In this document: piece by piece, positions 1-64,000 of the stretch
How the letters are laid out: the number at the start of each line of letters is the position of its first letter
How positions within the stretch are numbered: position 1 is the stretch's first letter
Source of the DNA: Halobacterium rubrum
GTDB taxonomy: Archaea; Halobacteriota; Halobacteria; Halobacteriales; Halobacteriaceae
DNA length: 64,000 bases
Direction of reading: 5' to 3'
Assembly: GCF_021729015.1 (NCBI RefSeq)
Contig: NZ_JAJQQZ010000001.1
Location: 682,001-746,000, forward strand
Notes under the pieces: generated by a model
The model's database searches: none
What the model saw: the letters and a program-made list of their open reading frames with translations, nothing else
What the model was told of the DNA's origin: nothing
Position numbers and translations under genes: made by a program

Positions 1-2
1 CA

Positions 3-290
3 TACCCGGTCACGGTCACCGCCGGTCCCCGCGGCGAGGAACCGTCCTTCGAGGAGACTGTCGAGAGCACGCCCGAGGACCCCATCGAGTGGGACGGCGT
101 ACTCACCGGCGAGGGCCTGTTCGTCGTTGCGGCCGACGTGGACGCCGAGAGCTTCCACGAGGAGCAGAGCCAGACGATGCGCACCGTCACCGTCGGCAGT
201 GAGAACGGCCCCGAGGTCGAGGACGTCCTGGTGCACCTCCGCAGCGAAGCCCACGGCGTGGTCGTCGACGTCGACATGGACTGGGGGTGA
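3..290 (+). CDS. C-terminal end of an unidentified protein (5' end outside window)
   Basis: An open frame enters from the left edge and ends at a TGA at 288-290, giving about 95 residues of a C-terminal part. The sequence is acidic, mostly predicted beta and soluble, with no cysteine and no membrane segment. I recognise no family. The next gene starts about 50 nt downstream in the same direction. Reading-frame continuity and acidic haloarchaeal composition support it being real coding sequence. Confidence 0.6.
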   Translation, partial: YPVTVTAGPRGEEPSFEETVESTPEDPIEWDGVLTGEGLFVVAADVDAESFHEEQSQTMRTVTVGSENGPEVEDVLVHLRSEAHGVVVDVDMDWG

Positions 291-339
291 ACGGCTGGAA
301 CCGAAAGGACGAACCCCCCGGCCGAGATAGCTCGGCGTG

Positions 340-1248
340 ATGGAGCGCAAGCGGGCGGTCCGCCGGGTCGGCGTGCTCGTGCTCGCCGCGAACCTCGCTC
401 TGGTCGCGGCGAAGGGCGCCGCCTGGTGGGCGACCGGCAGCCTCGCGGTCGGCTCCGAGGCGGTCAACAGCCTCGCCGACGTGGCGTACTCCGTGGTCGT
501 CCTCGGCGGCCTCTACCTCACCACGCAGCCGCCGGACTTCGAGCACCCGCACGGCCACGAGCGCATCGAGCCGTTCGTCTCGCTGGTGGTCGCGCTCGGC
601 GTGCTCGCCGCCGGTGCCGCCGTCCTCTGGCAGGCGACGACGTCCGTGATCGCGGGCGACGTCGGCCGGAGCGCCGGCATCACGGGCGTCGCCGTCCTCG
701 CCGGGACGGCCATCGCGAAGTACGCTCTCTACCGGTACGTGCTCGACGTCGCCGAGGACCACCACTCGCCGGCGCTGCGCGCGACCGCCCTCGACAACCG
801 CAACGACATCCTCACCGCCGGCGCCGCGCTCGCCGGCGTGCTCGGGTCCGCCGCCGGTTACCCGATTCTGGACCCGCTGGCGGCGTTCGTCGTCGCCGCC
901 GGTATCCTCCACACCGGCTACGAGATCGTCCGGGACAACGTCAACTACCTCGTCGGCGCCGCGCCGCCCGACGACCTGCGGGACGAGATTCTGTCGCGTG
1001 CACTCGACCACCCGGATGTCGAGGGCGCCCACGACGTCGTCGCGCACTACGTCGGCCCCGAAATCGACGTCAGCCTCCACGTCGAGGTCGAGGGCGAGAT
1101 GACGCTGTACGAGGCCCACGACATCGAGACGGAGCTCATCCTCGACCTCGAGTCCATCCCGGAGGTCGACGACGTGTTCGTCCACGTCGACCCGAAAGAG
1201 CTCGGCGAGTGGAAACAAGAAGAGCGAGCAGCGGACGCGCCCGAGTAG
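340..1248 (+). CDS. Cation diffusion facilitator (CDF) family metal/proton antiporter
   Basis: This is a 302-aa membrane protein that probably exports divalent metal such as Zn or Mn. The N-terminal two thirds hold about six hydrophobic helices. The first-helix region reads GSEAVNSLADV, the usual CDF metal-site surroundings, and a second polar site HHSPALRATALDNRNDI sits in a later helix. The C-terminal 90 residues form the soluble CDF dimerisation domain (HDVVAHYVG, VHVDP). A GTG lies directly before the chosen ATG at 340; ATG is preferred and no ribosome-binding site decides. Metal specificity cannot be read from sequence. Confidence 0.9.
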   Translation: MERKRAVRRVGVLVLAANLALVAAKGAAWWATGSLAVGSEAVNSLADVAYSVVVLGGLYLTTQPPDFEHPHGHERIEPFVSLVVALGVLAAGAAVLWQATTSVIAGDVGRSAGITGVAVLAGTAIAKYALYRYVLDVAEDHHSPALRATALDNRNDILTAGAALAGVLGSAAGYPILDPLAAFVVAAGILHTGYEIVRDNVNYLVGAAPPDDLRDEILSRALDHPDVEGAHDVVAHYVGPEIDVSLHVEVEGEMTLYEAHDIETELILDLESIPEVDDVFVHVDPKELGEWKQEERAADAPE

Positions 1249-1269
1249 TCGACTGCCGCCCCGCGCCAG

Positions 1270-2571
1270 TCAGTCGGCGGTCGTGCTCGCGCGGTCGTCG
1301 TCCTCGGCCGCCAGCGACGCCACGGGCTCCGCGAACGCGTACACGGTCTGGTGGCCGGTGACCTCGACGGTGGCGAAGTCACCGGGTTCGAGACCGTGGT
1401 CGGTCGCGTTCTGGACGATGACCTGCCGGTAGGACCCGTCGTAGCACTTCACCGAGTCGCCGGTTCCCTCCTCGACGACGAGCACGTCACGCCGGGTGCC
1501 GACCATCGACTCGTAGGCCGCCGCGACCACGTCCATCTTCAGGTCCGTCATCGCCTTCGAGCGGTCCTTCTTCGTCTGGCCGCCCAGCCCCTTCATGTCG
1601 GCGGCGTCCGTACCGGGGCGCTTCGAGAACCGCGTGACGTTGATCTTCTCCGGCCGGGTCTCCCGGAGGAGGTCCATCGACTGCTCGTGGTCCTCGTCGT
1701 CCTCGGTCGGGAAGCCGACGATGAAGTCGGTCGACAGCGTCCACTCGTCGAGGTAGTCGTCGAACGTCTCCACGATGTCGAGGTACTGGCTGACCTCGTG
1801 CTGGCGGCGCATGTCCTCGAGGACGTCGTCGCTGCCGGACTGCACGGGCGCGTGCAGGAAGTTGTAAATCTCGTCGTGCTCGGCGAACACGGCAGCGAGC
1901 TCCTCGCGGATGCCGTGGACGCCGCCGGGGTTGGCCATCCCCACGCGGACCCGGAAGTCGCCCTCGATGTCGGTGGCGATGCGCTCCAGCAGCTCCGGGA
2001 GCTTCCGTTCACCGTTGTCCCAGCCGTAGACGCCCGTGTCCTGCCCGGTGATGCGGATCTCTTTCGCGCCGGCGTGGACGAGCGCCCGAGCCTTCTCGAC
2101 GTTCGCCTCGACCGGCGGCGAGTCCACGCGTCCGGTCGCCTGCTTCGTGATGCAGTACGAGCAGTTGCTCATGCAGCCCCGCGCGATGGGCAGAATGCCC
2201 ACCACGCCGTCCAGAATCGGCTCGGCGTCCGGCGTCGTCGTCGGACACTCGCCGTTCGTCACCGCCTCTGGCACGTCGTCCCAGTGCAGGACCTGGGCGT
2301 CCACGTCTGCGTCCGCGAACTCCCCGCCCTGCGCGAGGGCCATACAGCCGGTGACGATGAGGTCCGCCGTCTCGTCGGCGAGTTCTTCGGCCCGCCGGAG
2401 CATGTTGCGCTCCGTTTTCTCGACGACGGTACAGGTGTTGAGGATTGCGACGTCCGCGTCCGCCGGCCCCTCGACCTCGTGGTGGCCGGCGTCGCGGAGG
2501 CGCCGCTCGATCTCGCGGCTCTCGCCGCGGTTCGAGGTGCACCCGTACGTCTCGATGTGGTAGCGGGCCAT
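1270..2571 (-). CDS. tRNA-t6A37 methylthiotransferase (e-MtaB type, radical SAM)
   Basis: This 433-aa enzyme would convert N6-threonylcarbamoyl-adenosine at tRNA position 37 to the 2-methylthio form. The N-terminal UPF0004 domain starts ETYGCTSNRGES and carries further cluster cysteines (NTCTV, GCM). The radical-SAM core has the CxxxCxxC motif CMSNCSYC followed by GQDTGVYGWD, and a TRAM-like beta domain closes the C-terminus. The ATG at 2571 places the first cluster motif right after the start, as in the family; the open frame extends further upstream but that part is a shadow of the next gene. It is transcribed away from the beta-propeller genes. Confidence 0.93.
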   Translation of the reverse strand: MARYHIETYGCTSNRGESREIERRLRDAGHHEVEGPADADVAILNTCTVVEKTERNMLRRAEELADETADLIVTGCMALAQGGEFADADVDAQVLHWDDVPEAVTNGECPTTTPDAEPILDGVVGILPIARGCMSNCSYCITKQATGRVDSPPVEANVEKARALVHAGAKEIRITGQDTGVYGWDNGERKLPELLERIATDIEGDFRVRVGMANPGGVHGIREELAAVFAEHDEIYNFLHAPVQSGSDDVLEDMRRQHEVSQYLDIVETFDDYLDEWTLSTDFIVGFPTEDDEDHEQSMDLLRETRPEKINVTRFSKRPGTDAADMKGLGGQTKKDRSKAMTDLKMDVVAAAYESMVGTRRDVLVVEEGTGDSVKCYDGSYRQVIVQNATDHGLEPGDFATVEVTGHQTVYAFAEPVASLAAEDDDRASTTAD

Positions 2572-2683
2572 CGCTGCAAGGTCGTTGCCGGTCCGCGGGC
2601 AAAAGGGATGCGGTAGGCGGCGACGCGCCGGTACGCAGCCCGAGACCCAAAACGATACAACCGCCAGCGACGAACCGCCGACG

Positions 2684-3904
2684 ATGCCCTCCAGACGACA
2701 GTTTCTCGCGACGAGCGCTGCGGTCGGCGCGGCCGCGCTCGCGGGCTGTAGCGCGCTGCCGTTCGGTGGCGGTGGCGGCGACGACGGGAACGACGAACCG
2801 AGCGCCGAACCGAGCGACGACACGCCCCGCGAAACGAACGTGGCGTCGGGGTGGCCGAACCCCCGGCGGGACCCCGCACACACCGGGTGGGTCCCGGACG
2901 GCGGCGTCGCGGACCCGAGCGTCGAGTGGCGGTCCGAGCCCGTCCCGTTCAACGCCAGGCCCTCCGTCGCGGGTGCGACAGTCGTGGTCGGTGCGAAGGG
3001 GCTCACGGGGTTCGACGTGCTCTCGGGAGAGACGCTCTGGTCGTCGCGGTACGGTACGGGCGGGTGGGCGCCACCGGTCGTCAACGACGTCGCGTACGCC
3101 ACCACGCGGACCCTGGAGGGCAACGACCAGCCGGGCGTCGTCGCCGTGGACGCTGTCGACGGCGAACTTCTGAACGCGACGGCGATATCCGACCCCGCGG
3201 GAATTCCGCCGACGCGGTCCTTCGACGACGTCCGCGACCGGTACTTCCTCCCCGTCGAGGGGGGCGTTCGAGCGGTCGTTTGGCCGGGCCCCGACGAGGA
3301 CAGGACGGGAGACGACGAACCCCCCGAGTGGCGCCAGGACGTGTTCGGCACGCACGCAGCACCGCTAGCGTACGACTCGGGGCTGCTCGTCGCCACCGCC
3401 GGGGCGGGCGAGGTGTACACGTTCGGAATGAACGGCGACGGGAACTGGCGCCGCAACCTGAACGACATGGTGACGGCTCCGGCCGTCGTGGGTGCCCAGC
3501 GCGTCTACGTCGGCACCCACGAGCAGGTGGTCGCGCTCGAACGCATCGACGGTGGCGAGGCGTGGCGCGTCCCCCGGCCGGCGACCGCGCCGCTCGCGCT
3601 CGACGACGGCCGGCTGTACACCGTCCACGGCGACGCGCTCGTCGCACGGTCGCCGCGTACCGGGGGCGCGGTCTGGGAGACGTCCCTCGACAACCGGCCG
3701 TCGACGGCGCCCGCGGTCGGCGGCGACGCGGTCTACCTCGGCCGGGAGGACGGCGAGGTACACGCCTTCGACGTCGAGGACGGCGAGCAGCGCTGGACGC
3801 GCTCAGTCGGCGACGGGCTCGGGCCGACGCTCGCGCTCACCAGCGACCGCCTCTACGCCGTCGCTGAGTCCGACGGGACCTACCGGGTCGTCTCCGTCGC
3901 CTGA
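2684..3904 (+). CDS. Tat-exported lipoprotein with PQQ-like beta-propeller repeats
   Basis: The 406-aa product begins with a twin-arginine signal (SRRQFLAT) and a lipobox LAGC with Cys22, so it should be exported folded and lipid-anchored on the outer face. The rest reads as repeated beta-propeller blades of the PQQ/WD-like type (blade hallmarks such as GETLWSS, GEAWRV, GAVWETS, EQRWTRS, each near VYLG or LYTV). It resembles the BamB/PQQ-like family, but the ligand is unknown. It lies 38 nt before a paralogue of the same layout. The start chosen is the ATG giving the signal peptide; the longer frame would bury it. Confidence 0.85.
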   Translation: MPSRRQFLATSAAVGAAALAGCSALPFGGGGGDDGNDEPSAEPSDDTPRETNVASGWPNPRRDPAHTGWVPDGGVADPSVEWRSEPVPFNARPSVAGATVVVGAKGLTGFDVLSGETLWSSRYGTGGWAPPVVNDVAYATTRTLEGNDQPGVVAVDAVDGELLNATAISDPAGIPPTRSFDDVRDRYFLPVEGGVRAVVWPGPDEDRTGDDEPPEWRQDVFGTHAAPLAYDSGLLVATAGAGEVYTFGMNGDGNWRRNLNDMVTAPAVVGAQRVYVGTHEQVVALERIDGGEAWRVPRPATAPLALDDGRLYTVHGDALVARSPRTGGAVWETSLDNRPSTAPAVGGDAVYLGREDGEVHAFDVEDGEQRWTRSVGDGLGPTLALTSDRLYAVAESDGTYRVVSVA

Positions 3905-3942
3905 CCGCAACGGCTACAACCCGGTCGGGTGAACGCCCGGTG

Positions 3943-5202
3943 ATGCCCTCCAGACGACGATTCCTCGCGGCGAGCGGCGCGGCTGCCAGTGCGGCGGTGA
4001 CGGCGGGATGCAGTTCGCTCCCGGTCGGGGACGACCCGGTCCCGCTGGGCGACGACTATCCCACCAGCGGTGACGCGACCACGACCGGCGGCTGGGGGAC
4101 ACACCGGTGCGACGGCGCGAACACCGCCTGTGCCCGCGACGCGTCGCCGGTCGAGAATCCGAGCATCGAGTGGGAGTCCCCGCAGTTCGGGAGCGTCCAG
4201 CGACCGGCACAGCGCACGCTGACTGTCGACGCCGCCACGGTGTACACCGGCGGTAAAGCGATTCACGGCTTCGACGTGCTGTCCGGCGACCCGGTCTGGA
4301 CCAGCGAGGACGTCTTCGCCACTCGAATCGCGCCCGACGTCCACGAGGGCGTGGCGTGGACTCGGGCCGGTCCGGACAGCTCGACCGTGGTGGGGCTGGA
4401 CGCGTCGACGGGAGGCGAGGTACGCCGCCGCGAGTTCGACGTCGAACTCCACGGTGAGCCGTCGGTGACACGCGGCCGGGACGCCAGCAGGTTGCCGCCG
4501 TACCTCGTCGCGCAGACGGCCGAGGGCGGCGTCGCCGGTGTCGTCACCGAGGAGCCCGAGCGGGAGCCGCTGTGGGAGACCTCGTGGGCGCAAGACCTCT
4601 TCGCTGGTGGGGTGTTCCGTCCCGCGACGACCCAGCAGGTCGCGGTCACGTCCCACGCCGGTGAGGTCTACCGGTTCGGCGCGTCCGGCTACCCGGCGTG
4701 GCGGACGGACCTGCGGCGGCGGCCGCGGTCGTCGCCGGTGGTCGGTGCGACCCGGCTGTACGTCGCGACGAGACGCGGCGCCGTGGCGCTCGACCGCGAG
4801 ACGGGCGCGGTCGACTGGGAGTACACCGACGTGGGGGTCGACGGGGACGCGACCGGCGGCCGGACGCAGACTGGCGTGCGGCGCTCGGCGGTCGCGTTCG
4901 ACGGCGCGCGGGTGTTCCTCTCGGGGTCGAAGTCCCTGCACGCAGTGTCGGCGAAGACCGGCCAGCGGCTGTGGCGCCACGAGTTCGACGAGACCCCGAC
5001 CGCACTCCCGGCGGTCGGCGGCGACCGGGTGTACGTCGGGACGGACACCGAGGTTCACGCGCTCGGCGTCGATGGCACCCACCACTGGGCGTTCGACGTC
5101 GACGACCCCATCGGGGAGACGCTCGCGGTGACGGACGGCCGCCTGTTCACGCTCGCGAACCGTGGTCGAGAAGACGACGTGGCGGTCGTTTCGCTCGCCT
5201 AG
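3943..5202 (+). CDS. Second Tat lipoprotein with PQQ-like beta-propeller repeats (tandem paralogue)
   Basis: This 419-aa protein has the same design as its upstream neighbour: twin-arginine signal SRRRFLAAS, lipobox TAGC with Cys23, then propeller blades (GDPVWTS, GAVDWEY, GQRLWRH, HHWAFDV). The starts of both genes are nearly identical in nucleotide sequence (atgccctccagacgac), while the mature parts have diverged widely, suggesting an old tandem duplication. A GTG precedes the ATG at 3943. The TAG stop overlaps the stop of the convergent deoC by two bases. Confidence 0.85.
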
Positions 5203-5840
5203 GCGTCCTCGAAGGAGTCGACGATTTCGACGCCCGACGACGCGCCGATGCGCACCGCGCCGGCGTCGAACATCGCTTGCGCCTGCTCGTAGTTCCCGAC
5301 GCCGCCGCTGGCTTTGACAGGGAGGTACTCGCTCATCAGTTCGACGTCCGGCACTTCGGCGCCGCCGTCGGCGAACCCCGTGGAGGTCTTCACCATGTCG
5401 GCGCCGGCGGCCTCGGCGGCCTCGCAGGCGGCTTGCTTCTCGTCGTCGGACAGCAGTGCCGTCTCGATGATGACCTTCACGGCCAGCGGCGTGGCGTCCA
5501 CGACCGCCGCGATGTCGTCCTCGACGGCGTCGTGCTCGCCGGCTTTCAGGCGGCCGACGTTGACGACGAGGTCGAGTTCGTCCGCGCCGTCCTCGTGGGC
5601 GCCCTCGGCCTCGGCGACCTTCGCGGCGGTCGCGTGCTGGCCGTGCGGGAACCCGACGACGGTCGCGACGGTCAGGTCGTCGGGCGCGTGCTCGCGGGCC
5701 TCGGGAACGTAGCACGGCGGGATACAGACGTTCATGCCGTACTCCGCGGCCTCGTCGACGACGCGCTCGACGTCGCCGGGCGTCGTCTCCGGCCCGAGCA
5801 CGGTGTGGTCGATTCGGGACGCGAGTGTGTCGCGGTCCAT
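5199..5840 (-). CDS. deoC: Deoxyribose-phosphate aldolase
   Basis: This 213-aa enzyme cleaves 2-deoxyribose-5-phosphate to glyceraldehyde-3-phosphate and acetaldehyde in deoxynucleoside catabolism. Family motifs are present: DHTVLGP near the N-terminus, [22 protein letters not shown] with the Schiff-base-region lysine, DMVKTSTGF with the second conserved lysine, and KASGGVGN plus RIGASSG for phosphate binding. Length is normal for archaeal DeoC. Its stop overlaps that of the convergent lipoprotein gene. It lies 5 kb from a nucleoside phosphorylase cluster and probably feeds the same salvage/degradation function. Confidence 0.95.
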
Positions 5841-5938
5841 GCTGGAGACGGCGGGCCCGCGGTGGCATAGAACCCCCGACTCTCCTCGCTGATAACGCCA
5901 ACCGAACGTTGAAATACGGCAAATGGGTCCGACGTGGT

Positions 5939-7189
5939 ATGCATCGCACAACGAGACGCGGCTGGCTAGCCGCGGCTGGTGCCACCGCCGTAGCCGGCCT
6001 CGCCGGCTGCGCGGGCGTCGGCGGGTCCAGCGAGCCCGTGGCGCTGGGGTCGCTGCTCCCGCTGTCCGGGCCGGGGGCGCTCGGCGACGTCGCCGCCGAC
6101 CACGAGCGCGCGGTCGCCGCCGCCGTCGAGCACGCCAACCGCGCGGGCGGAGTGGACGGCCGGGAGGTCGTGCACGTCTCGAAGGACACCGGCGCGAACC
6201 CCGAGACCGCCGCCGAGGCGTACGCCGAACTCACCGAAGACCACGACGTGTTGTCGGTCGTCGGCCCGGTCATCAGCGACGTCACGGCGTCACTGACCGA
6301 GCGCGCCGCCGACGACCGGCAGTTGCTCGTCAGTCCGTCGAGCACGGCGCCCGACCTCGCGTCCGCGGGCCGCACCGACGACGGGAAGTTCTTCGCGCGG
6401 ACGTGCCCGAACGACAGCCAGCAGGCCGCAGTGATGGCGAAAATCGTCGACGACGACGCGTACGCGAGCGCCGACACGGCCACCGTTTTTCACCTCGACG
6501 ACGCGTTCGGGTCGGCGCTGGCCAACGCTCTGGAGGGCACCATCGACGCCGACGTGGCGGCGACCGTGTCCTACCCGGGGGGTGTCGAGGACCCGGCGCC
6601 GCTGGTCGACGACGCGCTCGCACCCGAGCCGGACGCCGTCGCGTTCGTCGGGTCCCCGGGGTCGTCGGCGTCGGTCCTCAAAGAACTGCTCGCTCGCGAG
6701 TACGAGGGCGACGTCGTGCTCAGCTCGGGGCTGGCGTCCGACAACCCGCGGCCGAACTGGACGGGCGTCTACACGGCGTCCGTCGCCAGCGCGAACACTG
6801 TCGGGACGAAGCGCCTGCGTCGCGAGCTGTCCGACGCCGCGCCCCTCCTGGTGTACACGATGAACGCCTACGACGCCGCCATGCTCCCGCTGCTCGCCGG
6901 CGAGTACGCGGGCGAGGCGTCGTCGCCGGCGGCCGCCGACGCACTGCAGACCGTCTCGGGTGGCGTCGGTCACTCGGTGACGGTCGGCGAGTTCGACCGC
7001 GCCCGCGACCTCGTCGCCGCCGACCGCGAACTCAACTACAAGGGCGCCGCCGGCGACATGGACCTCACTGACGACCTCGAACCGGTGACCAGTTACCTCG
7101 TCCAGCAGGTCGCCGAGAGCGGGCTGGAGACCCTCGAACTGCTGAAACGCGGGTACTTCGGCGGCGGCAGCGGGGGTGGTGACGCGTGA
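5939..7189 (+). CDS. Tat lipoprotein binding protein for chemotaxis, branched-chain amino acid receptor family (BasB-like)
   Basis: The 416-aa product carries a twin-arginine signal (TRRGWL), lipobox LAGC with Cys24, then a two-lobed ligand-binding fold of the Leu/Ile/Val receptor family ([15 protein letters not shown] at the mature start, [22 protein letters not shown]). No permease or ATPase gene is next to it; instead it overlaps a transducer gene by the four bases GTGA. That arrangement is the one described for Halobacterium BasB-BasT, where a binding protein signals through a transducer rather than an importer. A TATA-like GAAATACGG at 5911 sits about 26 nt before the ATG, suggesting a leaderless mRNA. 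Confidence 0.88.
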
Positions 7190-9765
7190 GCGACATCGAC
7201 CGGGGGCTGCTCGAACGCCTGCTGCCGGCCCGGATTCGCGGCAGTTACGCCGCGAAGTTCAACGTCCTCCTGCTTGCGGTGGTGGTCGTGGTCGCGGCCG
7301 CCGGCGGCTTCATCCACCTCCAGACCCAGCAGTCGGTCGGCGAGGACACGGAGAGCGAGGTGTCCGGCATCGCGGAACAGCAGTCGGCCTCGCTGCACGA
7401 CTGGGTGACCCAGAAGGAGGCGACGGCGCAGTTCCTCGCGTCGGACTTCGGCGGTGACTCGGTGTGGGCCAGCGACGTCGAGCCGGAGCTGGAGCGCCAG
7501 CTCGCGACACTCCAGACCAGCGTCCTCGCCATCCACGTCGTCTCCACAGGCACGAACAGCGTGGTGGCGAGCACGGACGACGCCCGCTCCGGAGCGTCGC
7601 TGTCCGAGGGCGACGTGCCGTGGTTCGGCACCATCACGGACGGCGCTACCGGCGTGGCGGTCTCGGAGCCGTACCGTGAGAACGGCGAGCCCGTGTTCGC
7701 GGTGACGGCGCCGACGGACAAGACCGGCTGGGTGCTCGTGATGACGGTCTCGCTGGCGGACCGCTCGCAGTCGTTCAACTCCCCCATCGCCACCGGAGAC
7801 GTGAAAGTCGTCAACGGCGACGGCGAGATCGTGTTTGACAACCGGAACCGCGCGCTGCTCGAGCAGTACACCAACAGCGACGGCGAGGTGCCGGAGGCGG
7901 TCGCGACCGCGCGCAACGGCCGGACCGTCTTCGAGGTCGCCGGCGAGCGCACCGGTATGGAGGACGGCCGGTACGCGACCGCGTACACGGCGGTCGAGGG
8001 CACCGACTGGGTGCTGGCGTACCACGTGCCTCGGAGTGAGGCGTACGCGCTCCAGACGCAGGTGACGGAGTACCTCGCCGGGATGGTCGTCATCGCGCTC
8101 GTCGGCCTGCTGCTGGTCGGGCTGACGGTCGGTCGGCGGACATCCAGCGCGCTCGACGAGTTGTCCGGCGTGGCGTCGGCGGTCGCGGACGGCGACCTCG
8201 ACACCGACGTGCCGGACACCGACCGTACCGACGAGCTCGGCGAACTCGTCGACGCCTTCCAGGGGATGCAGGTGTACCTCGGTACGGCGGCCCGGCAGGC
8301 GGACGCGCTCGCCGAGCAGAACTTCGATGCGGACGTGCTCGACGAGGACCTGCCGGGGTCGTTCGGGGCGTCGCTGTCCCAGATGCACACCCGGCTGGAG
8401 GCGCTCATCACGGACCTCGACGAGGCCCGCGAGGACGCCGAGCAGACCCGCAAGGAGGCCGAAGAGGCCCGCAAGCAGTCCGAGCGCCTGAACGAGCGCC
8501 TGGAGCGCCGGGCGGCCGAGTACAGCGACGAGATGGCGGCGGCCGCGGCCGGCGACCTCACCCGGCGTCTCGACGAGGACGCCGACAGCGAGCCGATGCG
8601 GGACATCGCGGCGGCGTTCAACGACATGATGGACGACGTGGAGGCGACGCTGTCGCAGGTGCGGTCCATCGCGGACGCCGTCGACCGGGCGAGCACCGAC
8701 GTCTCCACGAGCTCCGCGGAGATCCGGAGCGCGAGCGACCAGGTTAGCGAGTCCGTGCAGGACATCTCCGCCGACGCCGACCAGCAGCGCGAGCGGCTCG
8801 GGACGGTCGGCGACGAGGTCACGTCGCTGTCCGCGACCGTCGAGGAGATCGCCGCCAGCGCCGACGACGTCGCCGAGACGGTCGACGGCGCGGCCGCGGA
8901 GAGCGAGCGCGGCCGGGCGCTGGGCGAAGACGCGGTCGCCGAACTCGAACGCATCGAAGCGACCGCGGACAGCGCCGTCGAGCGCGTGAACGCTCTCGAG
9001 GAGGCGGTCGACGCCATCGGCGAGGTCACCGGCGTCATCACGGACATCGCCGAGCAGACGAACATGCTGGCGCTGAACGCGAACATCGAGGCCGCCCGCG
9101 CCGACAAGGACGGCGACGGGTTCGCCGTGGTCGCCGACGAGGTCAAGGACCTCGCCGACGAGACCAAGGAGTCCGCCGAGGAGATCGAGGGGCTAGTCGA
9201 GGATGTCCAGGACGACGTCGAGGCGACGGTCGAGGACATGGCTGACCTCGGCGAGCGCGTCGACGCCGGCAGCGAGACCATCGAGGCGGCGCTGTCGGCG
9301 CTGGACGACATCGGCGGGCGGGTCGAGGAGGCGAACGCGAGCGTGCAGTCCATCAGCGAGGCGACCGACGAGCAGGCGGCCTCTACCGAGGAGGTCGTGA
9401 CGATGATCGACGAGGTCGAGGACCTCAGCGACCGCACCGCGACGGAGGCCCAGCAGGTCTCCGCGGCTGCCGAGGAGCAGGCAGCCTCCGTCTCCGAGGT
9501 GGCGGGGCTGGCCGACGACCTCGACGGGCAGGTCTCGGACCTCAACGAGCTGCTCGCGGAGTTCGAGACGCGCGAGGACGCCGGCGGCGCAGTCGACGCG
9601 GCCAGCGACGACGGTGACGAGGGCGGCCAGGAGGCCGACTCCGCGGCTGCCGACGGCGGCTACGAGGGCGACGGCGAGGGCAGCGGCGACGCGGACGGGA
9701 CGGACGAAGCGGAAGCCGGCGACGACCCGGACGCGGCGACCGACGGCGGGTTCGAGTTCCGCTGA
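7186..9765 (+). CDS. Methyl-accepting chemotaxis transducer (BasT-like, partner of the adjacent binding protein)
   Basis: This 859-aa receptor starts at a GTG inside the preceding stop (GTGA). It has a first membrane helix at about residues 24-46, a large extracellular Cache-like domain to about 295, a second helix at about 296-318, HAMP segments at about 320-370 and 445-495, then a long coiled-coil signalling domain. The conserved hairpin tip (DIAEQTNMLALNANIEAARA) is clear at about 620-640. Glu/Gln-Ser/Ala pairs fit methylation sites. A very acidic, Gly-rich tail of about 70 residues ends in GGFEFR. It should signal to CheW/CheA. Confidence 0.93.
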   Translation: MSDIDRGLLERLLPARIRGSYAAKFNVLLLAVVVVVAAAGGFIHLQTQQSVGEDTESEVSGIAEQQSASLHDWVTQKEATAQFLASDFGGDSVWASDVEPELERQLATLQTSVLAIHVVSTGTNSVVASTDDARSGASLSEGDVPWFGTITDGATGVAVSEPYRENGEPVFAVTAPTDKTGWVLVMTVSLADRSQSFNSPIATGDVKVVNGDGEIVFDNRNRALLEQYTNSDGEVPEAVATARNGRTVFEVAGERTGMEDGRYATAYTAVEGTDWVLAYHVPRSEAYALQTQVTEYLAGMVVIALVGLLLVGLTVGRRTSSALDELSGVASAVADGDLDTDVPDTDRTDELGELVDAFQGMQVYLGTAARQADALAEQNFDADVLDEDLPGSFGASLSQMHTRLEALITDLDEAREDAEQTRKEAEEARKQSERLNERLERRAAEYSDEMAAAAAGDLTRRLDEDADSEPMRDIAAAFNDMMDDVEATLSQVRSIADAVDRASTDVSTSSAEIRSASDQVSESVQDISADADQQRERLGTVGDEVTSLSATVEEIAASADDVAETVDGAAAESERGRALGEDAVAELERIEATADSAVERVNALEEAVDAIGEVTGVITDIAEQTNMLALNANIEAARADKDGDGFAVVADEVKDLADETKESAEEIEGLVEDVQDDVEATVEDMADLGERVDAGSETIEAALSALDDIGGRVEEANASVQSISEATDEQAASTEEVVTMIDEVEDLSDRTATEAQQVSAAAEEQAASVSEVAGLADDLDGQVSDLNELLAEFETREDAGGAVDAASDDGDEGGQEADSAAADGGYEGDGEGSGDADGTDEAEAGDDPDAATDGGFEFR

Positions 9766-9818
9766 CGCCGGCGGCGCTGAGTGAACGCGTCGCCGCGAGC
9801 GACCTCACCCACCGCCGT

Positions 9819-10145
9819 TCACTCGGTCTGTAGCGTCGACTCGAGGTCGCCCTGCTCGTCGAGTTCGGAGAGGATGTCGCTGCCGCCGACGAACTCCCCG
9901 TCGACGTACACCTGTGGAATCGTCTCCCAGCCGCTGTGCTCCTCGAGGGCCGCCCGGTACTCCGGGAGCGCGTCGAGGACGTTCACCGTCTGGAACTCCT
10001 CGCGGTGCTGGCTGATCAGTCCCAGCGCGCGCTGTGAGAAGCCACAGCGGGGCTGCGCCTGAGTCCCCTTCATGAAGAGGACGACGCCGTCGGATTCGAT
10101 GGAGTCGTCGACGGTCGTCTGGACGCGAACTTGCTCCGAGGACAT
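9819..10145 (-). CDS. Monothiol glutaredoxin, CGFS type
   Basis: The 108-aa protein has the thioredoxin-like glutaredoxin fold with VVLFMKGTQAQPRCGFSQRA. CGFS is the single-cysteine active site of glutaredoxins that bind and transfer [2Fe-2S] clusters. IPQVYVDGEFVGGSDI carries the cis-proline and the glutathione-binding GG-D motif. It lies 40 nt downstream of a BolA-family gene in the same direction, and CGFS glutaredoxins and BolA proteins form complexes in bacteria and eukaryotes. The most likely role is iron-sulfur trafficking rather than disulfide reduction. Confidence 0.93.
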   Translation of the reverse strand: MSSEQVRVQTTVDDSIESDGVVLFMKGTQAQPRCGFSQRALGLISQHREEFQTVNVLDALPEYRAALEEHSGWETIPQVYVDGEFVGGSDILSELDEQGDLESTLQTE

Positions 10146-10185
10146 GTGGAGTCAGACGGCAGCCAGGTCTTTATGATTTGTCTTG

Positions 10186-10428
10186 CTAGCGCTCCGCATC
10201 CTCCGGCGTCCGCGTGCTGACCTTCAGCGCGTGGATGTCCGTGATCATGTGCTCGTCGACCGCGTCGTACACCATCTCGTGCTGTTCGACGAGGGACTTC
10301 CCTTCGAAGGCGGGAGAGACGACGTCCGCGGCGAGGTGGTCGTCGTCGTTGGGCCGCGGCGCCGTCACGGTGGCTCGGGCGTCGTCGATCGACGCCTCGA
10401 TGCGCTGTTCGAGTTCCTCGTGATCCAT
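10186..10428 (-). CDS. BolA family protein
   Basis: This 80-aa protein matches the BolA/IbaG fold: an N-terminal helix (MDHEELEQRIEASI), a beta strand, then FEGKSLVEQHEMVYDAVDEHM and IHALKVSTRTP, which correspond to the family's most conserved stretch (F.G.S.v.RH..vy, HAL.i.T.tp). It is probably co-transcribed with the CGFS glutaredoxin 40 nt downstream. BolA-glutaredoxin heterodimers bind [2Fe-2S] clusters, so a joint role in iron-sulfur handling or redox sensing is inferred. Confidence 0.88.
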   Translation of the reverse strand: MDHEELEQRIEASIDDARATVTAPRPNDDDHLAADVVSPAFEGKSLVEQHEMVYDAVDEHMITDIHALKVSTRTPEDAER

Positions 10429-10514
10429 GGCGGACGAAAACCGTTCGACGCGAATAAACCTTGAGCCAGCGCGCCGTCGCCGAACGCTTTTCTTCGTGGG
10501 CGCGTAGCCCGAGT

Positions 10515-11459
10515 ATGGTCAACGAGGACGTCCGTACGACGGCCGAGGACATCGCCGAGATGGAGATTCGGGGGGCGGCGACCATCGCGCGCGCCGCCGC
10601 CGACGCGCTGGAGTCCCAGGCCGAAGCCAGCGACGCCGAGAGCCCGGCGGCGTTCCGCGCGGAGATGCGCGAGGCCGCCCGACACCTCCGAGACACCCGG
10701 CCGACGGCGGTCAGCCTCCCGAACGCGCTCCGGTACGTTCTCCGGAATCTGGAGGGTGAGACCGTCCGGGCGCTCCGGGCGTCGGCGACCGAGGCCGCCG
10801 AGTCGTTCCGCGACCAGCTGGAGCGCGCGCAGGACGACCTCGGGGAGATCGGTGCGAACCGGCTGCGGGACGGCGACGTCGTGATGACACACTGCCACTC
10901 GACGGACGCGCTGGCGTGCGTGAAGGCCGCGCTCGACGACGGCAAACACATCGAGGCCGTCGTCAAAGAGACCCGACCCCGCAAGCAGGGCCACATCACG
11001 GCCGAGCAGCTCCGCGAGTGGGGCGTGCCGGTGACGATGATCGTGGACAACGCGGGCCGCCGGTACCTCGACGAGGTCGACCACGTACTCGTCGGTGCGG
11101 ACTCCATCGCGGCCGACGGTTCGGTCATCAACAAGGTCGGGACGAGCATGCTCGCCGTCTCCGCCCGCGAGCGAGGGGTCCCGGTGATGGTCGCCGCGCA
11201 GACTCTGAAGCTCCACCCGGACACGCTCACCGGCCACACGGTCGAGATCGAGATGCGCGACGAGACCGAGGTGCTCGCCGACGACGACCGCAAGCGCCTC
11301 GGTAATCCGGACGTGGAGAACCCCGCCTTCGACGTGACGCCGCCCCGGTACGTCGACGCCATCGTCACCGAGCGCGGCCAGTTCCCGCCCGAGAGCATCG
11401 TCACGCTGATGCGGGAGCTGTACGGCGACGGCACCACGGAACCCTGGACCGAGGAGTAG
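10515..11459 (+). CDS. Ribose-1,5-bisphosphate isomerase (eIF2B-related)
   Basis: This 314-aa enzyme would convert ribose-1,5-bisphosphate to ribulose-1,5-bisphosphate. It belongs to the eIF2B alpha/beta/delta family, with THCHSTDAL holding the catalytic-region cysteine, ETRPRKQGH, DNAGRRYLDEVDHVLVGADSI with the conserved aspartate, and GTSMLAVSARERGVPV. The start at 10515 gives the usual N-terminus; the 18 codons upstream are dropped. Context favours the sugar role over translation initiation: a PfkB kinase and a nucleoside phosphorylase follow on the same strand. No Rubisco gene is in the window. Confidence 0.88.
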   Translation: MVNEDVRTTAEDIAEMEIRGAATIARAAADALESQAEASDAESPAAFRAEMREAARHLRDTRPTAVSLPNALRYVLRNLEGETVRALRASATEAAESFRDQLERAQDDLGEIGANRLRDGDVVMTHCHSTDALACVKAALDDGKHIEAVVKETRPRKQGHITAEQLREWGVPVTMIVDNAGRRYLDEVDHVLVGADSIAADGSVINKVGTSMLAVSARERGVPVMVAAQTLKLHPDTLTGHTVEIEMRDETEVLADDDRKRLGNPDVENPAFDVTPPRYVDAIVTERGQFPPESIVTLMRELYGDGTTEPWTEE

Positions 11460-11520
11460 CCAGCGTCCGGGCCTGAGCCGGAAGGACAACACTTTCCTCC
11501 CGAGGCCGACGCCACCTCGT

Positions 11521-12369
11521 ATGAACGCTGTCGCGCTCTCCGCGGTGCTCCCGACCGGGTTCGCGCTCCCGCCGCTGCCCTATCTCGGCGTCGTCGCCGC
11601 AGCGACGGTCGCGGTCTTGGCGGGGCTCCGCCGCGAGCGCCCGGCCGTCGACGCCCGGACCGTGCTCGCGCTCGCGCCGTGGATGGTGCTGGGGTCCAGT
11701 CTCTACGTCTGCTACCAGCTCGCGCTGTTCCCGGACGCCGTCGCGCCCTTCTTCGGCTCACCAGTCGTCTACGCCACGACGTTCGCCGTCGCGGGCGCCA
11801 CCTGGCTGGCGGCCCGGCGCGCCGGCTCCGCAGCGCCGACGCTGCCGACGCTCGCTGCAGTCGGCGCCGTGTTCGCTGTCCTGCCGATTGCCGCCGCCCT
11901 CTACTGGGGGTGGACCGAGGCGTCGCTGACCGTCGCGTGGCCGCTGGGCGCCGTCGCCGCCGCCGCCGTCCTCACGGTCGCAACGTGGGCCGTCGTCGCC
12001 CGCGTCCGGCCCGAGGACGCCAGCACGGTCGGCGCGGCCGGCGTGCTCGCGGTCTTCGGGCACGCCCTCGACGCCACCTCCACCACCGTCGGCATCGACG
12101 TGCTCGGGTACGGCGAACAGACGCCGCTGTCGGCCGCCATCATCGAGTTCGCTGCCGGCCTTCCCACCGAGCCGCTGCTCGGCACCGGCTGGCTGTTCGT
12201 CCTCGTGAAGCTCGCGCTCGCCGGCGGCGTCGTCGCGCTGCTGGCCGACTACGTTCGGGACATCCCCAGCGAGGGCAACGCCCTGCTCGGCGTCGTCGCC
12301 GCCGTCGGCCTCGGTCCCGGGACGCACAACGTCGTGCTGTTCATCGCGGCGAACCCCGCTGGCCTGTAG
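11521..12369 (+). CDS. DUF63 family integral membrane protein
   Basis: The 282-aa product has about seven to eight hydrophobic helices. The segment FGHALDATSTTVGIDVLGYGEQTPLS is the conserved signature of the archaeal DUF63 family, whose function is unknown. The charged and polar residues in that stretch (His, Asp, Glu) lie in or near membrane segments and could bind substrate. It sits between the ribose-bisphosphate isomerase and the PfkB kinase on the same strand; a nucleoside- or sugar-related role is possible but not shown. Confidence 0.82.
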   Translation: MNAVALSAVLPTGFALPPLPYLGVVAAATVAVLAGLRRERPAVDARTVLALAPWMVLGSSLYVCYQLALFPDAVAPFFGSPVVYATTFAVAGATWLAARRAGSAAPTLPTLAAVGAVFAVLPIAAALYWGWTEASLTVAWPLGAVAAAAVLTVATWAVVARVRPEDASTVGAAGVLAVFGHALDATSTTVGIDVLGYGEQTPLSAAIIEFAAGLPTEPLLGTGWLFVLVKLALAGGVVALLADYVRDIPSEGNALLGVVAAVGLGPGTHNVVLFIAANPAGL

Positions 12370-12419
12370 CGCGAGCCGACCCCGCAGGATTTTAGCCGCG
12401 GGGAGCGTTCCGCGGTGGT

Positions 12420-13307
12420 ATGGTCAGAGTCGTCGCCGCCGGCCACGTCAACTGGGACGTCACGCTCCGCGTGGACGCCCTCCCCGACCCGGACGGGGAG
12501 GCCGAGATCGTCTCCCAGCGGCGCTCGGGCGGCGGCAGCGCCGCGAACGTCGCCGTCGCGCTCGCGGGTTTCGACGTCGAGACGGGGCTCGTCGGCAGCG
12601 TCGGCGACGACGAGCACGGACTGCTCGCCCAGCGCGAACTCCAGGACGCCGGCGTCGACCTCGACGGCCTCCGGGTCGTCGACGGCCTCGAGACGAGTGT
12701 GAAGTACCTCGTCGTCGACGGCGACGGCGAAGTGATGGTGCTCGGTAACGACGGCGCCAACGAGGCCGTCGGCCCCAGCGACGTCGACCCCGACGTCGTC
12801 GCTGGCTGCGACCACCTCCACCTCACCAGCCAGCGCCCCGAGACCGCCGACCGGCTCGCCGAACTCGCAGGGGACGCGGGCGCCACTGTCTCCTTCGACC
12901 CCGGGCGCCGGCTCGGCGACCGCGACTTCACCGCCACCCTCGACCGTACCGACGTCCTCTTCGTCAACGACAACGAGGCCGAAGCCGTCCTCGACGAGGA
13001 CGCCGCCTATCCCGGGTCCGACTTCAGCGACCGCGTCGTCGTCGTCAAGCACGGCGCCGAGGGCGCCACCGTCCACACCCCGTCGGGGTCGTACAGCCAC
13101 CCCGGATTCGACATCGAGCCGGTGGACACCACGGGCGCCGGCGACGCCTTCGCCGCCGGCTTTGTCGCCGTCCGCCTCGACGACGGCGGCTACGAGCGCG
13201 CCCTCGAGTTCGCGAACGCCTGCGGCGCGCTCGCCGCCCAGCACGAGGGCGCGCGCACCGCCCCCACGCGGCCGGAAGTCGACTCCTTCCTCGACGGCCA
13301 GTTCTGA
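12420..13307 (+). CDS. PfkB-family carbohydrate kinase, candidate ribose-1-phosphate kinase
   Basis: This 295-aa kinase has the ribokinase-like pattern: AAGHVNWDVT at the N-terminus, SGGGSAANVAVALAG (substrate-binding signature 1), FVNDNEAEAVL, VKHGAEG, and DTTGAGDAFAAGF with the catalytic aspartate near residue 240. PfkB enzymes phosphorylate sugars or nucleosides, and the exact substrate cannot be read off. In characterised haloarchaea an ATP-dependent ribose-1-phosphate kinase of this kind works between guanosine phosphorylase and ribose-1,5-bisphosphate isomerase. Both partners flank it here, so that activity is the best inference. Confidence 0.85.
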   Translation: MVRVVAAGHVNWDVTLRVDALPDPDGEAEIVSQRRSGGGSAANVAVALAGFDVETGLVGSVGDDEHGLLAQRELQDAGVDLDGLRVVDGLETSVKYLVVDGDGEVMVLGNDGANEAVGPSDVDPDVVAGCDHLHLTSQRPETADRLAELAGDAGATVSFDPGRRLGDRDFTATLDRTDVLFVNDNEAEAVLDEDAAYPGSDFSDRVVVVKHGAEGATVHTPSGSYSHPGFDIEPVDTTGAGDAFAAGFVAVRLDDGGYERALEFANACGALAAQHEGARTAPTRPEVDSFLDGQF

Positions 13308-13378
13308 GTCCGGTCCCGGTGTTCGGGGTGGCCCGAGCCACCCCACACAACTTTCGTGGTTCGTCCGGTACGACCGGT

Positions 13379-14323
13379 ATGCACCTTCTCGCCGCCTACC
13401 CCGACCGGGTAGTCGCGCTCGACGAGGCGGACGGCACACTCACAGCGGCATTCGAGGGCGACGTGCAGTGCATCGACGACGGTCAGGCGGGCGTGTTCGC
13501 CGGGACCAGCGACGCCGTCTATCGCCGCCTCGGCCCCGGCGACTGGGAGCGGGTCGCTGCGCTGGGCGACGTGACCAGCGTCACCGTCGCCGAGTCTGGC
13601 GTCTGGGCCGGCACGGAGCCGAGCGCCGTCTACCGCGCCCCCGAGGGAGACTCCTTCGAGCAGTGCGCGCCCCTGGCCGACCTGCCGTCGAGCGGCCAGT
13701 GGGCGTTCCCGCCGCGGCCGTCGACTCACCACGTGCGCTGGCTGGAGTGGACGCCGGACCGGCTGTACGCCGCCGTCGAGGCGGGGGCGCTCCTCCGCAG
13801 CGAGGACGGCGGGGAGACGTGGCAGGACCGGGTGCCGGCCGGCCCCCGAGACACGCACTCGATGGCGACCCACACCGGGCGGCCAGACCTGGCGTACTCG
13901 GCAGCCGGCGACGGCTTCTACGTCACCGAGGACGGCGGCGACACCTGGCAGACGGTGGAAGCCGGCCTCGGCGACCGGACGTACTGCTGGAGCGTCGTCC
14001 GGGACCCCGGCGACCCGGACCGCCTGCTCGCGTCGGCGGCGTTCGGCGCGCGCAGCGCCCACACCTACGAGACCGCCGACAGCGCGGTGTTCCGCCGGAA
14101 CGCCGGCACCGACGAGTGGACGCGCTGCACCGACCTGCCGGGCCCGGAAGGGCTGCTCCGGGCCGAACTCGCCGCGACCGGCGACCCCGGCGGCGTAGTC
14201 GCCGCGACCAACCGCGGGGTCTACCGGACCGACGACTGGGGCGAGACGTGGACCCGCCTCACGCCGGACTGGCCACCCGCCCTCGAAGCGGCGGCGCCCC
14301 GGGGTGTGGTGGCGCTGGACTGA
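13379..14323 (+). CDS. BNR/sortilin-like beta-propeller protein (cytoplasmic)
   Basis: This 314-aa protein shows repeated Asp-box motifs of the BNR type (SEDGGETWQ, TEDGGDTWQ, TDDWGETWT), each following a strand ending in an aromatic residue, the pattern of a six- or seven-bladed propeller related to Vps10/sialidase folds. It has no signal peptide or membrane segment, so it should stay in the cytoplasm. A catalytic role is uncertain. It lies inside the nucleoside-degradation cluster, between the kinase and the phosphorylase. The ATG at 13379 starts the first blade; a longer frame adds 20 unlikely residues. Confidence 0.78.
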   Translation: MHLLAAYPDRVVALDEADGTLTAAFEGDVQCIDDGQAGVFAGTSDAVYRRLGPGDWERVAALGDVTSVTVAESGVWAGTEPSAVYRAPEGDSFEQCAPLADLPSSGQWAFPPRPSTHHVRWLEWTPDRLYAAVEAGALLRSEDGGETWQDRVPAGPRDTHSMATHTGRPDLAYSAAGDGFYVTEDGGDTWQTVEAGLGDRTYCWSVVRDPGDPDRLLASAAFGARSAHTYETADSAVFRRNAGTDEWTRCTDLPGPEGLLRAELAATGDPGGVVAATNRGVYRTDDWGETWTRLTPDWPPALEAAAPRGVVALD

Positions 14324-14368
14324 CCGCGACATCCGGGTCTTTTTCTCGCCCACTGGCCAACTCCGGGT

Positions 14369-15103
14369 ATGGCGAAACAGCCCCACCTGCTCGTCGAGGA
14401 AGGCGACGTCCACGACATCGCGTTGCTTCCCGGCGACCCCGGTCGCGTCGACCGCATCGCCGGCCACTGCGACGACAGCGAAGTCGTCGCCGAGAACCGC
14501 GAGTACAAGATCGTCAACGCCACCTACGACGGCGTCGACCTCACCATCAGCTCCACCGGCATCGGCTGCCCGAGCGCCGCCATCGCCGTCGAGGAGCTGG
14601 CGAAGGCGGGCGTCGAGACGTTCATCCGCGTCGGCACCATCGGCGGCCTCCAGGCGGACGTCGAAGTCGGAGACATGATCGTCGCCAACGGCGCCGCCAA
14701 AGAGGAGGGCACGAGCAAGCGCTACGAGTCGCCGGTCTACCCGGCCGTCCCGGACTACGACGTGCTCGCGGGCCTCGTCGAGTCGGCCGAGAGCAACGAC
14801 GAGGACGTGCACGTGGGTCCAATCGTCTCCGACGACGCGTTCTACAACGAGAGCGACGAGTACGTCGCCGACTGGGAGGACGCGAACCTGCTGGGCATCG
14901 AGATGGAGGCCGCGACCGTGTTCTCGCTGGCGCGCCGCCGCGGCCTCGCCGCGGGCGCCATCTGCACGGTCGACGGCAACCTCGTCGCTGGCAACCAGAA
15001 GGGCGCCGACAGCGACGACGAACTCCCCGAGAAAGCGAAGAACAACGTCGCGCGCGCCATCGACATCGCGCTCGACGCCGTGGCCGACCTGCAGACCGCG
15101 TAG
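14369..15103 (+). CDS. Nucleoside phosphorylase (NP-I family; guanosine/uridine phosphorylase type)
   Basis: This 244-aa enzyme cleaves a nucleoside with phosphate to base and ribose-1-phosphate. NP-I motifs are present: ALLPGDPGRVDRIA (phosphate-binding GDPxR), STGIGCPSAAIAVEEL, RVGTIGGLQ, and LGIEMEAATVFSLARRRG with the ribose-binding Met-Glu pair. CTVDGNL follows. Length is typical of the hexameric family. The product ribose-1-phosphate is the expected substrate of the PfkB kinase 1 kb upstream. Base preference (guanosine versus uridine) is not readable from the sequence. Confidence 0.9.
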   Translation: MAKQPHLLVEEGDVHDIALLPGDPGRVDRIAGHCDDSEVVAENREYKIVNATYDGVDLTISSTGIGCPSAAIAVEELAKAGVETFIRVGTIGGLQADVEVGDMIVANGAAKEEGTSKRYESPVYPAVPDYDVLAGLVESAESNDEDVHVGPIVSDDAFYNESDEYVADWEDANLLGIEMEAATVFSLARRRGLAAGAICTVDGNLVAGNQKGADSDDELPEKAKNNVARAIDIALDAVADLQTA

Positions 15104-15174
15104 TACCGCAGGCCACCCCCGTCTCGTTCTCCCACCGTCCCCGCTTATGGAGCCCGGAGCCGTCTGTCCGGGCT

Positions 15175-15912
15175 ATGAACGGGCCCGACGACGAGGCGGG
15201 CGACCACGACCACGAGGAGTTCGACTCGGCGGGCGCCGACGAACGCCAAGTCGGCCGCGAGATGGCCGACGACAGCTCGGGACTCGGGTCGGTGCTGGCT
15301 CACGCGTACCGCGGCGAGATCGACCGCGTGGGGACGTGGCGCCAGCGCCTCGACCAGACCACGACGTGGGCGGTCACGGTGCTCGCAGCCATCCTGACGT
15401 GGGCGTTCTCCACCTCCGACAACCCGCACTACGTCCTGCTCGTCGGCGTCGTCGTCCTCACCATCTTCCTCTGGGTCGAGGCGCGGCGCTACCGGCACTA
15501 CGACGTCTTCCGGTCGCGAGTCCGGCTGCTCCAGGAGAACCTCTTCGCGACCGCGGTCGACCCCTCGGAGGGCGTCGAGGAGCGCGACTGGCGTGCTGAC
15601 CTGAGCAGGGACTTCCGCCGGCCGACGCTGAAGGTCCCTTTCCTGGAGGCGCTCGCGAACCGCCTCCGGCGGATGTACCTCGCGCTGCTCGGCGTCCTGC
15701 TCGTCGCGTGGGTGTTCCGCCTCGCGGCCTTCTCCCCTCCCGGCGGCTGGCTGGCGGCCGCCGCAATCGAACGCATCCCGGGGGAGGTGGTCGTCACAGC
15801 GGTCGGCGCGTACTACGCGGTGCTGCTCGTGGTCGCGTTCTGGCCGAGAGAGCGCCACGCGAAAGGCGAGTTCCGCGAGGGCGACCCCGAGGAGTGGGAA
15901 CGCGAGGAGTGA
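15175..15912 (+). CDS. DUF2270 family membrane protein
   Basis: The 245-aa product begins with about 40 very acidic residues, then four hydrophobic helices: a pair at about residues 70-105 (TWAVTVLAAILTWAF, YVLLVGVVVLTIFLW) and a pair at about 165-225. A conserved cytoplasmic stretch RRYRHYDVFRSRVRLLQENLFA separates the pairs. This fits DUF2270, a haloarchaeal and bacterial family of unknown function. The ATG at 15175 is chosen since the upstream frame continues only as a shadow. Confidence 0.78.
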   Translation: MNGPDDEAGDHDHEEFDSAGADERQVGREMADDSSGLGSVLAHAYRGEIDRVGTWRQRLDQTTTWAVTVLAAILTWAFSTSDNPHYVLLVGVVVLTIFLWVEARRYRHYDVFRSRVRLLQENLFATAVDPSEGVEERDWRADLSRDFRRPTLKVPFLEALANRLRRMYLALLGVLLVAWVFRLAAFSPPGGWLAAAAIERIPGEVVVTAVGAYYAVLLVVAFWPRERHAKGEFREGDPEEWEREE

Positions 15913-16088
15913 CGGCGCAGCTCGTCTCTCACACTCCCGTCTCGGGTGGCGCCGCGGCGGCACTCACGCGGGGAAGCGTCAGGACCAGCGTCTCAGTGGG
16001 CGCCGGGCAGGACGCTCGGCCGCCAGTCCGCCAGAGAGAGCGAGCAGAGCCGAAACACACAATACTGGCCGCCGTCGACTCGCTGAAC

Positions 16089-17543
16089 GTGCTCTCCGGA
16101 CTCCGGAAGCGGCTCGCGGCCGCTCGGCGGCGCATCGCCCGCGTCGAGCGCCGGGAACTCCGCGAGTTCCGCCGGTGGCTGGAGACGACGACCAACCTCC
16201 TGCACGTCTCCGTGCTGCTGTTCGTGCCGCTGCTGGTCGGGCTGGTGACGCTGCTGGCGAACACCGTGGGAGCGGTGTCGTTCCTGCTGTTCCCGCCGCT
16301 GGCGTCGGGGACGTACACGCTGTTCTCGGACCCGGAGGGGCAGTACTCGGAGCCACGGACGTTCGTCGGGGGACTGACTGTCGGCGCGCTCTGCGGGTGG
16401 GGCGCCGTCGAGTTCCTCGCTACCGTGGTCTACGGTGTCCCGCCGAGCGCCGTCGGCGTGGACGCGGGGGCGGCGGCGCTCGCGGTGCTGGCGACCGGCG
16501 GGGCAACGTGGGTGCTCGGTCTCGAACTCCCGACGGCGTTCTCGACGGCGCTGCTCGTCCTGTTCACGGGCGGCGCGGGGCTGGCGTACGTCGGCGGCGT
16601 CGCGCTGTCGTCGTCGCTGGTGGCCGTCGTGTTCGTCGCGTGGCGCAGCGAGATCTACGAGGAGCGCGCCCGCTACCTCTACCACACCACGGAGGCCGAC
16701 GACCACGTCGTCGTCCCGATGCGGGGCGACGACGCCCCGAAGGCGGCGATGTTCGGCGCCCGAATCGCGGCCGCCCACGACGCCGGCAAGGTCGTCCTGC
16801 TGGACGTCGTCGACGACGAGGACGTCGCGGCCGCCGAGCGCGAGTCCATTCGGAGCGACGGCGCGACCGCGGAGTACGTCGAGAACGCCGAGTCGTCGGC
16901 CGAGCAGGATGCCGCCGACGCCTCGGCCCGCCGGCTGGAGACGCAGGCCGCCCGCATCGAGACCAAAGTCGGCGTGCGCTGTGAGGTCGTGGTCGCGGTG
17001 GCGGACGGCGACCACGCGGGCACGGTGCTGGCGACGGCCGACGAGGCGAACTGCGACCTCGTCGTCACGCCGTTCGAGGCCGGCGACGGCGGTGGCGGAC
17101 TGTCGCCGTTCCTCGGGACGCTGTTCGGGTCGGCCATCGACGTGGTGGCGCTCCGGTCGGCCAGCGACCGCACGGAGTGGAAGCGCATCATGGTGCCCGT
17201 GCGGTCGGCGTCGAACGTCGCACACGCGATGCTGGACTACGCCGAACGGCTCGCCGGCCGGAGCGGGTCGGTCAGCGTCTGCTCGTGTGTCGACTCCGAG
17301 CGCGACCGGCGGCGAGCGGAGTCGACGCTCGCGAACCTCACGGAGACGATGGAGGCGCGCTGCGAGACCCGGGTGTCGCGGTCGTCCGTGGAGTCGTTCG
17401 TCGAGCGGAACGACGCCCACTACGACCTCGTGATGCTGGGCGCGAGCACGGACCGGTCGGCGGCGTCGAAGTTCTTCTCCCGGCCGACCTACGAGCGCGT
17501 CGCCGGCCTCGAAACCGACGTCGCCGTCGTCCACACCGCGTAG
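16089..17543 (+). CDS. HPP membrane domain fused to two UspA-like domains
   Basis: This 484-aa protein has four to five membrane helices at about residues 40-200 resembling the HPP family (LLFPPLASGTYTLFSDPEG in place of the His-Pro-Pro loop), then two universal-stress-protein-like domains (DHVVVPMRGDD, and KRIMVPVRSASNVAH with AILGAS-like VMLGAST). The role may be sensing or anion transport; it is not known. No ATG fits: the start chosen is the GTG at 16089, about 26 nt after a TATA-like AATACT at 16061, as expected for a leaderless mRNA. Confidence 0.75.
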   Translation: MLSGLRKRLAAARRRIARVERRELREFRRWLETTTNLLHVSVLLFVPLLVGLVTLLANTVGAVSFLLFPPLASGTYTLFSDPEGQYSEPRTFVGGLTVGALCGWGAVEFLATVVYGVPPSAVGVDAGAAALAVLATGGATWVLGLELPTAFSTALLVLFTGGAGLAYVGGVALSSSLVAVVFVAWRSEIYEERARYLYHTTEADDHVVVPMRGDDAPKAAMFGARIAAAHDAGKVVLLDVVDDEDVAAAERESIRSDGATAEYVENAESSAEQDAADASARRLETQAARIETKVGVRCEVVVAVADGDHAGTVLATADEANCDLVVTPFEAGDGGGGLSPFLGTLFGSAIDVVALRSASDRTEWKRIMVPVRSASNVAHAMLDYAERLAGRSGSVSVCSCVDSERDRRRAESTLANLTETMEARCETRVSRSSVESFVERNDAHYDLVMLGASTDRSAASKFFSRPTYERVAGLETDVAVVHTA

Positions 17544-17552
17544 CGGCAGGCG

Positions 17553-18725
17553 CTACGGGTCCGCCGTGTCCTCGAAGACGCCCTGGGCCTCCCGTTCGGC
17601 GTCCTCGTCGCCGAGCGCGGACCGGGCGATGAGTCGGCCACCGATGACTGCGGGGCTGATGACGGTGTCCGCGCCGGCGCGCCGGAGTTTCGCCTCGTTC
17701 TCCTGTTCGGTGGCGGCCGCGACGACGCGGACGTCCTGGTGGTTCTCGCGGACGGTGAGCACGACGAGGGCGTCCTCGCCATCGTTGTTGGTCGCCGCGA
17801 CGACGGCGCGAGCGCGGTCGACGCCCGCCCGCGTCAGCGCCTCGTCGTCGGCGGGGTCCGCGACGAGTACGTGGAGGTCGCGCTCCCGCAGCTCCGCGAC
17901 GCTGTGGTCGTCGTTGGTCACCACGAGGTACTGCCGGTTGCTGTGGTCGAGTTCGGTCAGAATCGGTTCCGTGAGGTCGCCGTAGCCCGCGACGACCACG
18001 TGGCCGTCGAGGGACTCGAGGTCGCTCTGTGTCATGCGTCCGAGGGCGCTCGCGAACCGGGCTTCGAGGGCGGGGCCGAGCAGGGCGGTCAGCGCGATGG
18101 CGAAACTCGCCGTGCCGAGCACGAGCACGGACAGCGAGAACAGCCGGGCCTCCTGTGTCGTCGGCGTGATGTCGCCGTACCCGACGGTGCTGGCCGTGAC
18201 GAGCGTGTAGTAGAAGGCGTCGAGCATCGTCGACACGGACTGGAACCCGTCGTCGCCGCGGAGCGCGTACGTCCCGATGGTGCCGTACGTGAGCACGCCG
18301 AACAGCGCGCCGGCGGCGGCGAGCTGGCTGGTCGACAGCGTCACGTGTTCGTCGAACCGGGCGCGAGCGACGGCGAGCACGGGGAACGCCGCCGCCGACA
18401 GCACGACCAGCGGCACCGAGTACGGCGTCGCCTGCACCAGTCCCTGCGCGACGGTGACCGGCAGGAGGACGAGCGTCGAGTACCACGCGACGCGCAGCCC
18501 GCGACGCAGCCCGAACGCGCTCATCGCCATCAGGAACCCGGTGAGCGCGCCCGTGAACCCCGCCGTCTGGCTGATGGCGGGCGGGACGTACTGCGCTATC
18601 GGGCCGAAGCCCGCGGTCGGGTCGACGATGCCGAGGACGCCGGTGGCGACGGAGAGCCCGGCGACCGCCAGCGTCAGCGCCACGGCCACCCGCCCCGTCA
18701 CGCGTTCGACACCCGGCACGTCCAT
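17553..18725 (-). CDS. Voltage-gated-like potassium channel with RCK (TrkA-N/TrkA-C) domains
   Basis: The 390-aa product has six hydrophobic helices, with the selectivity filter STVGYGDITP between the last two. After the pore comes an RCK domain: VVVAGYGDLTEPILTEL is a Rossmann nucleotide-binding loop, and a TrkA-C part follows. It should be a tetrameric K+ channel gated by a ligand bound to the RCK ring. It is divergent from two genes for membrane proteins with TrkA_C-like domains (18838 and 20097), separated by 112 nt, which suggests a shared regulatory region and function. Confidence 0.9.
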   Translation of the reverse strand: MDVPGVERVTGRVAVALTLAVAGLSVATGVLGIVDPTAGFGPIAQYVPPAISQTAGFTGALTGFLMAMSAFGLRRGLRVAWYSTLVLLPVTVAQGLVQATPYSVPLVVLSAAAFPVLAVARARFDEHVTLSTSQLAAAGALFGVLTYGTIGTYALRGDDGFQSVSTMLDAFYYTLVTASTVGYGDITPTTQEARLFSLSVLVLGTASFAIALTALLGPALEARFASALGRMTQSDLESLDGHVVVAGYGDLTEPILTELDHSNRQYLVVTNDDHSVAELRERDLHVLVADPADDEALTRAGVDRARAVVAATNNDGEDALVVLTVRENHQDVRVVAAATEQENEAKLRRAGADTVISPAVIGGRLIARSALGDEDAEREAQGVFEDTADP

Positions 18726-18837
18726 ACTCCTACGCCGGACGCCGCCGGTAATAAGGCCGGCGACGCCCCGGTGGAGTGACGCGATTCGCGTTCCGGCAGC
18801 GGTAGGATTTTGACGGCGGGCCGAGTCGGTGCGAGCC

Positions 18838-20100
18838 ATGACTGCGCTCCCCGTGCAGGTCCTGCACGGCATCTACCTCGGGCTGCTGGCCGGCGTCGTG
18901 CCGGCGCTGGTGGCGTTCGGGCTGGGGTTCCTGTTCCGGTACGTCGTCGGCCTGACGGTGCCCGCGTTCGGTGTCGTCGTGCTCGGTGTGGCGCTCGCCG
19001 GCGTGAACGGTGGGCTGCTGGCGTTCGCCGACCCGAGCATCACCGGCGCCGCGAACGCCGCGACGCTCGTGGTGGCGCTGCTGGTGGTGACGATGCTGAC
19101 GCTGTACACGCACGCCGTCGGCGACCGGCTCGGCGCGGACCTGCCGCGGCGCATCACGCTCCGGACGCTCCGGGAGCGCACGCTCAGCGCGGACGTCGTC
19201 GACCTCGTCGGCGGCACCAGCCGCGTCACGGTCCGGGTGGTCGGCGGCGTCCGGGACGTTGACGGCTACCCGCCGCTGTCGGAGCCGCTGCGCGCGGAAC
19301 TCCGGTCGGTGGCGTGGGAGTTCCCCGGCGACCTCCGGCTGTCGGCGCTCGAGGAGCGGGTGGCCGACCGGCTGCGGTCGGAGTTCGACCTCCAGGACGT
19401 CTCGGTGTCCGTCGACGAGCGCGGGCGGGCGACGGTGGCGGCAGCGCCACCGGCTGCCGGCGTCTCGAAGCGCACGCCGCCGGGGAAGCGCGCGGTGTCC
19501 GTCGAGACGCTCGTGCCGACCGGCGTGGCGCGCGGCGACGAGGTCGCGGTCCTGACCGCGGGCGACGGCGGCGTCGAGGGGACGGTGGTGTCGGCCCGCT
19601 CAGGCGGCTCTGCGGGCGCCCCGCAGTCGGTCGCGACAGCAGCCTCGTCCAGTGGTGATGACGACGGCGACGACGAGGGGGTCGATGCGGCCGACCAGCC
19701 CGTGCAGGCAGCGGCGCCGACGACTACGGGCGGCGACGGCCGGGTGACCGTCGCAGTGTCGCGAGCGGACGCCGAGCGCCTGCTCGCGACCGGGGGCGCG
19801 CCGGTGGTCGTGCAGTCCCGCAGCACCGGCCGCGAGTACGAACTCCTCGGCGTGCTGCGGCGGGCGGGCCGGCGCGTCCGCCGCGTCACACTCGGCGAGG
19901 GCGACTCGCTCGGCGTGGCGGCCTCGCCGGCGGGCGTCCGGGACGAGTACGGCGTGGCGGTGCTCGCTATCCGGGATGACGACGCCGGCGGCGGCTGGCG
20001 CGTGGCGCCCGACGCTGCGGCGAGGCTGACCGGCGGCCAGGAGCTGTTCGTCGCCGGCTCGCGGAGCGACCTCGACCAGTTCGCGGAGGTGGCGTCGTGA
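18838..20100 (+). CDS. Membrane protein with TrkA_C-like domains, first of a paralogous pair
   Basis: This 420-aa protein has three hydrophobic helices in the first 105 residues, then soluble segments resembling TrkA_C/RCK_C domains (GDEVAVLTAG, and a second at GQELFVAGSRSDLDQF), separated by an acidic, Gly/Ala-rich linker. There is no pore filter and no GxGxxG Rossmann loop, so it is not a channel by itself. The next gene has the same plan and overlaps by GTGA. Together with the divergent K+ channel it may form an accessory regulatory assembly; this is inference. Confidence 0.72.
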   Translation: MTALPVQVLHGIYLGLLAGVVPALVAFGLGFLFRYVVGLTVPAFGVVVLGVALAGVNGGLLAFADPSITGAANAATLVVALLVVTMLTLYTHAVGDRLGADLPRRITLRTLRERTLSADVVDLVGGTSRVTVRVVGGVRDVDGYPPLSEPLRAELRSVAWEFPGDLRLSALEERVADRLRSEFDLQDVSVSVDERGRATVAAAPPAAGVSKRTPPGKRAVSVETLVPTGVARGDEVAVLTAGDGGVEGTVVSARSGGSAGAPQSVATAASSSGDDDGDDEGVDAADQPVQAAAPTTTGGDGRVTVAVSRADAERLLATGGAPVVVQSRSTGREYELLGVLRRAGRRVRRVTLGEGDSLGVAASPAGVRDEYGVAVLAIRDDDAGGGWRVAPDAAARLTGGQELFVAGSRSDLDQFAEVAS

Positions 20101-21305
20101 CCGCGCCGCCCGCGCTCGCCGTCGGCGACGCCGTCCCGGTGGCGTCGCTGGCGGAAGTCGGTGGTCTCGTCGTCGCCGCCGCGCTCGTCGTCGCCGTGCT
20201 CGCGGCCGGGTTCCGGTGGTTCTTCCGGCAGCGCGTCGCGTTCGGCGTCGCGTTGCTCGTGGACGCCACCGTCGTCACGCTGTACCTCAACACCCGGGTG
20301 GCGCTCGGACAGGCGATATCCGGCGCGACGGGTGCCCTCGAACCGCTGGCGGTGGTGTTCAACCTCGCCGCCTTCGCGGTCGCCGGCGTGCTCGTCGTGC
20401 CCGCTGTGCGGTTCGGGGACCGCATCGGCGTGCAGGTGCTGGCGGCCAGCGGCGCCCGCGAACTCGCCAGCGACGTCGGCGACTTCGTGCAGGCCGTGGG
20501 TCGCGCCATCGCCGTCGACCTCCCCGAGGACGTCGCGGACATCGACGGCTACGACCCGGTCGCCGACGACGTGAAACGCGACCTCGCCGGGAAGACGCTC
20601 GTGTTCCCGCGGCGGCTCACCGTCGAGCAACTCGAGGACCGCGTCGCAGCGCGCCTGAAAGACGACTACGAGGTCGGGTACGTCGACGTGGAGCTGGACG
20701 CCGACGGTACGGTCACGCACCTCGGGCTCGGCCGCCGGGTTGCGGGAATCGGCCCGACGCTGCCGCCCGGAACCGCTGCCGTCGCCGTGCACGCCGACCC
20801 GCCGAACGCGGCGAGCACGGGCGACCTCGTGCAGGTGTGGGCGACCGGCGACGGGAACGACGACGACGACGACGACGCCCCGGGGAGGGTGGCGACGGCC
20901 GAAGTCCGGGCCGTCCACGGGGACGACGTCACACTCGCCGTCGACGAGGCGGACGCCGAAGTGGTCGCGGGCGGCGAGTTCCGGCTGGCGACGCTCCCTC
21001 GGGAGCCGGGCGCCGACCACGAGTTCGCGGCGGTGTTGCGCGGCGCCGACGAGACGATGTCGGTCGTGGACGTCGCGGCCGGCAGCGACCTCGACGGCGC
21101 GACGGTCGCGGACGCACCGGGGGCGGTCGTGGCCGTCCGGTCGAACGGGCGCGTCGAAGCAATCCCGGACGCCAGCCGCGCGCTCGTTGCCGGCGACGCC
21201 GTCTACGCGCTCGCCAGCCCGGAGGCCGCCCGGCGGCTGGAGGCCGCGGGTGCGGCGCCGCCGGGCGCCGACTCGACGCCGGCGGACGACGCCGACGCCC
21301 CGTAG
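20097..21305 (+). CDS. Membrane protein with TrkA_C-like domains, second of a paralogous pair
   Basis: This 402-aa product starts at the GTG that overlaps the stop of its paralogue (GTGA), so the two are translationally coupled. It repeats the same architecture: three N-terminal helices, a conserved middle region (DIDGYDPVADDVKRDL aligns with DVDGYPPLSEPLRAEL upstream), then TrkA_C-like strands (GDLVQVWATG, AGDAVYALASPEAARRL). An Asp repeat marks the linker. Function is unknown; the paired arrangement and the divergent K+ channel hint at potassium regulation. Confidence 0.72.
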   Translation: MTAPPALAVGDAVPVASLAEVGGLVVAAALVVAVLAAGFRWFFRQRVAFGVALLVDATVVTLYLNTRVALGQAISGATGALEPLAVVFNLAAFAVAGVLVVPAVRFGDRIGVQVLAASGARELASDVGDFVQAVGRAIAVDLPEDVADIDGYDPVADDVKRDLAGKTLVFPRRLTVEQLEDRVAARLKDDYEVGYVDVELDADGTVTHLGLGRRVAGIGPTLPPGTAAVAVHADPPNAASTGDLVQVWATGDGNDDDDDDAPGRVATAEVRAVHGDDVTLAVDEADAEVVAGGEFRLATLPREPGADHEFAAVLRGADETMSVVDVAAGSDLDGATVADAPGAVVAVRSNGRVEAIPDASRALVAGDAVYALASPEAARRLEAAGAAPPGADSTPADDADAP

Positions 21306-21337
21306 CACATATGCCGGGCGACCGACGAGGAGAGCAC

Positions 21338-21619
21338 ATGGAGTGGCAGCTGTTCGCAGACCTCTCGGACGTGGCGGGAGACGACCGGGTCGCCGTCGAC
21401 GTGCCCGCGGAGGACGCGACCCTGCGGGACGCCGTGGACGCGCTCGTCGAGGACCGGCCGGCGCTCGGGGAGCGCGTGCTCGCCGACGACGGCAGCCTGC
21501 ACTCGCACGTCAACGTCCTCGTGAACGGCGAGAACGTCGACGCGGGCGGTGACGGCCTCGACACCTCCCTCCAGCCGGGCGACGAGCTGGCGATGTTCCC
21601 GCCGGTCAGCGGCGGCTGA
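21338..21619 (+). CDS. Ubiquitin-like small archaeal modifier protein / MoaD family
   Basis: The 93-aa protein has the beta-grasp MoaD/ThiS fold and ends in PPVSGG. The C-terminal Gly-Gly is the site adenylated by an E1-like enzyme for protein modification (sampylation) or sulfur transfer. The segment HSHVNVLVNGENV and GDELAMFPPVSGG are typical of haloarchaeal SAMP1-like proteins. An in-frame ATG at 21311 would add nine residues, but the ATG at 21338 follows a GAGGAG ribosome-binding site at suitable spacing. Its TGA overlaps the ATG of the next gene (TGATG). A JAMM desampylase gene lies at 46.3 kb. Confidence 0.88.
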   Translation: MEWQLFADLSDVAGDDRVAVDVPAEDATLRDAVDALVEDRPALGERVLADDGSLHSHVNVLVNGENVDAGGDGLDTSLQPGDELAMFPPVSGG

Positions 21620-22359
21620 TGCGCGAGCTCGCCCACCGGGGGTTCGCGGGCGTCGCCCCCGAGAACACGCTCGCTGCGGTCGAGGCGGCCGTCGACAGGG
21701 CGGACGGCGTCGAGGTGGACGTCCAGCCCGCGAGCGACGGCACCCCCGTCGTCTTCCACGACCACCGTCTCGGCAGCGGCGGCGACGCCCGCGGCTGCAC
21801 CGACCTGTCGGGGTTCGTCTGGGACGCCAGTCCTGATGCGCTCGCCGATGCCGACGTGCTCGGGTCCGGCGAGGGCGTGCCCACGCTCGCGGCAGTCACG
21901 GAGGCCGTGCCGCCCGACACCGTCTTCCACGTCGAACTGAAGTCGCCCGGCTCTGTGACCGAAATCGGGGCCGAGGGCCCCGGAGCGAGCCGGTGGCGGC
22001 CGTTCGTCGGGCGCGTCGCCGAGGTGCTCGCCGACGCCGACGCGCCCGTGGTGTTCTCCTCCTTCTTCGACGGCGCGCTGGCGGCCGCCTCGGAGACCGC
22101 ACCCGACGTCCCGCGCGCGGCGCTCTGCCTCGACGGCGAGACGGGACTCGCCCGCGCCAGCGAGTTCGACTGCGACGCCATCCACCCGCCGGTCGACGCC
22201 GCGGACGCCGACCTCGTGGAGCGCGCACACGCCGCCGGCCTCGACGTGAACGTCTGGACGGTCGAGACGTGGCAGGCGGCCCAGCGGTGTCGGGAGGCTG
22301 GCGTCGACGGCGTCATCGCCGACTACCCCGGCGTCACCGACTACCTCGACGGCGATTGA
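21619..22359 (+). CDS. Glycerophosphodiester phosphodiesterase
   Basis: This 246-aa TIM-barrel enzyme hydrolyses glycerophosphodiesters to an alcohol and glycerol phosphate. It opens with ELAHRGFAGVAPENTLAA, where His and Arg are the catalytic signature, followed by VEVDVQPASDGTPVVFHDH, the metal-binding Glu/Asp and second catalytic His. VFHVELKSPG and DVNVWTVET complete the family pattern. It lacks a signal peptide and so acts in the cytoplasm. Translation is coupled to the preceding SAMP gene by TGATG, an odd pairing that may reflect only compact packing. Confidence 0.93.
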   Translation: MRELAHRGFAGVAPENTLAAVEAAVDRADGVEVDVQPASDGTPVVFHDHRLGSGGDARGCTDLSGFVWDASPDALADADVLGSGEGVPTLAAVTEAVPPDTVFHVELKSPGSVTEIGAEGPGASRWRPFVGRVAEVLADADAPVVFSSFFDGALAAASETAPDVPRAALCLDGETGLARASEFDCDAIHPPVDAADADLVERAHAAGLDVNVWTVETWQAAQRCREAGVDGVIADYPGVTDYLDGD

Positions 22360-22402
22360 GCCGGCGGTTGCAGACCGCCTCTGGTGGCTCGGCCGCTGAC
22401 AG

Positions 22403-24046
22403 TCACTCCCCCGTCCGTTCGAAGTCCTGCATCGCGTGGTCGCTGCCCGCGACGAACACCTCGTCGTCGGCCTCGACGGTCGTCCCCTCGTCGGTCAACA
22501 CCTCGTCGTCCCGTGCGACGCCGACGACCGTCCAGCCGGCGTCCGGGTTCCCGCAACCCTCCACGCGCCGACCGGCGAACCGCTCTCCGTCCGCGCGAAC
22601 GAGCCGGATCTGCGAGACGGGGTCCATCACGCGCTCGCCGTGGACCTCGCTGGCGACCAGCCGCGCGCTGACGCGCTGGACGGACAGCACGTAGTCGGCG
22701 CCCGCCCGGAACGCCGGCGACGCCTTCTCCTCGTCCGTGACCCGCACGAGAATCTCGACGCCGTCGGACAGCGAGCGCGCCATCGCGACCGTCAGCAGCG
22801 TGGTCGCGTCGTCGTCGACGGTGACGACGAGCGCGGTCGCCTCCCCGATGTCGGCTGCCTCCAGCACCTCGGGTTCGGTGACGTCCCCGACCACGTCCGC
22901 CCCGCTGTCGGCCGCCTGGTCGACAGTGGTCACGTCGGCGTCCTCGGGCAGGGCGTCGACGGCCGCCCGCCCACCCTCCCCCAGCCCGGCGACGACGACC
23001 TGCGAGTGCGGGCGACCGTGGGGCCGCCGGACTCCCGCGACCTCGCTGGCGGCCGCCTCGATTTCGGACTCCGGGCCCGCGACCACGAGGACGGTGTTCG
23101 GCGTCAGCCGGTCGTCGGGCGACGGCGGCACCCTGAGTTCGCCGTCGAACCAGCCCGCGACCAGCGTCAGCTCCGGGTGTTCGGCCAGCGGCGACTCGCC
23201 GACGAGCACGCCGTGCAGCGGACTCCCGCGGCGCACCAGAATCTCGCGGATGGCGACGTCCTCGTCGGCGTCCCCCGGGACCGACACTGGCGTCGTCGCC
23301 TTCTCCGCGAGCCGCTGGCCGATGAGCGCGTGCGGCGCCACGCTCCGGTCGACGCCGACCTCCGCGAGCGCCGTCTTCCGCCGCGTCGACTCCGTGAAGC
23401 TCACCACGCGGAGGTCCTCGTTCGCCTCGAGCGCGGTCAACACGACGCTCGCGGTCTCCCCGCCGCTGTCCGTGATGAGCACTGACGCCTTCCCGATGGA
23501 CGCGCGGTCGAGGTCCTCCCGAGTCTCCGGGTCGCCGTTGATGGCCTGATAGCCGTCGTCGGAGAGCCGGACTGCCTCATCTTCGTCGCTCTCCACGAGC
23601 ACGTAGTCGACGCCGAGCACCTCCAGTTCGTCCAGCAGGACCTCCGTGTCGCGGCGGTACTCCGCGAGCACGACGTGGTCGTGCTTCGGCGTCAGCCGGT
23701 CGTCGAGGTTCAGCGGCGTGCGCTCGAACAGCGGGATGACGAGCACGCGCAGCGTCACGAACCCCATCACGACCCCGGAGACCTGCATGAACGCCACGAA
23801 GAGGTTCATCCACGGGGTGTCCCACGGCGAGTCGGCGCCGAACCCCGTCGTCGTCAGTGTCTCGATGACCGTGTTCAGGGCCTGGAACGGCGTCCGCGGA
23901 CGCCCCTCCAGCGCCGCCATCCCCCAGTAGTAGACGCCCGTGTAGACGAGCACGAGCGAGGTGATACCGGCGAGGAACACCAGGAGGAGTCGCTGGCGTC
24001 TGGTGAGGTCGTTTGGTCCGCGCGGCAGGTCCCGTGGCAGTTCCAT
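22403..24046 (-). CDS. Two-helix potassium channel subunit with tandem RCK domains
   Basis: The 547-aa product has an N-terminal helix (LLLVFLAGITSLVLVYTGVY), a pore loop with the filter TTTGFGAD, and a second helix, the minimal MthK-like channel. Two TrkA-N/TrkA-C units follow. The first nucleotide-binding strand (HDHVVLAEYRRDTEVLL) has lost the GxGxxG glycines, while the second (QVVVAGLGEGGRAAV) keeps them. TGFG replaces the usual TGYG, a known variant in Trk/Kch-type pores. It should be a ligand-gated K+ channel or transport subunit. Confidence 0.88.
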   Translation of the reverse strand: MELPRDLPRGPNDLTRRQRLLLVFLAGITSLVLVYTGVYYWGMAALEGRPRTPFQALNTVIETLTTTGFGADSPWDTPWMNLFVAFMQVSGVVMGFVTLRVLVIPLFERTPLNLDDRLTPKHDHVVLAEYRRDTEVLLDELEVLGVDYVLVESDEDEAVRLSDDGYQAINGDPETREDLDRASIGKASVLITDSGGETASVVLTALEANEDLRVVSFTESTRRKTALAEVGVDRSVAPHALIGQRLAEKATTPVSVPGDADEDVAIREILVRRGSPLHGVLVGESPLAEHPELTLVAGWFDGELRVPPSPDDRLTPNTVLVVAGPESEIEAAASEVAGVRRPHGRPHSQVVVAGLGEGGRAAVDALPEDADVTTVDQAADSGADVVGDVTEPEVLEAADIGEATALVVTVDDDATTLLTVAMARSLSDGVEILVRVTDEEKASPAFRAGADYVLSVQRVSARLVASEVHGERVMDPVSQIRLVRADGERFAGRRVEGCGNPDAGWTVVGVARDDEVLTDEGTTVEADDEVFVAGSDHAMQDFERTGE

Positions 24047-24127
24047 CTCCTCCAGTGTACCGGGGCTCGTGGCAAAACGTTTGGCAGTGACCGCTCCGGA
24101 CGACTGGCCGGCGGCGGGCCGTCGACG

Positions 24128-25060
24128 CTACCCGCGGTAGTCGCTGGTGAGGTCGGCGGCCATCACGAAGTCCGGCTCGTCGCCGATCTCGGTCCGGGTC
24201 ACGGCGACGTCGCTGACCATCCCGACGTCCTCGGGAATCAGGACGCGCGTGCGGTCGGCGTCGACGCTCGCGGCGTCCCGGGCGACGGCCGCCAGGAGGT
24301 CCTCGGCGGCGTCCCGGTCGGTCCAGCCGGCGACGCCGTACTCGGCCCACGTCTGTTCGACGCCGTCCTCGTCCTCGCGGTCGTACGTCCGCGTGCGGAA
24401 CGTGAACCCCTCGGTGCCGGACGTGTCGTCCTGCACGACGAGCAGGCCGTCTCGCTCGTCGCGAGCCGCCGCCAGCCGCCCGCGGGTGAGCTCGGCCAGC
24501 GCCCACGACTCCTCGGTGTGCAGCGCCAGCCCCCGGAGTTCGTTCCGGGCGTGGCTGTCCTGCCAGTACCGCCACGCCGCGTTCACGTCGTCCGTGACCT
24601 GCCGGCCGGGGTCGGCGCTCGCGTCCGGCGTCGGGTGGACCCACCGGAACTCGGTCGCGGGCGCGAACCCGGCGGCCCGCGAGTGCCCGAGCCCCATCAC
24701 GTTCCACGAGAACACCATGTTCCGGGCGACCGTCGCGCCCCGCTCGCGCGCCCAGTCGAAGCCGGCGTGGACGAGCCGCAGGCCGACGCCGGACCCCCGG
24801 TAGTCGGGGTTCGCGCGCATCCCCTGCGCCCACGCCTCGTGCTCCGAGAGCCGGACGAGCTGGACGATGCCGGCGATGTCGTCGCCCGTGTCGGCGACGA
24901 ACGTGCGCTGGCGGGGGCCGTCGCTCTCGACCCAGTCCTCGAAGACGCGCGGGATGTAGTCGCCGTCGTCGCGGCGGTCGGACCACGTGTCGCTTGTGAA
25001 CGCCGCCACGTCCTCGTAGTCGTCCAGTTCCGCCTGCCGGACGGTGATCTCCACGCTCAT
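24128..25060 (-). CDS. GNAT family N-acetyltransferase
   Basis: This 310-aa protein carries a GNAT acetyl-CoA-binding core in its first half (QGMRANPDYRGSGVGLRLVHAGFDWA, the RGxGxG/A pattern) and a second, less conserved half that may be a degenerate GNAT repeat. The substrate is unknown. The ATG at 25060 overlaps the TGA of gatD by ATGA, so the two genes form a coupled operon in which this one follows gatD. Similar GNAT genes are common in haloarchaea, and the gatD link is probably about expression only. Confidence 0.83.
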   Translation of the reverse strand: MSVEITVRQAELDDYEDVAAFTSDTWSDRRDDGDYIPRVFEDWVESDGPRQRTFVADTGDDIAGIVQLVRLSEHEAWAQGMRANPDYRGSGVGLRLVHAGFDWARERGATVARNMVFSWNVMGLGHSRAAGFAPATEFRWVHPTPDASADPGRQVTDDVNAAWRYWQDSHARNELRGLALHTEESWALAELTRGRLAAARDERDGLLVVQDDTSGTEGFTFRTRTYDREDEDGVEQTWAEYGVAGWTDRDAAEDLLAAVARDAASVDADRTRVLIPEDVGMVSDVAVTRTEIGDEPDFVMAADLTSDYRG

Positions 25061-26337
25061 GTCCACGGCCGGGACTGCTCGGTCAGCTCGCCCGCCAGCG
25101 ACTCGCCCATCGCCGCCTCGGGGTCGTCGGCGTTCGCGAGCGCCCACATCAGCTTCACCTTCGCCGTCCCCGGGAGCGTGTCGCCGGCCTCGACGACGCC
25201 GGCGTCGAGCAGGTCGCGGCCCGTGTCGTAGACGCGGTCGCAGACCCGGCCCTCGAGACACTGGCTCGTCATCGCGACCGTCGTCCCGTCGTCGACGAGG
25301 CCGCCGATGGTCTCGACGAAGTCCGTGTGGACGTGCCCGAGCCCGGTGCCCTCGACGACGACGCCGTCCTTGCCCTCACAGGCCGCGAAGAACGCCTCGT
25401 CCATCCCGGGCGTGAACTTCACCAGCTCCACGTCCGGCTCGAGGTCGGGCTGGAGGGCGAGGTCGCTGCCGCCGCGCTCGGCGTACTCGCCATCGAAGGA
25501 GACGCCACGGGCGTCGGCGGTCGCGTCCTCGCTGGCGGCGTCGTAGTCGACGTACCCCAGCGGCTCCGCGCCCACCGTCTCGAAGGCGTCGCGGCGGCTC
25601 GTGTGGTTCTTCCGCACCCGGGTGCCGCGGTGGAGCGCACACCGGTCGTCGCTCTCGGAGGCGTGCATGCAGACCAGCACCTCGGCGGCGTCGCTCTTGG
25701 CGGCCTCGACGGCGCAGACCGCGTTCATGACGTTGTCCGAGGACGGCCGGTCGGCTGACCGCTGGCTGCCCGTGAACACGACCGGGACCGGCGTGTCGAG
25801 CATGAACGAGAGCGCGCTCGCGGAGAACTGCATCGTGTCGGTGCCGTGCATCACGACCACGCCGTCGGCGCCGGCCTCGATCTCCTCGCGGACGGCCTCG
25901 GCGAGGTCCCGCCAGATGGACGGCTCCATGTTCTCCGAGAGGATGTTCGCGACGACCCGGCCCCGGTAGTTCGCGCGGCCGGCGAGGTCCGGGACGGCCC
26001 GAAGCACGTCCTCGGCGTCGAAGCGCGCCGTGACTGCGCCCGTCCGGTAGTCGACCGTCGACGCGATGGTGCCACCGGTGGAGATGAGCGCGACGGTCGG
26101 CAGGTCGTCGTCGAACTCGACGGCGGACTCCGTCGACTCGTCACCGCTATCGGCCTCCACGTCGACCACGCCCGCCTCGAGGACCTCCACGTCGGCGTTC
26201 TCGTCCTCGACGCCCACGTTGTACCCCGAGTCGAGTTTGACGACGAGGTGGTCGGGCGACGTCGACGGCAACAACACGCCCTCGTGGGTCCGGTCGCCGC
26301 GAGTGACGCGCACGCGGTCCCCTGCGTCTGCTGTCAT
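25057..26337 (-). CDS. gatD: Glutamyl-tRNA(Gln) amidotransferase subunit D
   Basis: The 426-aa subunit works with GatE to convert Glu-tRNA(Gln) to Gln-tRNA(Gln) in archaea, supplying ammonia by an asparaginase-like reaction. An N-terminal beta domain of about 75 residues (GDRVRVTRGDRTHEGVLLP) precedes the asparaginase core, with ALISTGGTIASTVDY (first catalytic Thr), VVMHGTDTMQFSA (second catalytic Thr/Asp) and FTGSQRSADRPSSDNVMN. GatE is not in the window. It starts an operon with the downstream acetyltransferase. Confidence 0.96.
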   Translation of the reverse strand: MTADAGDRVRVTRGDRTHEGVLLPSTSPDHLVVKLDSGYNVGVEDENADVEVLEAGVVDVEADSGDESTESAVEFDDDLPTVALISTGGTIASTVDYRTGAVTARFDAEDVLRAVPDLAGRANYRGRVVANILSENMEPSIWRDLAEAVREEIEAGADGVVVMHGTDTMQFSASALSFMLDTPVPVVFTGSQRSADRPSSDNVMNAVCAVEAAKSDAAEVLVCMHASESDDRCALHRGTRVRKNHTSRRDAFETVGAEPLGYVDYDAASEDATADARGVSFDGEYAERGGSDLALQPDLEPDVELVKFTPGMDEAFFAACEGKDGVVVEGTGLGHVHTDFVETIGGLVDDGTTVAMTSQCLEGRVCDRVYDTGRDLLDAGVVEAGDTLPGTAKVKLMWALANADDPEAAMGESLAGELTEQSRPWT

Positions 26338-26372
26338 ACGCAGGAGTACCGCGTCGCTGGAGGAAAAGGTTG

Positions 26373-27029
26373 CTACTCCGCGATGGCGTACTCGCCGCCC
26401 GACTGCTCGACGACCACGTCCCGCTCGGCGAGCGTCTCCAGGACGCCCTCCACGAGCGGCTCGGGGGCGTCCAGTCGGTCGGCGACGGCCGCCGGCGTCC
26501 CGACGCCGTCCGCGAGCGCCGCGAGCACGTCGGCGTACAGCCGGTCGGGGCCCTCGCCGATGGTGTCAGCCAGCTCCGTCTGGACGTCGGCCAGCCGGCC
26601 CTGCACCCAGCGCTGGGCCAGCGACAGCTCCCGCTCCAGGTCTTTGAGTTCGTCGAGTTTCGCGGCGAGCTCGCCGACGTCGTCGTCGGTCGAGCGCTCC
26701 TCGATGCGCACCGAGACGTACTGGCACCGCGTCAGGTCGAGGTCGGCGCTGGCCGGGTACGCGGACTTCGCGCCGAAGTCGAACGGCGACAGCTGGACCT
26801 CCAGCCGGAGGTTCTCGGAGATGTGGAAGTACTTCCGGCGCTGGTCGTCCACCCGAGACTCGACGAGGCCGGCCTCCTCCAGCTGGCGGAGGTGGTCGAT
26901 GACGGCCTTCGGACTCACGCCGATGTACTCGGAGATCTCCGTGACGTAACAGGGCTTGCGCGCGAGCAGCCGGAGGATGCGTCGGCGGTTCTCGTTGCCG
27001 AGCAAGTCCAGCAGTGCCCCGGAGTCCAT
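26373..27029 (-). CDS. ArsR-like winged-helix transcriptional regulator
   Basis: The 218-aa protein has an N-terminal winged helix-turn-helix (LLGNENRRRILRLLARKPCYVTEISEYIGVSPKAVIDHLRQLEEAGLV). A middle part contains a coiled-coil-like stretch, and a second winged-helix-like segment closes the C-terminus (VGTPAAVADRLDAPEPLVEGVLETLAERDVV). No cysteine metal-sensor motif of classical ArsR is present. It is divergent from the 112-aa gene at 27144, with an inverted repeat between them. Confidence 0.85.
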   Translation of the reverse strand: MDSGALLDLLGNENRRRILRLLARKPCYVTEISEYIGVSPKAVIDHLRQLEEAGLVESRVDDQRRKYFHISENLRLEVQLSPFDFGAKSAYPASADLDLTRCQYVSVRIEERSTDDDVGELAAKLDELKDLERELSLAQRWVQGRLADVQTELADTIGEGPDRLYADVLAALADGVGTPAAVADRLDAPEPLVEGVLETLAERDVVVEQSGGEYAIAE

Positions 27030-27098
27030 GCTACGAACTGGTTGGCGGTCAGCGCTGAAAAGGGTGTCTGCTCGGTGGAAATGCGGTACGGCTTAAAC

Positions 27099-27112
27099 GT
27101 TCGCCGACGAAC
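27099..27112. promoter_or_regulatory. Inverted repeat in the divergent arsR-type/27144 promoter region
   Basis: GTTCG at 27099-27103 and CGAAC at 27108-27112 form a perfect 5-bp inverted repeat with a 4-nt spacer, lying between the TATA-like TTAAAC (27093) and ACTTATC (27111). Its position over the likely promoter of the plus-strand gene suggests an operator, possibly for the divergent winged-helix regulator. Binding is not shown. Confidence 0.35.
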
Positions 27113-27143
27113 TTATCAGTGAGCACGGTAGAGGATGACACGC

Positions 27144-27482
27144 ATGTTCGAGGCGTTCTCCAGCGGCTACTACCTCGGACGGCTGTACGTCGAACCCGCC
27201 GACACCGACCGGGCTGCGATGAACCAGTCCCAGCACGAGCGGGTCAACGAACAGCTGTACGCAACGGACGACGGACTGTCGCGAACGGACCTTCCCCTCG
27301 TGATGAAACTCGGGGCGGCACACCTCGCGGTAGACGGCCAGGAGAACGTCCCAGAGCGAACACTCGCGGTGCCCGCCGACCTCCTCGAGGACCTCGACGT
27401 GGACAACCCGCCGACGCTCTCGGAGGTCCTGCTGGCGAAACGCGACCACGCCGCTCGCTTGCTGGACATCGGCGCGGTCTGA
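27144..27482 (+). CDS. Conserved haloarchaeal protein, DUF5802-like
   Basis: This 112-aa soluble protein begins MFEAFSSGYYLGRLYVEP, which I recall as the signature of a small haloarchaeal family (DUF5802); function is unknown. The ATG at 27144 is chosen over the one at 27135 because GAGG at 27131-27134 gives a normal ribosome-binding spacing only for the later start, and the family usually begins there. It has no signal peptide or cysteine motif. It is divergent from a winged-helix regulator. Confidence 0.78.
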   Translation: MFEAFSSGYYLGRLYVEPADTDRAAMNQSQHERVNEQLYATDDGLSRTDLPLVMKLGAAHLAVDGQENVPERTLAVPADLLEDLDVDNPPTLSEVLLAKRDHAARLLDIGAV

Positions 27483-27558
27483 GCCGGGGCCGCCAGCGCG
27501 CCAGTAGCGCCGACGGCCGGGCACAACGCCTTTACTCGCGGGCGTCCGCCGTCTGTCC

Positions 27559-28443
27559 ATGCTGGACGACATCCTCGGGCGCACCGAACTCAAGGAGCGC
27601 ATCGAGGACCTGGAGGGCGAGAAGGAGTCGCTGGCGAACCAGCTGGCGGCCGAGGAGGAGCGCCGCAGCGAGGCGGCCCGGAAGCGACAGGAAGCGGAGC
27701 GCCGCGTGAACGAACTGGAGGCGAAAATCGAGGAACTCGAGGACCGACTGGACCGGGCGGAGGCCGACGACGCCGGCCCCGATTTCCGGGGTCGGGCGGA
27801 CCTGACCGGGCGGCGCCGCGAGCGCGTGCTCACCTTGCTGGCGAGTCTGGAGGCCGGCGAGGAGGGGGTCCTGACGGCGTACGTCCCCGACGACCCGCCG
27901 GACGCGGTCCGGGACGCGCTCGGGGAGCGCGCCCCGCTGGTCGAGCGAGCCGCGCCCTGCGTGGTCGTGCGCGACCAGGAGGGCGTCGTCTCGCTGGCGC
28001 TCCGGCCGCCGAATCCCCCGGCGGCGGCCTTCTGCGAGTGGGGCGAGACGGCGCGCGTCGACCGCGAGTGGGTCGCGCCCACTGGCCGGTACGCGCTCGC
28101 CGTGGTGCGCGCAGACCTCTTTGCAGTCGGCACCTATCAGGACGGACAGCAGGAGTCCTTCGAGGGGTTCGAGAGCAACGTGAAAAGCGACCACTCGAAG
28201 GGCGGGTTCTCGCAGGCGCGCTTCGAGCGGCTGCGCGACGAACAGATACGGGAGCACGTCGAGAAGTGCCGCGAGGCGCTGGCCGACGTCGAGGCCGACC
28301 GGACGTTCGTCGTCGGGCAGGAGACGCTGCTCGGTGAGTTCGACGCGGACGCGACGGCCGCCGTGGACGCGACGGGCGACCCCGAGGACGCGCTCGCGGA
28401 CGCCCACGAGGACTTCTGGACGCTACCGCTGTCGCTGCTCTAG
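27559..28443 (+). CDS. Vms1/Ankzf1-type peptidyl-tRNA hydrolase (VLRF1 release-factor domain)
   Basis: The 294-aa protein starts with a coiled coil of about 70 residues (ELKERIEDLEGEKESLANQLAAE), then a VLRF1 domain related to eRF1. The stretch SDHSKGGFSQARFERLR corresponds to the catalytic loop, where the conserved Gln of GGFSQ/GGQ-like motifs promotes peptidyl-tRNA cleavage on stalled 60S or 50S subunits. C-terminal strands (VGQETLLGEF) follow. The likely role is rescue of stalled ribosomes. Ankyrin and zinc-finger parts of the eukaryotic protein are absent. Confidence 0.82.
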   Translation: MLDDILGRTELKERIEDLEGEKESLANQLAAEEERRSEAARKRQEAERRVNELEAKIEELEDRLDRAEADDAGPDFRGRADLTGRRRERVLTLLASLEAGEEGVLTAYVPDDPPDAVRDALGERAPLVERAAPCVVVRDQEGVVSLALRPPNPPAAAFCEWGETARVDREWVAPTGRYALAVVRADLFAVGTYQDGQQESFEGFESNVKSDHSKGGFSQARFERLRDEQIREHVEKCREALADVEADRTFVVGQETLLGEFDADATAAVDATGDPEDALADAHEDFWTLPLSLL

Positions 28444-28478
28444 CCCGAAGCGGAGCAACGTCCGGCTTTCCGGACGTC

Positions 28479-28676
28479 TCAGAGCGTGTACGTCCGTTTT
28501 CTGACGCGCCCGCAGCGCGGACAGATGTGGCTGTAGTGGACGCGGCTGCCGTCGGTCGTCGACCGCCACCGGCCGCCGTCGTCCTCGTAGCCGCAGGCCG
28601 AGCACTCCATGTCGACGCGTTCGAGGCGGCTGCGCATCCGGTCGAGCGCAGTCACACCCCTGTGCTTCGTAGCCAT
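28479..28676 (-). CDS. Small zinc-ribbon protein (HVO_0649-like)
   Basis: This 65-aa basic protein has two Cys-x2-Cys pairs, CSAC and CPRC, separated by about 25 residues, forming a zinc ribbon (ECSACGYEDDGGRW ... HICPRCGRVRKRTYTL). This fits the class of very small haloarchaeal zinc-finger proteins, and the pattern resembles HVO_0649. A TATA-like CTATTTA on the minus strand about 27 nt before the ATG suggests a leaderless transcript. Role unknown; RNA or protein binding is likely. Confidence 0.8.
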   Translation of the reverse strand: MATKHRGVTALDRMRSRLERVDMECSACGYEDDGGRWRSTTDGSRVHYSHICPRCGRVRKRTYTL

Positions 28677-28708
28677 ACGTTCCGGTACGCGGCGAACCGG
28701 TAAATAGT

Positions 28709-28725
28709 GTGTGGGTAGTTCACAC
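28709..28725. promoter_or_regulatory. Inverted repeat upstream of the dgcN-like operon
   Basis: GTGTG at 28709-28713 and CACAC at 28721-28725 form an inverted repeat with a 7-nt spacer, located between the zinc-ribbon gene promoter (TAAATA, 28701) and the dgcN-like promoter (a GTTTACC element near 28768). It could be an operator for either gene. No cognate regulator is adjacent. Confidence 0.3.
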
Positions 28726-28798
28726 GAGCCACGGGACTACGTGGGGGTCGTTTGCCCCCTGCATCAGGTTTACCACGGCCGGGAGCTACCGGTTCTGC

Positions 28799-29812
28799 AT
28801 GAACGTCGCCTTGCTCGCCCACGAGCAGTTCCCCGACCGCGCGAAGACCGCGGTCGGCGTGCTGCGGTACGCCGACTACGACGTGGCCGCCGTCCTCGAC
28901 CGCGACACCGCCGGCAGCCGGGTCGCCGACCACGTCCCCGGCGTGCAGGACGCGCCGGTCGTCGCCTCGATGGCCGACGTCGACGAGGCCGTCGACGCGC
29001 TCGTCGTCGGCATCGCGCCCATCGGCGGCGGCTTCGAGGAGTCGTGGCGGTCGGACGTCCGGACCGCCCTCGAACGGGGCGCCGACGTCTACGCCGGCCT
29101 CCACTACTTCCTCGCCGACGACGACGAGTTCGCGGCGCTCGCGGACGAACACGGCTGCGAGCTCTGGGACGTCCGGAACCCGCCCGAGGACATCGGCGTC
29201 GCCGAGGGGACCGCCGGCGACGTCGACGCGACCGTCGTCACTACGGTCGGCACCGACTGCTCGGTCGGGAAGATGACCGCCACCCGCGAACTCTACGAGG
29301 ACGCCCGCGACCAGGGCATGGACGCTGCGTTTGTCGCGACCGGTCAGACCGGCATCCTCATCGAGGGCGAGGGCGTGCCGGTCGACCGCGTCGTCTCGGA
29401 CTTCGCCGCCGGCGCCGTCGAGGGGATGGTCGTCGAGGCGGCCGAGGACCACGACTACGTCTTCGTCGAGGGGCAGGGAAGCATCGTCCATCCGGCGTAC
29501 TCGGGCGTGACGGCGAGCATCCTACACGGGTCGATGCCCGACGCGCTCGTGCTCTGTCACGAGGTCGGCCGGGACTCGGTCCACGGCTACGACCAGGCGA
29601 TTCCGCCCGTCGAGTCGTTCCCCGAGCGCTACGAGACGTTCGCCGAGCCAGTCAGCGATAGCCACGTCGTGGGCGGCATGCTGAACACCCGGAGTGTCGA
29701 CGACGACGACGACGCCCGGGACGCCGTCGCCGACTTCGCCGACACTATCGACGCGCCCGCCGACGACCCCGTTCGGTTCGGCACCGAGGCCGTGCTGGAG
29801 GCGATTCGATGA
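28799..29812 (+). CDS. DUF1611 family protein, DgcN-like (D-glutamate N-acetyltransferase candidate)
   Basis: This 337-aa protein has an N-terminal Rossmann-like part and a C-terminal P-loop-like part (VTTVGTDCSVGKMTATRELY, a GxxxxGK nucleotide loop), the two-part layout of DUF1611. FVATGQTGILIEGEGV and YVFVEGQGSIVHP are conserved. Its stop overlaps the start of an enolase-superfamily epimerase gene by ATGA. This pair matches DgcN-DgcA, described in marine bacteria and haloarchaea, where DgcN acetylates D-glutamate and DgcA racemises the product. The ATG at 28799 follows a likely TATA element by about 27 nt. Confidence 0.82.
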   Translation: MNVALLAHEQFPDRAKTAVGVLRYADYDVAAVLDRDTAGSRVADHVPGVQDAPVVASMADVDEAVDALVVGIAPIGGGFEESWRSDVRTALERGADVYAGLHYFLADDDEFAALADEHGCELWDVRNPPEDIGVAEGTAGDVDATVVTTVGTDCSVGKMTATRELYEDARDQGMDAAFVATGQTGILIEGEGVPVDRVVSDFAAGAVEGMVVEAAEDHDYVFVEGQGSIVHPAYSGVTASILHGSMPDALVLCHEVGRDSVHGYDQAIPPVESFPERYETFAEPVSDSHVVGGMLNTRSVDDDDDARDAVADFADTIDAPADDPVRFGTEAVLEAIR

Positions 29813-30840
29813 GAGCCGAGTTCGAGCGCCGCGAGTTCACCCTCGAACACCCCTTCACCATCGCCCGGGGCACGCAGGAGACCGCCGCGAACGTCGTCGT
29901 GGAGGTCCACGACGAGGACGGGAACACGGGCGTCGGCGGCGCCGCTCCGTCGGCGCACTACGGGGAGACGGCGGCCACCGTCGAGGCCGTCCTCCCGGCG
30001 CTGCTGGAGGTCGTCGAGCGCGTCGACGACCCCGAGAACCTCGCGCGCATCGAGACGGGGATGAAGGAGGTCGTGCGGGACAACCCCGCCGCCCGGGCCG
30101 CCGTCTCCATCGCGTGCCACGACCTCGCCGCGAAGCGCGCCGACCTCCCGCTGTACCAGTACTGGGGGCTGGACCCGGCGGACACGCTGGAGACGTCCTA
30201 CACCATCGGCATCGACGACGCCGAGACGATGCGCGAGAAGACCCGGCAGGCCGTCGACGCCGGCTACGGCACGCTGAAGGTCAAACTCGGGACGCCCCGC
30301 GACGAGGAGCTGCTGTCGACGGTCCGGGACGCCGCGCCGGACGCCACCATCCGCGTCGACGCCAACGAAGCGTGGAGCCCCCGGGAGGCCGTCCGGAACA
30401 TCGAGTGGGTCGCGGACTACGGCGTCGAGTTCGTCGAACAGCCCGTGCCCGCCGAGAACCCCGAGGGCCTCCAGTTCGTCTACGAGCGCGCTGAACTCCC
30501 CATCGCCGCCGACGAGTCCTGCATCACCGCCAGCGACGTGCCACAGATAGCCGACAGGTGCGACATCGCGAACCTCAAACTCATGAAGACCGGCGGCCTG
30601 CGGGAGGCCCGGCGCCTCATCCACACCGCGAAGGCCCACGGCCTCGAGGTGATGTGTGGCTGTATGATCGAGTCCAGCGCCAGCATCGCCGCCGCCGCGC
30701 ACCTGGCGCCGCTTTTGGACTACGCCGACCTCGACGGCTCGCTGCTGCTGGCCGACGACGACTTCGACGGCGTCCCCATGCCCGCCGGCCACGTCGACCT
30801 GCAAGCGGTCGACCGGGCCGGAACTGCTGCACGAGAGTAA
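29809..30840 (+). CDS. Enolase-superfamily epimerase, DgcA-like (dipeptide epimerase family)
   Basis: The 343-aa enzyme belongs to the muconate-lactonising/dipeptide epimerase group. It has an N-terminal capping domain, then a barrel with TLKVKLGTP (the KxK catalytic lysine), IRVDANEAW (metal Asp), FVEQPVP (metal Glu), IAADESC (metal Asp) and NLKLMKTGG with the second catalytic lysine. The family covers L-Ala-D/L-Glu epimerases and N-acetyl-D-glutamate racemases. Translational coupling to a DgcN-like gene favours N-acetyl-glutamate as substrate. Confidence 0.88.
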   Translation: MRAEFERREFTLEHPFTIARGTQETAANVVVEVHDEDGNTGVGGAAPSAHYGETAATVEAVLPALLEVVERVDDPENLARIETGMKEVVRDNPAARAAVSIACHDLAAKRADLPLYQYWGLDPADTLETSYTIGIDDAETMREKTRQAVDAGYGTLKVKLGTPRDEELLSTVRDAAPDATIRVDANEAWSPREAVRNIEWVADYGVEFVEQPVPAENPEGLQFVYERAELPIAADESCITASDVPQIADRCDIANLKLMKTGGLREARRLIHTAKAHGLEVMCGCMIESSASIAAAAHLAPLLDYADLDGSLLLADDDFDGVPMPAGHVDLQAVDRAGTAARE

Positions 30841-31027
30841 CGGCTGCGAGACTGCGGTACGCGAACAGCGGTCCCGTGGCTACCGTCCGAGAACAGGTGT
30901 CCCAGCGCCGAGCCGGCGGCTGGGACGTGTGGATTGCTGCTCCGAATCCGCGCAGAGCGCGAGCTACGGAGCGTAACTGTAGTGATAGTAAAGAGTCAGC
31001 CGTCGTCAGAGACGACGGGCGGCGGCG

Positions 31028-31237
31028 TTACTCGTTACGGACGAGGTTCGTCGCGCGCGGACCCTTCGGGGACGATTCGATGTCGAACTCGACTTCCTGA
31101 CCCTCTTCGAGGTCCGGACCGCCGACGTCCTCCATGTGGAAGAAAACGTCCTCGTCGTCGTCGACGTCGTCTGCGTCAGTCGAAATGAAACCGTAGCCGC
31201 CCGTGTCGTTGAAGAAGTCAACCTTACCTTCTGCCAT
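31028..31237 (-). CDS. cspA: Cold-shock domain protein
   Basis: This 69-aa OB-fold protein has the RNP1-like motif GGYGFIS and RNP2-like DVFFHM, with the usual start GKVDFFNDT and a C-terminal GPRATNLV. It binds single-stranded RNA or DNA as an RNA chaperone. An ATG three codons upstream (31246) is also possible; a minus-strand TATA-like CTTATC at about 31265-31270 puts the transcript start near 31241, favouring 31237. It is divergent from thrS. Confidence 0.93.
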   Translation of the reverse strand: MAEGKVDFFNDTGGYGFISTDADDVDDDEDVFFHMEDVGGPDLEEGQEVEFDIESSPKGPRATNLVRNE

Positions 31238-31406
31238 TGCAACCATCCGTAGGGCCGGTTCGGGGATAAGAGTTGCGAGTGTCGGCGTACCACGGTCCGC
31301 TGCACCACGAACGAGGAACCGGCGGGTCGACGGACGGGACTGGGCCCCGACGGACTAGCACAGTCTCAACAGGCTTATGGAGGCCTCCCGGCGAACAGAG
31401 GGTGTA

Positions 31407-33329
31407 ATGAGTTCGGTCACTGTGACGCTGCCGGACGGGTCCACGCTCGACGTGGAGTCCGGCGCGACGGTCGAGGACGTAGCGTACGAAATTGGGCCTG
31501 GCCTCGGCCGTGACACAGTCGCTGGGAAGATCGACCACGAGCTGGTGGCGAAAGAACAGCCGATCACCGAGGACTGCGAGATCGAGATCGTCACGGACCA
31601 GAGCGACGAGTACCTCGACGCGCTCCGGCACACGGCCGCACACGTGCTCGCGCAGGCAATCCTCCGCCACCACCCCGACGCGAAGCTCACCATCGGCCCG
31701 TACACCGACGAGGGCTTCTACTACGACGTGGCGGACGTCGAGCTGGACGCCGACGACCTCGCGGAGATTCAGGCCGAGGCGGAGGCCATCATCGACGAGG
31801 ACCTCGACGTCGAGCGCGTCGAGTACGCCCGCGAGGACGCCCGGGAGACGTACGAGGACAACGAGTTCAAACGCGAGATTCTCGAGACGGAGGCGGCGGG
31901 CGACGGCCCCGTGAGCTTCTACGAGCAGGGCGAGTTCGAGGACCTCTGTCGCGGCCCGCACGTCGACTCCACTGGCGAAATCGGCGGCTTCGAAGTGCTG
32001 GAGACCTCCGCTGCCTACTGGCGGGGCGACGAGGAGCGCGAGACGCTGACGCGCGTGTACGGCACGGCGTTCCCGACCGAGAGCGAACTCGAGGACTACC
32101 TCGAGCGCCGCGAGGAGGCCCAGGAGCGCGACCACCGGAAGCTCGGCCGGGAGATGGACCTGTTCTCCATCCCGGACGTCACCGGCCCCGGCCTCCCCCT
32201 CTATCACCCGAACGGGAAGACGGTGCTGCGGGAGCTCTCCGAGTTCGTCCACGGCCTGAACCGCGAGATGGGCTACGAGGAGGTCGAGACCCCGCACCTC
32301 TTCCGCACGGAGCTCTGGAAGCAGTCCGGGCACTACGACAACTACGTCGACGACATGTTCCTCCTCGACGTCAACGACGAGGAGTACGGCCTGAAGCCGA
32401 TGAACTGCCCGGGCCACGCCACCATCTTCAATCAGGGGTCGTGGAGCTACCGCGACCTGCCCGTGCGGTACTTCGAGGACGGCAAGGTGTACCGCAAGGA
32501 GCAGCGCGGCGAGCTCTCCGGGCTGAGTCGGGTGTGGGCGTTCACCATCGACGACGGCCACGTGTTCGCGCGCGCAGACCAGATCGAGGAGGAGGTCCGG
32601 CGGCTGATGGACACCATCATCGAGGTCCTGGACACCTTCGACCTCGACTACGAGGTGGCGCTCGCCACGCGCCCCGAGAAGTCCGTCGGCAGCGACGAGA
32701 TCTGGGAGCAGTCCGAGAACCAGCTCCGGGAGGTGCTCGACCAGCAGGGCGTCGACTACGACGTCGAACCCGGCGACGGCGCGTTCTACGGGCCGAAGAT
32801 CGACTTCGGGTTCTCCGACGCGCTCGGCCGCTCGTGGGACGGCCCGACGGTCCAGCTGGACTTCAACATGCCCGACCGCTTCGACCTGGAGTACACGGGC
32901 TCGGACAACGACGCCCACCAGCCGGTGATGATTCACCGCGCGCTTTACGGGAGCTACGAGCGGTTCTTCATGGTGCTCATCGAGCACTACAACGGTCGGT
33001 TCCCGACGTGGCTGGCGCCCGAGCAGGTGCGCATCCTCCCGGTGACGGACGACAACCTCGGGTACGCTCACCGCGTGAAGAACGAACTCGACGGCTACCG
33101 CGTCGAGGTCGAGGACCGCGACTGGACGGTCGGCCGGAAGATCCAGCAGGCCCACGACGACAACGTCCCGTACATGCTCGTCCTCGGCGACGACGAGGAG
33201 GACGCCGGGACGGTCTCCGTGCGCGACCGCCAGGAGCGCGAACGCAACGACATCCCCCTCGCGACGTTCCTCGAGCACCTCGACGCGGAGGTCGAGGGCA
33301 AGCGTACCGAACCCGACTTCCTCGCGTAG
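31407..33329 (+). CDS. thrS: Threonyl-tRNA synthetase (bacterial-type, with TGS domain)
   Basis: This 640-aa class II synthetase charges tRNA(Thr). Domains in order: TGS (about 1-65, [17 protein letters not shown]), editing N2 domain with [11 protein letters not shown] and YYD, class II catalytic core ([37 protein letters not shown]), and anticodon-binding domain ([10 protein letters not shown] to [10 protein letters not shown]). The zinc-binding residues Cys and His of the core are visible (MNCPGH and downstream His). This layout is bacterial-type, as usual in haloarchaea. A diverged copy of the last 53 codons lies 0.8 kb downstream. Confidence 0.97.
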
Positions 33330-33336
33330 CTGGCTG

Positions 33337-33831
33337 ATGTCGCGGGCGCCGGTCGGCCTCGGCGCCGGCACGTACGTCGCGTTCCTCCTGGCCGTGCTCG
33401 GCGCGATAGCGTGGGCGACGGGGACGGCGGCGCTGCTGCCGAGTCTGGGGCCGTCGGCGTACGTGCTCGCCGCCATCGACGACCGGCCGCGGCGGGTCGT
33501 CGTCGGTCAGTTCGTCGGCGCGCTCGCGGCGTTCCTCGCGGTGCTCGCGTTCGCCGGCACGGCGACGCCGCTGCTCGACGCCGCCGCCGGGTCGACGGCG
33601 GGGCTGCGCCGCATCGCCGCGGCGCTGGTCGCGACCGTCGTCGCCACCGTCGGAATGACCGCCACCGACAGCCTCCACCCGCCCGCGTACGCGACCGTGC
33701 TGATCGTCTCGCTGGGCATCGCCGACGACGCGCTGGACGTCGTGGCGTTCGGTGTCGGCGTGCTCGTGCTCGTCGCCACCCACGGCGCCGTCGACCGGCT
33801 GGGGCCCTGGCGGCCGCCCTACTCGCTGTAG
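33337..33831 (+). CDS. HPP family integral membrane protein
   Basis: The 164-aa product has four to five hydrophobic helices with the family signature DSLHPPAYAT, the His-Pro-Pro motif of HPP proteins, some of which are linked to nitrite transport. It starts 8 nt after thrS and is probably co-transcribed with it. The last 13 nt overlap the end of the truncated membrane gene on the other strand, so its C-terminus may have been affected by the rearrangement there, although the ORF is intact. Confidence 0.8.
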   Translation: MSRAPVGLGAGTYVAFLLAVLGAIAWATGTAALLPSLGPSAYVLAAIDDRPRRVVVGQFVGALAAFLAVLAFAGTATPLLDAAAGSTAGLRRIAAALVATVVATVGMTATDSLHPPAYATVLIVSLGIADDALDVVAFGVGVLVLVATHGAVDRLGPWRPPYSL

Positions 33832-34118
33832 TCGCTGGAGTTGCGGTCTCTGGTCGCGCGGTCGGTTTCCCGGAGGACGAACGCGCCGATAGACAGCGTG
33901 CGCTTGGTGACGGTGACGACGCGGAGAATGTACGCCAGTAGTAACGCGAACGGTGACACGGCGACGGTCGTCGCGGCGCTCACGGCGACGAGGGCGTGAT
34001 TCACTCCGAACGTCGCCCCCGGGTACTGCGCGGGGTCGAACAGCAGGACGGTGGCGACAGACACGCCGAGTGCGGGCATCGCGGCGTACAGCAGCTGCCG
34101 GGACAGCTCCGAGAGCTC
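33819..34118 (-). pseudogene. 5'-truncated copy of the membrane protein gene at 35847
   Basis: Translation of the minus strand gives about 99 residues clearly homologous to the C-terminus of the 359-aa protein at 35847-36926: LLAYILRVVTVTKRTLSIGAFVLRETDR against LLSYILRIVTVTKRTLSIGPFILRETDR, and [14 protein letters not shown] against NLSRTILYASIPAL. Homology stops exactly at 34118, where the upstream codon becomes TAG and a thrS-like fragment begins on the other strand. The remaining ORF from an internal ATG (34079) encodes 86 residues with two helices and might still be translated. Confidence 0.82.
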
Positions 34119-34119
34119 C

Positions 34120-34281
34120 TACATGCTCGTGCCCGGTGACGACGAGGAGGACGCCGGCACCGTCTCCGTGCGCGACCGCAAGGAGCGCGAACAGAAGGAC
34201 ATCGCCCTCGACGCGTTCGTCGACCACCTCGACAGCGAGGTCGCGGGCAAGCGCACCGAACCCGACTTCCTCGTGGAGTGA
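34120..34281 (+). pseudogene. 3' remnant of a second thrS copy
   Basis: Codons from 34120 read [20 protein letters not shown], then [13 protein letters not shown] and [11 protein letters not shown] before TGA. This is the C-terminal end of threonyl-tRNA synthetase, matching thrS from about 33171 on. By eye about four fifths of the bases agree, so it is an old or imported copy. No catalytic part remains. It abuts, back to back, the truncated membrane gene at position 34119, marking a duplication or recombination junction. Confidence 0.85.
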
Positions 34282-34314
34282 TAGGGCCTGCCATTCCTGG
34301 TCCGAATACTCTCG

Positions 34315-35499
34315 CTACGCCCGTACTGTCGCCGTTCCGTTCGTCCCAGTTGCCGAGACACTCCCAACAAACGACTCACTTCCGACGAGTAGCACGGTCG
34401 TCTCCGGCGCTACGCGGGTCAGTTTGGCGGTCGCATTCAACTCGCTGCGGGCGTCCAGATACGTTTCGACGCCACGCTCGAATTCGGTGGCATTAGCGGG
34501 GTCGTCCCAACGTAGTATCCACGCGTAATCCCTGGCGGTTCCGCTGCCGAACACGACACGTCTGTCGTTCCCCCAGCCGTCGGCAGCCTGGGCCGCGGTG
34601 GACTCACTGAGTGCGGTACCTAGGAGTGCCCTCGCGTACATCTCGCCGAACCGCTTCTGGACTGTCGTCTCTCGTGCCGTCTCGACAGTCACCGAGAGCG
34701 GTGCCACTGGCTCGCTTCCAGGGGGGAGCGCGTGGAGGAGTTCTTCGGTCGTCTGTGGCGGATTCTCGTAGATTCGGTGAAGCTGTTCGGGCGATGTGAG
34801 TGTCGTGTCGACGTACCGTGTCCCGAAGTAGTAGGGTGCCGCATCAATTTTCGTCGTTCCCGTGGCGTTCTGATACCGCTTCCGGAGATTAACTTGCGTA
34901 TAGTTCGTGTACCGTTGTGTGTACCGCTGCGACACGTACGTCGCGCTGCCCTCGACGATTGCCCTGTACGTGTTGACTCCGTCCCGTGTGCTGTGGAATT
35001 CGTCCCAGAGCGGCTCGAGGAAGTTCTGTCGCATCTGTATGGTGTGTAGGTACTCGTGTGCGAGCGTCGTCTCCAGTCCAGTGCTGCGATTAAGTGCGGA
35101 GTCGTCGAGCGTTATCTGGTTCCCCGGCGGCGTCGTTCGTCCGAGTGGACCACCACTGGCGGACCCTTCGACGCCGAGCAACTGCTGGAACCGAGGCGGA
35201 GTCTGCGTTTTTTCCGTGGAGAGGTTCTCGACGGTGACCGCTACTGGTGGCCCCACGTCGGCCCCTACTATTCCCGCGACTCGTTGCCAGACCTCACCCA
35301 CGTCGTACGGGAGTTCACCACCGTCTACGTCGATGTTACGGTGTCTATCGGTAGTAGTACCGGGCGTCGAGTGTTCTGTGGATATCATCGACCCCTCTTG
35401 GGTTGGCGGGGCCGTCGTCGTGGACGTGCCCGGTGCCGGTGTTCCCTGGCATCCAGCGAGTAGGAGAAGTAAGCAGCAGCACAGTGCGAGAGTCCGCAT
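34315..35499 (-). CDS. Lipoprotein with HExxH zinc-peptidase-like motif (putative gluzincin)
   Basis: This 394-aa protein has a Sec-type lipoprotein signal (CCCLLLLLAGC, Cys17) and a Thr/Pro-rich linker, then LAHEYLHTIQ with His148, Glu149 and His152, and AIVEGSATYVS with a likely third ligand Glu183, the pattern of gluzincin metallopeptidases. It would sit on the cell surface. Unlike its neighbours it is not strongly acidic and its GC is lower, suggesting transfer. A minus-strand TATA-like ATATTTAAC lies about 26 nt upstream of the ATG. It is divergent from a small secreted peptide gene. Similarity to HVO_1808-type surface proteins is possible. Confidence 0.72.
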   Translation of the reverse strand: MRTLALCCCLLLLLAGCQGTPAPGTSTTTAPPTQEGSMISTEHSTPGTTTDRHRNIDVDGGELPYDVGEVWQRVAGIVGADVGPPVAVTVENLSTEKTQTPPRFQQLLGVEGSASGGPLGRTTPPGNQITLDDSALNRSTGLETTLAHEYLHTIQMRQNFLEPLWDEFHSTRDGVNTYRAIVEGSATYVSQRYTQRYTNYTQVNLRKRYQNATGTTKIDAAPYYFGTRYVDTTLTSPEQLHRIYENPPQTTEELLHALPPGSEPVAPLSVTVETARETTVQKRFGEMYARALLGTALSESTAAQAADGWGNDRRVVFGSGTARDYAWILRWDDPANATEFERGVETYLDARSELNATAKLTRVAPETTVLLVGSESFVGSVSATGTNGTATVRA

Positions 35500-35585
35500 A
35501 CCTATTTTTCTGACCGCTCAGTTAAATATCTACTGTCCAATAATCCACGCTTAAATTTATTAATGTACAATCCCTAGACAGAAAT
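35500..35585. promoter_or_regulatory. Divergent promoter region of the peptidase and Cys-rich peptide genes
   Basis: This 86-nt AT-rich spacer holds back-to-back TATA-like elements: GTTAAATAT at 35521-35529 for the minus-strand peptidase, 22-30 nt from its ATG, and TTAAATTTAT at 35551-35560 for the plus-strand peptide, about 26-35 nt from its ATG. Both transcripts would be leaderless. The close facing promoters suggest joint regulation. Confidence 0.55.
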
Positions 35586-35810
35586 ATGGCGAATAGAATA
35601 CTTGTACTGTTCTGTGTCATGCTCGTCGTGGTCGGAATTGCCAGTCCAGTAGTTGCTGCAGACCCAGAACCGGAGATGTGTACCCCCGGACCAACTTCTG
35701 AGGATACTAGCTCGACTGGAGACGTATCTCCCAACTGCGGTGATGACGGTGAGTACAACGGCAGCATCCCGAGTCCTCCTTGCGGATACACGTGTGGATT
35801 GCCTGTATGA
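35586..35810 (+). CDS. Small Cys-rich secreted peptide precursor
   Basis: The 74-aa product has a clear Sec signal peptide (MANRILVLFCVMLVVVGIASPVVA, likely cut after AA near residue 25) and a mature part of about 49 residues with four cysteines (EMC, NCG, PCG, TCG), rich in Ser, Pro, Gly and Asp. No family is recognised. Codon use and GC match the neighbouring peptidase gene rather than the chromosome. It could be a secreted antimicrobial (halocin-like) peptide or a signal; this is a guess. A promoter just upstream supports expression. Confidence 0.62.
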   Translation: MANRILVLFCVMLVVVGIASPVVAADPEPEMCTPGPTSEDTSSTGDVSPNCGDDGEYNGSIPSPPCGYTCGLPV

Positions 35811-35846
35811 CCTGAGCGGATTCGTATTCAGAAGGAGCCGTTCCCG

Positions 35847-36926
35847 TCACTCCTCGTAGTCGACTTCCCCGGAGCGGTCCGTCTCCCGGAGGATGAACGG
35901 GCCGATGGAGAGCGTCCGCTTGGTCACCGTGACGATGCGGAGGATGTACGACAGCAGGAAGGCGAACGGGAGCAGCGAGATGGCCACGCCCGCGCAGACG
36001 ACGAGCAGGACCGTCTCGACGCCGAGCAGCGTGCCCGGGAACAGCGCGGGTTCGAGGTAGACGATGCCCATCACGGCCGCCGCGAGCGCCGGAATCGAGG
36101 CGTAGAGGATGGTCCGCGAGAGGTTGATGAGCTCCCACTGGAAGTACAGCGTCTTGAAGTGCTCGCGGGCCGGCCCGAACAGCTCCAGTGCCTCCACGAG
36201 GTCGTCGAAGGCCGCCCGCGCGTCGTCGTCCAGCGAGTCGGCGTGCTCCGCGCGGAGTCGCCGCGCGGCGTATATCTTCCAGGAGTAGTTGTAGTTCAGC
36301 GCGGCGAACACCACGTTGAACGTGCCGAACTGCGCGCCCTCGAGGCTCTGCTCGACCGCCGCCGCGTTGCGCTCGACGTCCTCGACGAACCCCGCTACCC
36401 GATCGTTCAGGTCGGCGTCGTCGATTGCCGCGACGGCGTCGTCAACGGCGTTCGCCCGCTGCTTCGTGAGTTTCACGAGCGACCGCAGGAACGCCGACGG
36501 CTGGGCCGGGCTGACCGGCTCCTCGATAACGTCCTCGACGTCCGACCGGAACGCCATCGCGCCCTCCATGCGCTCGCGCTGGTCGCCGACTGGGCCCTGC
36601 TCCTGGGAGAGCACGAGTTGGCTCAGCGTCAACACCAGCGTCACGCCCGTGATGATTGCGGTCAGCAGTCCCTGGAACAGCGTCTCCATCGGGTCACCGC
36701 CGTCCAGCAACGTCCGGACGCTCGTCGGGTGGAGGGTTCCGACGAGGACGAGTGTGACGAACACGCCCGCCACGATGCCGCCCGCGACGAGCCACCGGTT
36801 AGCGTTCAACAGCAACCAGAACTTCCGAGAGCTCTCGGGCACCCGCTCCCGCATCGTGTCGCTGGGCTGGTCACCCTTCTTTGGGCCGTCCTCAGCCTCG
36901 CTCTCTTCGTCCGCGTTCGAACCCAT
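35847..36926 (-). CDS. Conserved haloarchaeal membrane protein (intact paralogue of the truncated copy)
   Basis: This 359-aa protein has an acidic N-terminus of about 35 residues, two helices at about 50-115 (WLVAGGIVAGVFVTLVLVG and LTAIITGVTLVLTLSQLVLS), a long soluble helical middle of about 150 residues, and two more helices before a conserved tail (LRIVTVTKRTLSIGPFILRETDR). I do not recognise a named family. A truncated relative lies 1.7 kb away at 33819. It sits at the right edge of the lower-GC islet and itself has normal haloarchaeal composition. Confidence 0.78.
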   Translation of the reverse strand: MGSNADEESEAEDGPKKGDQPSDTMRERVPESSRKFWLLLNANRWLVAGGIVAGVFVTLVLVGTLHPTSVRTLLDGGDPMETLFQGLLTAIITGVTLVLTLSQLVLSQEQGPVGDQRERMEGAMAFRSDVEDVIEEPVSPAQPSAFLRSLVKLTKQRANAVDDAVAAIDDADLNDRVAGFVEDVERNAAAVEQSLEGAQFGTFNVVFAALNYNYSWKIYAARRLRAEHADSLDDDARAAFDDLVEALELFGPAREHFKTLYFQWELINLSRTILYASIPALAAAVMGIVYLEPALFPGTLLGVETVLLVVCAGVAISLLPFAFLLSYILRIVTVTKRTLSIGPFILRETDRSGEVDYEE

Positions 36927-37073
36927 TACTCCCCGCTTGACGGTTCGCGCGGAAAACGCTGGTTGCTGGAGCCGCCCCACTCCGATAGCCGCCGAGGCCC
37001 TGACGAACACCCAGGGAGGATTCGATACGCTGCGTTGGATCGCCATCGAACCGGTCGCCGTCGCGCCCAGCGT

Positions 37074-37430
37074 TCAGAGGAGCTCCTCGCGCAGGAACGC
37101 GGCGAGGACGACGGCGTTGTTGTGGGTCTCGTCACTCGCTGCCCACACCAGCGTGAGCGTCTCGTCGTCGGCGTACTCCAGTACCTCCGACCGGAGTTCG
37201 CCGCGCTCGTCGTCGAGTTCTGCGCGGTACTCCCGCTGGAACGCCGCCCAGCGCTCCGGGTCGTGGTCGAAGTGCTCGTGGAGCTCGTCCGTCGGCGCGA
37301 CGGACTTCGCCCAGTTGTCGAGTGCTGCCTCGTCCTTGCTGACCCCGCGCGGCCAGAGGCAGTCGACGAGCACGCGCGCCCCGTCCCCGGGCGCCGGGTC
37401 CTCGTAGACGCGTTTCGTCCGCACCTCCAT
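37074..37430 (-). CDS. DUF488 family protein
   Basis: The 118-aa protein shows the DUF488 pattern: TKRVYEDPAPGDGARVLVDCLWPRGVSKDEAALDNWAK at the start, HEHFDHDPERWAAFQREYRAEL in the middle, and TLTLVWAASDETHNNAVVL near the end. The conserved Cys, Trp and Arg in the first segment are retained. The family is widespread with unknown function. No partner is visible; the next gene is divergent. Confidence 0.88.
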   Translation of the reverse strand: MEVRTKRVYEDPAPGDGARVLVDCLWPRGVSKDEAALDNWAKSVAPTDELHEHFDHDPERWAAFQREYRAELDDERGELRSEVLEYADDETLTLVWAASDETHNNAVVLAAFLREELL

Positions 37431-37516
37431 GCGCGGCCGTTCGCCGGCCGGGCACGTAACGCTACCCGCTATCAGCAATCGCAGGCTACACGGCGGGGGC
37501 TGGCGAACGCTCGGGT

Positions 37517-38119
37517 ATGGACCAGGAGACCGTACTCGTACCCGGCGCGCGGGACGTTGAAGCCACGCTCGACTCGCCACCCGGCGGGGCGTCGGCGTGC
37601 GTCGTCACGTGTCCACCGCACCCCCAGCACCGCGGCCACCGCGGTGACGCCCGCCTCGAAGCGGTCTCGGAGTACCTCGTCGGCGAGGGCCTGGCGTGCC
37701 TGCGGTTCGACTACGGCGACTGGGACGAGGGCCGGGGGGAGCGCGAGGACGCCCGGAACGCGCTCCGGTGGGCCGACGACCGCTACGGGACCGTCGGCGT
37801 CTTCGGATTCAGTTTCGGCGGCTCGATTGCCGCGCTCGCCGCCGCGACGACCGAGGTCGAGCTGTGTGCGGTGTCACTGCTCGCGCCCGCCGCCGAGCTC
37901 CCCGCCGGCTTGAACGCCGCCGACGCCCTCGCGGACGTCACCGCGCCCGTCCAGGTGGTGTACGCGACGCGGGACGACACCGCCGACTGGCAGCCGGTCG
38001 TCGACGCCGCCCGCGAGCTGGACTGCGAGGTCGTCGAGCGCGACAGCGACCACTTCTTCGTCGGGAAACTCGACACCGTCGCCGAGACGGTCGGGCCGTT
38101 CCTCGGAGACGCCTGCTAG
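37517..38119 (+). CDS. Alpha/beta hydrolase, dienelactone-hydrolase-like
   Basis: This 200-aa enzyme has the alpha/beta-hydrolase nucleophile elbow GFSFGGS, an oxyanion region [16 protein letters not shown], a likely acid at DDTADW, and a catalytic His in DSDHFFVGK. The order and spacing fit the short dienelactone-hydrolase or YdeN-like group. There is no signal peptide. The substrate is unknown, and the neighbours give no clue. Confidence 0.85.
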
Positions 38120-38279
38120 GGCGTCGGCCGGTCTCGCCAGCCGAGAGACTGTGCTGAGTCTCCTCTGCCCCGGAGCGCGGCTGTCGGCCCGCGTCGGGCG
38201 GTCGCTGCCTCGGGTGGCACGCTCTGTCGCGCGACGGGCGTCCCGAAACGGTTTTTGCTCGGCCTGCCGGACGGTCAGT

Positions 38280-39941
38280 ATGCCGACGGAGACCGGATAC
38301 GACCCCTCTCTCGGGAGCAAGTTCGTGTTCGTGACTGGCGGCGTGATGTCGGGCCTCGGGAAGGGCATCACGGCGGCGAGTCTCGGACGACTGCTCTCGA
38401 ACGCGGGCTTCGACGTTACTGCAGTGAAGATCGACCCGTACCTGAACGTGGACGCGGGCACCATGAATCCCTACCAGCACGGGGAGGTGTACGTCCTGAA
38501 CGACGGCGGTGAGGTCGACCTCGACCTGGGGAACTACGAGCGGTTCCTCGACGAGGACATGACCTCCGACCACAACGTCACCACGGGGAAGGTCTACCAG
38601 GACGTCATCGAGCGGGAGCGCTCGGGCGACTATCTGGGGAAGACCGTTCAGATCATCCCCCACGTCACCGACAACATCAAGCGCCGCATCCGGGAGGCGG
38701 CCGAGGGCAGCGACGTCTGTCTCGTCGAGGTCGGCGGGACGGTCGGTGACATCGAGGGGATGCCGTTCCTCGAGGCCCTCCGGCAGTTCAGCCACGAGCA
38801 GGACGACGAGGACATCCTGTTCGCGCACGTCACGCTCGTGCCGTACTCGAAGAACGGTGAGCAGAAGACCAAGCCCACCCAGCACTCCGTGAAGGAGCTC
38901 CGGTCTATCGGTCTCCAGCCGGACATCCTCGTGGGGCGCTGCGAGGACCGCCTCGACCCCGACGTCAAGGAGAAGATCGCGCTGTTCTGTGACGTCCCGA
39001 ACGACGCCGTGTTCTCGAACCCGGACGTGGAGGACGTCTACCACGTCCCCCTCAAAGTCGAGGAGGAGGGCCTCGACCAGTACGTCATGGAGCGCTTCGA
39101 CATCGCCGACGACGCGCTCCCGGAGGCGGAGCAGTCGACCGAGTGGCGTGACCTCGTCACCCGCGAGCGCACCGGCGAGGTCGACGTCGCGCTCGTCGGG
39201 AAGTACGCCCTCGAAGACGCCTACATGAGCATCCACGAGGCGCTCAAGCACGCCGGGCTGGAGGCCGGCGTGGACGTGAACGTGCTCTGGGTGGACTCCG
39301 AGAAGATGCACGACCACCACGAGCGCCGCATCGAGGAGGCCGACGGCATCGTCGTCCCGGGCGGCTTCGGCTCTCGTGGCACCGAGGGCAAGATCGAGGC
39401 GATTCGGTACGCCCGCGAGAACGGCGTGCCGTTCCTCGGGCTCTGCCTGGGCTTCCAGCTGGCGGTCGTGGAGTACGCGCGCAACGTCCTCGGGATGGAG
39501 GGCGCGCACTCCGCGGAGATCGACGAGGACACGCCGTACCCGGTCATCGACCTGCTGCCCGAGCAGTACGACCTCGAGGACCTCGGTGGGACGATGCGCC
39601 TGGGCGCCCACGAGACCGAGATCGAGCCCGACACGCTCGCCCACGAGCTGTACGGCGACACGTCCTGTACGGAGCGCCACCGCCACCGCTACGAGGTCAA
39701 CCCCGAGTATATCGACGAGCTCACCGCGGACGGCCTGACGTTCTCCGGCGAGGCCGGCAACCGCATGGAGATCGTGGAGTACGACGACCACCCGTTCTTC
39801 TTCGGGACGCAGTTCCACCCCGAGTACCGGTCGCGGCCCACGAGAGCGAGTCCGCCCTTCGTCGGCCTCCTCGACGCCGTGCTCGAACGGGTGGACGTCG
39901 ACCCGGCTCGCGGCGACGCGGAAGCGGAGGTGACGAACTGA
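38280..39941 (+). CDS. pyrG: CTP synthase
   Basis: This 553-aa enzyme makes CTP from UTP, ATP and glutamine. The N-terminal synthetase domain has [23 protein letters not shown] (P-loop), [21 protein letters not shown] and [11 protein letters not shown]. The C-terminal class I glutamine amidotransferase has [15 protein letters not shown] with the nucleophile cysteine, and the His-Glu pair in HPEYRSRP. A run of T residues lies just upstream (GGTTTTTGC). The TGA overlaps the ATG of guaAb (TGATG), so the two nucleotide-amination enzymes are coupled. Confidence 0.97.
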
Positions 39942-40858
39942 TGGTGGACGTCGAATCCTTCGTCGAGGACGCCCGCGAGGAGATCCGCGAGGAACTCGGC
40001 GACGAGACGGCCATCATCGCGCTGTCGGGCGGCGTCGACTCCTCGACGGCGGCAGCGCTCGCCTACGAGGCCGTCGGCGACCAGCTCGTCCCCGTCTACG
40101 TCGACACCGGCCTGATGCGGAAGGGCGAAACCGACGAGATTCGAGAGGTCTTCGACTACATGGAGAGCCTCCGCATCGTGGACGCCCGCGACCGCTTCTT
40201 CGACGAACTCGAGGGCGTCACGGACCCCGAGGAGAAGCGCCACGTCATCGGCGAGCAGTTCATCCGGGAGTTCGAGACGGTCGCCGAGGAGGTCGACGCA
40301 ACCCAGCTCGTGCAGGGCACCATCTACCCCGACCGCATCGAGAGCGAGGGCACCATCAAGAGCCACCACAACGTCGGCGGGCTGCCCGAGCGGGTCGGCT
40401 TCGACGGCATCGTGGAGCCGATGCGCGACCTCTACAAGGACGAGGTCCGGGAGGTCGCGCGCCACCTCGGCCTCGAGGAGATCATCAGCGAGCGCATGCC
40501 GTTCCCGGGCCCGGGGCTCGCCGTGCGCGTCATCGGCGAGGTGACCCCCGAGAAGGTCGAGGTCTGCCGGGAGGCGACCCACATCGTCGAGGAGGAACTC
40601 GAGGAGTACGAGCCGTGGCAGGCGTTCGCCGCCGTGCTCGGCCGCGCCACGGGAGTCAAGGGCGACAACCGCGTCCACGGCCACGTCGTCGCCGTCCGGT
40701 CCGTCGAGTCCCGGGACGGTATGACCGCCCGCGCCCAGGAACTGGAGTGGGAGACCCTCCAGCGCCTGCAGTCCCGCATCGCCGGCACCATCGACGAGGT
40801 CTCGCGGGTCGTCTACGACGTCACCCACAAGCCGCCCGCCACCATCGAGTACGAGTAA
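39941..40858 (+). CDS. guaAb: GMP synthase, ATP pyrophosphatase subunit
   Basis: The 305-aa subunit adenylates XMP for amination to GMP. The pyrophosphatase loop [12 protein letters not shown], the segment [11 protein letters not shown] and [11 protein letters not shown], and the dimerisation domain ending [13 protein letters not shown] are all present. Archaea split GMP synthetase; the glutaminase subunit gene is not in this window. Its start overlaps the pyrG stop (TGATG), and a 106-aa Rossmann-like gene follows 69 nt later. Confidence 0.96.
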
Positions 40859-40927
40859 CCCCGTCCGCTCCCGGTCGCCGTGCTTCGACTCGGCAGGTTC
40901 TTCAGCCAGCCGCCCCCAGCCACCAGT

Positions 40928-41248
40928 ATGCACGCAATCGTCGTAGGAGCCGCCGACGCCGACATCGCGGACGCACTCGAAGCCGAAGGCGTCGACGTGA
41001 CCCGCCTCGAGGGCGTGGCGTCCGGCGAGCGACTCGAGGACGCCGGCGTCGCGGACGCCGACCTGCTGGTCGTCGTCGACGTCGACGAGGCCACCGCGAT
41101 TCCCGTCGCCCGCGAACAGAACCCCGACCTCCAGACCGTCGCGTACACGGGCGACGGCGTCCCCGAGTTCGTCAAAGGCGTCCTCGACCTCACGGTCGAC
41201 CCCGCGCTGCTCGACGCCGAGGCCGTCGCCGAGGAACTGACGGCCTGA
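40928..41248 (+). CDS. Small Rossmann-like protein, DUF7126-like
   Basis: This 106-aa acidic protein begins HAIVVGAADADIADALEAEGVDVTRLEG, a short Rossmann-type beta-alpha-beta unit without the rest of a dehydrogenase, and later VAREQNPDLQTVAYTGD, reminiscent of single TrkA-N domains. Such a gene often follows pyrG-guaAb in haloarchaea as far as I recall (DUF7126). The function is unknown; nucleotide binding is likely. Confidence 0.75.
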   Translation: MHAIVVGAADADIADALEAEGVDVTRLEGVASGERLEDAGVADADLLVVVDVDEATAIPVAREQNPDLQTVAYTGDGVPEFVKGVLDLTVDPALLDAEAVAEELTA

Positions 41249-41314
41249 ACCAACCCGCCCCCGGGGACCTCGCTCCGGCCCGGGACTGAAGTCCCCCGCC
41301 CGCGTTCCTCCGGT

Positions 41315-41629
41315 ATGGCAATCGACCGTTACCCGGACCTCGACCCCGACGACGGCGAGGTCGTCACCGAGGAGCTGTTCTTCAGCGAGGACGCGCTCGT
41401 GAAGGCGTTCGCGCTCGGCCCCGGCGCCGAGGTCGAACCCCACGAGCACGCCGACCAGACCAACGCCTTCCACGTGCTCTCGGGCGAACTGGTCGTCGTG
41501 CAGGGCGACGACGAGGAGACGGTGACGGCGCCGGGCGTGGTCGTTCACGAGCGCGGCGTCCCCCACGGCGCCCGCAACGAGAGCGAGGCGGTAGCGGTGT
41601 TCACGGCGACGATGGCGCCGATGGGGTAG
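41315..41629 (+). CDS. Cupin-domain protein
   Basis: The 104-aa protein is a single cupin barrel. Motif 1 reads PHEHADQTNAFHVLSGELVV with the His-His-Glu/His metal ligands, and motif 2 reads GVVVHERGVPHGARN with the later His. It probably binds a divalent metal. The substrate is unknown. It has its own upstream gap of 66 nt from the preceding gene and is convergent with the next zinc-finger gene. Confidence 0.88.
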   Translation: MAIDRYPDLDPDDGEVVTEELFFSEDALVKAFALGPGAEVEPHEHADQTNAFHVLSGELVVVQGDDEETVTAPGVVVHERGVPHGARNESEAVAVFTATMAPMG

Positions 41630-41644
41630 CGGCAGGGCGCTTTC

Positions 41645-41932
41645 TCACAGCGAGAGCGCGAGCGGGCGGCCGGGCCGCGCGTCCTCGGGGTCGTCGACAG
41701 CCGCCGAGAACGGGCTGACGTGCTCCCAGCAGACGAACGTCTCCACCCGGCCGGGCTCGTAGAGGAAGTAGTCGGCGGGCTTCGAGCAGCGGTCGCACTC
41801 GGGCTCGCCGTCGCAGTCGTCGAGCGCCGCCGACAGCGCCGCGGCGGCCGCGTCCCGGTCGGGGTCGCTGCGGGGGGCCGCGTCGCTGACCTCGTCGCGC
41901 TCGTCGGGCGCGTCGTCGCTCGCTGGCGGCAT
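41645..41932 (-). CDS. Small zinc-finger-like protein
   Basis: This 95-aa acidic protein contains ECDRCSKPADYFLYEP then FVCWEH: a CxxC pair followed by a Cys-x2-His pair, a plausible treble-clef or ribbon zinc site. The first 40 residues are low-complexity Asp/Ala-rich. I do not recognise a named family. It is convergent with the cupin gene, with a 15-nt gap. Confidence 0.68.
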   Translation of the reverse strand: MPPASDDAPDERDEVSDAAPRSDPDRDAAAAALSAALDDCDGEPECDRCSKPADYFLYEPGRVETFVCWEHVSPFSAAVDDPEDARPGRPLALSL

Positions 41933-42057
41933 CTACGCCAGAATACGGCGTTCTCCGGCTTAAAGCTCCGCACGGCCGGGACACCGGCGTCGCTCCGAAC
42001 GCCGAAACTGCGCGGGACCACCCGGCGGGCGTGTTCACGTACGAGCGGGGCTGACGG

Positions 42058-42762
42058 CTACTCCTGCAGCCGTCCGAGCACGGGAATTTCCTCGAGTCGC
42101 TCCTCGTCGAGGGCGCTCCAGTCGATGCCAGCGGGCTTGCCGCCCTCGTACTCGGTCTCGACAGTCCGTTCGGGTGTGACTACGAGGTCCATCGGCACGT
42201 CGTGGGCACCGGTCGGGACTCCGTCGTCGACGACCTGGCGCTCGTGGACAGTGGTGACGGTGGTCGTGTCGTCGTCGACGCGCCCGAACTCGCGGAGGAG
42301 CGCGAACTCGAGGTCGCTGTACCCCTCGCCCTTGCCGACGCGCTCGCCGCGAGCGGTGACGGCGACACTCCCCGAGACCACGAGGTCGATGGGTTCGACG
42401 GCCTCGGGGCCGACCGGCTCGCCGTACTCGCCGATGCCCGAGACCGTCGTGGCTGCGTCGACGTCGTCGACGTCCGCCGGGTCGATGCGGAGGAAACACT
42501 CCTCGTCGCGGAGCCGGGGGACGGCGGCGTAGAGGGTCTTCCCGGCTCGCAGCGCCGCGCGCCGAACGGGGAGCTGGGGGGCGTCGGGGTTCCCCTTCAC
42601 GGTGTCCGCCCGCTGCCACGCGTCGGTCTCCGCGAGGCGGTCGGCGGCCTCGTCCGCGCCGGCGAAGTTCGGGATGCGGCCGTGTGGCGGGAACGGGAAC
42701 CGAGCCGCGCCGCTGGCTTCGAGGTCGTCCCAGACGCGCTCGCGGAGCGCCTGCTTGTCCAT
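42058..42762 (-). CDS. 5-formyltetrahydrofolate cyclo-ligase family protein
   Basis: The 234-aa enzyme should convert 5-formyl-THF to 5,10-methenyl-THF with ATP. An N-terminal basic/aromatic helix (KQALRERVWDDLE) and the diagnostic motif RGERVGKGEGYSDLEFALL (GKGxGYxD, nucleotide and metal binding) are present, and VVTPERTV closes the core. Length is slightly above bacterial relatives. Haloarchaea use folates extensively, which fits. The start at 42762 is the ATG before the helix. Confidence 0.9.
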   Translation of the reverse strand: MDKQALRERVWDDLEASGAARFPFPPHGRIPNFAGADEAADRLAETDAWQRADTVKGNPDAPQLPVRRAALRAGKTLYAAVPRLRDEECFLRIDPADVDDVDAATTVSGIGEYGEPVGPEAVEPIDLVVSGSVAVTARGERVGKGEGYSDLEFALLREFGRVDDDTTTVTTVHERQVVDDGVPTGAHDVPMDLVVTPERTVETEYEGGKPAGIDWSALDEERLEEIPVLGRLQE

Positions 42763-42918
42763 ACCCCGGGTTCCGGGGGCGCCACCGTAGTCGTTCCCGT
42801 TTCGGGCCGACAACTCGACGTAAATCGGGTTAATCGGGATTGAGGCGGGCCGAGGCACTGGAACTCGGATTCAGCGCTTCCCCGGTTGAAGTGGGTGTGG
42901 CGCCTCGACCCGAGTGCA

Positions 42919-43473
42919 ATGAACGCTCGAAAACTGCTCGCGGTCGCCGTCGCCGCGTCCGTCCTCCTCGCGGGGATGGCCGCTGCCGGCGCCGCCACGC
43001 CCGCCGAACCGGCGTCCGACAACGCACCCGACGAAGCCGACCGCACGAACGACACCGACCGCGGTGCCAGCGGCGACGACGCCGCCGACGAGAACGCCAC
43101 GGACGGCGACGAGACGGCTGCCGACGCCGGCCCACCGAGTGACGTGCCCGCGGCCGACGACGGCGACGAGACCGAGGCCACGCGGGGGCCGCCGAGCGAG
43201 CTCCCCGAGCAGGTGCCCGACCACGTCGGCCAGATCCACGACCGCATCGACGCGTTCCTGAACGACGAGGTCGACAACCTCGGGACCGCGCTCGGCGACC
43301 TGCTCGGTAACGAGGCTGACGGCGACGAGGCCGCTGCCGACGACGAGCAGACTGCTGACGACGCAGACGACGAGGAAGCCGACGAGGAGGAAGCCACTGA
43401 GGACGACGACGACGACGACGCGACGACCACGACCTCCAGCGACGACGAGACGACGACCTCCAGCGACGAGTAA
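42919..43473 (+). CDS. Secreted acidic low-complexity protein
   Basis: This 184-aa product has a Sec-type signal peptide (MNARKLLAVAVAASVLLAGMAAAGAA), followed by an Asp/Glu/Ala-rich region, a short ordered helix at about 95-130 (LPEQVPDHVGQIHDRIDAFLNDEVDNLGTAL), and a tail of poly-Asp then Thr/Ser-rich repeats. The tail resembles linkers glycosylated on surface proteins, but no anchor is visible. Function is unknown. Repeated GAC codons make the DNA locally repetitive. Confidence 0.68.
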   Translation: MNARKLLAVAVAASVLLAGMAAAGAATPAEPASDNAPDEADRTNDTDRGASGDDAADENATDGDETAADAGPPSDVPAADDGDETEATRGPPSELPEQVPDHVGQIHDRIDAFLNDEVDNLGTALGDLLGNEADGDEAAADDEQTADDADDEEADEEEATEDDDDDDATTTTSSDDETTTSSDE

Positions 43474-43546
43474 TCCGACGCGTCCCGCGACCCGTCTCCG
43501 TAGCCGACGGCCGATTCTGCTGTTCTCCGCTGTGAGTGGACGACGC

Positions 43547-44194
43547 CTAGCGCCTCGCCAGTCCGACGAGGTGGGTGATTTCGGGGAGGATGACTGACTC
43601 CGTCCCGAGTTCCGCGGCGTGTTCGCTGCCCGGGAGACAGAAAACCAGCGTGCCTTCGACGACGCCACCGGTGGCTCGCGAGCCGACGACCTTGGTGCCG
43701 ATGTCGTCGAAGGAGAGCCGACGGAACACCTCGCCGAAGCCCGGGAGTTCCCTGTCGAACAGCGGCCGGGCGGCGTCGACCGTGACGTCGTCGGGCGTCA
43801 CGCCGGTGCCGCCGCTGGTGACGACGACGTCGACGTCCTCGCGGCCGGCGAGGTTGTCGAGCGCGGACTGCACGCGGTCGTAGCCGTCCGCGACGAGCTC
43901 GCGCGTGACGACTTCGTGGCCGTCGGCCTCGAACGCCTCGACGATGGTATCGCCGGCCGGGTCGTCCGACAGCGACCGCGAGGACGACACCGTCAGCACC
44001 GCCACGCCGACCTGCTCGGCGTCGTGGTGGTGATGGTGGTGTTCGTCGTCGTCCTCGTGGTCGTGTGCTCGCTCGTCTTCCGCCGGCGAGTCGGCCTCGT
44101 CCCCGTGCTCGCTCCCGTCGCCCTCGCCCTCCGCTTCCTCCTCCCCGCTGTCCTCGTCGTCCTGTCGCGTGTCCCGGGACTGGAAGTCGACCAT
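43547..44194 (-). CDS. moaB: Molybdopterin adenylyltransferase MoaB/MogA with acidic His-rich N-terminus
   Basis: The 215-aa protein has a MoaB/MogA core from about residue 62: [33 protein letters not shown] (the molybdopterin-binding GGTG), [12 protein letters not shown] and [10 protein letters not shown]. The core adenylates molybdopterin before metal insertion. The 58 residues ahead of it are unusual: mostly Asp/Glu with a run of six histidines near residues 52-57. That could store or deliver metal, or merely be a solubility tail. ATG at 44194 starts the acidic tail. Confidence 0.88.
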
Positions 44195-44285
44195 ACGGGC
44201 AGGCTACGGGGGCCGCCGACAAAAGGCTGGGCGCCAGCCCGCCGGAGTCCCCACAGTTTTGGTCGGGGACGCCGACCCACCGGCC

Positions 44286-45329
44286 ATGGACGCAGTCACC
44301 TTCGACGGGCACGGCGACACCGAGGTCATCGGGTACGGGGAGGTCCCGGACCCCGAGGTCGGCCGCGACGAGGTACTGGTGGACGTGAAGGCGGGCGCGC
44401 TGAACCACCTCGACGTGTGGACCCGGCGGGGGATGCCGGGCCTCGACCTGGAGATGCCCCACGTGCCGGGCAGCGACGGCGCCGGCGTCGTCGCCGAGGT
44501 CGGCGAGGACGTCCGGCGCTTCTCGGACGGGGACCGGGTGGCGCTGTCGGCGGGCGTCTCGTGTGGGTCCTGTGAGTTCTGCCGAAACGGCGAGTACCCG
44601 CTGTGTGCGTCGTTCCACGTCATCGGCGAGCACGTCCCGGGCGTCCACAGCGAGTACGCCGCCGTCCCGGCGGACAACCTCGTCCCCGTCCCCGACCACG
44701 TCGACTGGGAGACGGCCGCCGCCGCACCGCTGGTCTTCCAGACGGCGTGGCGGATGCTGAACACGCGAGCGGACGTCTCCCCCGGCGAGTCCGTCCTCGT
44801 GCTCGGTGCAAGCGGCGGCGTCGGCCACGCCGCCGTCCAGATCGCCGACCACGCCGGCGCGGAGGTGTTCGCGACGGCGAGCACCGAACAGAAACTCCAG
44901 TACGCCGAGGAGCTCGGCGCCGACCACGTCGTGAACTACGAGGAGACCGACTTCGCCGACGAGATCCGCGCCGAGACCGGGAAGCGGGGCGTCGACGTCG
45001 TCGTCGACCACGTCGGCGAGGCGACGTGGGACGACTCCCTGCGGTCGCTGGCGAAGGGCGGCCGACTCGTCACCTGTGGCGCGACCACCGGCGGCCGCCC
45101 CGAGACGCACGTCCAGCGCGTGTTCTGGAACCAGCTGTCGATTCTGGGGTCGACGATGGCGACGCCCGGCGAGGCCGACGCTGCCCTCGAGCACGTCTGG
45201 GACGGCACCTTCGACGTCCGAGTCCGGGACGTGCTCCCGATGAGCGAGACGGCGCGCGCCCACGAACTGCTGGAGAACCGGGAGGGCTTTGGGAAGGTAG
45301 TCGTTAGACCCGACAGCGAGTACAACTGA
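44286..45329 (+). CDS. Zinc-dependent medium-chain alcohol dehydrogenase / quinone reductase family
   Basis: The 347-aa enzyme has the MDR fold with GADGAG-like VPGSDGAGVVAEVG, the structural-zinc cysteine lobe (CGSCEFCRNGEYPLC), and a Rossmann NAD(P) loop VLGASGGVGHAAVQIA. The catalytic-site residues His/Glu of the proximal zinc site are less clear (LNHLDVWTRRG instead of the canonical Cys). It resembles zinc-binding alcohol dehydrogenase/quinone oxidoreductase genes of haloarchaea; the substrate is not known. Its stop overlaps the next ORF by TGATG. Confidence 0.88.
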   Translation: MDAVTFDGHGDTEVIGYGEVPDPEVGRDEVLVDVKAGALNHLDVWTRRGMPGLDLEMPHVPGSDGAGVVAEVGEDVRRFSDGDRVALSAGVSCGSCEFCRNGEYPLCASFHVIGEHVPGVHSEYAAVPADNLVPVPDHVDWETAAAAPLVFQTAWRMLNTRADVSPGESVLVLGASGGVGHAAVQIADHAGAEVFATASTEQKLQYAEELGADHVVNYEETDFADEIRAETGKRGVDVVVDHVGEATWDDSLRSLAKGGRLVTCGATTGGRPETHVQRVFWNQLSILGSTMATPGEADAALEHVWDGTFDVRVRDVLPMSETARAHELLENREGFGKVVVRPDSEYN

Positions 45330-45562
45330 TGGCGAACCCCCACGAGCCCCAAGAGGCCGCGACGCGCACGGCGATGAGCAAGCGCTCCCAGTGGCTGGTC
45401 GTCGGCGTGCTCGCGCTCTGCGGGCTGGCGGCGCCGGCGTTCATCTACTGGGTCGGTCCCGGCAGCTTCGGGCTGGGATTCCGTGACACCTACCTCGCGA
45501 TTCCGATGATTCCGGCCATCCTTCTGGGCGCGGTCGGCGTCTGGACGGCGATCCGCGGCTGA
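45329..45562 (+). CDS. Small membrane protein coupled to the dehydrogenase
   Basis: This 77-aa protein has two hydrophobic helices (WLVVGVLALCGLAAPAFIYWV and YLAIPMIPAILLGAVGVWTAI) after a polar N-terminus. The ATG is inside the stop of the preceding dehydrogenase gene (TGATG), which supports real translation. I recognise no family. It is convergent with the TenA gene with a 10-nt gap. Confidence 0.65.
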   Translation: MANPHEPQEAATRTAMSKRSQWLVVGVLALCGLAAPAFIYWVGPGSFGLGFRDTYLAIPMIPAILLGAVGVWTAIRG

Positions 45563-45572
45563 CGCGACCGAC

Positions 45573-46265
45573 TCAGTCCGCCGTCGTGTCGGGCGCGCGC
45601 TGCGGCGACACCGACCACGTCTCCTGGGTGTACGCCATCTCCCAGAAATCGTGTTCGAGGCGCGCGCTCCGGTGGAACGCTGCCCGCATGGCCTCGCGGG
45701 CGCCCGGTCGCTCGTCGGCGAGCCGGTCGACCAGGTCGCGCATCCACCCGACAGTCTCGCGGAACGCGTCGCTGGTGTACTTCTCGACGAACGGCGTGTA
45801 GCGGTGCTGGCCGTCCGCCAGCTCCGCCATGTGGTCGGCGACGTCCAGGTAACCCTGCCCGCAGGGGTAGACGGCGGCAGCGACCGTCGGCAGCCCGCCC
45901 TCGCGGGCACAGCGGACGAGGTGGTCGGTGTAGGCCTGACAGGTCGGAGCCTTCTCGACGGCCTCGAGGTCCCCGGCGGTGAGGCCGTAGTCGGCGGCGA
46001 ACTCGCGGTGGAGGTCGAGCTCGTCGGCGAGCACGCGGTGTGCGGTCTCGGCGAGCCGAGTGGTCGTCTGTTCGTCGTCGGCGCGCGCGGCCGCCAGCGA
46101 GAACACGTCGGCGTAGTCCAGCAGGTAGCGGTAATCCTGCTCGACCCAGTGCCGGAAGGCGGCGTCGTCGAGCGTGCCGGCGGCGAGCTCCGTGACGAAC
46201 GAGTGGTCGTACTGGGCGGCCCAGACCGGTTCGGCCTCGGCGAGAAGCGTGTCGCTGAACGCCAT
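45573..46265 (-). CDS. TenA-family thiaminase II / aminopyrimidine aminohydrolase
   Basis: This 230-aa helical protein fits TenA, which recovers the pyrimidine moiety of degraded thiamin. Family marks include DYRYLLDYADVFSLAAARA, the Cys in AAVYPCGQGYLDVA at the catalytic-cysteine position, and RLEHDFWEMAYTQETW near the C-terminus with the conserved Glu. The start at 46265 is an ATG before FSDTLLAEAEPVW; nine upstream codons are dropped. No other thiamin gene is next to it. Confidence 0.9.
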   Translation of the reverse strand: MAFSDTLLAEAEPVWAAQYDHSFVTELAAGTLDDAAFRHWVEQDYRYLLDYADVFSLAAARADDEQTTTRLAETAHRVLADELDLHREFAADYGLTAGDLEAVEKAPTCQAYTDHLVRCAREGGLPTVAAAVYPCGQGYLDVADHMAELADGQHRYTPFVEKYTSDAFRETVGWMRDLVDRLADERPGAREAMRAAFHRSARLEHDFWEMAYTQETWSVSPQRAPDTTAD

Positions 46266-46313
46266 ACGTGGCCGGTGGGCTCCCGCGAGCAAATAACCTA
46301 GTGATACAACTGA

Positions 46314-46727
46314 CTAATCGCGCACGGCGACAGGCTGGCGTTCGAAGTCCTCGCCGGTCCACAGCCACGCGTCCAGTGTCGGCGGCCGCGCGGCCAGCGA
46401 CGCCACGACGTACACGTGGCCGGGCCACCGCGCGTGCTCGCGGTCCGCCGCACTCGGCCGCCCCGGCCCCGACGGGTGCGAGTGGTAGAACCCGACGACC
46501 TCCATCCCGGTCGCCTCCGCCTCGTCGAACACCGCCAGCGTCGTCTCCGGGTCGAGCTCGTACCGCACTCGCGGTGCGTCCGCCACGTTCGGCACCCGGC
46601 GGACCGCCGTCACGCGCCGCTGGTCGCCGTCGCGCTCGCCGACGAACACGCCACAGGCCTCCAGCGGCGCGTCCGCCTGCGCGTGGTCGAGCACGGCGTC
46701 GTAGGCGTCCCGCGTGAGGACGAACAC
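46314..46727 (-). CDS. JAMM/MPN+ metalloprotease, probable desampylase
   Basis: The 137-aa protein is a stand-alone JAMM domain: EACGVFVG with the catalytic Glu (about residue 23) and HSHPSGPGRPSAAD giving His82, His84, Ser92 and Asp95, the complete HxHx7SxxD zinc motif. Archaeal proteins of this type (HvJAMM1 in Haloferax) remove SAMP modifiers from proteins. A SAMP gene lies at 21.3 kb. There is no ATG; the GTG at 46727 matches family length, and longer frames run into unlike sequence. Confidence 0.85.
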   Translation of the reverse strand: MFVLTRDAYDAVLDHAQADAPLEACGVFVGERDGDQRRVTAVRRVPNVADAPRVRYELDPETTLAVFDEAEATGMEVVGFYHSHPSGPGRPSAADREHARWPGHVYVVASLAARPPTLDAWLWTGEDFERQPVAVRD

Positions 46728-46795
46728 GCCCCCTGATTCGGGGCCGGTACGGAAAAGTCGCGGTGGTGCTCGCGGTGGGTGCTGCTCCGGAGGCG

Positions 46796-47419
46796 TTACT
46801 CGCGCGTGCCGTCCGGGACGGGGTCGGCGTCGCCCTCGAAGTCCCGGCGCATTGCGATCTCGAACCACGGGCACAGCCGGAGCTGGCGGTAGTACCGGGG
46901 GTTCTCGTGCAGGTCCTCGTAGTCGACCCACATCGCGCCGCCGACCTCCTCGGGGTCGCGGTCGAAGCTCGTGTCGTGCAGCGTCGCCTGCAGGACCGCA
47001 CAGACCTCCCACTCGAGACCCTGGTCGAGGTAGTGGCGCCTGTACTCGAAGCGGTCCGTGACCTCGAGGTCGCCGTACTGGTCGGGAGTGATGCCGAGTT
47101 CCTCCTCTAAGCGCTCGCGGGTGGCTTCCTTCTGGCTCTGGCCCTCCACGGGGTGGCTGGCGACCGTGCCGTCCCAGTAGGTGTCCCAGAGGCGCTTGCG
47201 TTCGGCGCGCTGCGCGAGCAGCACGCGACCGTCCTCGTCGAACAGTAGGCAGGTGAACGCGCGGTGACGGATGCCGTCCCCGGTGTGGGCGTCGAGGCGG
47301 TTCGCCAGCCCCTCGCGCTCGTCGTGGGCGTCGACGGCGACGACGGCCTGCTCGGCGTTCTCGGCGGTCTCGTCGTCCCGGCTGGATTCGACGGAGACGC
47401 TCGGCTCGGTCTCGCTCAT
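46796..47419 (-). CDS. Type 1 isopentenyl-diphosphate isomerase-like Nudix protein lacking the catalytic Cys
   Basis: The 207-aa protein has an acidic N-terminus and a Nudix/IDI-1 core: HRAFTCLLFDEDGRVLLAQRA, then DGTVASHPVEGQSQKEATRERLEEELG, and RRHYLDQGLEWEVCAVL. The glutamates E136/E138 of the isomerase site are present, but at the position of the essential cysteine (NxxCxHP in IDI-1) there is Ala87 (VASHP). It could be a divergent isomerase, or a Nudix hydrolase of another diphosphate. Haloarchaea may also carry a type 2 enzyme. Confidence 0.8.
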   Translation of the reverse strand: MSETEPSVSVESSRDDETAENAEQAVVAVDAHDEREGLANRLDAHTGDGIRHRAFTCLLFDEDGRVLLAQRAERKRLWDTYWDGTVASHPVEGQSQKEATRERLEEELGITPDQYGDLEVTDRFEYRRHYLDQGLEWEVCAVLQATLHDTSFDRDPEEVGGAMWVDYEDLHENPRYYRQLRLCPWFEIAMRRDFEGDADPVPDGTRE

Positions 47420-47458
47420 GCTCTCACGCACGGCGACCCGGCCTAATAGCGCTTCGAC

Positions 47459-47878
47459 TCACCCGAGCTTCTCGTCGAGAATCAGCCGCGTGCGCGTGGA
47501 CACGACCGCGTCCTGCTCGCGGGCTTTCGTCATCAGGTCGTTGACGCCACCAGTGTCTGCGGCGTCGACGACCAGCACGATGTCGTCCTCGCCGGAGACC
47601 TGCCAGACGAAGTCGACGGCGTCCCACTCCACCATGCGGTCGCCGAGCTCGTGGGTGTCGACGTCCATCGCCACCCCGATCTCGATCATCGCCTTGACGT
47701 TCCCGGTGGAGGTCGAGACCGTGAACCGCTCGATGACGCCGTCCTCGACGAGCTGGTCGACGCGGTTGCGCACGGTGCCCTCGCTGACGCCGATGTCGTC
47801 GGCGATCTCGGTGTAGGGGGTGCGCGCGTCTCGTCGCAGCGTGTCCAGAATCTGGCGGTCGACGTCGTCCATACCCAT
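47459..47878 (-). CDS. Lrp/AsnC family transcriptional regulator
   Basis: This 139-aa regulator has an N-terminal helix-turn-helix (DVDRQILDTLRRDARTPYTEIADDIGVSEGTVRNRVDQLVEDGVI) and a RAM/AsnC ligand domain (DFVWQVSGEDDIVLVVDAADTGGVNDLMTKARE). It is divergent from carA with a 91-nt spacer containing a perfect palindrome, TACGA-aaa-TCGTA, placed 27-39 nt from this ATG, so autoregulation and control of carbamoyl-phosphate synthesis are likely. An alternative ATG at 47872 is equally possible. Confidence 0.9.
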   Translation of the reverse strand: MGMDDVDRQILDTLRRDARTPYTEIADDIGVSEGTVRNRVDQLVEDGVIERFTVSTSTGNVKAMIEIGVAMDVDTHELGDRMVEWDAVDFVWQVSGEDDIVLVVDAADTGGVNDLMTKAREQDAVVSTRTRLILDEKLG

Positions 47879-47969
47879 CGTACCGGGACGCACACAAAAA
47901 GGATTACGAAAATCGTAGCCAATCTACGAAAGGAAGATTTATAGTCCGCAGATGCGTGTGAATCTCGTA
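47879..47969. promoter_or_regulatory. lrp/carA divergent promoter with Lrp-type palindrome
   Basis: The spacer holds TACGA-AAA-TCGTA at 47905-47917, a perfect 5-bp inverted repeat. A further half-site TACGA at 47925-47929 is exactly 20 bp from the first, and another TCGTA at 47965-47969 abuts the carA ATG. The carA TATA element TTTATA is at 47938-47943, about 28 nt before the ATG, so the palindrome lies just upstream of it. For lrp the palindrome overlaps the expected TATA position. The same palindrome occurs upstream of carB. Confidence 0.6.
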
Positions 47970-49031
47970 ATGCCAGACGCCTACCTCGCGCTCGAGACCG
48001 GCGACGTGGTCGAGGCGACAGCCCGCGCCCCGGGGACGGCGCGCGGCGAACTCGTCTTCACGACCGCGTACACCGGCTACGAGGAGAGCCTCACCGACCC
48101 CTCCTACGAAGCCCAGGTGCTCACGTTCGCCTACCCCCTCATCGGGAACTACGGCGTCCGCCCCGAGCGCACCGAGTCCGACCGCGTCCACCCCAGCGCC
48201 GTCGTCGCCCGCGAACTCACGGACGACGTCGCCGACTGGCTGCGCGACGAGGGTGTCCCCGCCGTCGACGGCATCGACACCCGCGACCTCGTCCTCGACA
48301 TCCGCGAGGGCGGTGCGATGCAGGTCGGCATCGCCGCCGGCCCCGACGCCAGCCCCGCCGAGGCCCGCGCGCAGCTCGCCGACTGCCCGCACCTCTCGGA
48401 CCTCACGGACATCGGCGCGCGCGTCAGCGTCGACGCGCCCGAAGTCCACGGCGACGGCGACACCGACGTCGCGCTCGTGGACTGCGGCGCCAAGCAGTCC
48501 ATCGTCGACTCGCTGGTCGACCGCGGCGCCACCGTCCACCAGCTCCCTTACGACGCCACGCCCGCCGACGTCGACGCCATCGACCCCGACGTGCTGTTCG
48601 TCTCCAACGGCCCCGGCGACCCCGCGAACTTCGGCGCCGCCGAACGCCTCGTCGACGAGTACGTCGGCGAGGTCCCCATCGCCGGCATCTGCCTCGGCCA
48701 GCAGGTCGTCGCCCGCGCGCTCGGTGGCGACACCGAGAAGATGGCGTTCGGCCACCGCGGCGTCAACCAGCCCGTCCTCGACCACGGCTCGGGTCGGGTC
48801 GTCATGACCACGCAGAACCACGGCTACACCGTCGCCGACCCCGGCGACCTCGACGTCACGCAGGTCAACGTCAACGACGACACCCCGGAGGGGCTGGACT
48901 CGGAGGCGCTCGACGTCCTCACCCGCCAGTACCACCCCGAAGCCAACCCCGGGCCGAACGATACCCTCGACTTCTTCGACGACGTGCTCGCCATGGCCGA
49001 GGCGCGTCAAACCCCCGTCGCCGCCGACTGA
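47970..49031 (+). CDS. carA: Carbamoyl-phosphate synthase small subunit
   Basis: The 353-aa glutaminase subunit releases ammonia for carbamoyl phosphate used in pyrimidine and arginine synthesis. It has the CarA N-terminal domain (ELVFTTAYTGYEESLTDPSYEAQVLTFAYPLIGNYG) and a class I amidotransferase: SNGPGDP, GICLGQQ with the nucleophile Cys, and the His-Glu of QYHPEANPGP. The ATG at 47970 fits a leaderless start 27 nt after TTTATA; an upstream ATG at 47952 would add six residues and lies before the predicted transcript start. Confidence 0.95.
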   Translation: MPDAYLALETGDVVEATARAPGTARGELVFTTAYTGYEESLTDPSYEAQVLTFAYPLIGNYGVRPERTESDRVHPSAVVARELTDDVADWLRDEGVPAVDGIDTRDLVLDIREGGAMQVGIAAGPDASPAEARAQLADCPHLSDLTDIGARVSVDAPEVHGDGDTDVALVDCGAKQSIVDSLVDRGATVHQLPYDATPADVDAIDPDVLFVSNGPGDPANFGAAERLVDEYVGEVPIAGICLGQQVVARALGGDTEKMAFGHRGVNQPVLDHGSGRVVMTTQNHGYTVADPGDLDVTQVNVNDDTPEGLDSEALDVLTRQYHPEANPGPNDTLDFFDDVLAMAEARQTPVAAD

Positions 49032-49109
49032 CGGCGCCCCGCTGTTCTCTCCGTCCCGATACGCACGCGGCCCGAAGCGTTACATTCCGCGCTGAACAAC
49101 CGGAATATA

Positions 49110-49394
49110 ATGCCCGAGTCGGAGTCCGTCTTCTCCGAGAATCCGCTGACGTTCCGCGAGTGGCACGCCGCCGTGCTCGGCGGGAGCGTCGGCGCCGTCG
49201 CTGGCTACCTTCCCACTATCGGCTACCCCGGCGCCGCCGTCACCCTCGCGGGCCTCGTCGTCGGCGTCGCGTTCGGAGTGAAGCGCCTCGGCAGTGTCGC
49301 CGGACGCACCGTCAGGAAGGAGCCGTGGTACGCGCTCGCCGCGCTCGTCGTCGTCGGGGCTGCTGTCCGGCTGCTGCTGCCGGTGTTCGCGTGA
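49110..49394 (+). CDS. Small membrane protein
   Basis: This 94-aa protein has three hydrophobic segments (HAAVLGGSVGAVAGYLPTIG, AVTLAGLVVGVAFGV and YALAALVVVGAAVRLLLPV) joined by short polar loops, preceded by TFREWH. I do not recognise a family. A TATA-like element (ATAT before the ATG) is close by. It lies between carA and carB, convergent with carB by 4 nt, without an evident functional link. Confidence 0.68.
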   Translation: MPESESVFSENPLTFREWHAAVLGGSVGAVAGYLPTIGYPGAAVTLAGLVVGVAFGVKRLGSVAGRTVRKEPWYALAALVVVGAAVRLLLPVFA

Positions 49395-49398
49395 CCGG

Positions 49399-52300
49399 TC
49401 AGCCCCAGGTCTCGTCGCGAATCGGGCGCTCGCCGACCGGCGCGACGTCCAGGTCGCCGTCCGAGGCGGCGACGCCCTCGAGCATCGCCTCGGCCGCCGC
49501 TTCCGTGGAAACGTAGGGGATCTCCTCCTCGACGGCCGTCGTCAGCGCCGCCCGGTCGTCGCTCACGAGGAACTCCACCTCGCCCTGGCGGATGGCTTCG
49601 GGGACGTCTTCGGTCTCCACGACTTCGAAGTGCTCGTCGAAGCCGTCGACGGGGAGGTCGACGACCGCCGCCGACCCGGGCTCGGGGGCGTTGAACGCCG
49701 CCGTCTGGGCCTTCCAGTACGCCATCCCGGGGTCGCTGGCGGTGCCCATCACCTCGCCAGTGGACTTCATCTCCGGGCCGAGCCGCGGGTCCGACTCCGG
49801 CAGCCGGTCGAACGGCAACACGACCTCCTTCACGCTGTACTGCTCGGGGACGCCCTCGCTGGCGTCGAGCTCGGCCAGCGAGTGGCCGGCCATCACCTTC
49901 GCCGCGAGCTTCGCGATGGGGACCCCCGTCGCCTTCGAGACGAACGGGACCGTGCGCGAGGAGCGCGGGTTCGCTTCGAGAACGTACACTTCGCTGCTCG
50001 CGGCTTCGCCGCTCGCACCTTCCGAGGAGCGTGGCTCCTCGCGGTCCTGTACGGCGAGCTGGACGTTCAGCAGGCCGACCGTGTCGAGGGCGGTCGCGAT
50101 CTCCTCGGTGACCTCCCGAACCCGGGCCAGCGTGTCGTCGTCGAGGCTCCGGGGCGGAATCACGCACGCCGAGTCCCCGGAGTGCACACCGGCGGACTCG
50201 ACGTGCTCCATCACGCCGCCCAGCAGCACGTCCTCGCCATCGGAGACGGCGTCGACGTCCAGTTCAACGGCATTCGCGAGGAACTCGTCGACGAGAATCG
50301 GCTTGTCCGGGCTCACCCGGACGGCCTCCTCGACGTAGTGGCGGAGCTCGTCGTCGTCGTGGACGACCTCCATCGCCCGCCCGCCGAGCACGTAGCTCGG
50401 GCGGACGAGCACCGGGTAGCCGACCTCGTTGGCGAGGTCGAGGGCTTCCGCCTCGCTGGTCGCGGAGCCCCCGTCGGGCTGGCTGATGCCGAGTTCGTCC
50501 ATCAGGCGGTTGAAGCGGTCGCGGTCCTCCGCGAGGTCCATCGCGTCCACGCTCGTCCCCATCACCTCGCAGTCGAGGTTGCGGCGCTCCAGTTCCGCTT
50601 CGAGGGGGTCGCCGACGTCGACGCTGGTCTGGCCGCCGAACTGCACCATCACGCCGTCGGCGTTCGTCGCCTCGACGACGTCCGCAACCTCCTCGGCGGT
50701 GATCGGCTCGAAGAACAGGCCGTCGGAGGTGTCGTAGTCCGTCGACACCGTCTCGGGGTTGTTGTTCACGACGTGGGCTTCGACGCCCGCCTCGCGGAGC
50801 GCGCGCACGGCGTGGACCGTGCAGTAGTCGAACTCCACGCCCTGCCCGATGCGGATGGGGCCGCCGCCGACGATGACCACGCTCTCGGCGTCGCGGTCCG
50901 CCTGCACCTCGCTGCGGGTCGAGCCCGACGAACGCGCCGAGTAGTAGTACGGTGTGGAGGCGGCGAACTCGCCCGCGCAGGTGTCGACCTGCTTGAACGT
51001 CCGCTCGGGCGCCGTGGTCTCGACGTCACCGACAGCCACGTCGCCACCGTCGCTCGCCAGCTCCGCGACCTCGCTGTTCGTGTAGCCGAGCTGGGCGGGC
51101 GTCGCGACGTCGCCCTCGCTGGCGGCTTCGGAGGCCTCGGCCACGTTCTGGAAGCGCTCGAGGTACCAGTCGCGGAAGCCCGTGAGGTCGTTCACGTCGT
51201 CGACCGTGAAGCCGCGCTCGAACGCCTCGAAGACGGCGTACGGCCGGTCGGGGCTCGCGCGCTCGAGGTAGTCGGCGGCGAGCTCTTCGTCGCCCACGTC
51301 GGTCCAGTCTACGCTCGGGTCGTACTCCGAGGACCGCAGCGCCTTCAGCAGGCTCTCCTCGAACGTCCGCCCGATGGCCATCGCCTCGCCCGTCGACTTC
51401 ATCGCCGTCGACAGCTCGAAGTCGACTTCCGGGAACTTGTCGTTGGGCCACCGGGGCACCTTCGTCACCACGTAGTCGATGGCCGGCTCGAAGGCGGCGG
51501 TCGTCTGGCCCGTGATCTCGTTCTCGATCTCGTGGAGGCGCTTGCCGAGCGCGACCTTCGCCGTCACGCGGGCGATGGGGTAGCCGGTCGCCTTCGACGC
51601 GAGCGCCGACGACCGCGAGACGCGCGGATTGACCTCGACGACCCGGTACTCGCCGCCGGGCGTGCCGTCGTCGCGCCACGCGAACTGGATGTTGCAGCCG
51701 CCCTGGATGCCCAAATCCCGGATGACTTCGAGTGCGGCGTCCCGCATCTCCTGGTGCCCGTCGTCCGGGATGACCTGGCTCGGCGTGACGACCGTCGACT
51801 CGCCCGTGTGGATGCCCATCGGGTCGATGTTCTCCATGTTGCAGACGATGATACAGGAGTCGCCGGCGTCCCGCATCACCTCGTACTCCAGTTCGACCCA
51901 GCCCGAGATGGACTCCGTGACGAGGACCTCGGAGTTCCGGGAGAGCCGCAGGCCCGTGCGCACGCGGTCGACGAGCCCCTCGAAGTCGTCGACGACGCCG
52001 GAGCCGCTGCCGCCGAGGGTGTACGTCGTCCGCGCGATGACCGGTAGCCCGCCGACCGCCTCGACTGCGTCGTCGACGCGCTCGCGCAGCGAGTCCTCGT
52101 CCATGTCCGTCACCGTCTCGTCGTCGCCGAGCGCGATGGTCGTCGAAGCCGGCACCGGCTGGCCGAGGTCCTCCATGCGCTGGCGGAACAGGTCGCGGTC
52201 CTCCGTCGCGTAGATGGTGTCCAGCGGCGTCCCCATCACGTCGACGTCGTGTTCGTCGAGGACGCCCTGCTCGGCGAGTTCCGCCGTGACGTTCAGCCCG

Positions 52301-52575
52301 GTCTGGCCGCCGAGCCCGGCGATGACGCCGTCCGGGTTCTCCTGTTCGATGACCTCTGCGATGGCGTCGGGCTCGATGGGCTCGATGTAGACCGCGTCGG
52401 CCATCTCGGGGTCGGTCATGATGGTCGCGGGGTTCGAGTTCACCAGCACGACTCGGACGCCCTCCTCCTGGAGCGCGCGGCAGGCCTGCGCGCCCGAGTA
52501 GTCGAACTCTGCCGCCTGACCAATCTGGATGGGGCCACTCCCGATGAGCAGTATCGTCCGGTCGTCCTCGGTCAT
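49399..52575 (-). CDS. carB: Carbamoyl-phosphate synthase large subunit
   Basis: The 1058-aa synthetase subunit has the duplicated ATP-grasp structure: first half opening LLIGSGPIQIGQAAEFDYSG with FAWRDDGTPGGEYRVVEVNPRVSRSSALASKATGYP, second half with VIVGGGPIRIGQGVEFDYC and EVYVLEANPRSSRTVPFVSKATG. The C-terminal allosteric MGS-like domain is short (about 100 residues ending PIRDETWG). It is not adjacent to carA in an operon; instead it is transcribed convergently from its own promoter, which carries the same palindrome as the lrp/carA spacer. The two genes are thus probably co-regulated. Confidence 0.96.
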   Translation of the reverse strand: MTEDDRTILLIGSGPIQIGQAAEFDYSGAQACRALQEEGVRVVLVNSNPATIMTDPEMADAVYIEPIEPDAIAEVIEQENPDGVIAGLGGQTGLNVTAELAEQGVLDEHDVDVMGTPLDTIYATEDRDLFRQRMEDLGQPVPASTTIALGDDETVTDMDEDSLRERVDDAVEAVGGLPVIARTTYTLGGSGSGVVDDFEGLVDRVRTGLRLSRNSEVLVTESISGWVELEYEVMRDAGDSCIIVCNMENIDPMGIHTGESTVVTPSQVIPDDGHQEMRDAALEVIRDLGIQGGCNIQFAWRDDGTPGGEYRVVEVNPRVSRSSALASKATGYPIARVTAKVALGKRLHEIENEITGQTTAAFEPAIDYVVTKVPRWPNDKFPEVDFELSTAMKSTGEAMAIGRTFEESLLKALRSSEYDPSVDWTDVGDEELAADYLERASPDRPYAVFEAFERGFTVDDVNDLTGFRDWYLERFQNVAEASEAASEGDVATPAQLGYTNSEVAELASDGGDVAVGDVETTAPERTFKQVDTCAGEFAASTPYYYSARSSGSTRSEVQADRDAESVVIVGGGPIRIGQGVEFDYCTVHAVRALREAGVEAHVVNNNPETVSTDYDTSDGLFFEPITAEEVADVVEATNADGVMVQFGGQTSVDVGDPLEAELERRNLDCEVMGTSVDAMDLAEDRDRFNRLMDELGISQPDGGSATSEAEALDLANEVGYPVLVRPSYVLGGRAMEVVHDDDELRHYVEEAVRVSPDKPILVDEFLANAVELDVDAVSDGEDVLLGGVMEHVESAGVHSGDSACVIPPRSLDDDTLARVREVTEEIATALDTVGLLNVQLAVQDREEPRSSEGASGEAASSEVYVLEANPRSSRTVPFVSKATGVPIAKLAAKVMAGHSLAELDASEGVPEQYSVKEVVLPFDRLPESDPRLGPEMKSTGEVMGTASDPGMAYWKAQTAAFNAPEPGSAAVVDLPVDGFDEHFEVVETEDVPEAIRQGEVEFLVSDDRAALTTAVEEEIPYVSTEAAAEAMLEGVAASDGDLDVAPVGERPIRDETWG

Positions 52576-52600
52576 GTGTTACCCGATCGAAGTTCGGTCA

Positions 52601-52656
52601 TCGTAATAAGTTACACGGAACTGTGCGATGCTCGGAACTCAATTACGAATATCGTA
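52601..52656. promoter_or_regulatory. carB upstream region with Lrp-type palindrome and half-site
   Basis: TACGA-ATA-TCGTA at 52644-52656 repeats the arm sequence and 3-nt spacing of the lrp/carA palindrome. A single TCGTA at 52601-52605 lies next to the minus-strand TATA-like CTTATTA (52604-52610), 25-30 nt from the carB ATG. The distance between the two elements is about 51 bp, close to that between TCGTA elements in the carA spacer (52 bp), about five helical turns. Confidence 0.55.
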
Positions 52657-52774
52657 GAACTGGCGGGGCGGAGGGATCACGGCAAGTGCTCGAAACCGAG
52701 CGTGCGCGACCGGTCGGGAACTGAGGCCACCCGACAGCGCGTTTTTCCGTTCACGGCGCGTCAACACACCTGTC

Positions 52775-53158
52775 ATGTTCCTCGACGACCTCGAGGTCGA
52801 CCGGTCGACGCTCTCCGGCCCGGAAACCCGCGCCCTCGGGCGGATGGCGGCGGTCGCGTGGCTGCTCGACGACGCGATCCGCGTCCCCGGGACCGGCCGC
52901 CGCATCGGCCTCGACCCCGTCGTCGGCGTGCTCCCCGTGGCCGGCGACCTCGCCATGGCCGCGATTTCACTGTACATCGTCGTGGAAGCCGCGCTCGCCG
53001 GCGTCTCCCGGCGCACGCTCGCAGCGATGCTCGTCAACATCGCCATCGACACGGGCGCCGGTTCGGTCCCCGTCGTCGGCGACCTCTTCGACGCCAGCTG
53101 GAAAGCCAACAGGCGCAACGTCGAACTGGCCGCCCGGGACCTCGCCGAGGCTCCCTGA
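52775..53158 (+). CDS. DUF4112 family protein
   Basis: This 127-aa protein has the DUF4112 pattern: ALGRMAAVAWLLDDAIRVPGTGRRIGLDPVVGVLPVAGDLAMAAISLYIV, then AMLVNIAIDTGAGSVPVVGDLFDASWKANRRN. Two hydrophobic segments suggest a membrane-associated protein. The family is widespread with unknown function. It is transcribed divergently from carB, with a 200-nt region between holding the carB palindrome. Confidence 0.88.
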   Translation: MFLDDLEVDRSTLSGPETRALGRMAAVAWLLDDAIRVPGTGRRIGLDPVVGVLPVAGDLAMAAISLYIVVEAALAGVSRRTLAAMLVNIAIDTGAGSVPVVGDLFDASWKANRRNVELAARDLAEAP

Positions 53159-53232
53159 GGCCGGTCAGTCGCGTTAGAACAGTTCCCTCGTCGCTCACGG
53201 GACTCCCGCTGGGACGTCTCTCCCGAGACGAT

Positions 53233-53781
53233 TCAGACCGCCGAATCGTACTCGTCCTCGAAGTCCCGTTGCTGCCGGTAGACGTCGACGAACTCCTCGA
53301 CGTCGAACTCCTCGAGTTGCTCCTGGAACTCCGTCTTCGAGGACTCTGCCTCGGCGTGGCTGACGGCGTGGTCCATCAGCTCCACGACGAGTTCGACGAC
53401 GACCCGGTGGAGCTCGCGGGCGTCGAGGTCCGTCACCCAGCACATCGCGTAGCCGACGCTGCCGTTCTCGCTGGCGTCGACGGCCGTCACGTCCTCCGGA
53501 AGCTCCTCGAGGACGGCGCCCATCAGGTGGGGGGTGCCGAACTCCTCGAAGTCGTCATCCTCGGCGGGCTCGACGGCCTCCACGAGGACGTCGACGATGG
53601 ACTCCGGCACCCACCGCGACGGCGGGTGCATGTCCATCACGACGGCGTGTGTGTCGCCACACGAGCACGCGTAGTTCCGCATCCCCATGTCGAAGTCCTT
53701 CAGGTGGGCCTGCTCGCCACACGGCAGGTCGACCCAGTCGTCGTCTTCCTCCTCGGTACCGGGGACGCGTGGCTCCGTCAT
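53233..53781 (-). CDS. Conserved haloarchaeal protein, DUF5815-like
   Basis: The 182-aa acidic protein has conserved Cys pairs (LPCGEQAHLKD, and YACSCGDTHAVVMDMHPPSRWVPES) that could hold a metal ion, then EFGTPHLMGAVLEELPE and ELVVELMDHAVSHAE. I recall this as the haloarchaeal family DUF5815 of unknown function. A GTG codon precedes the ATG at 53781. It is divergent from the ABC transporter operon. Confidence 0.8.
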   Translation of the reverse strand: MTEPRVPGTEEEDDDWVDLPCGEQAHLKDFDMGMRNYACSCGDTHAVVMDMHPPSRWVPESIVDVLVEAVEPAEDDDFEEFGTPHLMGAVLEELPEDVTAVDASENGSVGYAMCWVTDLDARELHRVVVELVVELMDHAVSHAEAESSKTEFQEQLEEFDVEEFVDVYRQQRDFEDEYDSAV

Positions 53782-53875
53782 CACGGCGTCGTTGGCGCGG
53801 GCGCCGAATAAGCCCCGCGGACGGACGTGAACGAACGAGGAGAACGTTCATGGATTCACGAGGTGACGGTGTCGT

Positions 53876-54775
53876 ATGGGAGTCATCGAAATCGAGTCGC
53901 TCACGAAACGCTACGGCGACCTCACGGCGGTCGACGACCTCACCTTCGAGGTCGCGGACGGCGAGGTCTTCGGGTTCCTCGGGCCGAACGGCGCCGGCAA
54001 GACCACGGCCATCCGGACCCTGCTCGGGATGCAGGCGCCGACCGCCGGCAGCGTCCGCATCGACGGCCACGACACCACCGACGAGAACCAGCGCCTCGAG
54101 GCGCTCGCCGACACCGGCTTCCTCCCCAGCAACCCCCAGTTCGACCCGCAGGCGACGGGCCGCGAGATACTGGACCTCCACGAGTCCATCAAGGGCGGCA
54201 GCCGCCGCGACGAACTGCTGGAGCTGTTCGACCCGCCCCTGGACCGCGAAATCCGGGCGTACTCCACGGGGAACGTCCAGAAGCTCGGGCTCGTGCAGGC
54301 GTTCATGCACGACCCCGACGTGGTCGTCATGGACGAACCCACGTCCGGCCTCGACCCGCTGCTGGTCGCCCGGTTCAACGACTTCGTGCGCGCCGAACGC
54401 GAGCGCGGCGTCACCGTCCTCTTCTCCAGTCACGTCCTCAGCGAGGTGCGACGCGTCTGCGACCGGGTCGCCGTCATCCGGGACGGCGCCCTCGTCGCCG
54501 TCGAGGACGTCCAGACGCTGCTGGCGCGCAGCGGGAAGGTGGTGCGGGCGCGCGCCGACGGCAGCCTCCCCGACGACGCCTTCGACATCCCGGGTGTCGC
54601 CGACCGCACCGTCGAAGCCGACGGCGACGCCACCAGAGTCTCGTTCACGTACACCGGCAGCGTCGACGCGCTCGTCGACGAACTCGACCGCTACTCGCTG
54701 CTCGAGCTCGACGTCGAGGAGGCGCCCCTCGAGGACGTCTTCCTCCAGTTCTACGGGGGTGAGGCGAGTGCTTGA
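53876..54775 (+). CDS. ABC transporter ATP-binding protein
   Basis: This 299-aa ATPase has Walker A LGPNGAGKTTAIRTL, a signature-like YSTGNVQKLGLVQA (replacing LSGGQ), Walker B DVVVMDEPTSGLDPL and the switch SSHVLSEVRR. The last 80 residues are the extension seen in exporter ATPases of the ABC-2/NatA type. It overlaps the permease gene, and with the TetR-type regulator gene after it forms a three-gene operon for an exporter of unknown substrate. Confidence 0.93.
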   Translation: MGVIEIESLTKRYGDLTAVDDLTFEVADGEVFGFLGPNGAGKTTAIRTLLGMQAPTAGSVRIDGHDTTDENQRLEALADTGFLPSNPQFDPQATGREILDLHESIKGGSRRDELLELFDPPLDREIRAYSTGNVQKLGLVQAFMHDPDVVVMDEPTSGLDPLLVARFNDFVRAERERGVTVLFSSHVLSEVRRVCDRVAVIRDGALVAVEDVQTLLARSGKVVRARADGSLPDDAFDIPGVADRTVEADGDATRVSFTYTGSVDALVDELDRYSLLELDVEEAPLEDVFLQFYGGEASA

Positions 54776-55556
54776 ACTCGCCCGGTACGGCGCCCGCCGC
54801 CGCATCACCGGCGCGCTCGTGCTCGCCGCCGGCCTCTCCGCGTTCAGCGCGCTGTACGCGGCGTTCTTCCCGTCGGTCACCGAGGGCATCGACCTCGACC
54901 AGTACGCGGAGACGCTGCCCCCGGTGTTCGTCGAGGCGTTCGGCCTCCGGTCGCTGGGCACCATCGAGGGCTTTCTCGCCACCGAGCTCTACCAGTTCGC
55001 GTGGGTCATCCTGCTCGGACTCTACCTCGCGTACAGCGCGGCGTCGGTCGTCGCCAGCGACGTCGAGTCCAGCCGCATGGACCTCCTGCTGGCGCTGCCG
55101 GTGTCCCGCGCCCGCATCGTCGGTGAGTCGTTCCTCTCGCTCGTCCCGGGCATCGTCGTCATCAACGCCGTCGTCGCGGCGGTCACGTGGGCCGCTACCG
55201 GCTTCATCGGCCACCAGGTCGCTGCGGTCGACCTCGTCGCCGTCCACGCGCTGTCGCTGCCCTACCTGTTCGCGTGCGCCGGCATCGGGCTGGCGTTCAG
55301 TGTGACGCTGGACCGCGCGAGCCTCGCGCAGCGCGGCGCCGCCGGCACCGTCTTCTCGCTGTTCCTCGTGGAGACGCTCGTCACGAACACCGACTACTCG
55401 TGGGCCGGCGCGCTCGCCCCGCAGCGCTACTACGACCCGACCGCCGTCCTCGTCGACGGCGTCTACGACCTCGAGGGCGCCGCCGTCCTCGCGGCCGGGG
55501 CGCTGGTGCTGGTCCTCGCCAGCCAGTGGCACTTCACGCGGAGGGACGTCCAGTGA
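54759..55556 (+). CDS. ABC-2 type exporter permease
   Basis: The 265-aa product has six hydrophobic helices and follows the ABC-2 permease pattern (VVASDVESSRMDLLLALPVSRARIVGESFLSL links helices 2 and 3). The start is a GTG; 54759 (gtg agg cga) is preferred over 54768 since it gives the usual basic N-terminus before LELARYGARRRITGAL. Either overlaps the ATPase gene end at 54775. The stop overlaps the next gene by GTGA. Confidence 0.85.
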   Translation: MRRVLELARYGARRRITGALVLAAGLSAFSALYAAFFPSVTEGIDLDQYAETLPPVFVEAFGLRSLGTIEGFLATELYQFAWVILLGLYLAYSAASVVASDVESSRMDLLLALPVSRARIVGESFLSLVPGIVVINAVVAAVTWAATGFIGHQVAAVDLVAVHALSLPYLFACAGIGLAFSVTLDRASLAQRGAAGTVFSLFLVETLVTNTDYSWAGALAPQRYYDPTAVLVDGVYDLEGAAVLAAGALVLVLASQWHFTRRDVQ

Positions 55557-56209
55557 CCGGCGGCTTCAGCGACGACGAACGCCAGCGCGTCCGCGAGGCG
55601 CTGCTCGACGCGGGCCGCGAGCAGTTCGCGCGCTACGGCCTCGCGAAGACCACGGTCTCGGAGCTCGCCGACGCCGCCGGCATCGCCACGGGGACGTTCT
55701 ACTCGTTTTTCGACTCGAAGGAGCGCCTCTACTACGACGTCCTGCAGGAGCGCGCGGCCGACGGGTTCGCGGAGTTGACGGCCGCAATCGAGGCCGCCGA
55801 CGGCCCGGAGGCCGCCACGCGCGCGTTCCTCCAGACGGCGTTCGCGGTCGTCGAGGACGACTCGCTGCTCCGGAACGTCGTCTACGGCGAGGAGCGCCAG
55901 CGCCTCCTGCGGGTGCTCGACGACGACGAGCTCGCCGCGAACCGACGGCAGAACGTCTCCGTGCTGGCGCCCCACGTCGCGGACTGGCAGGACGCCGGGG
56001 TGGTCCGGGACGGCGACCCGGAGACGCTCGCGCTCGCCGTGCAGAGCGTCGGATTCGTCGTCGCGCACCGCGACGAGTTCGCCGACGACGCCCAGTACGA
56101 GGCGGTGCGGGACGCGCTCGTCGACATCGTCGCCGCCGGCCTCACCGACACGACGGGCTGCGAGGGCAAGCGTCCGAGCGACGGTGAGGACAGCACCTCG
56201 TCCCAGTAG
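55553..56209 (+). CDS. TetR/AcrR family transcriptional regulator
   Basis: This 218-aa regulator starts at a GTG inside the permease stop (GTGA). The N-terminal helix-turn-helix is typical: ALLDAGREQFARYGLAKTTVSELADAAGIATGTFYSFFDSKERLYYDVL. The C-terminal ligand domain is divergent. As the last gene of an exporter operon it probably represses that operon until a substrate binds. Its own product may recognise the spacer before 53876, where no obvious palindrome was seen. Confidence 0.9.
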   Translation: MTGGFSDDERQRVREALLDAGREQFARYGLAKTTVSELADAAGIATGTFYSFFDSKERLYYDVLQERAADGFAELTAAIEAADGPEAATRAFLQTAFAVVEDDSLLRNVVYGEERQRLLRVLDDDELAANRRQNVSVLAPHVADWQDAGVVRDGDPETLALAVQSVGFVVAHRDEFADDAQYEAVRDALVDIVAAGLTDTTGCEGKRPSDGEDSTSSQ

Positions 56210-56223
56210 CAGCGCTCGCTCCG

Positions 56224-56643
56224 TTACGGCCAGTCGTCGCGCTCGGGCTCCTCGGGAACGGCGTCGGGCTCGTCGTCGGTGGCGAGCTCCCAGTCGGCGT
56301 TCTCGGCGGCGTCCTCCAGCGTGAGGTACTCCCAGCCGACGTCCTCGGCGAGCTGTCGGTCCGCCTCGCTGGTGCCGACGAAGACGTGGCGCTCGGTGTC
56401 GAACTGGTCTCTGACGGACTCGAGGCTGTCCTTGCGGCTCTTCGGGCCGGAGAAGAAGTCCTGGCGGATGCGGCGCTTGCGCGTGAAGTTGGTGACGACG
56501 TACGTCGGTTCGTCGGAGACGACGCCGACGTACTCGGTCCACTGGCGGGCGCCAGCGAACGCGGTCCCGGGCTTGGCGAGTTCCTTGAGCGCGGACAGCT
56601 CGAACGCGAGTGTCATGTCCGTGCTCCCGCCGGATTGGCTCAT
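56224..56643 (-). CDS. Conserved haloarchaeal protein (DUF7124-like)
   Basis: The 139-aa protein reads as one compact alpha/beta domain (MTLAFELSALKELAKPGTAFAGARQWTEYVGVVSD, RRIRQDFFSGPKSRKDSLESVRDQFDTERHVFVGTSEADRQLAEDVGWEYLTLEDAAENADW) with an acidic Pro-rich tail. I recall related haloarchaeal proteins labelled DUF7124, without known function. An alternative start is the internal Met of STDMTLAFEL. It is convergent with the tetR gene. Confidence 0.7.
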   Translation of the reverse strand: MSQSGGSTDMTLAFELSALKELAKPGTAFAGARQWTEYVGVVSDEPTYVVTNFTRKRRIRQDFFSGPKSRKDSLESVRDQFDTERHVFVGTSEADRQLAEDVGWEYLTLEDAAENADWELATDDEPDAVPEEPERDDWP

Positions 56644-56713
56644 GGCGGGAGGTCGGGCACGGACGGGAAAAACGGCTTCGGTTGGGGTAGGGGTCTGGGA
56701 CTCGGACCGCGGG

Positions 56714-56947
56714 TCAGCGCGCGACGGTGATGCGGTAGTAGCCGGTGAACTTTACGACCTCGCCGTCCGTGAACGCCGCCGCCGCCTCGTCGTCGAGGGA
56801 GACGGCGCCGTCCGTGGCTGCCTCGTGGAGCACGTCCTGTGCGTGGTCGTCGAGTTCGTCGAAGTCCCGGACTGGCGCGTGGACGCCGCCGTCGGTGGCG
56901 GCCGCGCCGAGGGACTCGGCCTCTGTGGCGTGGATCGTTGGGTTCAT
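56714..56947 (-). CDS. Small acidic haloarchaeal protein
   Basis: This 77-aa protein (MNPTIHATEAESL ... EVVKFTGYYRITVAR) is acidic, with a likely short beta-sheet C-terminus and no cysteine, signal or membrane helix. I do not recognise the family. The start at 56947 is an ATG; ten further codons upstream are open but have basic residues unlike the rest. A minus-strand TATA-like element (GTTTAA near 56990) lies upstream. Confidence 0.62.
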   Translation of the reverse strand: MNPTIHATEAESLGAAATDGGVHAPVRDFDELDDHAQDVLHEAATDGAVSLDDEAAAAFTDGEVVKFTGYYRITVAR

Positions 56948-57109
56948 CCGGTCACCGGCACTCTTGTGCCATGCCAACGTATGCCACGGTTTAACTTAAA
57001 CTTACCGGGGGAGTTGACCGTATCGACCAGCGCAGCCGCTGCGAATCCGGGAGTACCGCAGTAGAGTCGTACGCGAGAAGCGAGTCTGGCGACGGCGGAC
57101 GGTTCGGCG

Positions 57110-58363
57110 CTACTGCTGGGTCGCAGTCGCCAGCTCCTCGACCTCGAAGTTCTCCTGCAGGAGGACGTCCTGCTGGTCCGCGACGACGGCCTCGTCTTTG
57201 ATGAGCTGCTTGTACTTCGACTGCGGCGCGAGGTTCCCGATGAGCACGCCGCCGATGAGCTGGCCGTCCTTGAACGTCAGGCGGCGCCACTCGTTGCCGC
57301 CGTAGTGGCGCTCGCAGGACTCGTCGCCCATCGTCGGGAAGCCAAACGAGAGGAACGGGAAGTCGAAGTGCGTGATGGAGTACGACGACACCCAGCGGAA
57401 CGGCTCCACGTCCACGTCGTGGCCGCTGTCGGCGAGCATCGTCTTCCCGGCGAGCGCGCCCTGCTGTTTCGCGGAGCCCCACGAGCCGTTCTGCGCGCGC
57501 TCGTCGAGGATGGTGTCCCAGTACTGGGTGATGTCACCGGCCGCGTAGACGTCGTCGACGTCCGTCCGCATGTACTCGTCGACGTGCACGCCGTTCTCGA
57601 TGGTAACGTCCGTGTCCTGGAGGATTTCGACGTTGAAGTCGAGGCCGATGGCGACGCCGACGAAGTCCGACTCGTGGCGGTCGCCGTTGCCGTCGACGGT
57701 CGCGACGACCTCGCCGTCGTCGTTCGTCTCGAAACGGCCCGCGCCGGACTCGAAGACGGGCTCGACGCCCTTCTCGCGGAGCCCCTCGTGGATGATTTCG
57801 GCGCCCTCCTCGCTGAGCGCGTACCGCCACCAGCGGTTCCCGCGCATCAGGTACTTCGCGTCCACGTCCTGCCCGCCGCAGATGGCCGCCAGGTCGATGC
57901 CCAGCAGGCCCGCGCCGACGACGACGCCCGTGTCGGCTTCCTCGGCGTGCTCGCGGATGCCGCGCGCGTCCTCGAACGTCCAGAAGTGGTGGACGCCCTC
58001 CGCGTCCGAGTTCTCCACGGGGAGCTGGTTCGGCGTGCCGCCCGCCGCGACCAGCAGCTTGTCGTAGTCGATCTCGTCGCCCTCGTGGGTCTCGATGGTG
58101 TGCGCGTCGGGGTTGACGTCGGTGACGAGCGTGTTCAGCCGGATGTCGATGTCGCGCTCGTCGTACCAGTCCGGGTCGTGGATGCTGATGGGGGCCTCCG
58201 GGAGCTTGCCCTTCGCGAACTCCTTGATGAGAATGCGGTTGTACAGGGTCTCGCCCTCGTCGGTGACGACGGTGACGTCGGCCTCTGGCGCCTCCTCGTG
58301 GATGGCCTCGGCCGCGGAACTGCCCGCGATGCCGTCGCCGATTATCACGTACGACTCGCTCAT
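57110..58363 (-). CDS. FAD/NAD(P)-dependent pyridine nucleotide-disulfide oxidoreductase family protein
   Basis: The 417-aa flavoprotein opens YVIIGDGIAGSSAAEAIHEEAP (FAD Rossmann loop), has a second nucleotide loop GVVVGAGLLGIDLAAI (NAD(P)H), and DVYAAGDITQYWD as the second FAD motif. The redox-active Cys pair of dithiol reductases is absent, so it resembles rubredoxin/nitrite-reductase-type or ferredoxin reductases. An acceptor gene is not adjacent. It is divergent from the Q-rich/Hsp20 operon across a 344-nt spacer. Confidence 0.9.
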   Translation of the reverse strand: MSESYVIIGDGIAGSSAAEAIHEEAPEADVTVVTDEGETLYNRILIKEFAKGKLPEAPISIHDPDWYDERDIDIRLNTLVTDVNPDAHTIETHEGDEIDYDKLLVAAGGTPNQLPVENSDAEGVHHFWTFEDARGIREHAEEADTGVVVGAGLLGIDLAAICGGQDVDAKYLMRGNRWWRYALSEEGAEIIHEGLREKGVEPVFESGAGRFETNDDGEVVATVDGNGDRHESDFVGVAIGLDFNVEILQDTDVTIENGVHVDEYMRTDVDDVYAAGDITQYWDTILDERAQNGSWGSAKQQGALAGKTMLADSGHDVDVEPFRWVSSYSITHFDFPFLSFGFPTMGDESCERHYGGNEWRRLTFKDGQLIGGVLIGNLAPQSKYKQLIKDEAVVADQQDVLLQENFEVEELATATQQ

Positions 58364-58707
58364 ACTCGGGGGTCACGCCTTCAGGGTTGAAGTGGGTTGC
58401 TATCTCCTCGGCGCCCGGATTTCGGCAGGCTCGCGTCTTTGTAAACCGTTGTCTATGAGCACGACCTGGCGAGGTTAGTCGTGGTGAATCGTCTCGTGGC
58501 GGCTGCGAGTAGGGGGGTCTTGCACCTCGGTAGGGTCGGGCAGTCTCAGCCGGTCCACGAGCCAGTGGGATTCGACGGGGCGCCCGCGTACGCCGGTAAT
58601 CACGTGCTAGAAGCGCTGTCGTGGTTGAATTCGCCTGAACTATCGGCGCGCTTTATCACCAATCGCGTTGACGGTTCGACTGTCCCGCTGCCAGGGACGG
58701 AACACCA
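58364..58707. other. 344-nt intergenic region upstream of the Q-rich/Hsp20 operon
   Basis: No gene is supported here. Two TATA-like elements are visible: TTTGTAAAC at 58438-58446 and CTTTATC at 58651-58657. The nearer one would start a transcript about 30 nt before the Q-rich ATG at 58708. The farther one could drive an unseen RNA or an upstream start. No tRNA or hairpin terminator was found. The open frames across the spacer merely run on as shadows of the Q-rich gene. Confidence 0.5.
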
Positions 58708-59706
58708 ATGCAAGACCAGCCAAGCTTCCAGCAGCCGCAGCTATCGCGAGCCGAACAGTACACGGGACCGACCAGTCAGGTCGCGGGCAACCGGCAACCG
58801 CAGGCCGCCCAGCAGCACGGGCAGATCGCCCAGCAGCCCCAGCAGTTCGCCGGCGGACAGTCGCCACAGCAGTCCGGGATGGAGCCGCAGGCACAGCAGC
58901 CACAGTTCCAGGCCGGCCAACAGCAGCAGCCGCTGCAACAGCAGCCGCCGCAACAGCAGTTCCAGGGTAGCCAGCAGCCACCACAACAGGGCGCCAGCGG
59001 GCAGGTGCCATCGCAGGCCGCAGCCGGCCAGCAGCAGGCACCCCAGCAGGACCTGTCGAAGCGCCAGTTCCAGCAGGCCCAGCCGGAGGGCCAGCTCCAG
59101 GGGACGATCCAGCAGCCGGAGATCCGTCGCCAGGAGGCTGCAGGCCAGAACCAGATTGAACAGCAGCCGGCGTCTCCGGTCGGGCAGCAGCAGCAGCCGG
59201 CGTCTCCGGTCGGGCAGCAGCAGCAGCCGGCGTCTCCGGTCGGACAGAAGCAGCAGCCCCAGTCCCAGCCGCAGCAGCAGCAGCCCATCGGCTCCGGGAT
59301 GCCGTCGACTGGCGCCCCGCAGCAGCCGATGACGGAGGGAATCGGCAAGCAGGCCGGGATGCAGTCCCCACAGATTTCGTTCAGCTCCCCGTCCGAGCAG
59401 GGGCAGGCCGTCGGCGGCCAGCCCGGCCAGCAGACCACCGGACAGGAGCCGGTTCGGCAGTACGTCGAGACCGCCGACACGAAGCTGCTCGCGGACACGC
59501 TCGCGCGCCGGGTCGGGCTGACGAGCCAGCAGCTCGCGCAGGTCGTCCCGCAGCTCGACGTCGTGCTCCGGAGCCAGCAGCACGGCGCCGGACAGTCCAC
59601 GATCTCCCAGCAGCCGACCGGCAAGCAGCCGATCGGCCAGCAGGCCGCGATGGGCGTCCAACAGCCGGTGACCCAGCCGCAGTCCCCCGTGACTCAGCAG
59701 CGATGA
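58708..59706 (+). CDS. Glutamine-rich low-complexity (prion-like) protein
   Basis: The 332-aa protein is dominated by Gln, with Pro, Gly, Ser and Ala, in QQ, QQQP and QPQQ runs over most of its length; Asp/Glu are rare, opposite to the usual haloarchaeal acid bias. A 10-residue unit QQPASPVGQQ is repeated three times in tandem. The one ordered-looking segment is at about residues 250-295 (YVETADTKLLADTLARRVGLTSQQLAQVVPQLDVVL), predicted helical. No signal or membrane helix. It overlaps the hsp20 gene by ATGA. I know no named family. Disordered, condensate- or aggregate-forming behaviour is inferred. Confidence 0.8.
   Translation: MQDQPSFQQPQLSRAEQYTGPTSQVAGNRQPQAAQQHGQIAQQPQQFAGGQSPQQSGMEPQAQQPQFQAGQQQQPLQQQPPQQQFQGSQQPPQQGASGQVPSQAAAGQQQAPQQDLSKRQFQQAQPEGQLQGTIQQPEIRRQEAAGQNQIEQQPASPVGQQQQPASPVGQQQQPASPVGQKQQPQSQPQQQQPIGSGMPSTGAPQQPMTEGIGKQAGMQSPQISFSSPSEQGQAVGGQPGQQTTGQEPVRQYVETADTKLLADTLARRVGLTSQQLAQVVPQLDVVLRSQQHGAGQSTISQQPTGKQPIGQQAAMGVQQPVTQPQSPVTQQR
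59161..59250 (+). repeat. Three tandem 30-bp units within the Q-rich gene
   Basis: Units at 59161-59190, 59191-59220 and 59221-59250 each begin cagcagccggcgtctccggt. The first two are identical; the third differs near its end (CGGACAGAAG for CGGGCAGCAG). Each codes for QQPASPVGQQ (the last ends GQK). The near identity points to recent expansion by slippage or unequal recombination. Confidence 0.92.
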
Positions 59707-60200
59707 GCTACGACCCACGAACTGACCCGGGCGTCCCGCGCGCGGCGGCCGCCTGGAACGCGACCGGACCGACGACTACCGGACCCGTAGCCCCCGCGAC
59801 GCCACAGCAGTCCGCGGGCGTCGGCGCCGGCCAGCAGCAGGCCGAGGCCGTCGAGTACCAGCCGCCGGCCGCGGCGACGCCGAACATCGACGTCGTCGAG
59901 TCCGACCAGGAGATCGTCGTGTTGCTCGACGCACCCGGGTTCGAGGAGGACCACATCACCGTCCACGCGGACGCGAACAACCTCTACGTCACCGCCGACC
60001 GGTCGGACGACCCGGCGGTCGGCTCGGAGAGCGGCGAGCGCACGCTCCTTCACGAGCGACCGGTGCGCATCGAGCGCGCCATCACGCTGCCCGGGCACAT
60101 CGACCCCGAGCAGGCCACCGCCGAACACGAGAACGGCGTCTGCCGCATCACCGTGCCGAAAGACGAGGAAGAGCGCCGACACGAGATCGCCTTCCAGTAG
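59703..60200 (+). CDS. Small heat-shock protein, Hsp20/alpha-crystallin family
   Basis: The 165-aa chaperone has a long N-terminal arm (about 58 residues) that is Ala/Pro/Gln-rich (TPQQSAGVGAGQQQAEAVEYQPP), then the alpha-crystallin domain (NIDVVESDQEIVVLLDAPGFEEDHITVHADANNLYVTADR ... LPGHIDPEQATAEHENGVCRITVPK). The C-terminal I-x-I anchor motif of many Hsp20s is not obvious; the end reads RRHEIAFQ. The ATG overlaps the preceding Q-rich stop (ATGA). The Gln-rich arm shares composition with that neighbour, so direct interaction is plausible. Confidence 0.92.
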   Translation: MSYDPRTDPGVPRAAAAWNATGPTTTGPVAPATPQQSAGVGAGQQQAEAVEYQPPAAATPNIDVVESDQEIVVLLDAPGFEEDHITVHADANNLYVTADRSDDPAVGSESGERTLLHERPVRIERAITLPGHIDPEQATAEHENGVCRITVPKDEEERRHEIAFQ

Positions 60201-60283
60201 GTCACCCGAACGCTCCGATTTTTCGACGCGGCCGGCCCGCTACTGGTAAGCACACCCACACGAGGCGAAACGGTCTTAGTAGC

Positions 60284-60338
60284 CCGGGCGTTACGGCTGC
60301 CAGAGCCCGGTAACCGCGGCTTACGCGGGCCGGCAGCC
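60284..60338 (+). promoter_or_regulatory. Strong hairpin with an alternative stem just before a small ORF
   Basis: GGCTGCC (60295-60301) pairs with GGCAGCC (60332-60338), then CCCG with CGGG and GTAA with TTAC, giving about 15 pairs around a seven-base loop; the stem ends 5 nt before the ATG at 60344. A competing stem, CCGGGC (60284-60289) with GCCCGG (60305-60310), cannot coexist with it. Mutually exclusive stems beside a start codon resemble an RNA switch or attenuator. It could also be a DNA-level operator if transcription starts inside it. Confidence 0.45.
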
Positions 60339-60343
60339 AACCG

Positions 60344-60541
60344 ATGTCACAGGATTACCGACTCGTCTCAGAACTCGTCCGTCCCGGCGACAGCCTCCCC
60401 TGCCCCGAGGACGCCGACCCAGTCGTGCAACCCACCGGCCACCCGGGACTGGTACGAATCACCTACCTGAAAGAAGTGACGCGCGTGCCGTTCGCCGCGA
60501 GCCACGACGAGGACGACGCCGACCTCGCGTACGTCGAGTAA
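60344..60541 (+). CDS. Small conserved-looking protein, unknown
   Basis: This 65-aa acidic protein (MSQDYRLVSELVRPG ... ITYLKEVTRVPFAASHDEDDADLAYVE) has no cysteine pair, signal or helix. Codon composition is normal for the chromosome. The open frame starts 5 nt after the strong hairpin, 143 nt downstream of hsp20. Function unknown; an independent transcript is likely given the hairpin. Confidence 0.6.
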   Translation: MSQDYRLVSELVRPGDSLPCPEDADPVVQPTGHPGLVRITYLKEVTRVPFAASHDEDDADLAYVE

Positions 60542-60634
60542 CCACCTCCTACGCGCAGCCAGCGGCGCGCTCGGCGACGAGCAGCGAGTGTCGCTGTCGG
60601 GACGTTCTTGAGGGCAGGTCTCCTACGGGCAGGC

Positions 60635-61207
60635 ATGAAACTCCGCCAGAACGTCCGGCACTTCGCGTCGAAGAAGGCCCTGGAGGTCCCGGGCCTGCGG
60701 GACGTGGTCAACGACAAGCTCGTCGACCTCCACACGAGCATCTTCCTCGACAAGGCGCCCGAGGAGCGCCGCGAGGAGCGCCGCGACCACCTCGACGGCT
60801 TCTTCGACGCGACGATGGACATGTACCTGACCGCTCTGCAGGCGGGCTACCCGGAGGCGGAGGCCCGAGAGATGACGCACATCGTCGCCAACTTCGATTT
60901 CTACAACCACGGCTGGGCGGCGATGATGGAGTTCCCCGCGGACGAACTCGGCGAGCACTACGAGCGGTACGCGGCGTTCTTCGACGAGCACGGCGTCAGC
61001 ATCGACGACCCGCTCGGCGAGTTCCGGCCGGCCGACGGTATCCCCGACGCGCCGGCGACCCCCGAGAAGCTCGAGGACGCCGAGTTCGAGAACGCCGCCG
61101 CCGGCTACGAGGACGACGTCTACGTCGAGACCGAGGACGGCGTCCAGCAGGGCGGCGCCGACGAGCCGGACGACGTCGACCCCGAGGACAGCCCGTTCGC
61201 CGGCTAG
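60635..61207 (+). CDS. Conserved haloarchaeal protein, DUF6149-like
   Basis: The 190-aa protein is helical in its first two thirds (KLRQNVRHFASKKALEVPGLRDVVNDKLVDLHTSIFLDKAPEERREERRDHLDGFFDATMDMYLTALQAG), with IVANFDFYNHGWAAMMEFPADELGEHYERY as the most conserved-looking part, then a long acidic tail. I recall this as haloarchaeal DUF6149; function unknown. The ATG at 60635 is preferred over the longer frame. Its stop overlaps that of the convergent hydrolase gene. Confidence 0.78.
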   Translation: MKLRQNVRHFASKKALEVPGLRDVVNDKLVDLHTSIFLDKAPEERREERRDHLDGFFDATMDMYLTALQAGYPEAEAREMTHIVANFDFYNHGWAAMMEFPADELGEHYERYAAFFDEHGVSIDDPLGEFRPADGIPDAPATPEKLEDAEFENAAAGYEDDVYVETEDGVQQGGADEPDDVDPEDSPFAG

Positions 61208-61890
61208 TCGAGCACCGCGGCCAGGGCGTCCCGGCCGCCCGACCGAATCGGGTCGCCGTGGCCGACGCAGGCTGCTTCGAACGCCGGTGTGCGGTCGAGC
61301 ACGCGCCGCACACTCGGTTCGAGCTCGCCGGTGTCACTGGACAGCAGCCACGGTGACAGCTCCAGCCGGCCGTCGTCCTCCCGCACGAGGTCGCCGAGCA
61401 GCGCAGCATCCAGTTCCTCGTGGACGTACGCGACGTGGCCGGGCGTGTGGCCGGGCGTCGCGACGACCTCGAAGCCCCCGACCCGGTCGCCGTCGCCGAG
61501 CGCGCGTACCGGTGAGTCGACGCTCGGTGTGAGCATCCCGCCGAGCCGCTGTCCGAGTCCCTTCGGGGCGGACAGCGGCGGCTTCCGGTTGCCGACGACG
61601 AGGTCGGCGTCGCCCTCGCCGCAGCAGACCTCGACGTCGCCGTCGGCCGCGCGCACCGAGGAGAGCAGCGACTGCAGGCCGCCGACGTGGTCGACGTCGT
61701 AGTGCGTGAGCAACACTCGGTCGACGTCCCGCATCGAGAACCCCGCGACTTCGAGCGCGCGACGAACGCTGTCGGCCTGCCACGGCATCCCGGTGTCGAC
61801 CAGCGCGAGACCGTCGTCGTCCTCGACGAGGTAGGCATTCACGCCGCGCAGGCCCACCCGCCAGACGCCCGGACGCAGTTCCACTGCCAT
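61204..61890 (-). CDS. Metallo-beta-lactamase fold hydrolase
   Basis: This 228-aa protein has the MBL pattern: DTGMPWQADSV, LLTHYDVDHVGGLQ, ATPGHTPGHVAYV, LLGDLVR and a final His in CVGHGDPI. The first metal motif is HYDVDH, with Asp in place of the second His of HxHxDH. This variant occurs in some MBL proteins and still binds metal. The substrate is unknown; the shape is like glyoxalase II relatives. Confidence 0.87.
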   Translation of the reverse strand: MAVELRPGVWRVGLRGVNAYLVEDDDGLALVDTGMPWQADSVRRALEVAGFSMRDVDRVLLTHYDVDHVGGLQSLLSSVRAADGDVEVCCGEGDADLVVGNRKPPLSAPKGLGQRLGGMLTPSVDSPVRALGDGDRVGGFEVVATPGHTPGHVAYVHEELDAALLGDLVREDDGRLELSPWLLSSDTGELEPSVRRVLDRTPAFEAACVGHGDPIRSGGRDALAAVLD

Positions 61891-62029
61891 CACCGCCGGG
61901 TACGACGGCCGGTGGTTTAGTTCCTCAGTCGGTACTGGCTGCGGCCACCGTCGATGTGGCCGCCGACTGCCCGGGTACCGCGCTCGCCCGGCGGTGGCTG
62001 TTTTGATGGTGGACGCCGAAGCCACGCCT

Positions 62030-62692
62030 ATGCCCAGCGCGACCACCGAAGCCGACCCGCCCGGCCGGGAGCGCTCCGACACGCTCGCGGACGTCCGGGA
62101 GACGTACGCCGAGCAGGCCGACCGCTTCGACCGGATGCAGTGGCTGAACAGACGGCTCACCGGCGGCTTCCGCCGGCGGCTGTTCGCCCGGGCGAGGGGC
62201 CGCGTGCTCGACGTCGCCTGCGGGACCGGTCTGAACGTCCAGTTTCTCCCGAAGGCGACGACGTACGTCGGCGTCGACCTCAGCCCCGAGATGCTCGCGA
62301 ACGCCAGCGAGCGCTTCGGCGGACTCGACCGCGTGGTGGGGTTCCACGAGATGGACGCCCAGACACTCGCGTTCGACGACGACACCTTCGACACCGTCAT
62401 CTCGGCGCTGTCCACGTGCACGTTCCCGGAGCCGGTCACCGCACTGAACGAGATGTCGCGCGTCTGCAAGCCCGGTGGCCGCGTGCTCCTCTTCGAGCAC
62501 GGCCGGAGCTCCGTCGGCCCCGTCGCGCGCTTCCAGGAGTGGCGGGCCGACGCCCACTACGCGAAGCACAGCTGCCGGTGGGATCAGGACCCGCTCGCGC
62601 TCGTCGGGGACGCCGACCTCTCGGTCGTCGACGCCTCGACGGCGCTTCTCGGTGTCCTCACCGCCATCGAGGCCGAACCAGAACAGGGCTGA
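62030..62692 (+). CDS. Class I SAM-dependent methyltransferase
   Basis: The 220-aa enzyme has the SAM-binding core GRVLDVACGTGLNVQFLPKATTYVGVDLSPEMLANA, followed by VGFHEMDAQTLAFDDDTFDTVISALSTCTFPEPVTAL and CKPGGRVLLFEHG, typical of UbiE/COQ5-like methyltransferases. The N-terminal YAEQADRFDRMQWLNRR helix fits membrane-lipid or quinone methylation. The ATG at 62030 is chosen; an earlier in-frame ATG (62006) would add eight residues. Confidence 0.9.
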   Translation: MPSATTEADPPGRERSDTLADVRETYAEQADRFDRMQWLNRRLTGGFRRRLFARARGRVLDVACGTGLNVQFLPKATTYVGVDLSPEMLANASERFGGLDRVVGFHEMDAQTLAFDDDTFDTVISALSTCTFPEPVTALNEMSRVCKPGGRVLLFEHGRSSVGPVARFQEWRADAHYAKHSCRWDQDPLALVGDADLSVVDASTALLGVLTAIEAEPEQG

Positions 62693-62754
62693 CGGGGCCA
62701 GTCTGCTGTGTCGAGACCACCAGACTTACGCCGGCTCTCGGTGATGCCCCCGCC

Positions 62755-63003
62755 ATGGCAGTCCCGCCCTCCCCCGAGAACGTCGAGACGTACGTCGAAG
62801 ACGGCGCCCGCATCGCCGCTATCCTCCTCGTCTGGGGCGCGCTCGCGGCGTTCTTCCGCTACGGCCTCACGGAACTCGGCGTCTTCGGGCGCGCGTTCGC
62901 CGGACTCGGCCGTGTGTTCGGCTACGTCGGCGTCCTGAACGCCGTCCTCTTCGTGCTGTACCGCGCGCTCGACTACCACCACGCGCTCGCCGCAGAACGG
63001 TAA
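62755..63003 (+). CDS. Small membrane protein
   Basis: This 82-aa protein has two hydrophobic helices (IAAILLVWGALAAFFRYGL and GRVFGYVGVLNAVLFVLYRAL) with a short acidic N-terminus and a His pair near the end (DYHHALAAER). I recognise no family. It follows the methyltransferase gene by 62 nt and may belong to the same transcription unit. Confidence 0.65.
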   Translation: MAVPPSPENVETYVEDGARIAAILLVWGALAAFFRYGLTELGVFGRAFAGLGRVFGYVGVLNAVLFVLYRALDYHHALAAER

Positions 63004-63063
63004 CTGCTGTCCGGCAGCGCGACCGGCTCTGCCATCCGGCATCACGACCGACTGTACTGCCCG

Positions 63064-64000
63064 CTACTCCTCGCCGACGACCCGGTCGGCCGCCTCGTAG
63101 CCCGCGACGATGCCGCCGTTCAGCGACCGCTCCGGGTACTGCGCGCGGCTCGCCATCCCCGCGTAGTAGACGCCGTCGTGGCCCTCGCTTTCGAGGTCGT
63201 AGGGCACCACCATGTCGAGGTAGCCGCGCTCGTAGACGGGTGCGGTCCGGGGGTTCCGGTTCGTCGCGACCCAGTTCACCGACTCGCGGTCGAACCCCGG
63301 GAACAGCGCCTCGATGCCCGACAGCCAGTGCTCGCGGACCTCGTCGTCGCTCATCTGCCAGACCTCGTCGTCGCGGCTCTGGACGTACTTCGGGACGTAG
63401 AGGAGGTGTTCGCCGCCGTAGCGCTCGGGGTCGACGAAGTTCGTGTGCTCGATGAGCGCGCCGAACGGCGCGTCGTCGGCGATGTTCAGCCAGTACGTGT
63501 CCGTCAGCGGCTCGTCCATCGACACGATCGAACACACCGTCCCCTGGAAAGTCACGTCGCACTCGTAGCCGGTCAGCGACTCGAGGACGTTCGGCATCGC
63601 GGCCACGACCACGCCGTCGGCGTCGACGCGCTCCGCGCCGCCCTCCGCCCCGCGGTCGACGGTGACGGCCTCGACGTCGCCTGCGGCGTCACGCTCGATG
63701 CCGGTGACTCGCGTCCCCGTCTCGATGTGCTCGCGACCGACGTCGTCGACGAGCGCGTCCAGCAGTCGACCGAAGCCGCCGTCGAGGTAGCCCAGCGGCT
63801 CGCCCCGGAGGAGGTCGCGTTCGCCCCGGAACTTGATGCGGCCGAGCAGCCACGCCGCGCTCACGTCGTCCATCCGGTCGCCGAACTTCGCTTCCAGCAG
63901 CGGCTCGAAGAACCGCTCGTAGACGCCCCGGGTGGTGTGCTCGACGACGAACTCCTCGACGCCCACGTCCTCGAAGTCCTCCAGCCGGTCGTAGGTGTCG
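63064..64000 (-). CDS. FAD-dependent oxidoreductase, amine oxidase / phytoene desaturase-like (5' end outside window)
   Basis: About 312 C-terminal residues are visible; the FAD Rossmann loop would lie beyond the right edge. The remaining part has a substrate/FAD middle domain (RIKFRGERDLLRGEPLGYLDGGFGRLLDALVDDV, ETGTRVTGIERD) and an end with VYYAGMASRAQYPERSLNGGIVAGYEAAD, where GM/R and N-G-G-I match the FAD-binding C-terminal motif of the protoporphyrinogen oxidase/phytoene desaturase superfamily. The substrate is not clear. Confidence 0.78.
   Translation of the reverse strand, partial: DTYDRLEDFEDVGVEEFVVEHTTRGVYERFFEPLLEAKFGDRMDDVSAAWLLGRIKFRGERDLLRGEPLGYLDGGFGRLLDALVDDVGREHIETGTRVTGIERDAAGDVEAVTVDRGAEGGAERVDADGVVVAAMPNVLESLTGYECDVTFQGTVCSIVSMDEPLTDTYWLNIADDAPFGALIEHTNFVDPERYGGEHLLYVPKYVQSRDDEVWQMSDDEVREHWLSGIEALFPGFDRESVNWVATNRNPRTAPVYERGYLDMVVPYDLESEGHDGVYYAGMASRAQYPERSLNGGIVAGYEAADRVVGEE

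Follow-up and report, generated by a model that had tools for sequence, protein, structure and literature searches.

A low-GC islet in the 3.07 Mb genome of Halobacterium rubrum carries two divergent genes, which encode a predicted zinc metallopeptidase of the lipoprotein type and a 74-residue secreted precursor with four cysteines in its mature part, and it lies at a duplication junction. We interpret the islet, with a probability of about 0.4, as a two-gene cassette imported from a related haloarchaeon, in which the lipoprotein would act on a halocin-like peptide. The islet belongs to a window of 64,000 nucleotides (G000:C1:682001-746000), which is the whole stretch of DNA analyzed here. An earlier note on this DNA had described the two genes and suggested a functional link between them; its observation is sound and its interpretation of the pairing is partly supported by sequence comparison, and a cassette of a recurring kind appears plausible.

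In the proposed mechanism, the cassette would have entered the genome by recombination with related haloarchaeal DNA, and both genes would be expressed from a shared promoter region. The peptide would be exported and disulfide-bonded, and would work extracellularly as an antagonist resembling a halocin, a role as a signal being less likely. The lipoprotein would be anchored on the surface of the producer and act on the peptide, either by trimming or activating it or by cutting it to protect the producer. As the peptide of the window has no pro-domain, protection or trimming would be more likely than release from a large precursor. That the lipoprotein acts on the peptide is suggested by the recurrent adjacency of its family to Cys-rich halocin-like precursors elsewhere, which renders a peptidase-peptide partnership plausible.

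Layout and genomic context of the islet

Both open reading frames lie where the earlier note had placed them, separated by an AT-rich spacer (Table 1). Two TATA-like elements were read by eye from the spacer, judged against the archaeal TATA consensus: one at 35521-35530, 22-31 nt upstream of the lipoprotein ATG, and the other at 35551-35561, 25-35 nt upstream of the peptide ATG. These distances would fit leaderless transcripts for both genes. The composition differs from that of the flanks, as had been proposed, with a GC content of 58.3% in the islet versus 70.3% in the window. The third-position GC is 0.49 for the peptide gene and 0.69 for the lipoprotein gene, versus 0.93-0.94 for thrS and memP (an arbitrary label for a membrane-protein gene). 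Under a codon model derived from long ORFs, the peptide gene scored -20.8 and the lipoprotein gene 13.1, compared to 167.5 for memP and 372.7 for thrS.

Table 1. Features of the islet and its surroundings, in positions of the window
Feature	Position	Strand	Remarks
Native thrS, threonyl-tRNA synthetase	31377..33329	+	Coding start probably 31407; Pfam tRNA-synt_2b, TGS, HGTP_anticodon
Native HPP-family membrane protein gene	33337..33831	+	Pfam TM_HPP, 38.9 bits
memP', 3' remnant of native convergent membrane-protein gene	33819..34119	-	79.9% nucleotide identity to the memP 3' end of congener G004
thrS', second thrS 3' end	34120..34281	+	86% to the window's own thrS end, 85% to G004 thrS
Lipoprotein gene, 394 aa	34315-35499	-	Predicted zinc metallopeptidase (HEYLH ... 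E183), Hvo_1808-related
Divergent promoter region, 86 bp, AT-rich	35500-35585	.	GC 33%; promoter function predicted
Orphan precursor gene, 74 aa	35586-35810	+	Sec-type signal, mature part of ~50 aa, four Cys
memP, full-length, foreign-type	35847..37046	-	Coding start probably 36926
ORF between memP and conserved hydrolase gene	37074..37580	-	Possibly part of the imported segment

The congeners G004, G001 and G010 share the gene order of thrS, the HPP gene and a convergent memP, and the HPP gene keeps the same position in three congener loci (L032, L033 and L034). In the window, the native thrS matches that of G004 at 95%, and the native HPP gene is followed by the 3' end of memP, a second thrS 3' end, the islet and then a full-length memP; thus the islet sits at the duplication junction that the earlier note had pointed out. 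The full-length memP, whose family has no Pfam match over the cut-off, is 78% identical in nucleotides to its counterpart in G013, of another genus, versus ~72% to those of the congeners. Beyond it, the region of the ORF at 37074..37580, which we take to encode a DUF488 protein, has no blastn match in any fetched congener locus. In the simplest reading of these sequences, the block of thrS', islet and memP would have been imported from a relative and joined to the truncated native memP. No donor was found in which thrS, this gene pair and memP occur side by side. A distant member of the lipoprotein family (27-30%) also adjoins memP in G013 and G019, on the opposite side. Loci L070 and L071 show this adjacency of memP and a peptidase-family lipoprotein in two genomes of another genus.

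The lipoprotein family and the 74-residue precursor

The lipoprotein possesses a lipobox (LLAGC, with Cys17), the motif HEYLH at residues 148-152 and Glu183 within the segment VEGSATYV, which agrees with the HExxH and downstream Glu that had been assigned to it. In a 26-member alignment, C17, H148, E149, H152, G184 and Y193 are invariant, along with other residues, and E183 is nearly so; the lipobox cysteine, the HExxH motif and the downstream Glu are thus all conserved, and zinc binding and peptidase activity are predicted. Its best stretch against the Hvo_1808 family model NF038145 spans residues 123-270, the HExxH region, with an E value of 8.5e-24 and 84.6 bits, below the cut-off of 200. 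By sequence, it is a member of a large haloarchaeal family, related to the Hvo_1808 family yet under its cut-off. At E 1e-3, 42 of the 59 relatives have a homologue, and at E 1e-15 103 of the 392 genomes of the order do; several paralogues per genome are common. Among 110 family ORFs longer than 300 aa, drawn from fetched loci of which some overlap, 104 have the HExxH motif and 102 the lipobox. A search of the PDB by sequence gave nothing beyond signal-region and weak matches, the phage collection gave no match, and PHROGs and PADLOC gave no meaningful match. The AlphaFold2 model, built from only 4 sequences, has a mean pLDDT of 47, a value too low to define the fold.

The 74-residue ORF begins with a hydrophobic Sec-type signal that ends near the VVA/ADP junction, and it has no Tat signal. 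The four cysteines of the earlier description are those of the mature part (residues 32, 51, 66 and 70), the whole ORF having five. The product is short and acidic, and its export and disulfide bonding are predicted. Among 5000 dinucleotide shuffles of positions 35500-35846, 758 contained an ATG-initiated ORF of 60 aa or longer, 3 contained such an ORF with a Sec-type signal, and none combined a signal with at least four mature cysteines, a criterion that was set after seeing the ORF and hence overstates the significance. A chance origin of the ORF is unlikely.

Homology searches with the peptide yielded 3 matches at E 0.01 among 59 relatives, G000 itself included and none convincing, and 14 matches, again including G000, among the 392 genomes of the order. 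The other 13, at per-genome E values of 1e-4 to 1e-2, lie mostly inside longer ORFs and were rejected as chance. Nothing convincing was found in plasmids or viral contigs. The peptide matches no NCBIfam model, and G000 has no match to TIGR04449, the halocin C8 model, nor any to alignment A2, which was built from five of the precursors described below; the best match of the peptide to the precursor cores has an E value of 0.1. Judged by sequence, the peptide is an orphan without a recognizable homologue and belongs to neither the A2 precursor family nor the halocin C8 family. As a consequence, the search for the same two genes together elsewhere, which the earlier note had proposed as a check, fails in the strict sense.

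These results bear on the strongest alternative, namely that the two genes are unrelated passengers: an ordinary lipoprotein would have moved from a purL-linked position, the small ORF would be either non-coding AT-rich DNA or a lineage-specific gene for a secreted protein with another role, and the islet would be an allelic-exchange scar only. The window lipoprotein groups with that of G005 (48-50% identity) in a clade whose members mostly lie directly behind a gene that we take from its sequence to be purL, and its closest relatives (in G005, G016, G022 and others) adjoin this gene without a peptide gene. The purL neighborhoods of G000 and five congeners hold no family lipoprotein, which places the window lipoprotein outside the usual position of its clade. 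The orphan state of the peptide and its negative codon score also favor this alternative, and we give it a substantial chance, though one short of even. It is opposed by the failure of every shuffle to combine a signal with the cysteines, by the TATA-like elements of both genes at leaderless distance, and by the repeated pairing of the lipoprotein family with Cys-rich secreted precursors.

Adjacency of family members to Cys-rich precursors

Secreted Cys-rich ORFs were sought in 90 loci, mostly of 20 kb, that contain a lipoprotein of the family; the window is one of them, which leaves 89 others. Ten candidates lie within 1.5 kb of the lipoprotein, four at 1.5-4.5 kb and eight at 4.5-9 kb. Six of the ten near candidates are Tat-exported precursors of ~236-282 aa with Cys-rich C-termini (two in L066 and one each in L124, L142, L144 and L176) and one is the peptide of the window itself, whereas those in L120, L125 and L170 were rejected as overlapping, poor or N-containing ORFs. 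On reading, the distant candidates resemble ferredoxins, zinc ribbons and spurious ORFs. A halocin-like Cys-rich Tat precursor thus lies no more than 0.5 kb from the lipoprotein at 5 of the 89 non-window loci, two of which come from a single genome (G033), and the other 84 have no such neighbor. When the 89 loci were searched with a precursor profile, every one of the five strong matches lay less than 1 kb from a lipoprotein, in zones that add up to 188 kb of the 1.70 Mb covered. The profile misses the L142 precursor, which was picked up by the Cys criterion, and a further match in L125 (E 6e-4, 7 kb from the lipoprotein) was treated as chance. In L176 the two genes have the same divergent layout as in the window, with ~88 bp between the start codons; the window pair is likewise directly adjacent and divergent across 86 bp, but its partner is not of the Tat precursor family.

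Two of the surveyed loci present further arrangements. L066 (6224-11274, equivalent to L280), from the metagenome-assembled genome QS_1_68_20, is an apparent operon on one strand that contains a lipoprotein, a membrane protein of 214 aa, a tandem pair of precursors and another lipoprotein. In L118 (15053-15784), from congener G007, a Tat-type protein of 243 aa with six cysteines lies ~4.5 kb from a family lipoprotein.

The converse search started from the precursors. Alignment A2 gave 106 matches, five of them the seeds, spread over 52 of the 392 genomes, and 87 non-seed precursor loci were examined (27 from the first search and 60 fetched later), with about ten of the weakest matches left out of the neighborhood reading. 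A member of the lipoprotein family lies within 250 nt of the precursor at 6 of these 87 loci (L184, L187, L190, L194, L235 and L275). The same 52 genomes total 209.6 Mb and contain 273 family matches of alignment A3, a density at which 101 non-seed precursors would by expectation show 0.38 adjacencies. The six observed correspond to a p value of 3e-6; counted as four independent cases, with L184, L190 and L194 merged as one genus with similar surroundings, the p value is 6.5e-4. The partner in L235 was matched by a profile that contains L184-type members. Neighbors with weak lipoprotein-profile matches in L181, L185 and L242 were dropped as other lipoproteins without HExxH.

The pairs vary in arrangement. 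They are on the same strand and nearly touching in L066, L124, L144 and L235, on the same strand with a gap in L142 (~110 nt) and L275 (240 nt), divergent in L176 and L187, and convergent in L184, L190 and L194. On a FastTree phylogeny of 104 family proteins, those paired lipoproteins that were included occupy six separate places. The Tat-exported preproproteins (L178-L207 and L220-L279) share an N-terminal region and have very diverse Cys-rich C-termini; none of the 15 members scanned reached an NCBIfam cut-off, and none of the 6 scanned reached a Pfam cut-off.

Altogether, the claim of a meaningful peptidase-peptide pairing gains support from the family, whose members adjoin halocin-like precursors, Tat-exported and rich in Cys, at a number of unrelated loci. 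It is weakened for the window by the orphan peptide, by the lack of such a neighbor at most lipoprotein loci, and by the purL position of the closest relatives.

Not all paired lipoproteins retain an active-site signature. Intact partners are present in L066, L124, L142, L144, L176 and L275, and the partner in L187 is split by a frameshift. By contrast, four of the six partners of the converse set have no lipobox and have lost catalytic residues: the motif reads HELNH in L184, with Asn at the position of the downstream Glu, HELSS in L190, HELSD in L194 and HELGG in L235. The second His is thus lost in L190, L194 and L235, and the Glu in L184, L190 and L194. These genes lie at 344-1501 in L184, about 262-1416 in L190, 2202-3353 in L194 and 3226-4410 in L235. 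They possibly represent pseudo-peptidases, perhaps immunity proteins, and their persistence beside precursors would argue that at least one branch of the family acts by binding.

The halocin C8 domain, TIGR04449, is present in 39 of 243 genomes. The halocin C8 precursors of L208-L210 have a weak N-terminal similarity to the A2 family, with E values of 2e-4 to 5e-4, and in G160 and G165 the A2 and TIGR04449 matches share one open frame. Halocin C8 domains of equal score (52.3 bits) occur in three genera (G001:C2:39225, G123:C2:76979 and G212:C32:10268) and are perhaps one mobile allele.

Readings of the pairing and comparison with known systems

For the pair in the window, the earlier note had left a choice of processing, immunity or signaling, any of which may apply. 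More broadly, a Hvo_1808-related surface metallopeptidase might serve in haloarchaeal antagonism loci as the maturation or immunity partner of a neighboring secreted Cys-rich peptide, recruited many times independently and in one branch decayed to a pseudo-peptidase; the window would then be a minimal Sec-route form that lost its pro-domain or never had one. We regard this generalization as doubtful.

Two variants of the preferred reading, a cassette whose lipoprotein acts on the peptide, differ in what that action would be. In the first, one of immunity or sequestration, the lipoprotein would protect the producer by binding the peptide at its surface, with some branches also cutting it, and other proteases would mature it. 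The partners that adjoin precursors despite lost catalytic residues would fit binding rather than cleavage, and a 2026 paper describes HlyR4, a serine protease that is secreted, as the activator of both halocin H4 and HapP (PMC12893001). On the other hand, ProC8, the precursor of halocin C8, is described in the consulted part of another source as Tat-exported and as yielding HalI and HalC8, and it carries its own immunity part, HalI (PMC11509114). Most precursor loci have no partner, and eight adjacent lipoproteins keep HExxH and the Glu, with one (L187) frameshifted. We consider this variant rather unlikely.

Halocins are thought to require proteolytic maturation, and in the second variant the lipoprotein would be a protease devoted to activating the precursor encoded beside it. 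Distances of 3-240 nt separate family members from precursors with pro-regions of ~150 aa, and the two genes often share a strand (L066, L124, L144, L235 and L275), which fits this role; the 2026 paper states that the halocin C8 protease has yet to be identified (PMC12893001). However, none of the 12 true TIGR04449 loci examined has a family gene as a neighbor, one branch appears to consist of pseudo-enzymes, and the window peptide itself offers no pro-region to remove, which leaves this variant distinctly improbable. A cell-density or mating signal trimmed or inactivated by the peptidase is compatible with the anatomy of a short and acidic peptide, but it is very unlikely, as no receptor or regulator gene was recognized within the islet and no precedent was found in the literature searched.

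A lipoprotein peptidase family that recurs beside halocin-like precursors offers, across several genera, specific candidates for the enzymes of halocin maturation or immunity. We found no paper on a lipoprotein-precursor pairing in a literature search whose coverage excluded most subscription journals, and the words lipoprotein and HExxH are absent from the main text of PMC12893001.

Compared to known systems, the lipoprotein shares a haloarchaeal surface location with the Hvo_1808 family, which has no assigned function. Its likeness to the putative metalloprotease MXAN_6640 (NF045524) is a weak match of the HExxH region only, with an E value of 0.0024 and 17.7 bits, where the cut-off is 140. 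The peptide resembles halocin C8, called the best-characterized halocin in the consulted part of PMC11509114, in being a small, secreted, Cys-containing product, and the precursors beside relatives of the lipoprotein show the distant N-terminal similarity to HalC8 precursors given above. However, it differs from the halocin C8 family in its Sec rather than Tat signal, its length of 74 aa, the absence of a HalI-type pro-region and the absence of a TIGR04449 match. HlyR4-HapP and HlyR4-HalH4 offer a functional parallel, in which an extracellular protease acts on a secreted antagonist precursor; serine proteases released by the cell are reported to activate precursors of haloarchaea (PMC12893001). 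HlyR4 is a secreted serine protease for which the sections consulted describe no genetic pairing (PMC12893001), whereas the window holds a predicted zinc lipoprotein that is encoded next door to its putative partner.

Follow-up and report, generated by a model that had tools for sequence, protein, structure and literature searches.

A distinct clade of haloarchaeal Hsp20 chaperones is paired with Gln-rich low-complexity proteins

We found that the members of one clade of haloarchaeal Hsp20 chaperones are always accompanied by a Gln-rich chain. All 28 clade members have such a partner, 24 as a coupled gene upstream and 4 as the chaperone's own fused arm, versus none of 54 other Hsp20 open reading frames (ORFs), many of which come from genomes that also supplied clade members. 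The Gln-rich chain and the Hsp20 are almost certainly associated as a dedicated functional unit. We suggest that they could form a stress-response module, in which a GVC-type Hsp20 and a Gln-rich disordered partner are made from one message, and to which most carriers add a small third protein. An earlier note on this DNA had proposed a matched, dedicated pair, and the one-sided pairing, the four fusions, and a Gln-enriched Hsp20 arm bear this out. The third gene, a shared promoter element, and a change from GVL to GVC in the Hsp20 signature go beyond that note.

The Gln-rich gene and its surroundings

The window (the whole stretch of Halobacterium rubrum DNA that we analyzed, 64,000 nucleotides) contains these features:

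57110..58363, minus strand: left flank, FAD/NAD-dependent oxidoreductase (Pyr_redox_2), outside the module
58636..58656, plus strand: TGAAC-N11-TTTAT, a TATA-type box with an upstream TGAAC, ahead of the Gln-rich gene
58708..59706, plus strand: gene 1, Gln-rich low-complexity protein of 332 amino acids, ATG start, predicted disordered (AlphaFold mean pLDDT 46)
59464..59568, plus strand: conserved C-terminal helical segment of gene 1, residues 253-287, VETADTKLLADTLARRVGLTSQQLAQVVPQLDVVL, aligned in six species
59703..59706, plus strand: ATGA overlap, in which hsp20 starts before gene 1 has ended
59703..60200, plus strand: gene 2, Hsp20 of a distinct haloarchaeal clade, 165 amino acids (PF00011)
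60141..60143, plus strand: codon for Cys147, which changes the canonical GVL of the A-x-x-x-n-G-V-L motif to GVC
60344..60541, plus strand: gene 3, small protein of 65 amino acids, beta-rich model, no known family (AlphaFold mean pLDDT 77)
60608..61207, plus strand: right flank, DUF6149 protein, outside the module

The window sequence confirms that a Gln-rich ORF of 332 codons shares four bases (ATGA) with hsp20. Its product is 32% Gln, 12% Pro, and 10% Gly, with 4.5% Lys+Arg and no Cys. Low-complexity regions in halobacterial proteins are typically acidic (34% Asp or Glu; PMC6821194), and with just 4.5% Asp+Glu this protein does break the acidic haloarchaeal rule, as had been claimed. Searches of Pfam and NCBIfam gave nothing above the cut-offs for the protein, only sub-threshold matches. 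The window has no other ORF of at least 100 amino acids with at least 18% Gln, and in six frames of 575 kb of haloarchaeal DNA, the only such ORFs were partners or fused arms. (We measured Gln-richness by six-frame scans of DNA in place of the exact DNA pattern for QQxQQxQQ, which was uninformative as a genome-wide measure: in most genomes it matched unrelated genes, and it missed the target.) A short run encoding QQAQQAQQ lies in another gene (G000:C1:38059), and a matching pattern is found in most genomes of the family.

Within gene 1, a 30-bp unit encoding PASPVGQQQQ occurs in three near-identical tandem copies (about 59167-59256), which is probably a sign of recent repeat growth. Both CAG and CAA are used for Gln, and stretches of a single codon are 2-4 long, which argues against passive CAG expansion.

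In other species, where the sequence has diverged, the Gln-rich ORF is still intact at the equivalent place. An AlphaFold model built from a three-sequence alignment is disordered (mean pLDDT 46), with helices only within residues 256-291 (256-269, 273-279, and 281-291, at low to moderate confidence). The partners from Halobacterium have in common a start motif and the 35-residue C-terminal segment. Differences in the C-terminal helical segment are biased towards the third position (119/108/208), and the helix appears to be under constraint at the level of the protein. The segment is absent from two carriers (G013 and G018), so it is not universal.

Every member of the Hsp20 clade has a Gln-rich partner

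Our census covered 391 haloarchaeal genomes, and the clade was present in 28 of them, from five families. The earlier note would have given up the idea if the pair were confined to one strain; the search for homologues and their co-occurrence finds it kept in all 28 of these genomes. A profile built only from nine Hsp20s of the Halobacterium family (A4) picked up 19 more strong members, spread over four other families, each with a Gln-rich ORF just upstream or a Gln-rich fused arm. With a wider profile (A5), the 391 genomes gave 28 matches of at least 144 bits, then a single match at 119 bits (G019), and then ordinary Hsp20s at 108 bits or less; this gap is partly by construction, as most members are inside A5, and A4 was made without those members. 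A model of the alpha-crystallin domain (ACD) only gave 115-138 bits for the 28 clade members.

The highest Gln fraction in any 80 amino acids was 0.29-0.71 beside or in the 28 clade Hsp20s, as compared to at most 0.10 for the 54 controls. The pairing (28/28 vs. 0/54) has P = 1.5e-22 by Fisher's exact test, which is overstated because species are not independent, though five families are spanned. All 24 split loci have a spacing between the two genes of -7 to +17 nt, with the -4 overlap (ATGA) of the window found in 10 of them. In the other four genomes (G220, G295, G309, and G232), the Gln-rich chain is the Hsp20's own N-terminal arm:

L204, L209, L211, and L214: fused loci, with the chain N-terminal to the Hsp20 domain

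Obligate association, fusion, coupling, and joint absence together give good support to the view that the chain and the Hsp20 work together. We found no description of a Gln-rich partner of a haloarchaeal Hsp20 in the literature searched, which was that outside of subscription papers.

A variant clade of Hsp20

The Hsp20 in the window matches PF00011 with 49.4 bits (cut-off 20.8) and thus has an alpha-crystallin domain, and the nearest solved structures are those of archaeal and other small heat shock proteins (sHSPs). It lies below the cut-offs of both NCBIfam equivalog models (NF041799, 74.7 vs. 100 bits; NF041800, 51.7 vs. 140 bits). In a tree of the ACD (106 columns, quick search, with the GVC residue masked), the clade members and G019 form one group (SH-aLRT 97).

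In place of the A-x-x-x-n-G-V-L signature, the Hsp20 in the window reads AEHENGVC. As read by eye from the tails, the 28 clade members have GVC (25), GMC (1), or GVV (2, both of them fused forms). Among the 54 control Hsp20s, nearly all have GVL, one has GAL, and the diverged L006 has DGTL; none has a cysteine at this site. Because the alpha-crystallin domain itself is present, GVC, GMC, or GVV marks a variant clade and not a different fold family. The C-terminal motif, which is I-x-I/V in the sHSP family, reads I-x-F (IAF or IGF) in the Halobacterium group and I-x-V or I-x-I in other members. The arms of the clade's Hsp20s are enriched in Gln (13% vs. 4%); the Gln-rich segment that had been noticed in the arm of the window's Hsp20 (AGQQQAEAV) is indeed there.

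G019 encodes a basal member of the clade that keeps the canonical GVL:

L058:2593-3789 / L216:6593-7789: Hsp20 of G019 with an Arg/Glu/Pro-rich arm

This fused arm of about 297 residues is rich in Arg, Glu, and Pro (EPRREPRARRAPRYEA-type repeats) and is not Gln-rich. In a phylum-wide sample of 325 genomes, we found the clade nowhere outside the haloarchaea.

A promoter element and a third gene

The TGAAC-N11-TTTAT element ahead of gene 1 occurs once in the window, where 0.08 occurrences are expected, and a fuller form (TGAACNRTCN7TTTAT) occurs just once in the whole 3.07-Mb host genome. Its spacing is constant in all 8 upstream regions that we compared from the Halobacterium family and also in G319, G044, and G247; a few of these have one or two changes in TGAAC. 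The element was absent at control Hsp20 loci and was not seen in other families, such as that of Halobaculum. For the Halobacterium family, most of the split loci that we compared have this one conserved promoter element ahead of the module.

Downstream, gene 3 encodes a protein with no Pfam match, no PDB-sequence match, and no significant fold match. Its homologues are 60-80 amino acids long, and strong ones are present in 17 of the 391 genomes, every one of which carries the pair; 11 of the 28 carriers lack gene 3. (In the same search, G007 had one extra copy, and there were two weak matches elsewhere.) In 16 loci gene 3 lies downstream of the Hsp20, mostly by about 130-330 nt (its start in G148 is uncertain), and in G220 it is on the opposite strand. 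The extra copy in G007 (G007:C9:5787-5969, L265) is an orphan, with no Gln-rich or Hsp20 gene seen within a few kb.

Presence and absence of the module

Where the module is missing, the oxidoreductase gene is directly divergent from the DUF6149 gene. Five Halobacterium species without the clade Hsp20 have these flanks just 134-182 nt apart, as compared to about 2.25 kb in the window; all three genes are absent and the site is otherwise intact. Judging from these empty sites, the module is present or absent as a unit in Halobacterium. In G247, which belongs to a different family, the module lies between the same oxidoreductase and DUF6149 genes, and in G148, G319, G070, G075, and G220 the two flanking genes are close together and the module is elsewhere. 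With just 7% of the haloarchaea in our sample as carriers, the module does not count as a core stress system.

The clade Hsp20 is also found on plasmids of Halobaculum, where the pair is on plasmid-sized secondary replicons (L206, L208, L212, L213, and L215). There it lies 0.5-2 kb from a conserved ATPase gene, a candidate Orc1/Cdc6-like gene by eye. We found no relative in viral contigs, and an explanation by a virus or by mobile defence received no support.

The partners share composition

Across species, the partner ORFs are 225-454 codons long. The proteins are 22-52% Gln, rich in Pro and Gly, very hydrophilic (GRAVY -0.8 to -2.4), nearly free of Cys, and carry a net charge of at most about 5 per 100 residues. 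In G013 and G018, a Gly/His/Gln chain stands in for the Pro/Gln chain at the partner site. Because of this replacement, we consider that composition, and not sequence, is what is conserved.

A different C-terminal domain, about 100 residues long and apparently helical (LQELERTLEQANVYALENG...ERKLILRxSPFAESF), closes the Gln-rich proteins of Halobaculum and two other genera and has no confident Pfam match; for the helical C-terminal domain, Pfam and NCBIfam gave sub-threshold matches only.

L205:4612-5877, L206-L208, L210, L212, L213, and L215: loci with the C-terminal domain of about 100 residues

The protein in the window had been called prion-like. This is apt for a Gln-rich, low-complexity protein, and it fails if taken to mean a prion or an amyloid: Asn is about 1%, Pro is high, and its PAPA-type score of -0.07 is below the threshold of 0.05, so classical prion behaviour is not predicted by the kind of check that the earlier note had proposed. 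Most of the 23 partners also score below 0.05 (we set the parameters of this score without the original program). A prion or amyloid nature of the Gln-rich protein is thus not supported. Since aromatic residues are few in the partners (1-6%) and Pro is high, phase separation is not an obvious prediction either.

Proposed mechanism and alternatives

sHSPs usually bear their own arm, and how low-complexity chains act in the deposits that chaperones form is known for the most part from yeast and animals. Our best reading, which we hold tentatively, is that the pair may be a split sequestrase resembling yeast Hsp42, with a sequestrase or condensate-type role in which binding and condensation are presumed. 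On this reading, the low-complexity arm of the chaperone would be encoded apart from it, as the Gln-rich chain. The chain would bind to the Hsp20, plausibly via its short C-terminal helical segment, and the pair would collect proteins that are unfolding in deposits or condensates of a reversible kind, with coupled translation keeping chain and chaperone in ratio. We infer the docking by this helix, as well as roles for GVC and for the third protein. In Hsp42, an N-terminal extension with a prion-like and a disordered region drives the deposition of misfolded proteins (PMC13287201); this precedent, and the finding of the chain in cis or in trans, make a split sequestrase the leading mechanism. 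A fuller version is possible, if more doubtful: a dedicated archaeal condensation system, in which a two-part sHSP sequestrase would have a separate, co-translated Gln-rich arm, the third protein would tune assembly, and the change from GVL to GVC would fit the chaperone's groove to the partner or provide a thiol switch for this binding.

We rank a solubilising shield after the sequestrase, then a client, and then a regulatory leader. As a hydrophilin or desiccation shield, a neutral, very hydrophilic, soluble and disordered protein (similar to LEA proteins) would hold water around the chaperone and its clients and keep them apart when salt is extreme or changes, and would prevent assembly instead of promoting it. 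The low GRAVY values (-0.8 to -2.4), net charge near zero, richness in Pro and Gly, absence of Cys from most partners, disordered model, and mostly sub-threshold PAPA scores fit this, and the protein in the window has the Gly content (10%; above 6%) and high hydrophilicity (GRAVY -1.15) of a hydrophilin. However, Gly is below 6% in the partners in L061, L201, L206, and L215, so the usual definition of a hydrophilin does not hold throughout. Furthermore, a general shield would not need one-to-one pairing with, or fusion to, one clade of Hsp20, and the conserved helical segments suggest specific binding. We consider the shield rather unlikely.

A second alternative takes up the client role that the earlier note inferred: the Hsp20 would serve as the private chaperone of the Gln-rich protein, an aggregation-prone cargo or a structural protein. 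The genes are coupled with the Gln-rich gene first, and human HSPB7 and HSPB8 suppress polyQ aggregation (PMC9133787). But the fused forms place the chain in the chaperone itself, which suggests that it is part of the machinery and weakens the case for a client. Also, no known functional domain is present in the chain, its amyloid propensity is low, and its replacement in G013 and G018 by an unrelated chain of similar character would be odd for a protein with a job of its own. A client is thus improbable. The chain occurs both fused to the Hsp20 and apart from it, and for this reason a chaperone arm or scaffold describes it better than cargo does.

It is less probable still that gene 1 is a regulatory leader, whose protein is a by-product, and that translation of a long Gln-rich ORF sets the amount of Hsp20 (for instance, by sensing the supply of Gln-tRNA or ribosomes slowed by stress). 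This would account for the Gln-rich ORF being directly upstream and coupled in every split locus, and for the common promoter element; but the chain is kept in the fused forms, which have no upstream ORF, its C-terminal helix is constrained at the protein level, and 225-454 codons far exceeds known leader peptides. Finally, neutral low-complexity expansion beside an ordinary hsp20 gene, retained by chance, could explain the three 30-bp PASPVGQQQQ units and the fast divergence of the Gln-rich sequence, but it is already contradicted by the pairing of 28/28 vs. 0/54, by the presence or absence of the whole module, and by similar compositions from different repeat units in five families, and we give it almost no weight.

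Comparison to known systems

Yeast Hsp42 also has an alpha-crystallin domain that works with a long low-complexity chain, and its order of parts recurs in the four haloarchaeal genomes where the chain is fused to the N-terminal side of the Hsp20. However, an Hsp42-type protein has the sHSP domain and a long disordered extension in one chain, and in the window, as in 23 other loci, the haloarchaeal chain is separate and co-translated. Asn is scarce, Pro is high, and many carriers have a third small protein. The haloarchaeal system is known from its sequence, and the homology with Hsp42 that we considered is that of the ACD.

Canonical archaeal Hsp20/Hsp14 proteins share the alpha-crystallin fold family and the C-terminal I-x-hydrophobic tail with our clade. 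In contrast, the clade Hsp20 groups separately, has GVC for GVL and a Gln-rich arm, and has an obligate Gln-rich partner. The partner resembles hydrophilins and LEA proteins in being very hydrophilic, disordered, neutral, and of low complexity; unlike them, it is tied one-to-one to an sHSP clade, and Gln instead of Gly is dominant. In Archaeoglobus fulgidus, HSR1 is also encoded directly upstream of hsp20 in a single operon (PMC9133787), but HSR1 is a DNA-binding repressor and the Gln-rich protein has no recognizable DNA-binding domain.

Here, the chaperone and the low-complexity chain are separate by nature, in a cell whose set of chaperones is simplified, and protein sequestration could become testable in archaea.

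A possible link to heat in Halobacterium salinarum

Halobacterium salinarum is a genetic model, and we found that it carries the pair. The parts could be deleted, swapped between species, or fused, so that a role of Gln-rich chains in driving protein sequestration would be directly testable in this organism. The clade Hsp20 of H. salinarum has a computed mass of 18.54 kDa and pI of 4.23. A proteomic spot termed sHsp-2 (18.53 kDa, predicted pI 4.07), which was identified by its gel mass and pI, was reported to increase more than 2-fold at 49 C (PMC1475562). The pI values differ (4.23 vs. 4.07), but the clade member is the only Hsp20 in the H. salinarum genome near 18.53 kDa, and its mass is suggestive of it being the heat-induced sHsp-2.
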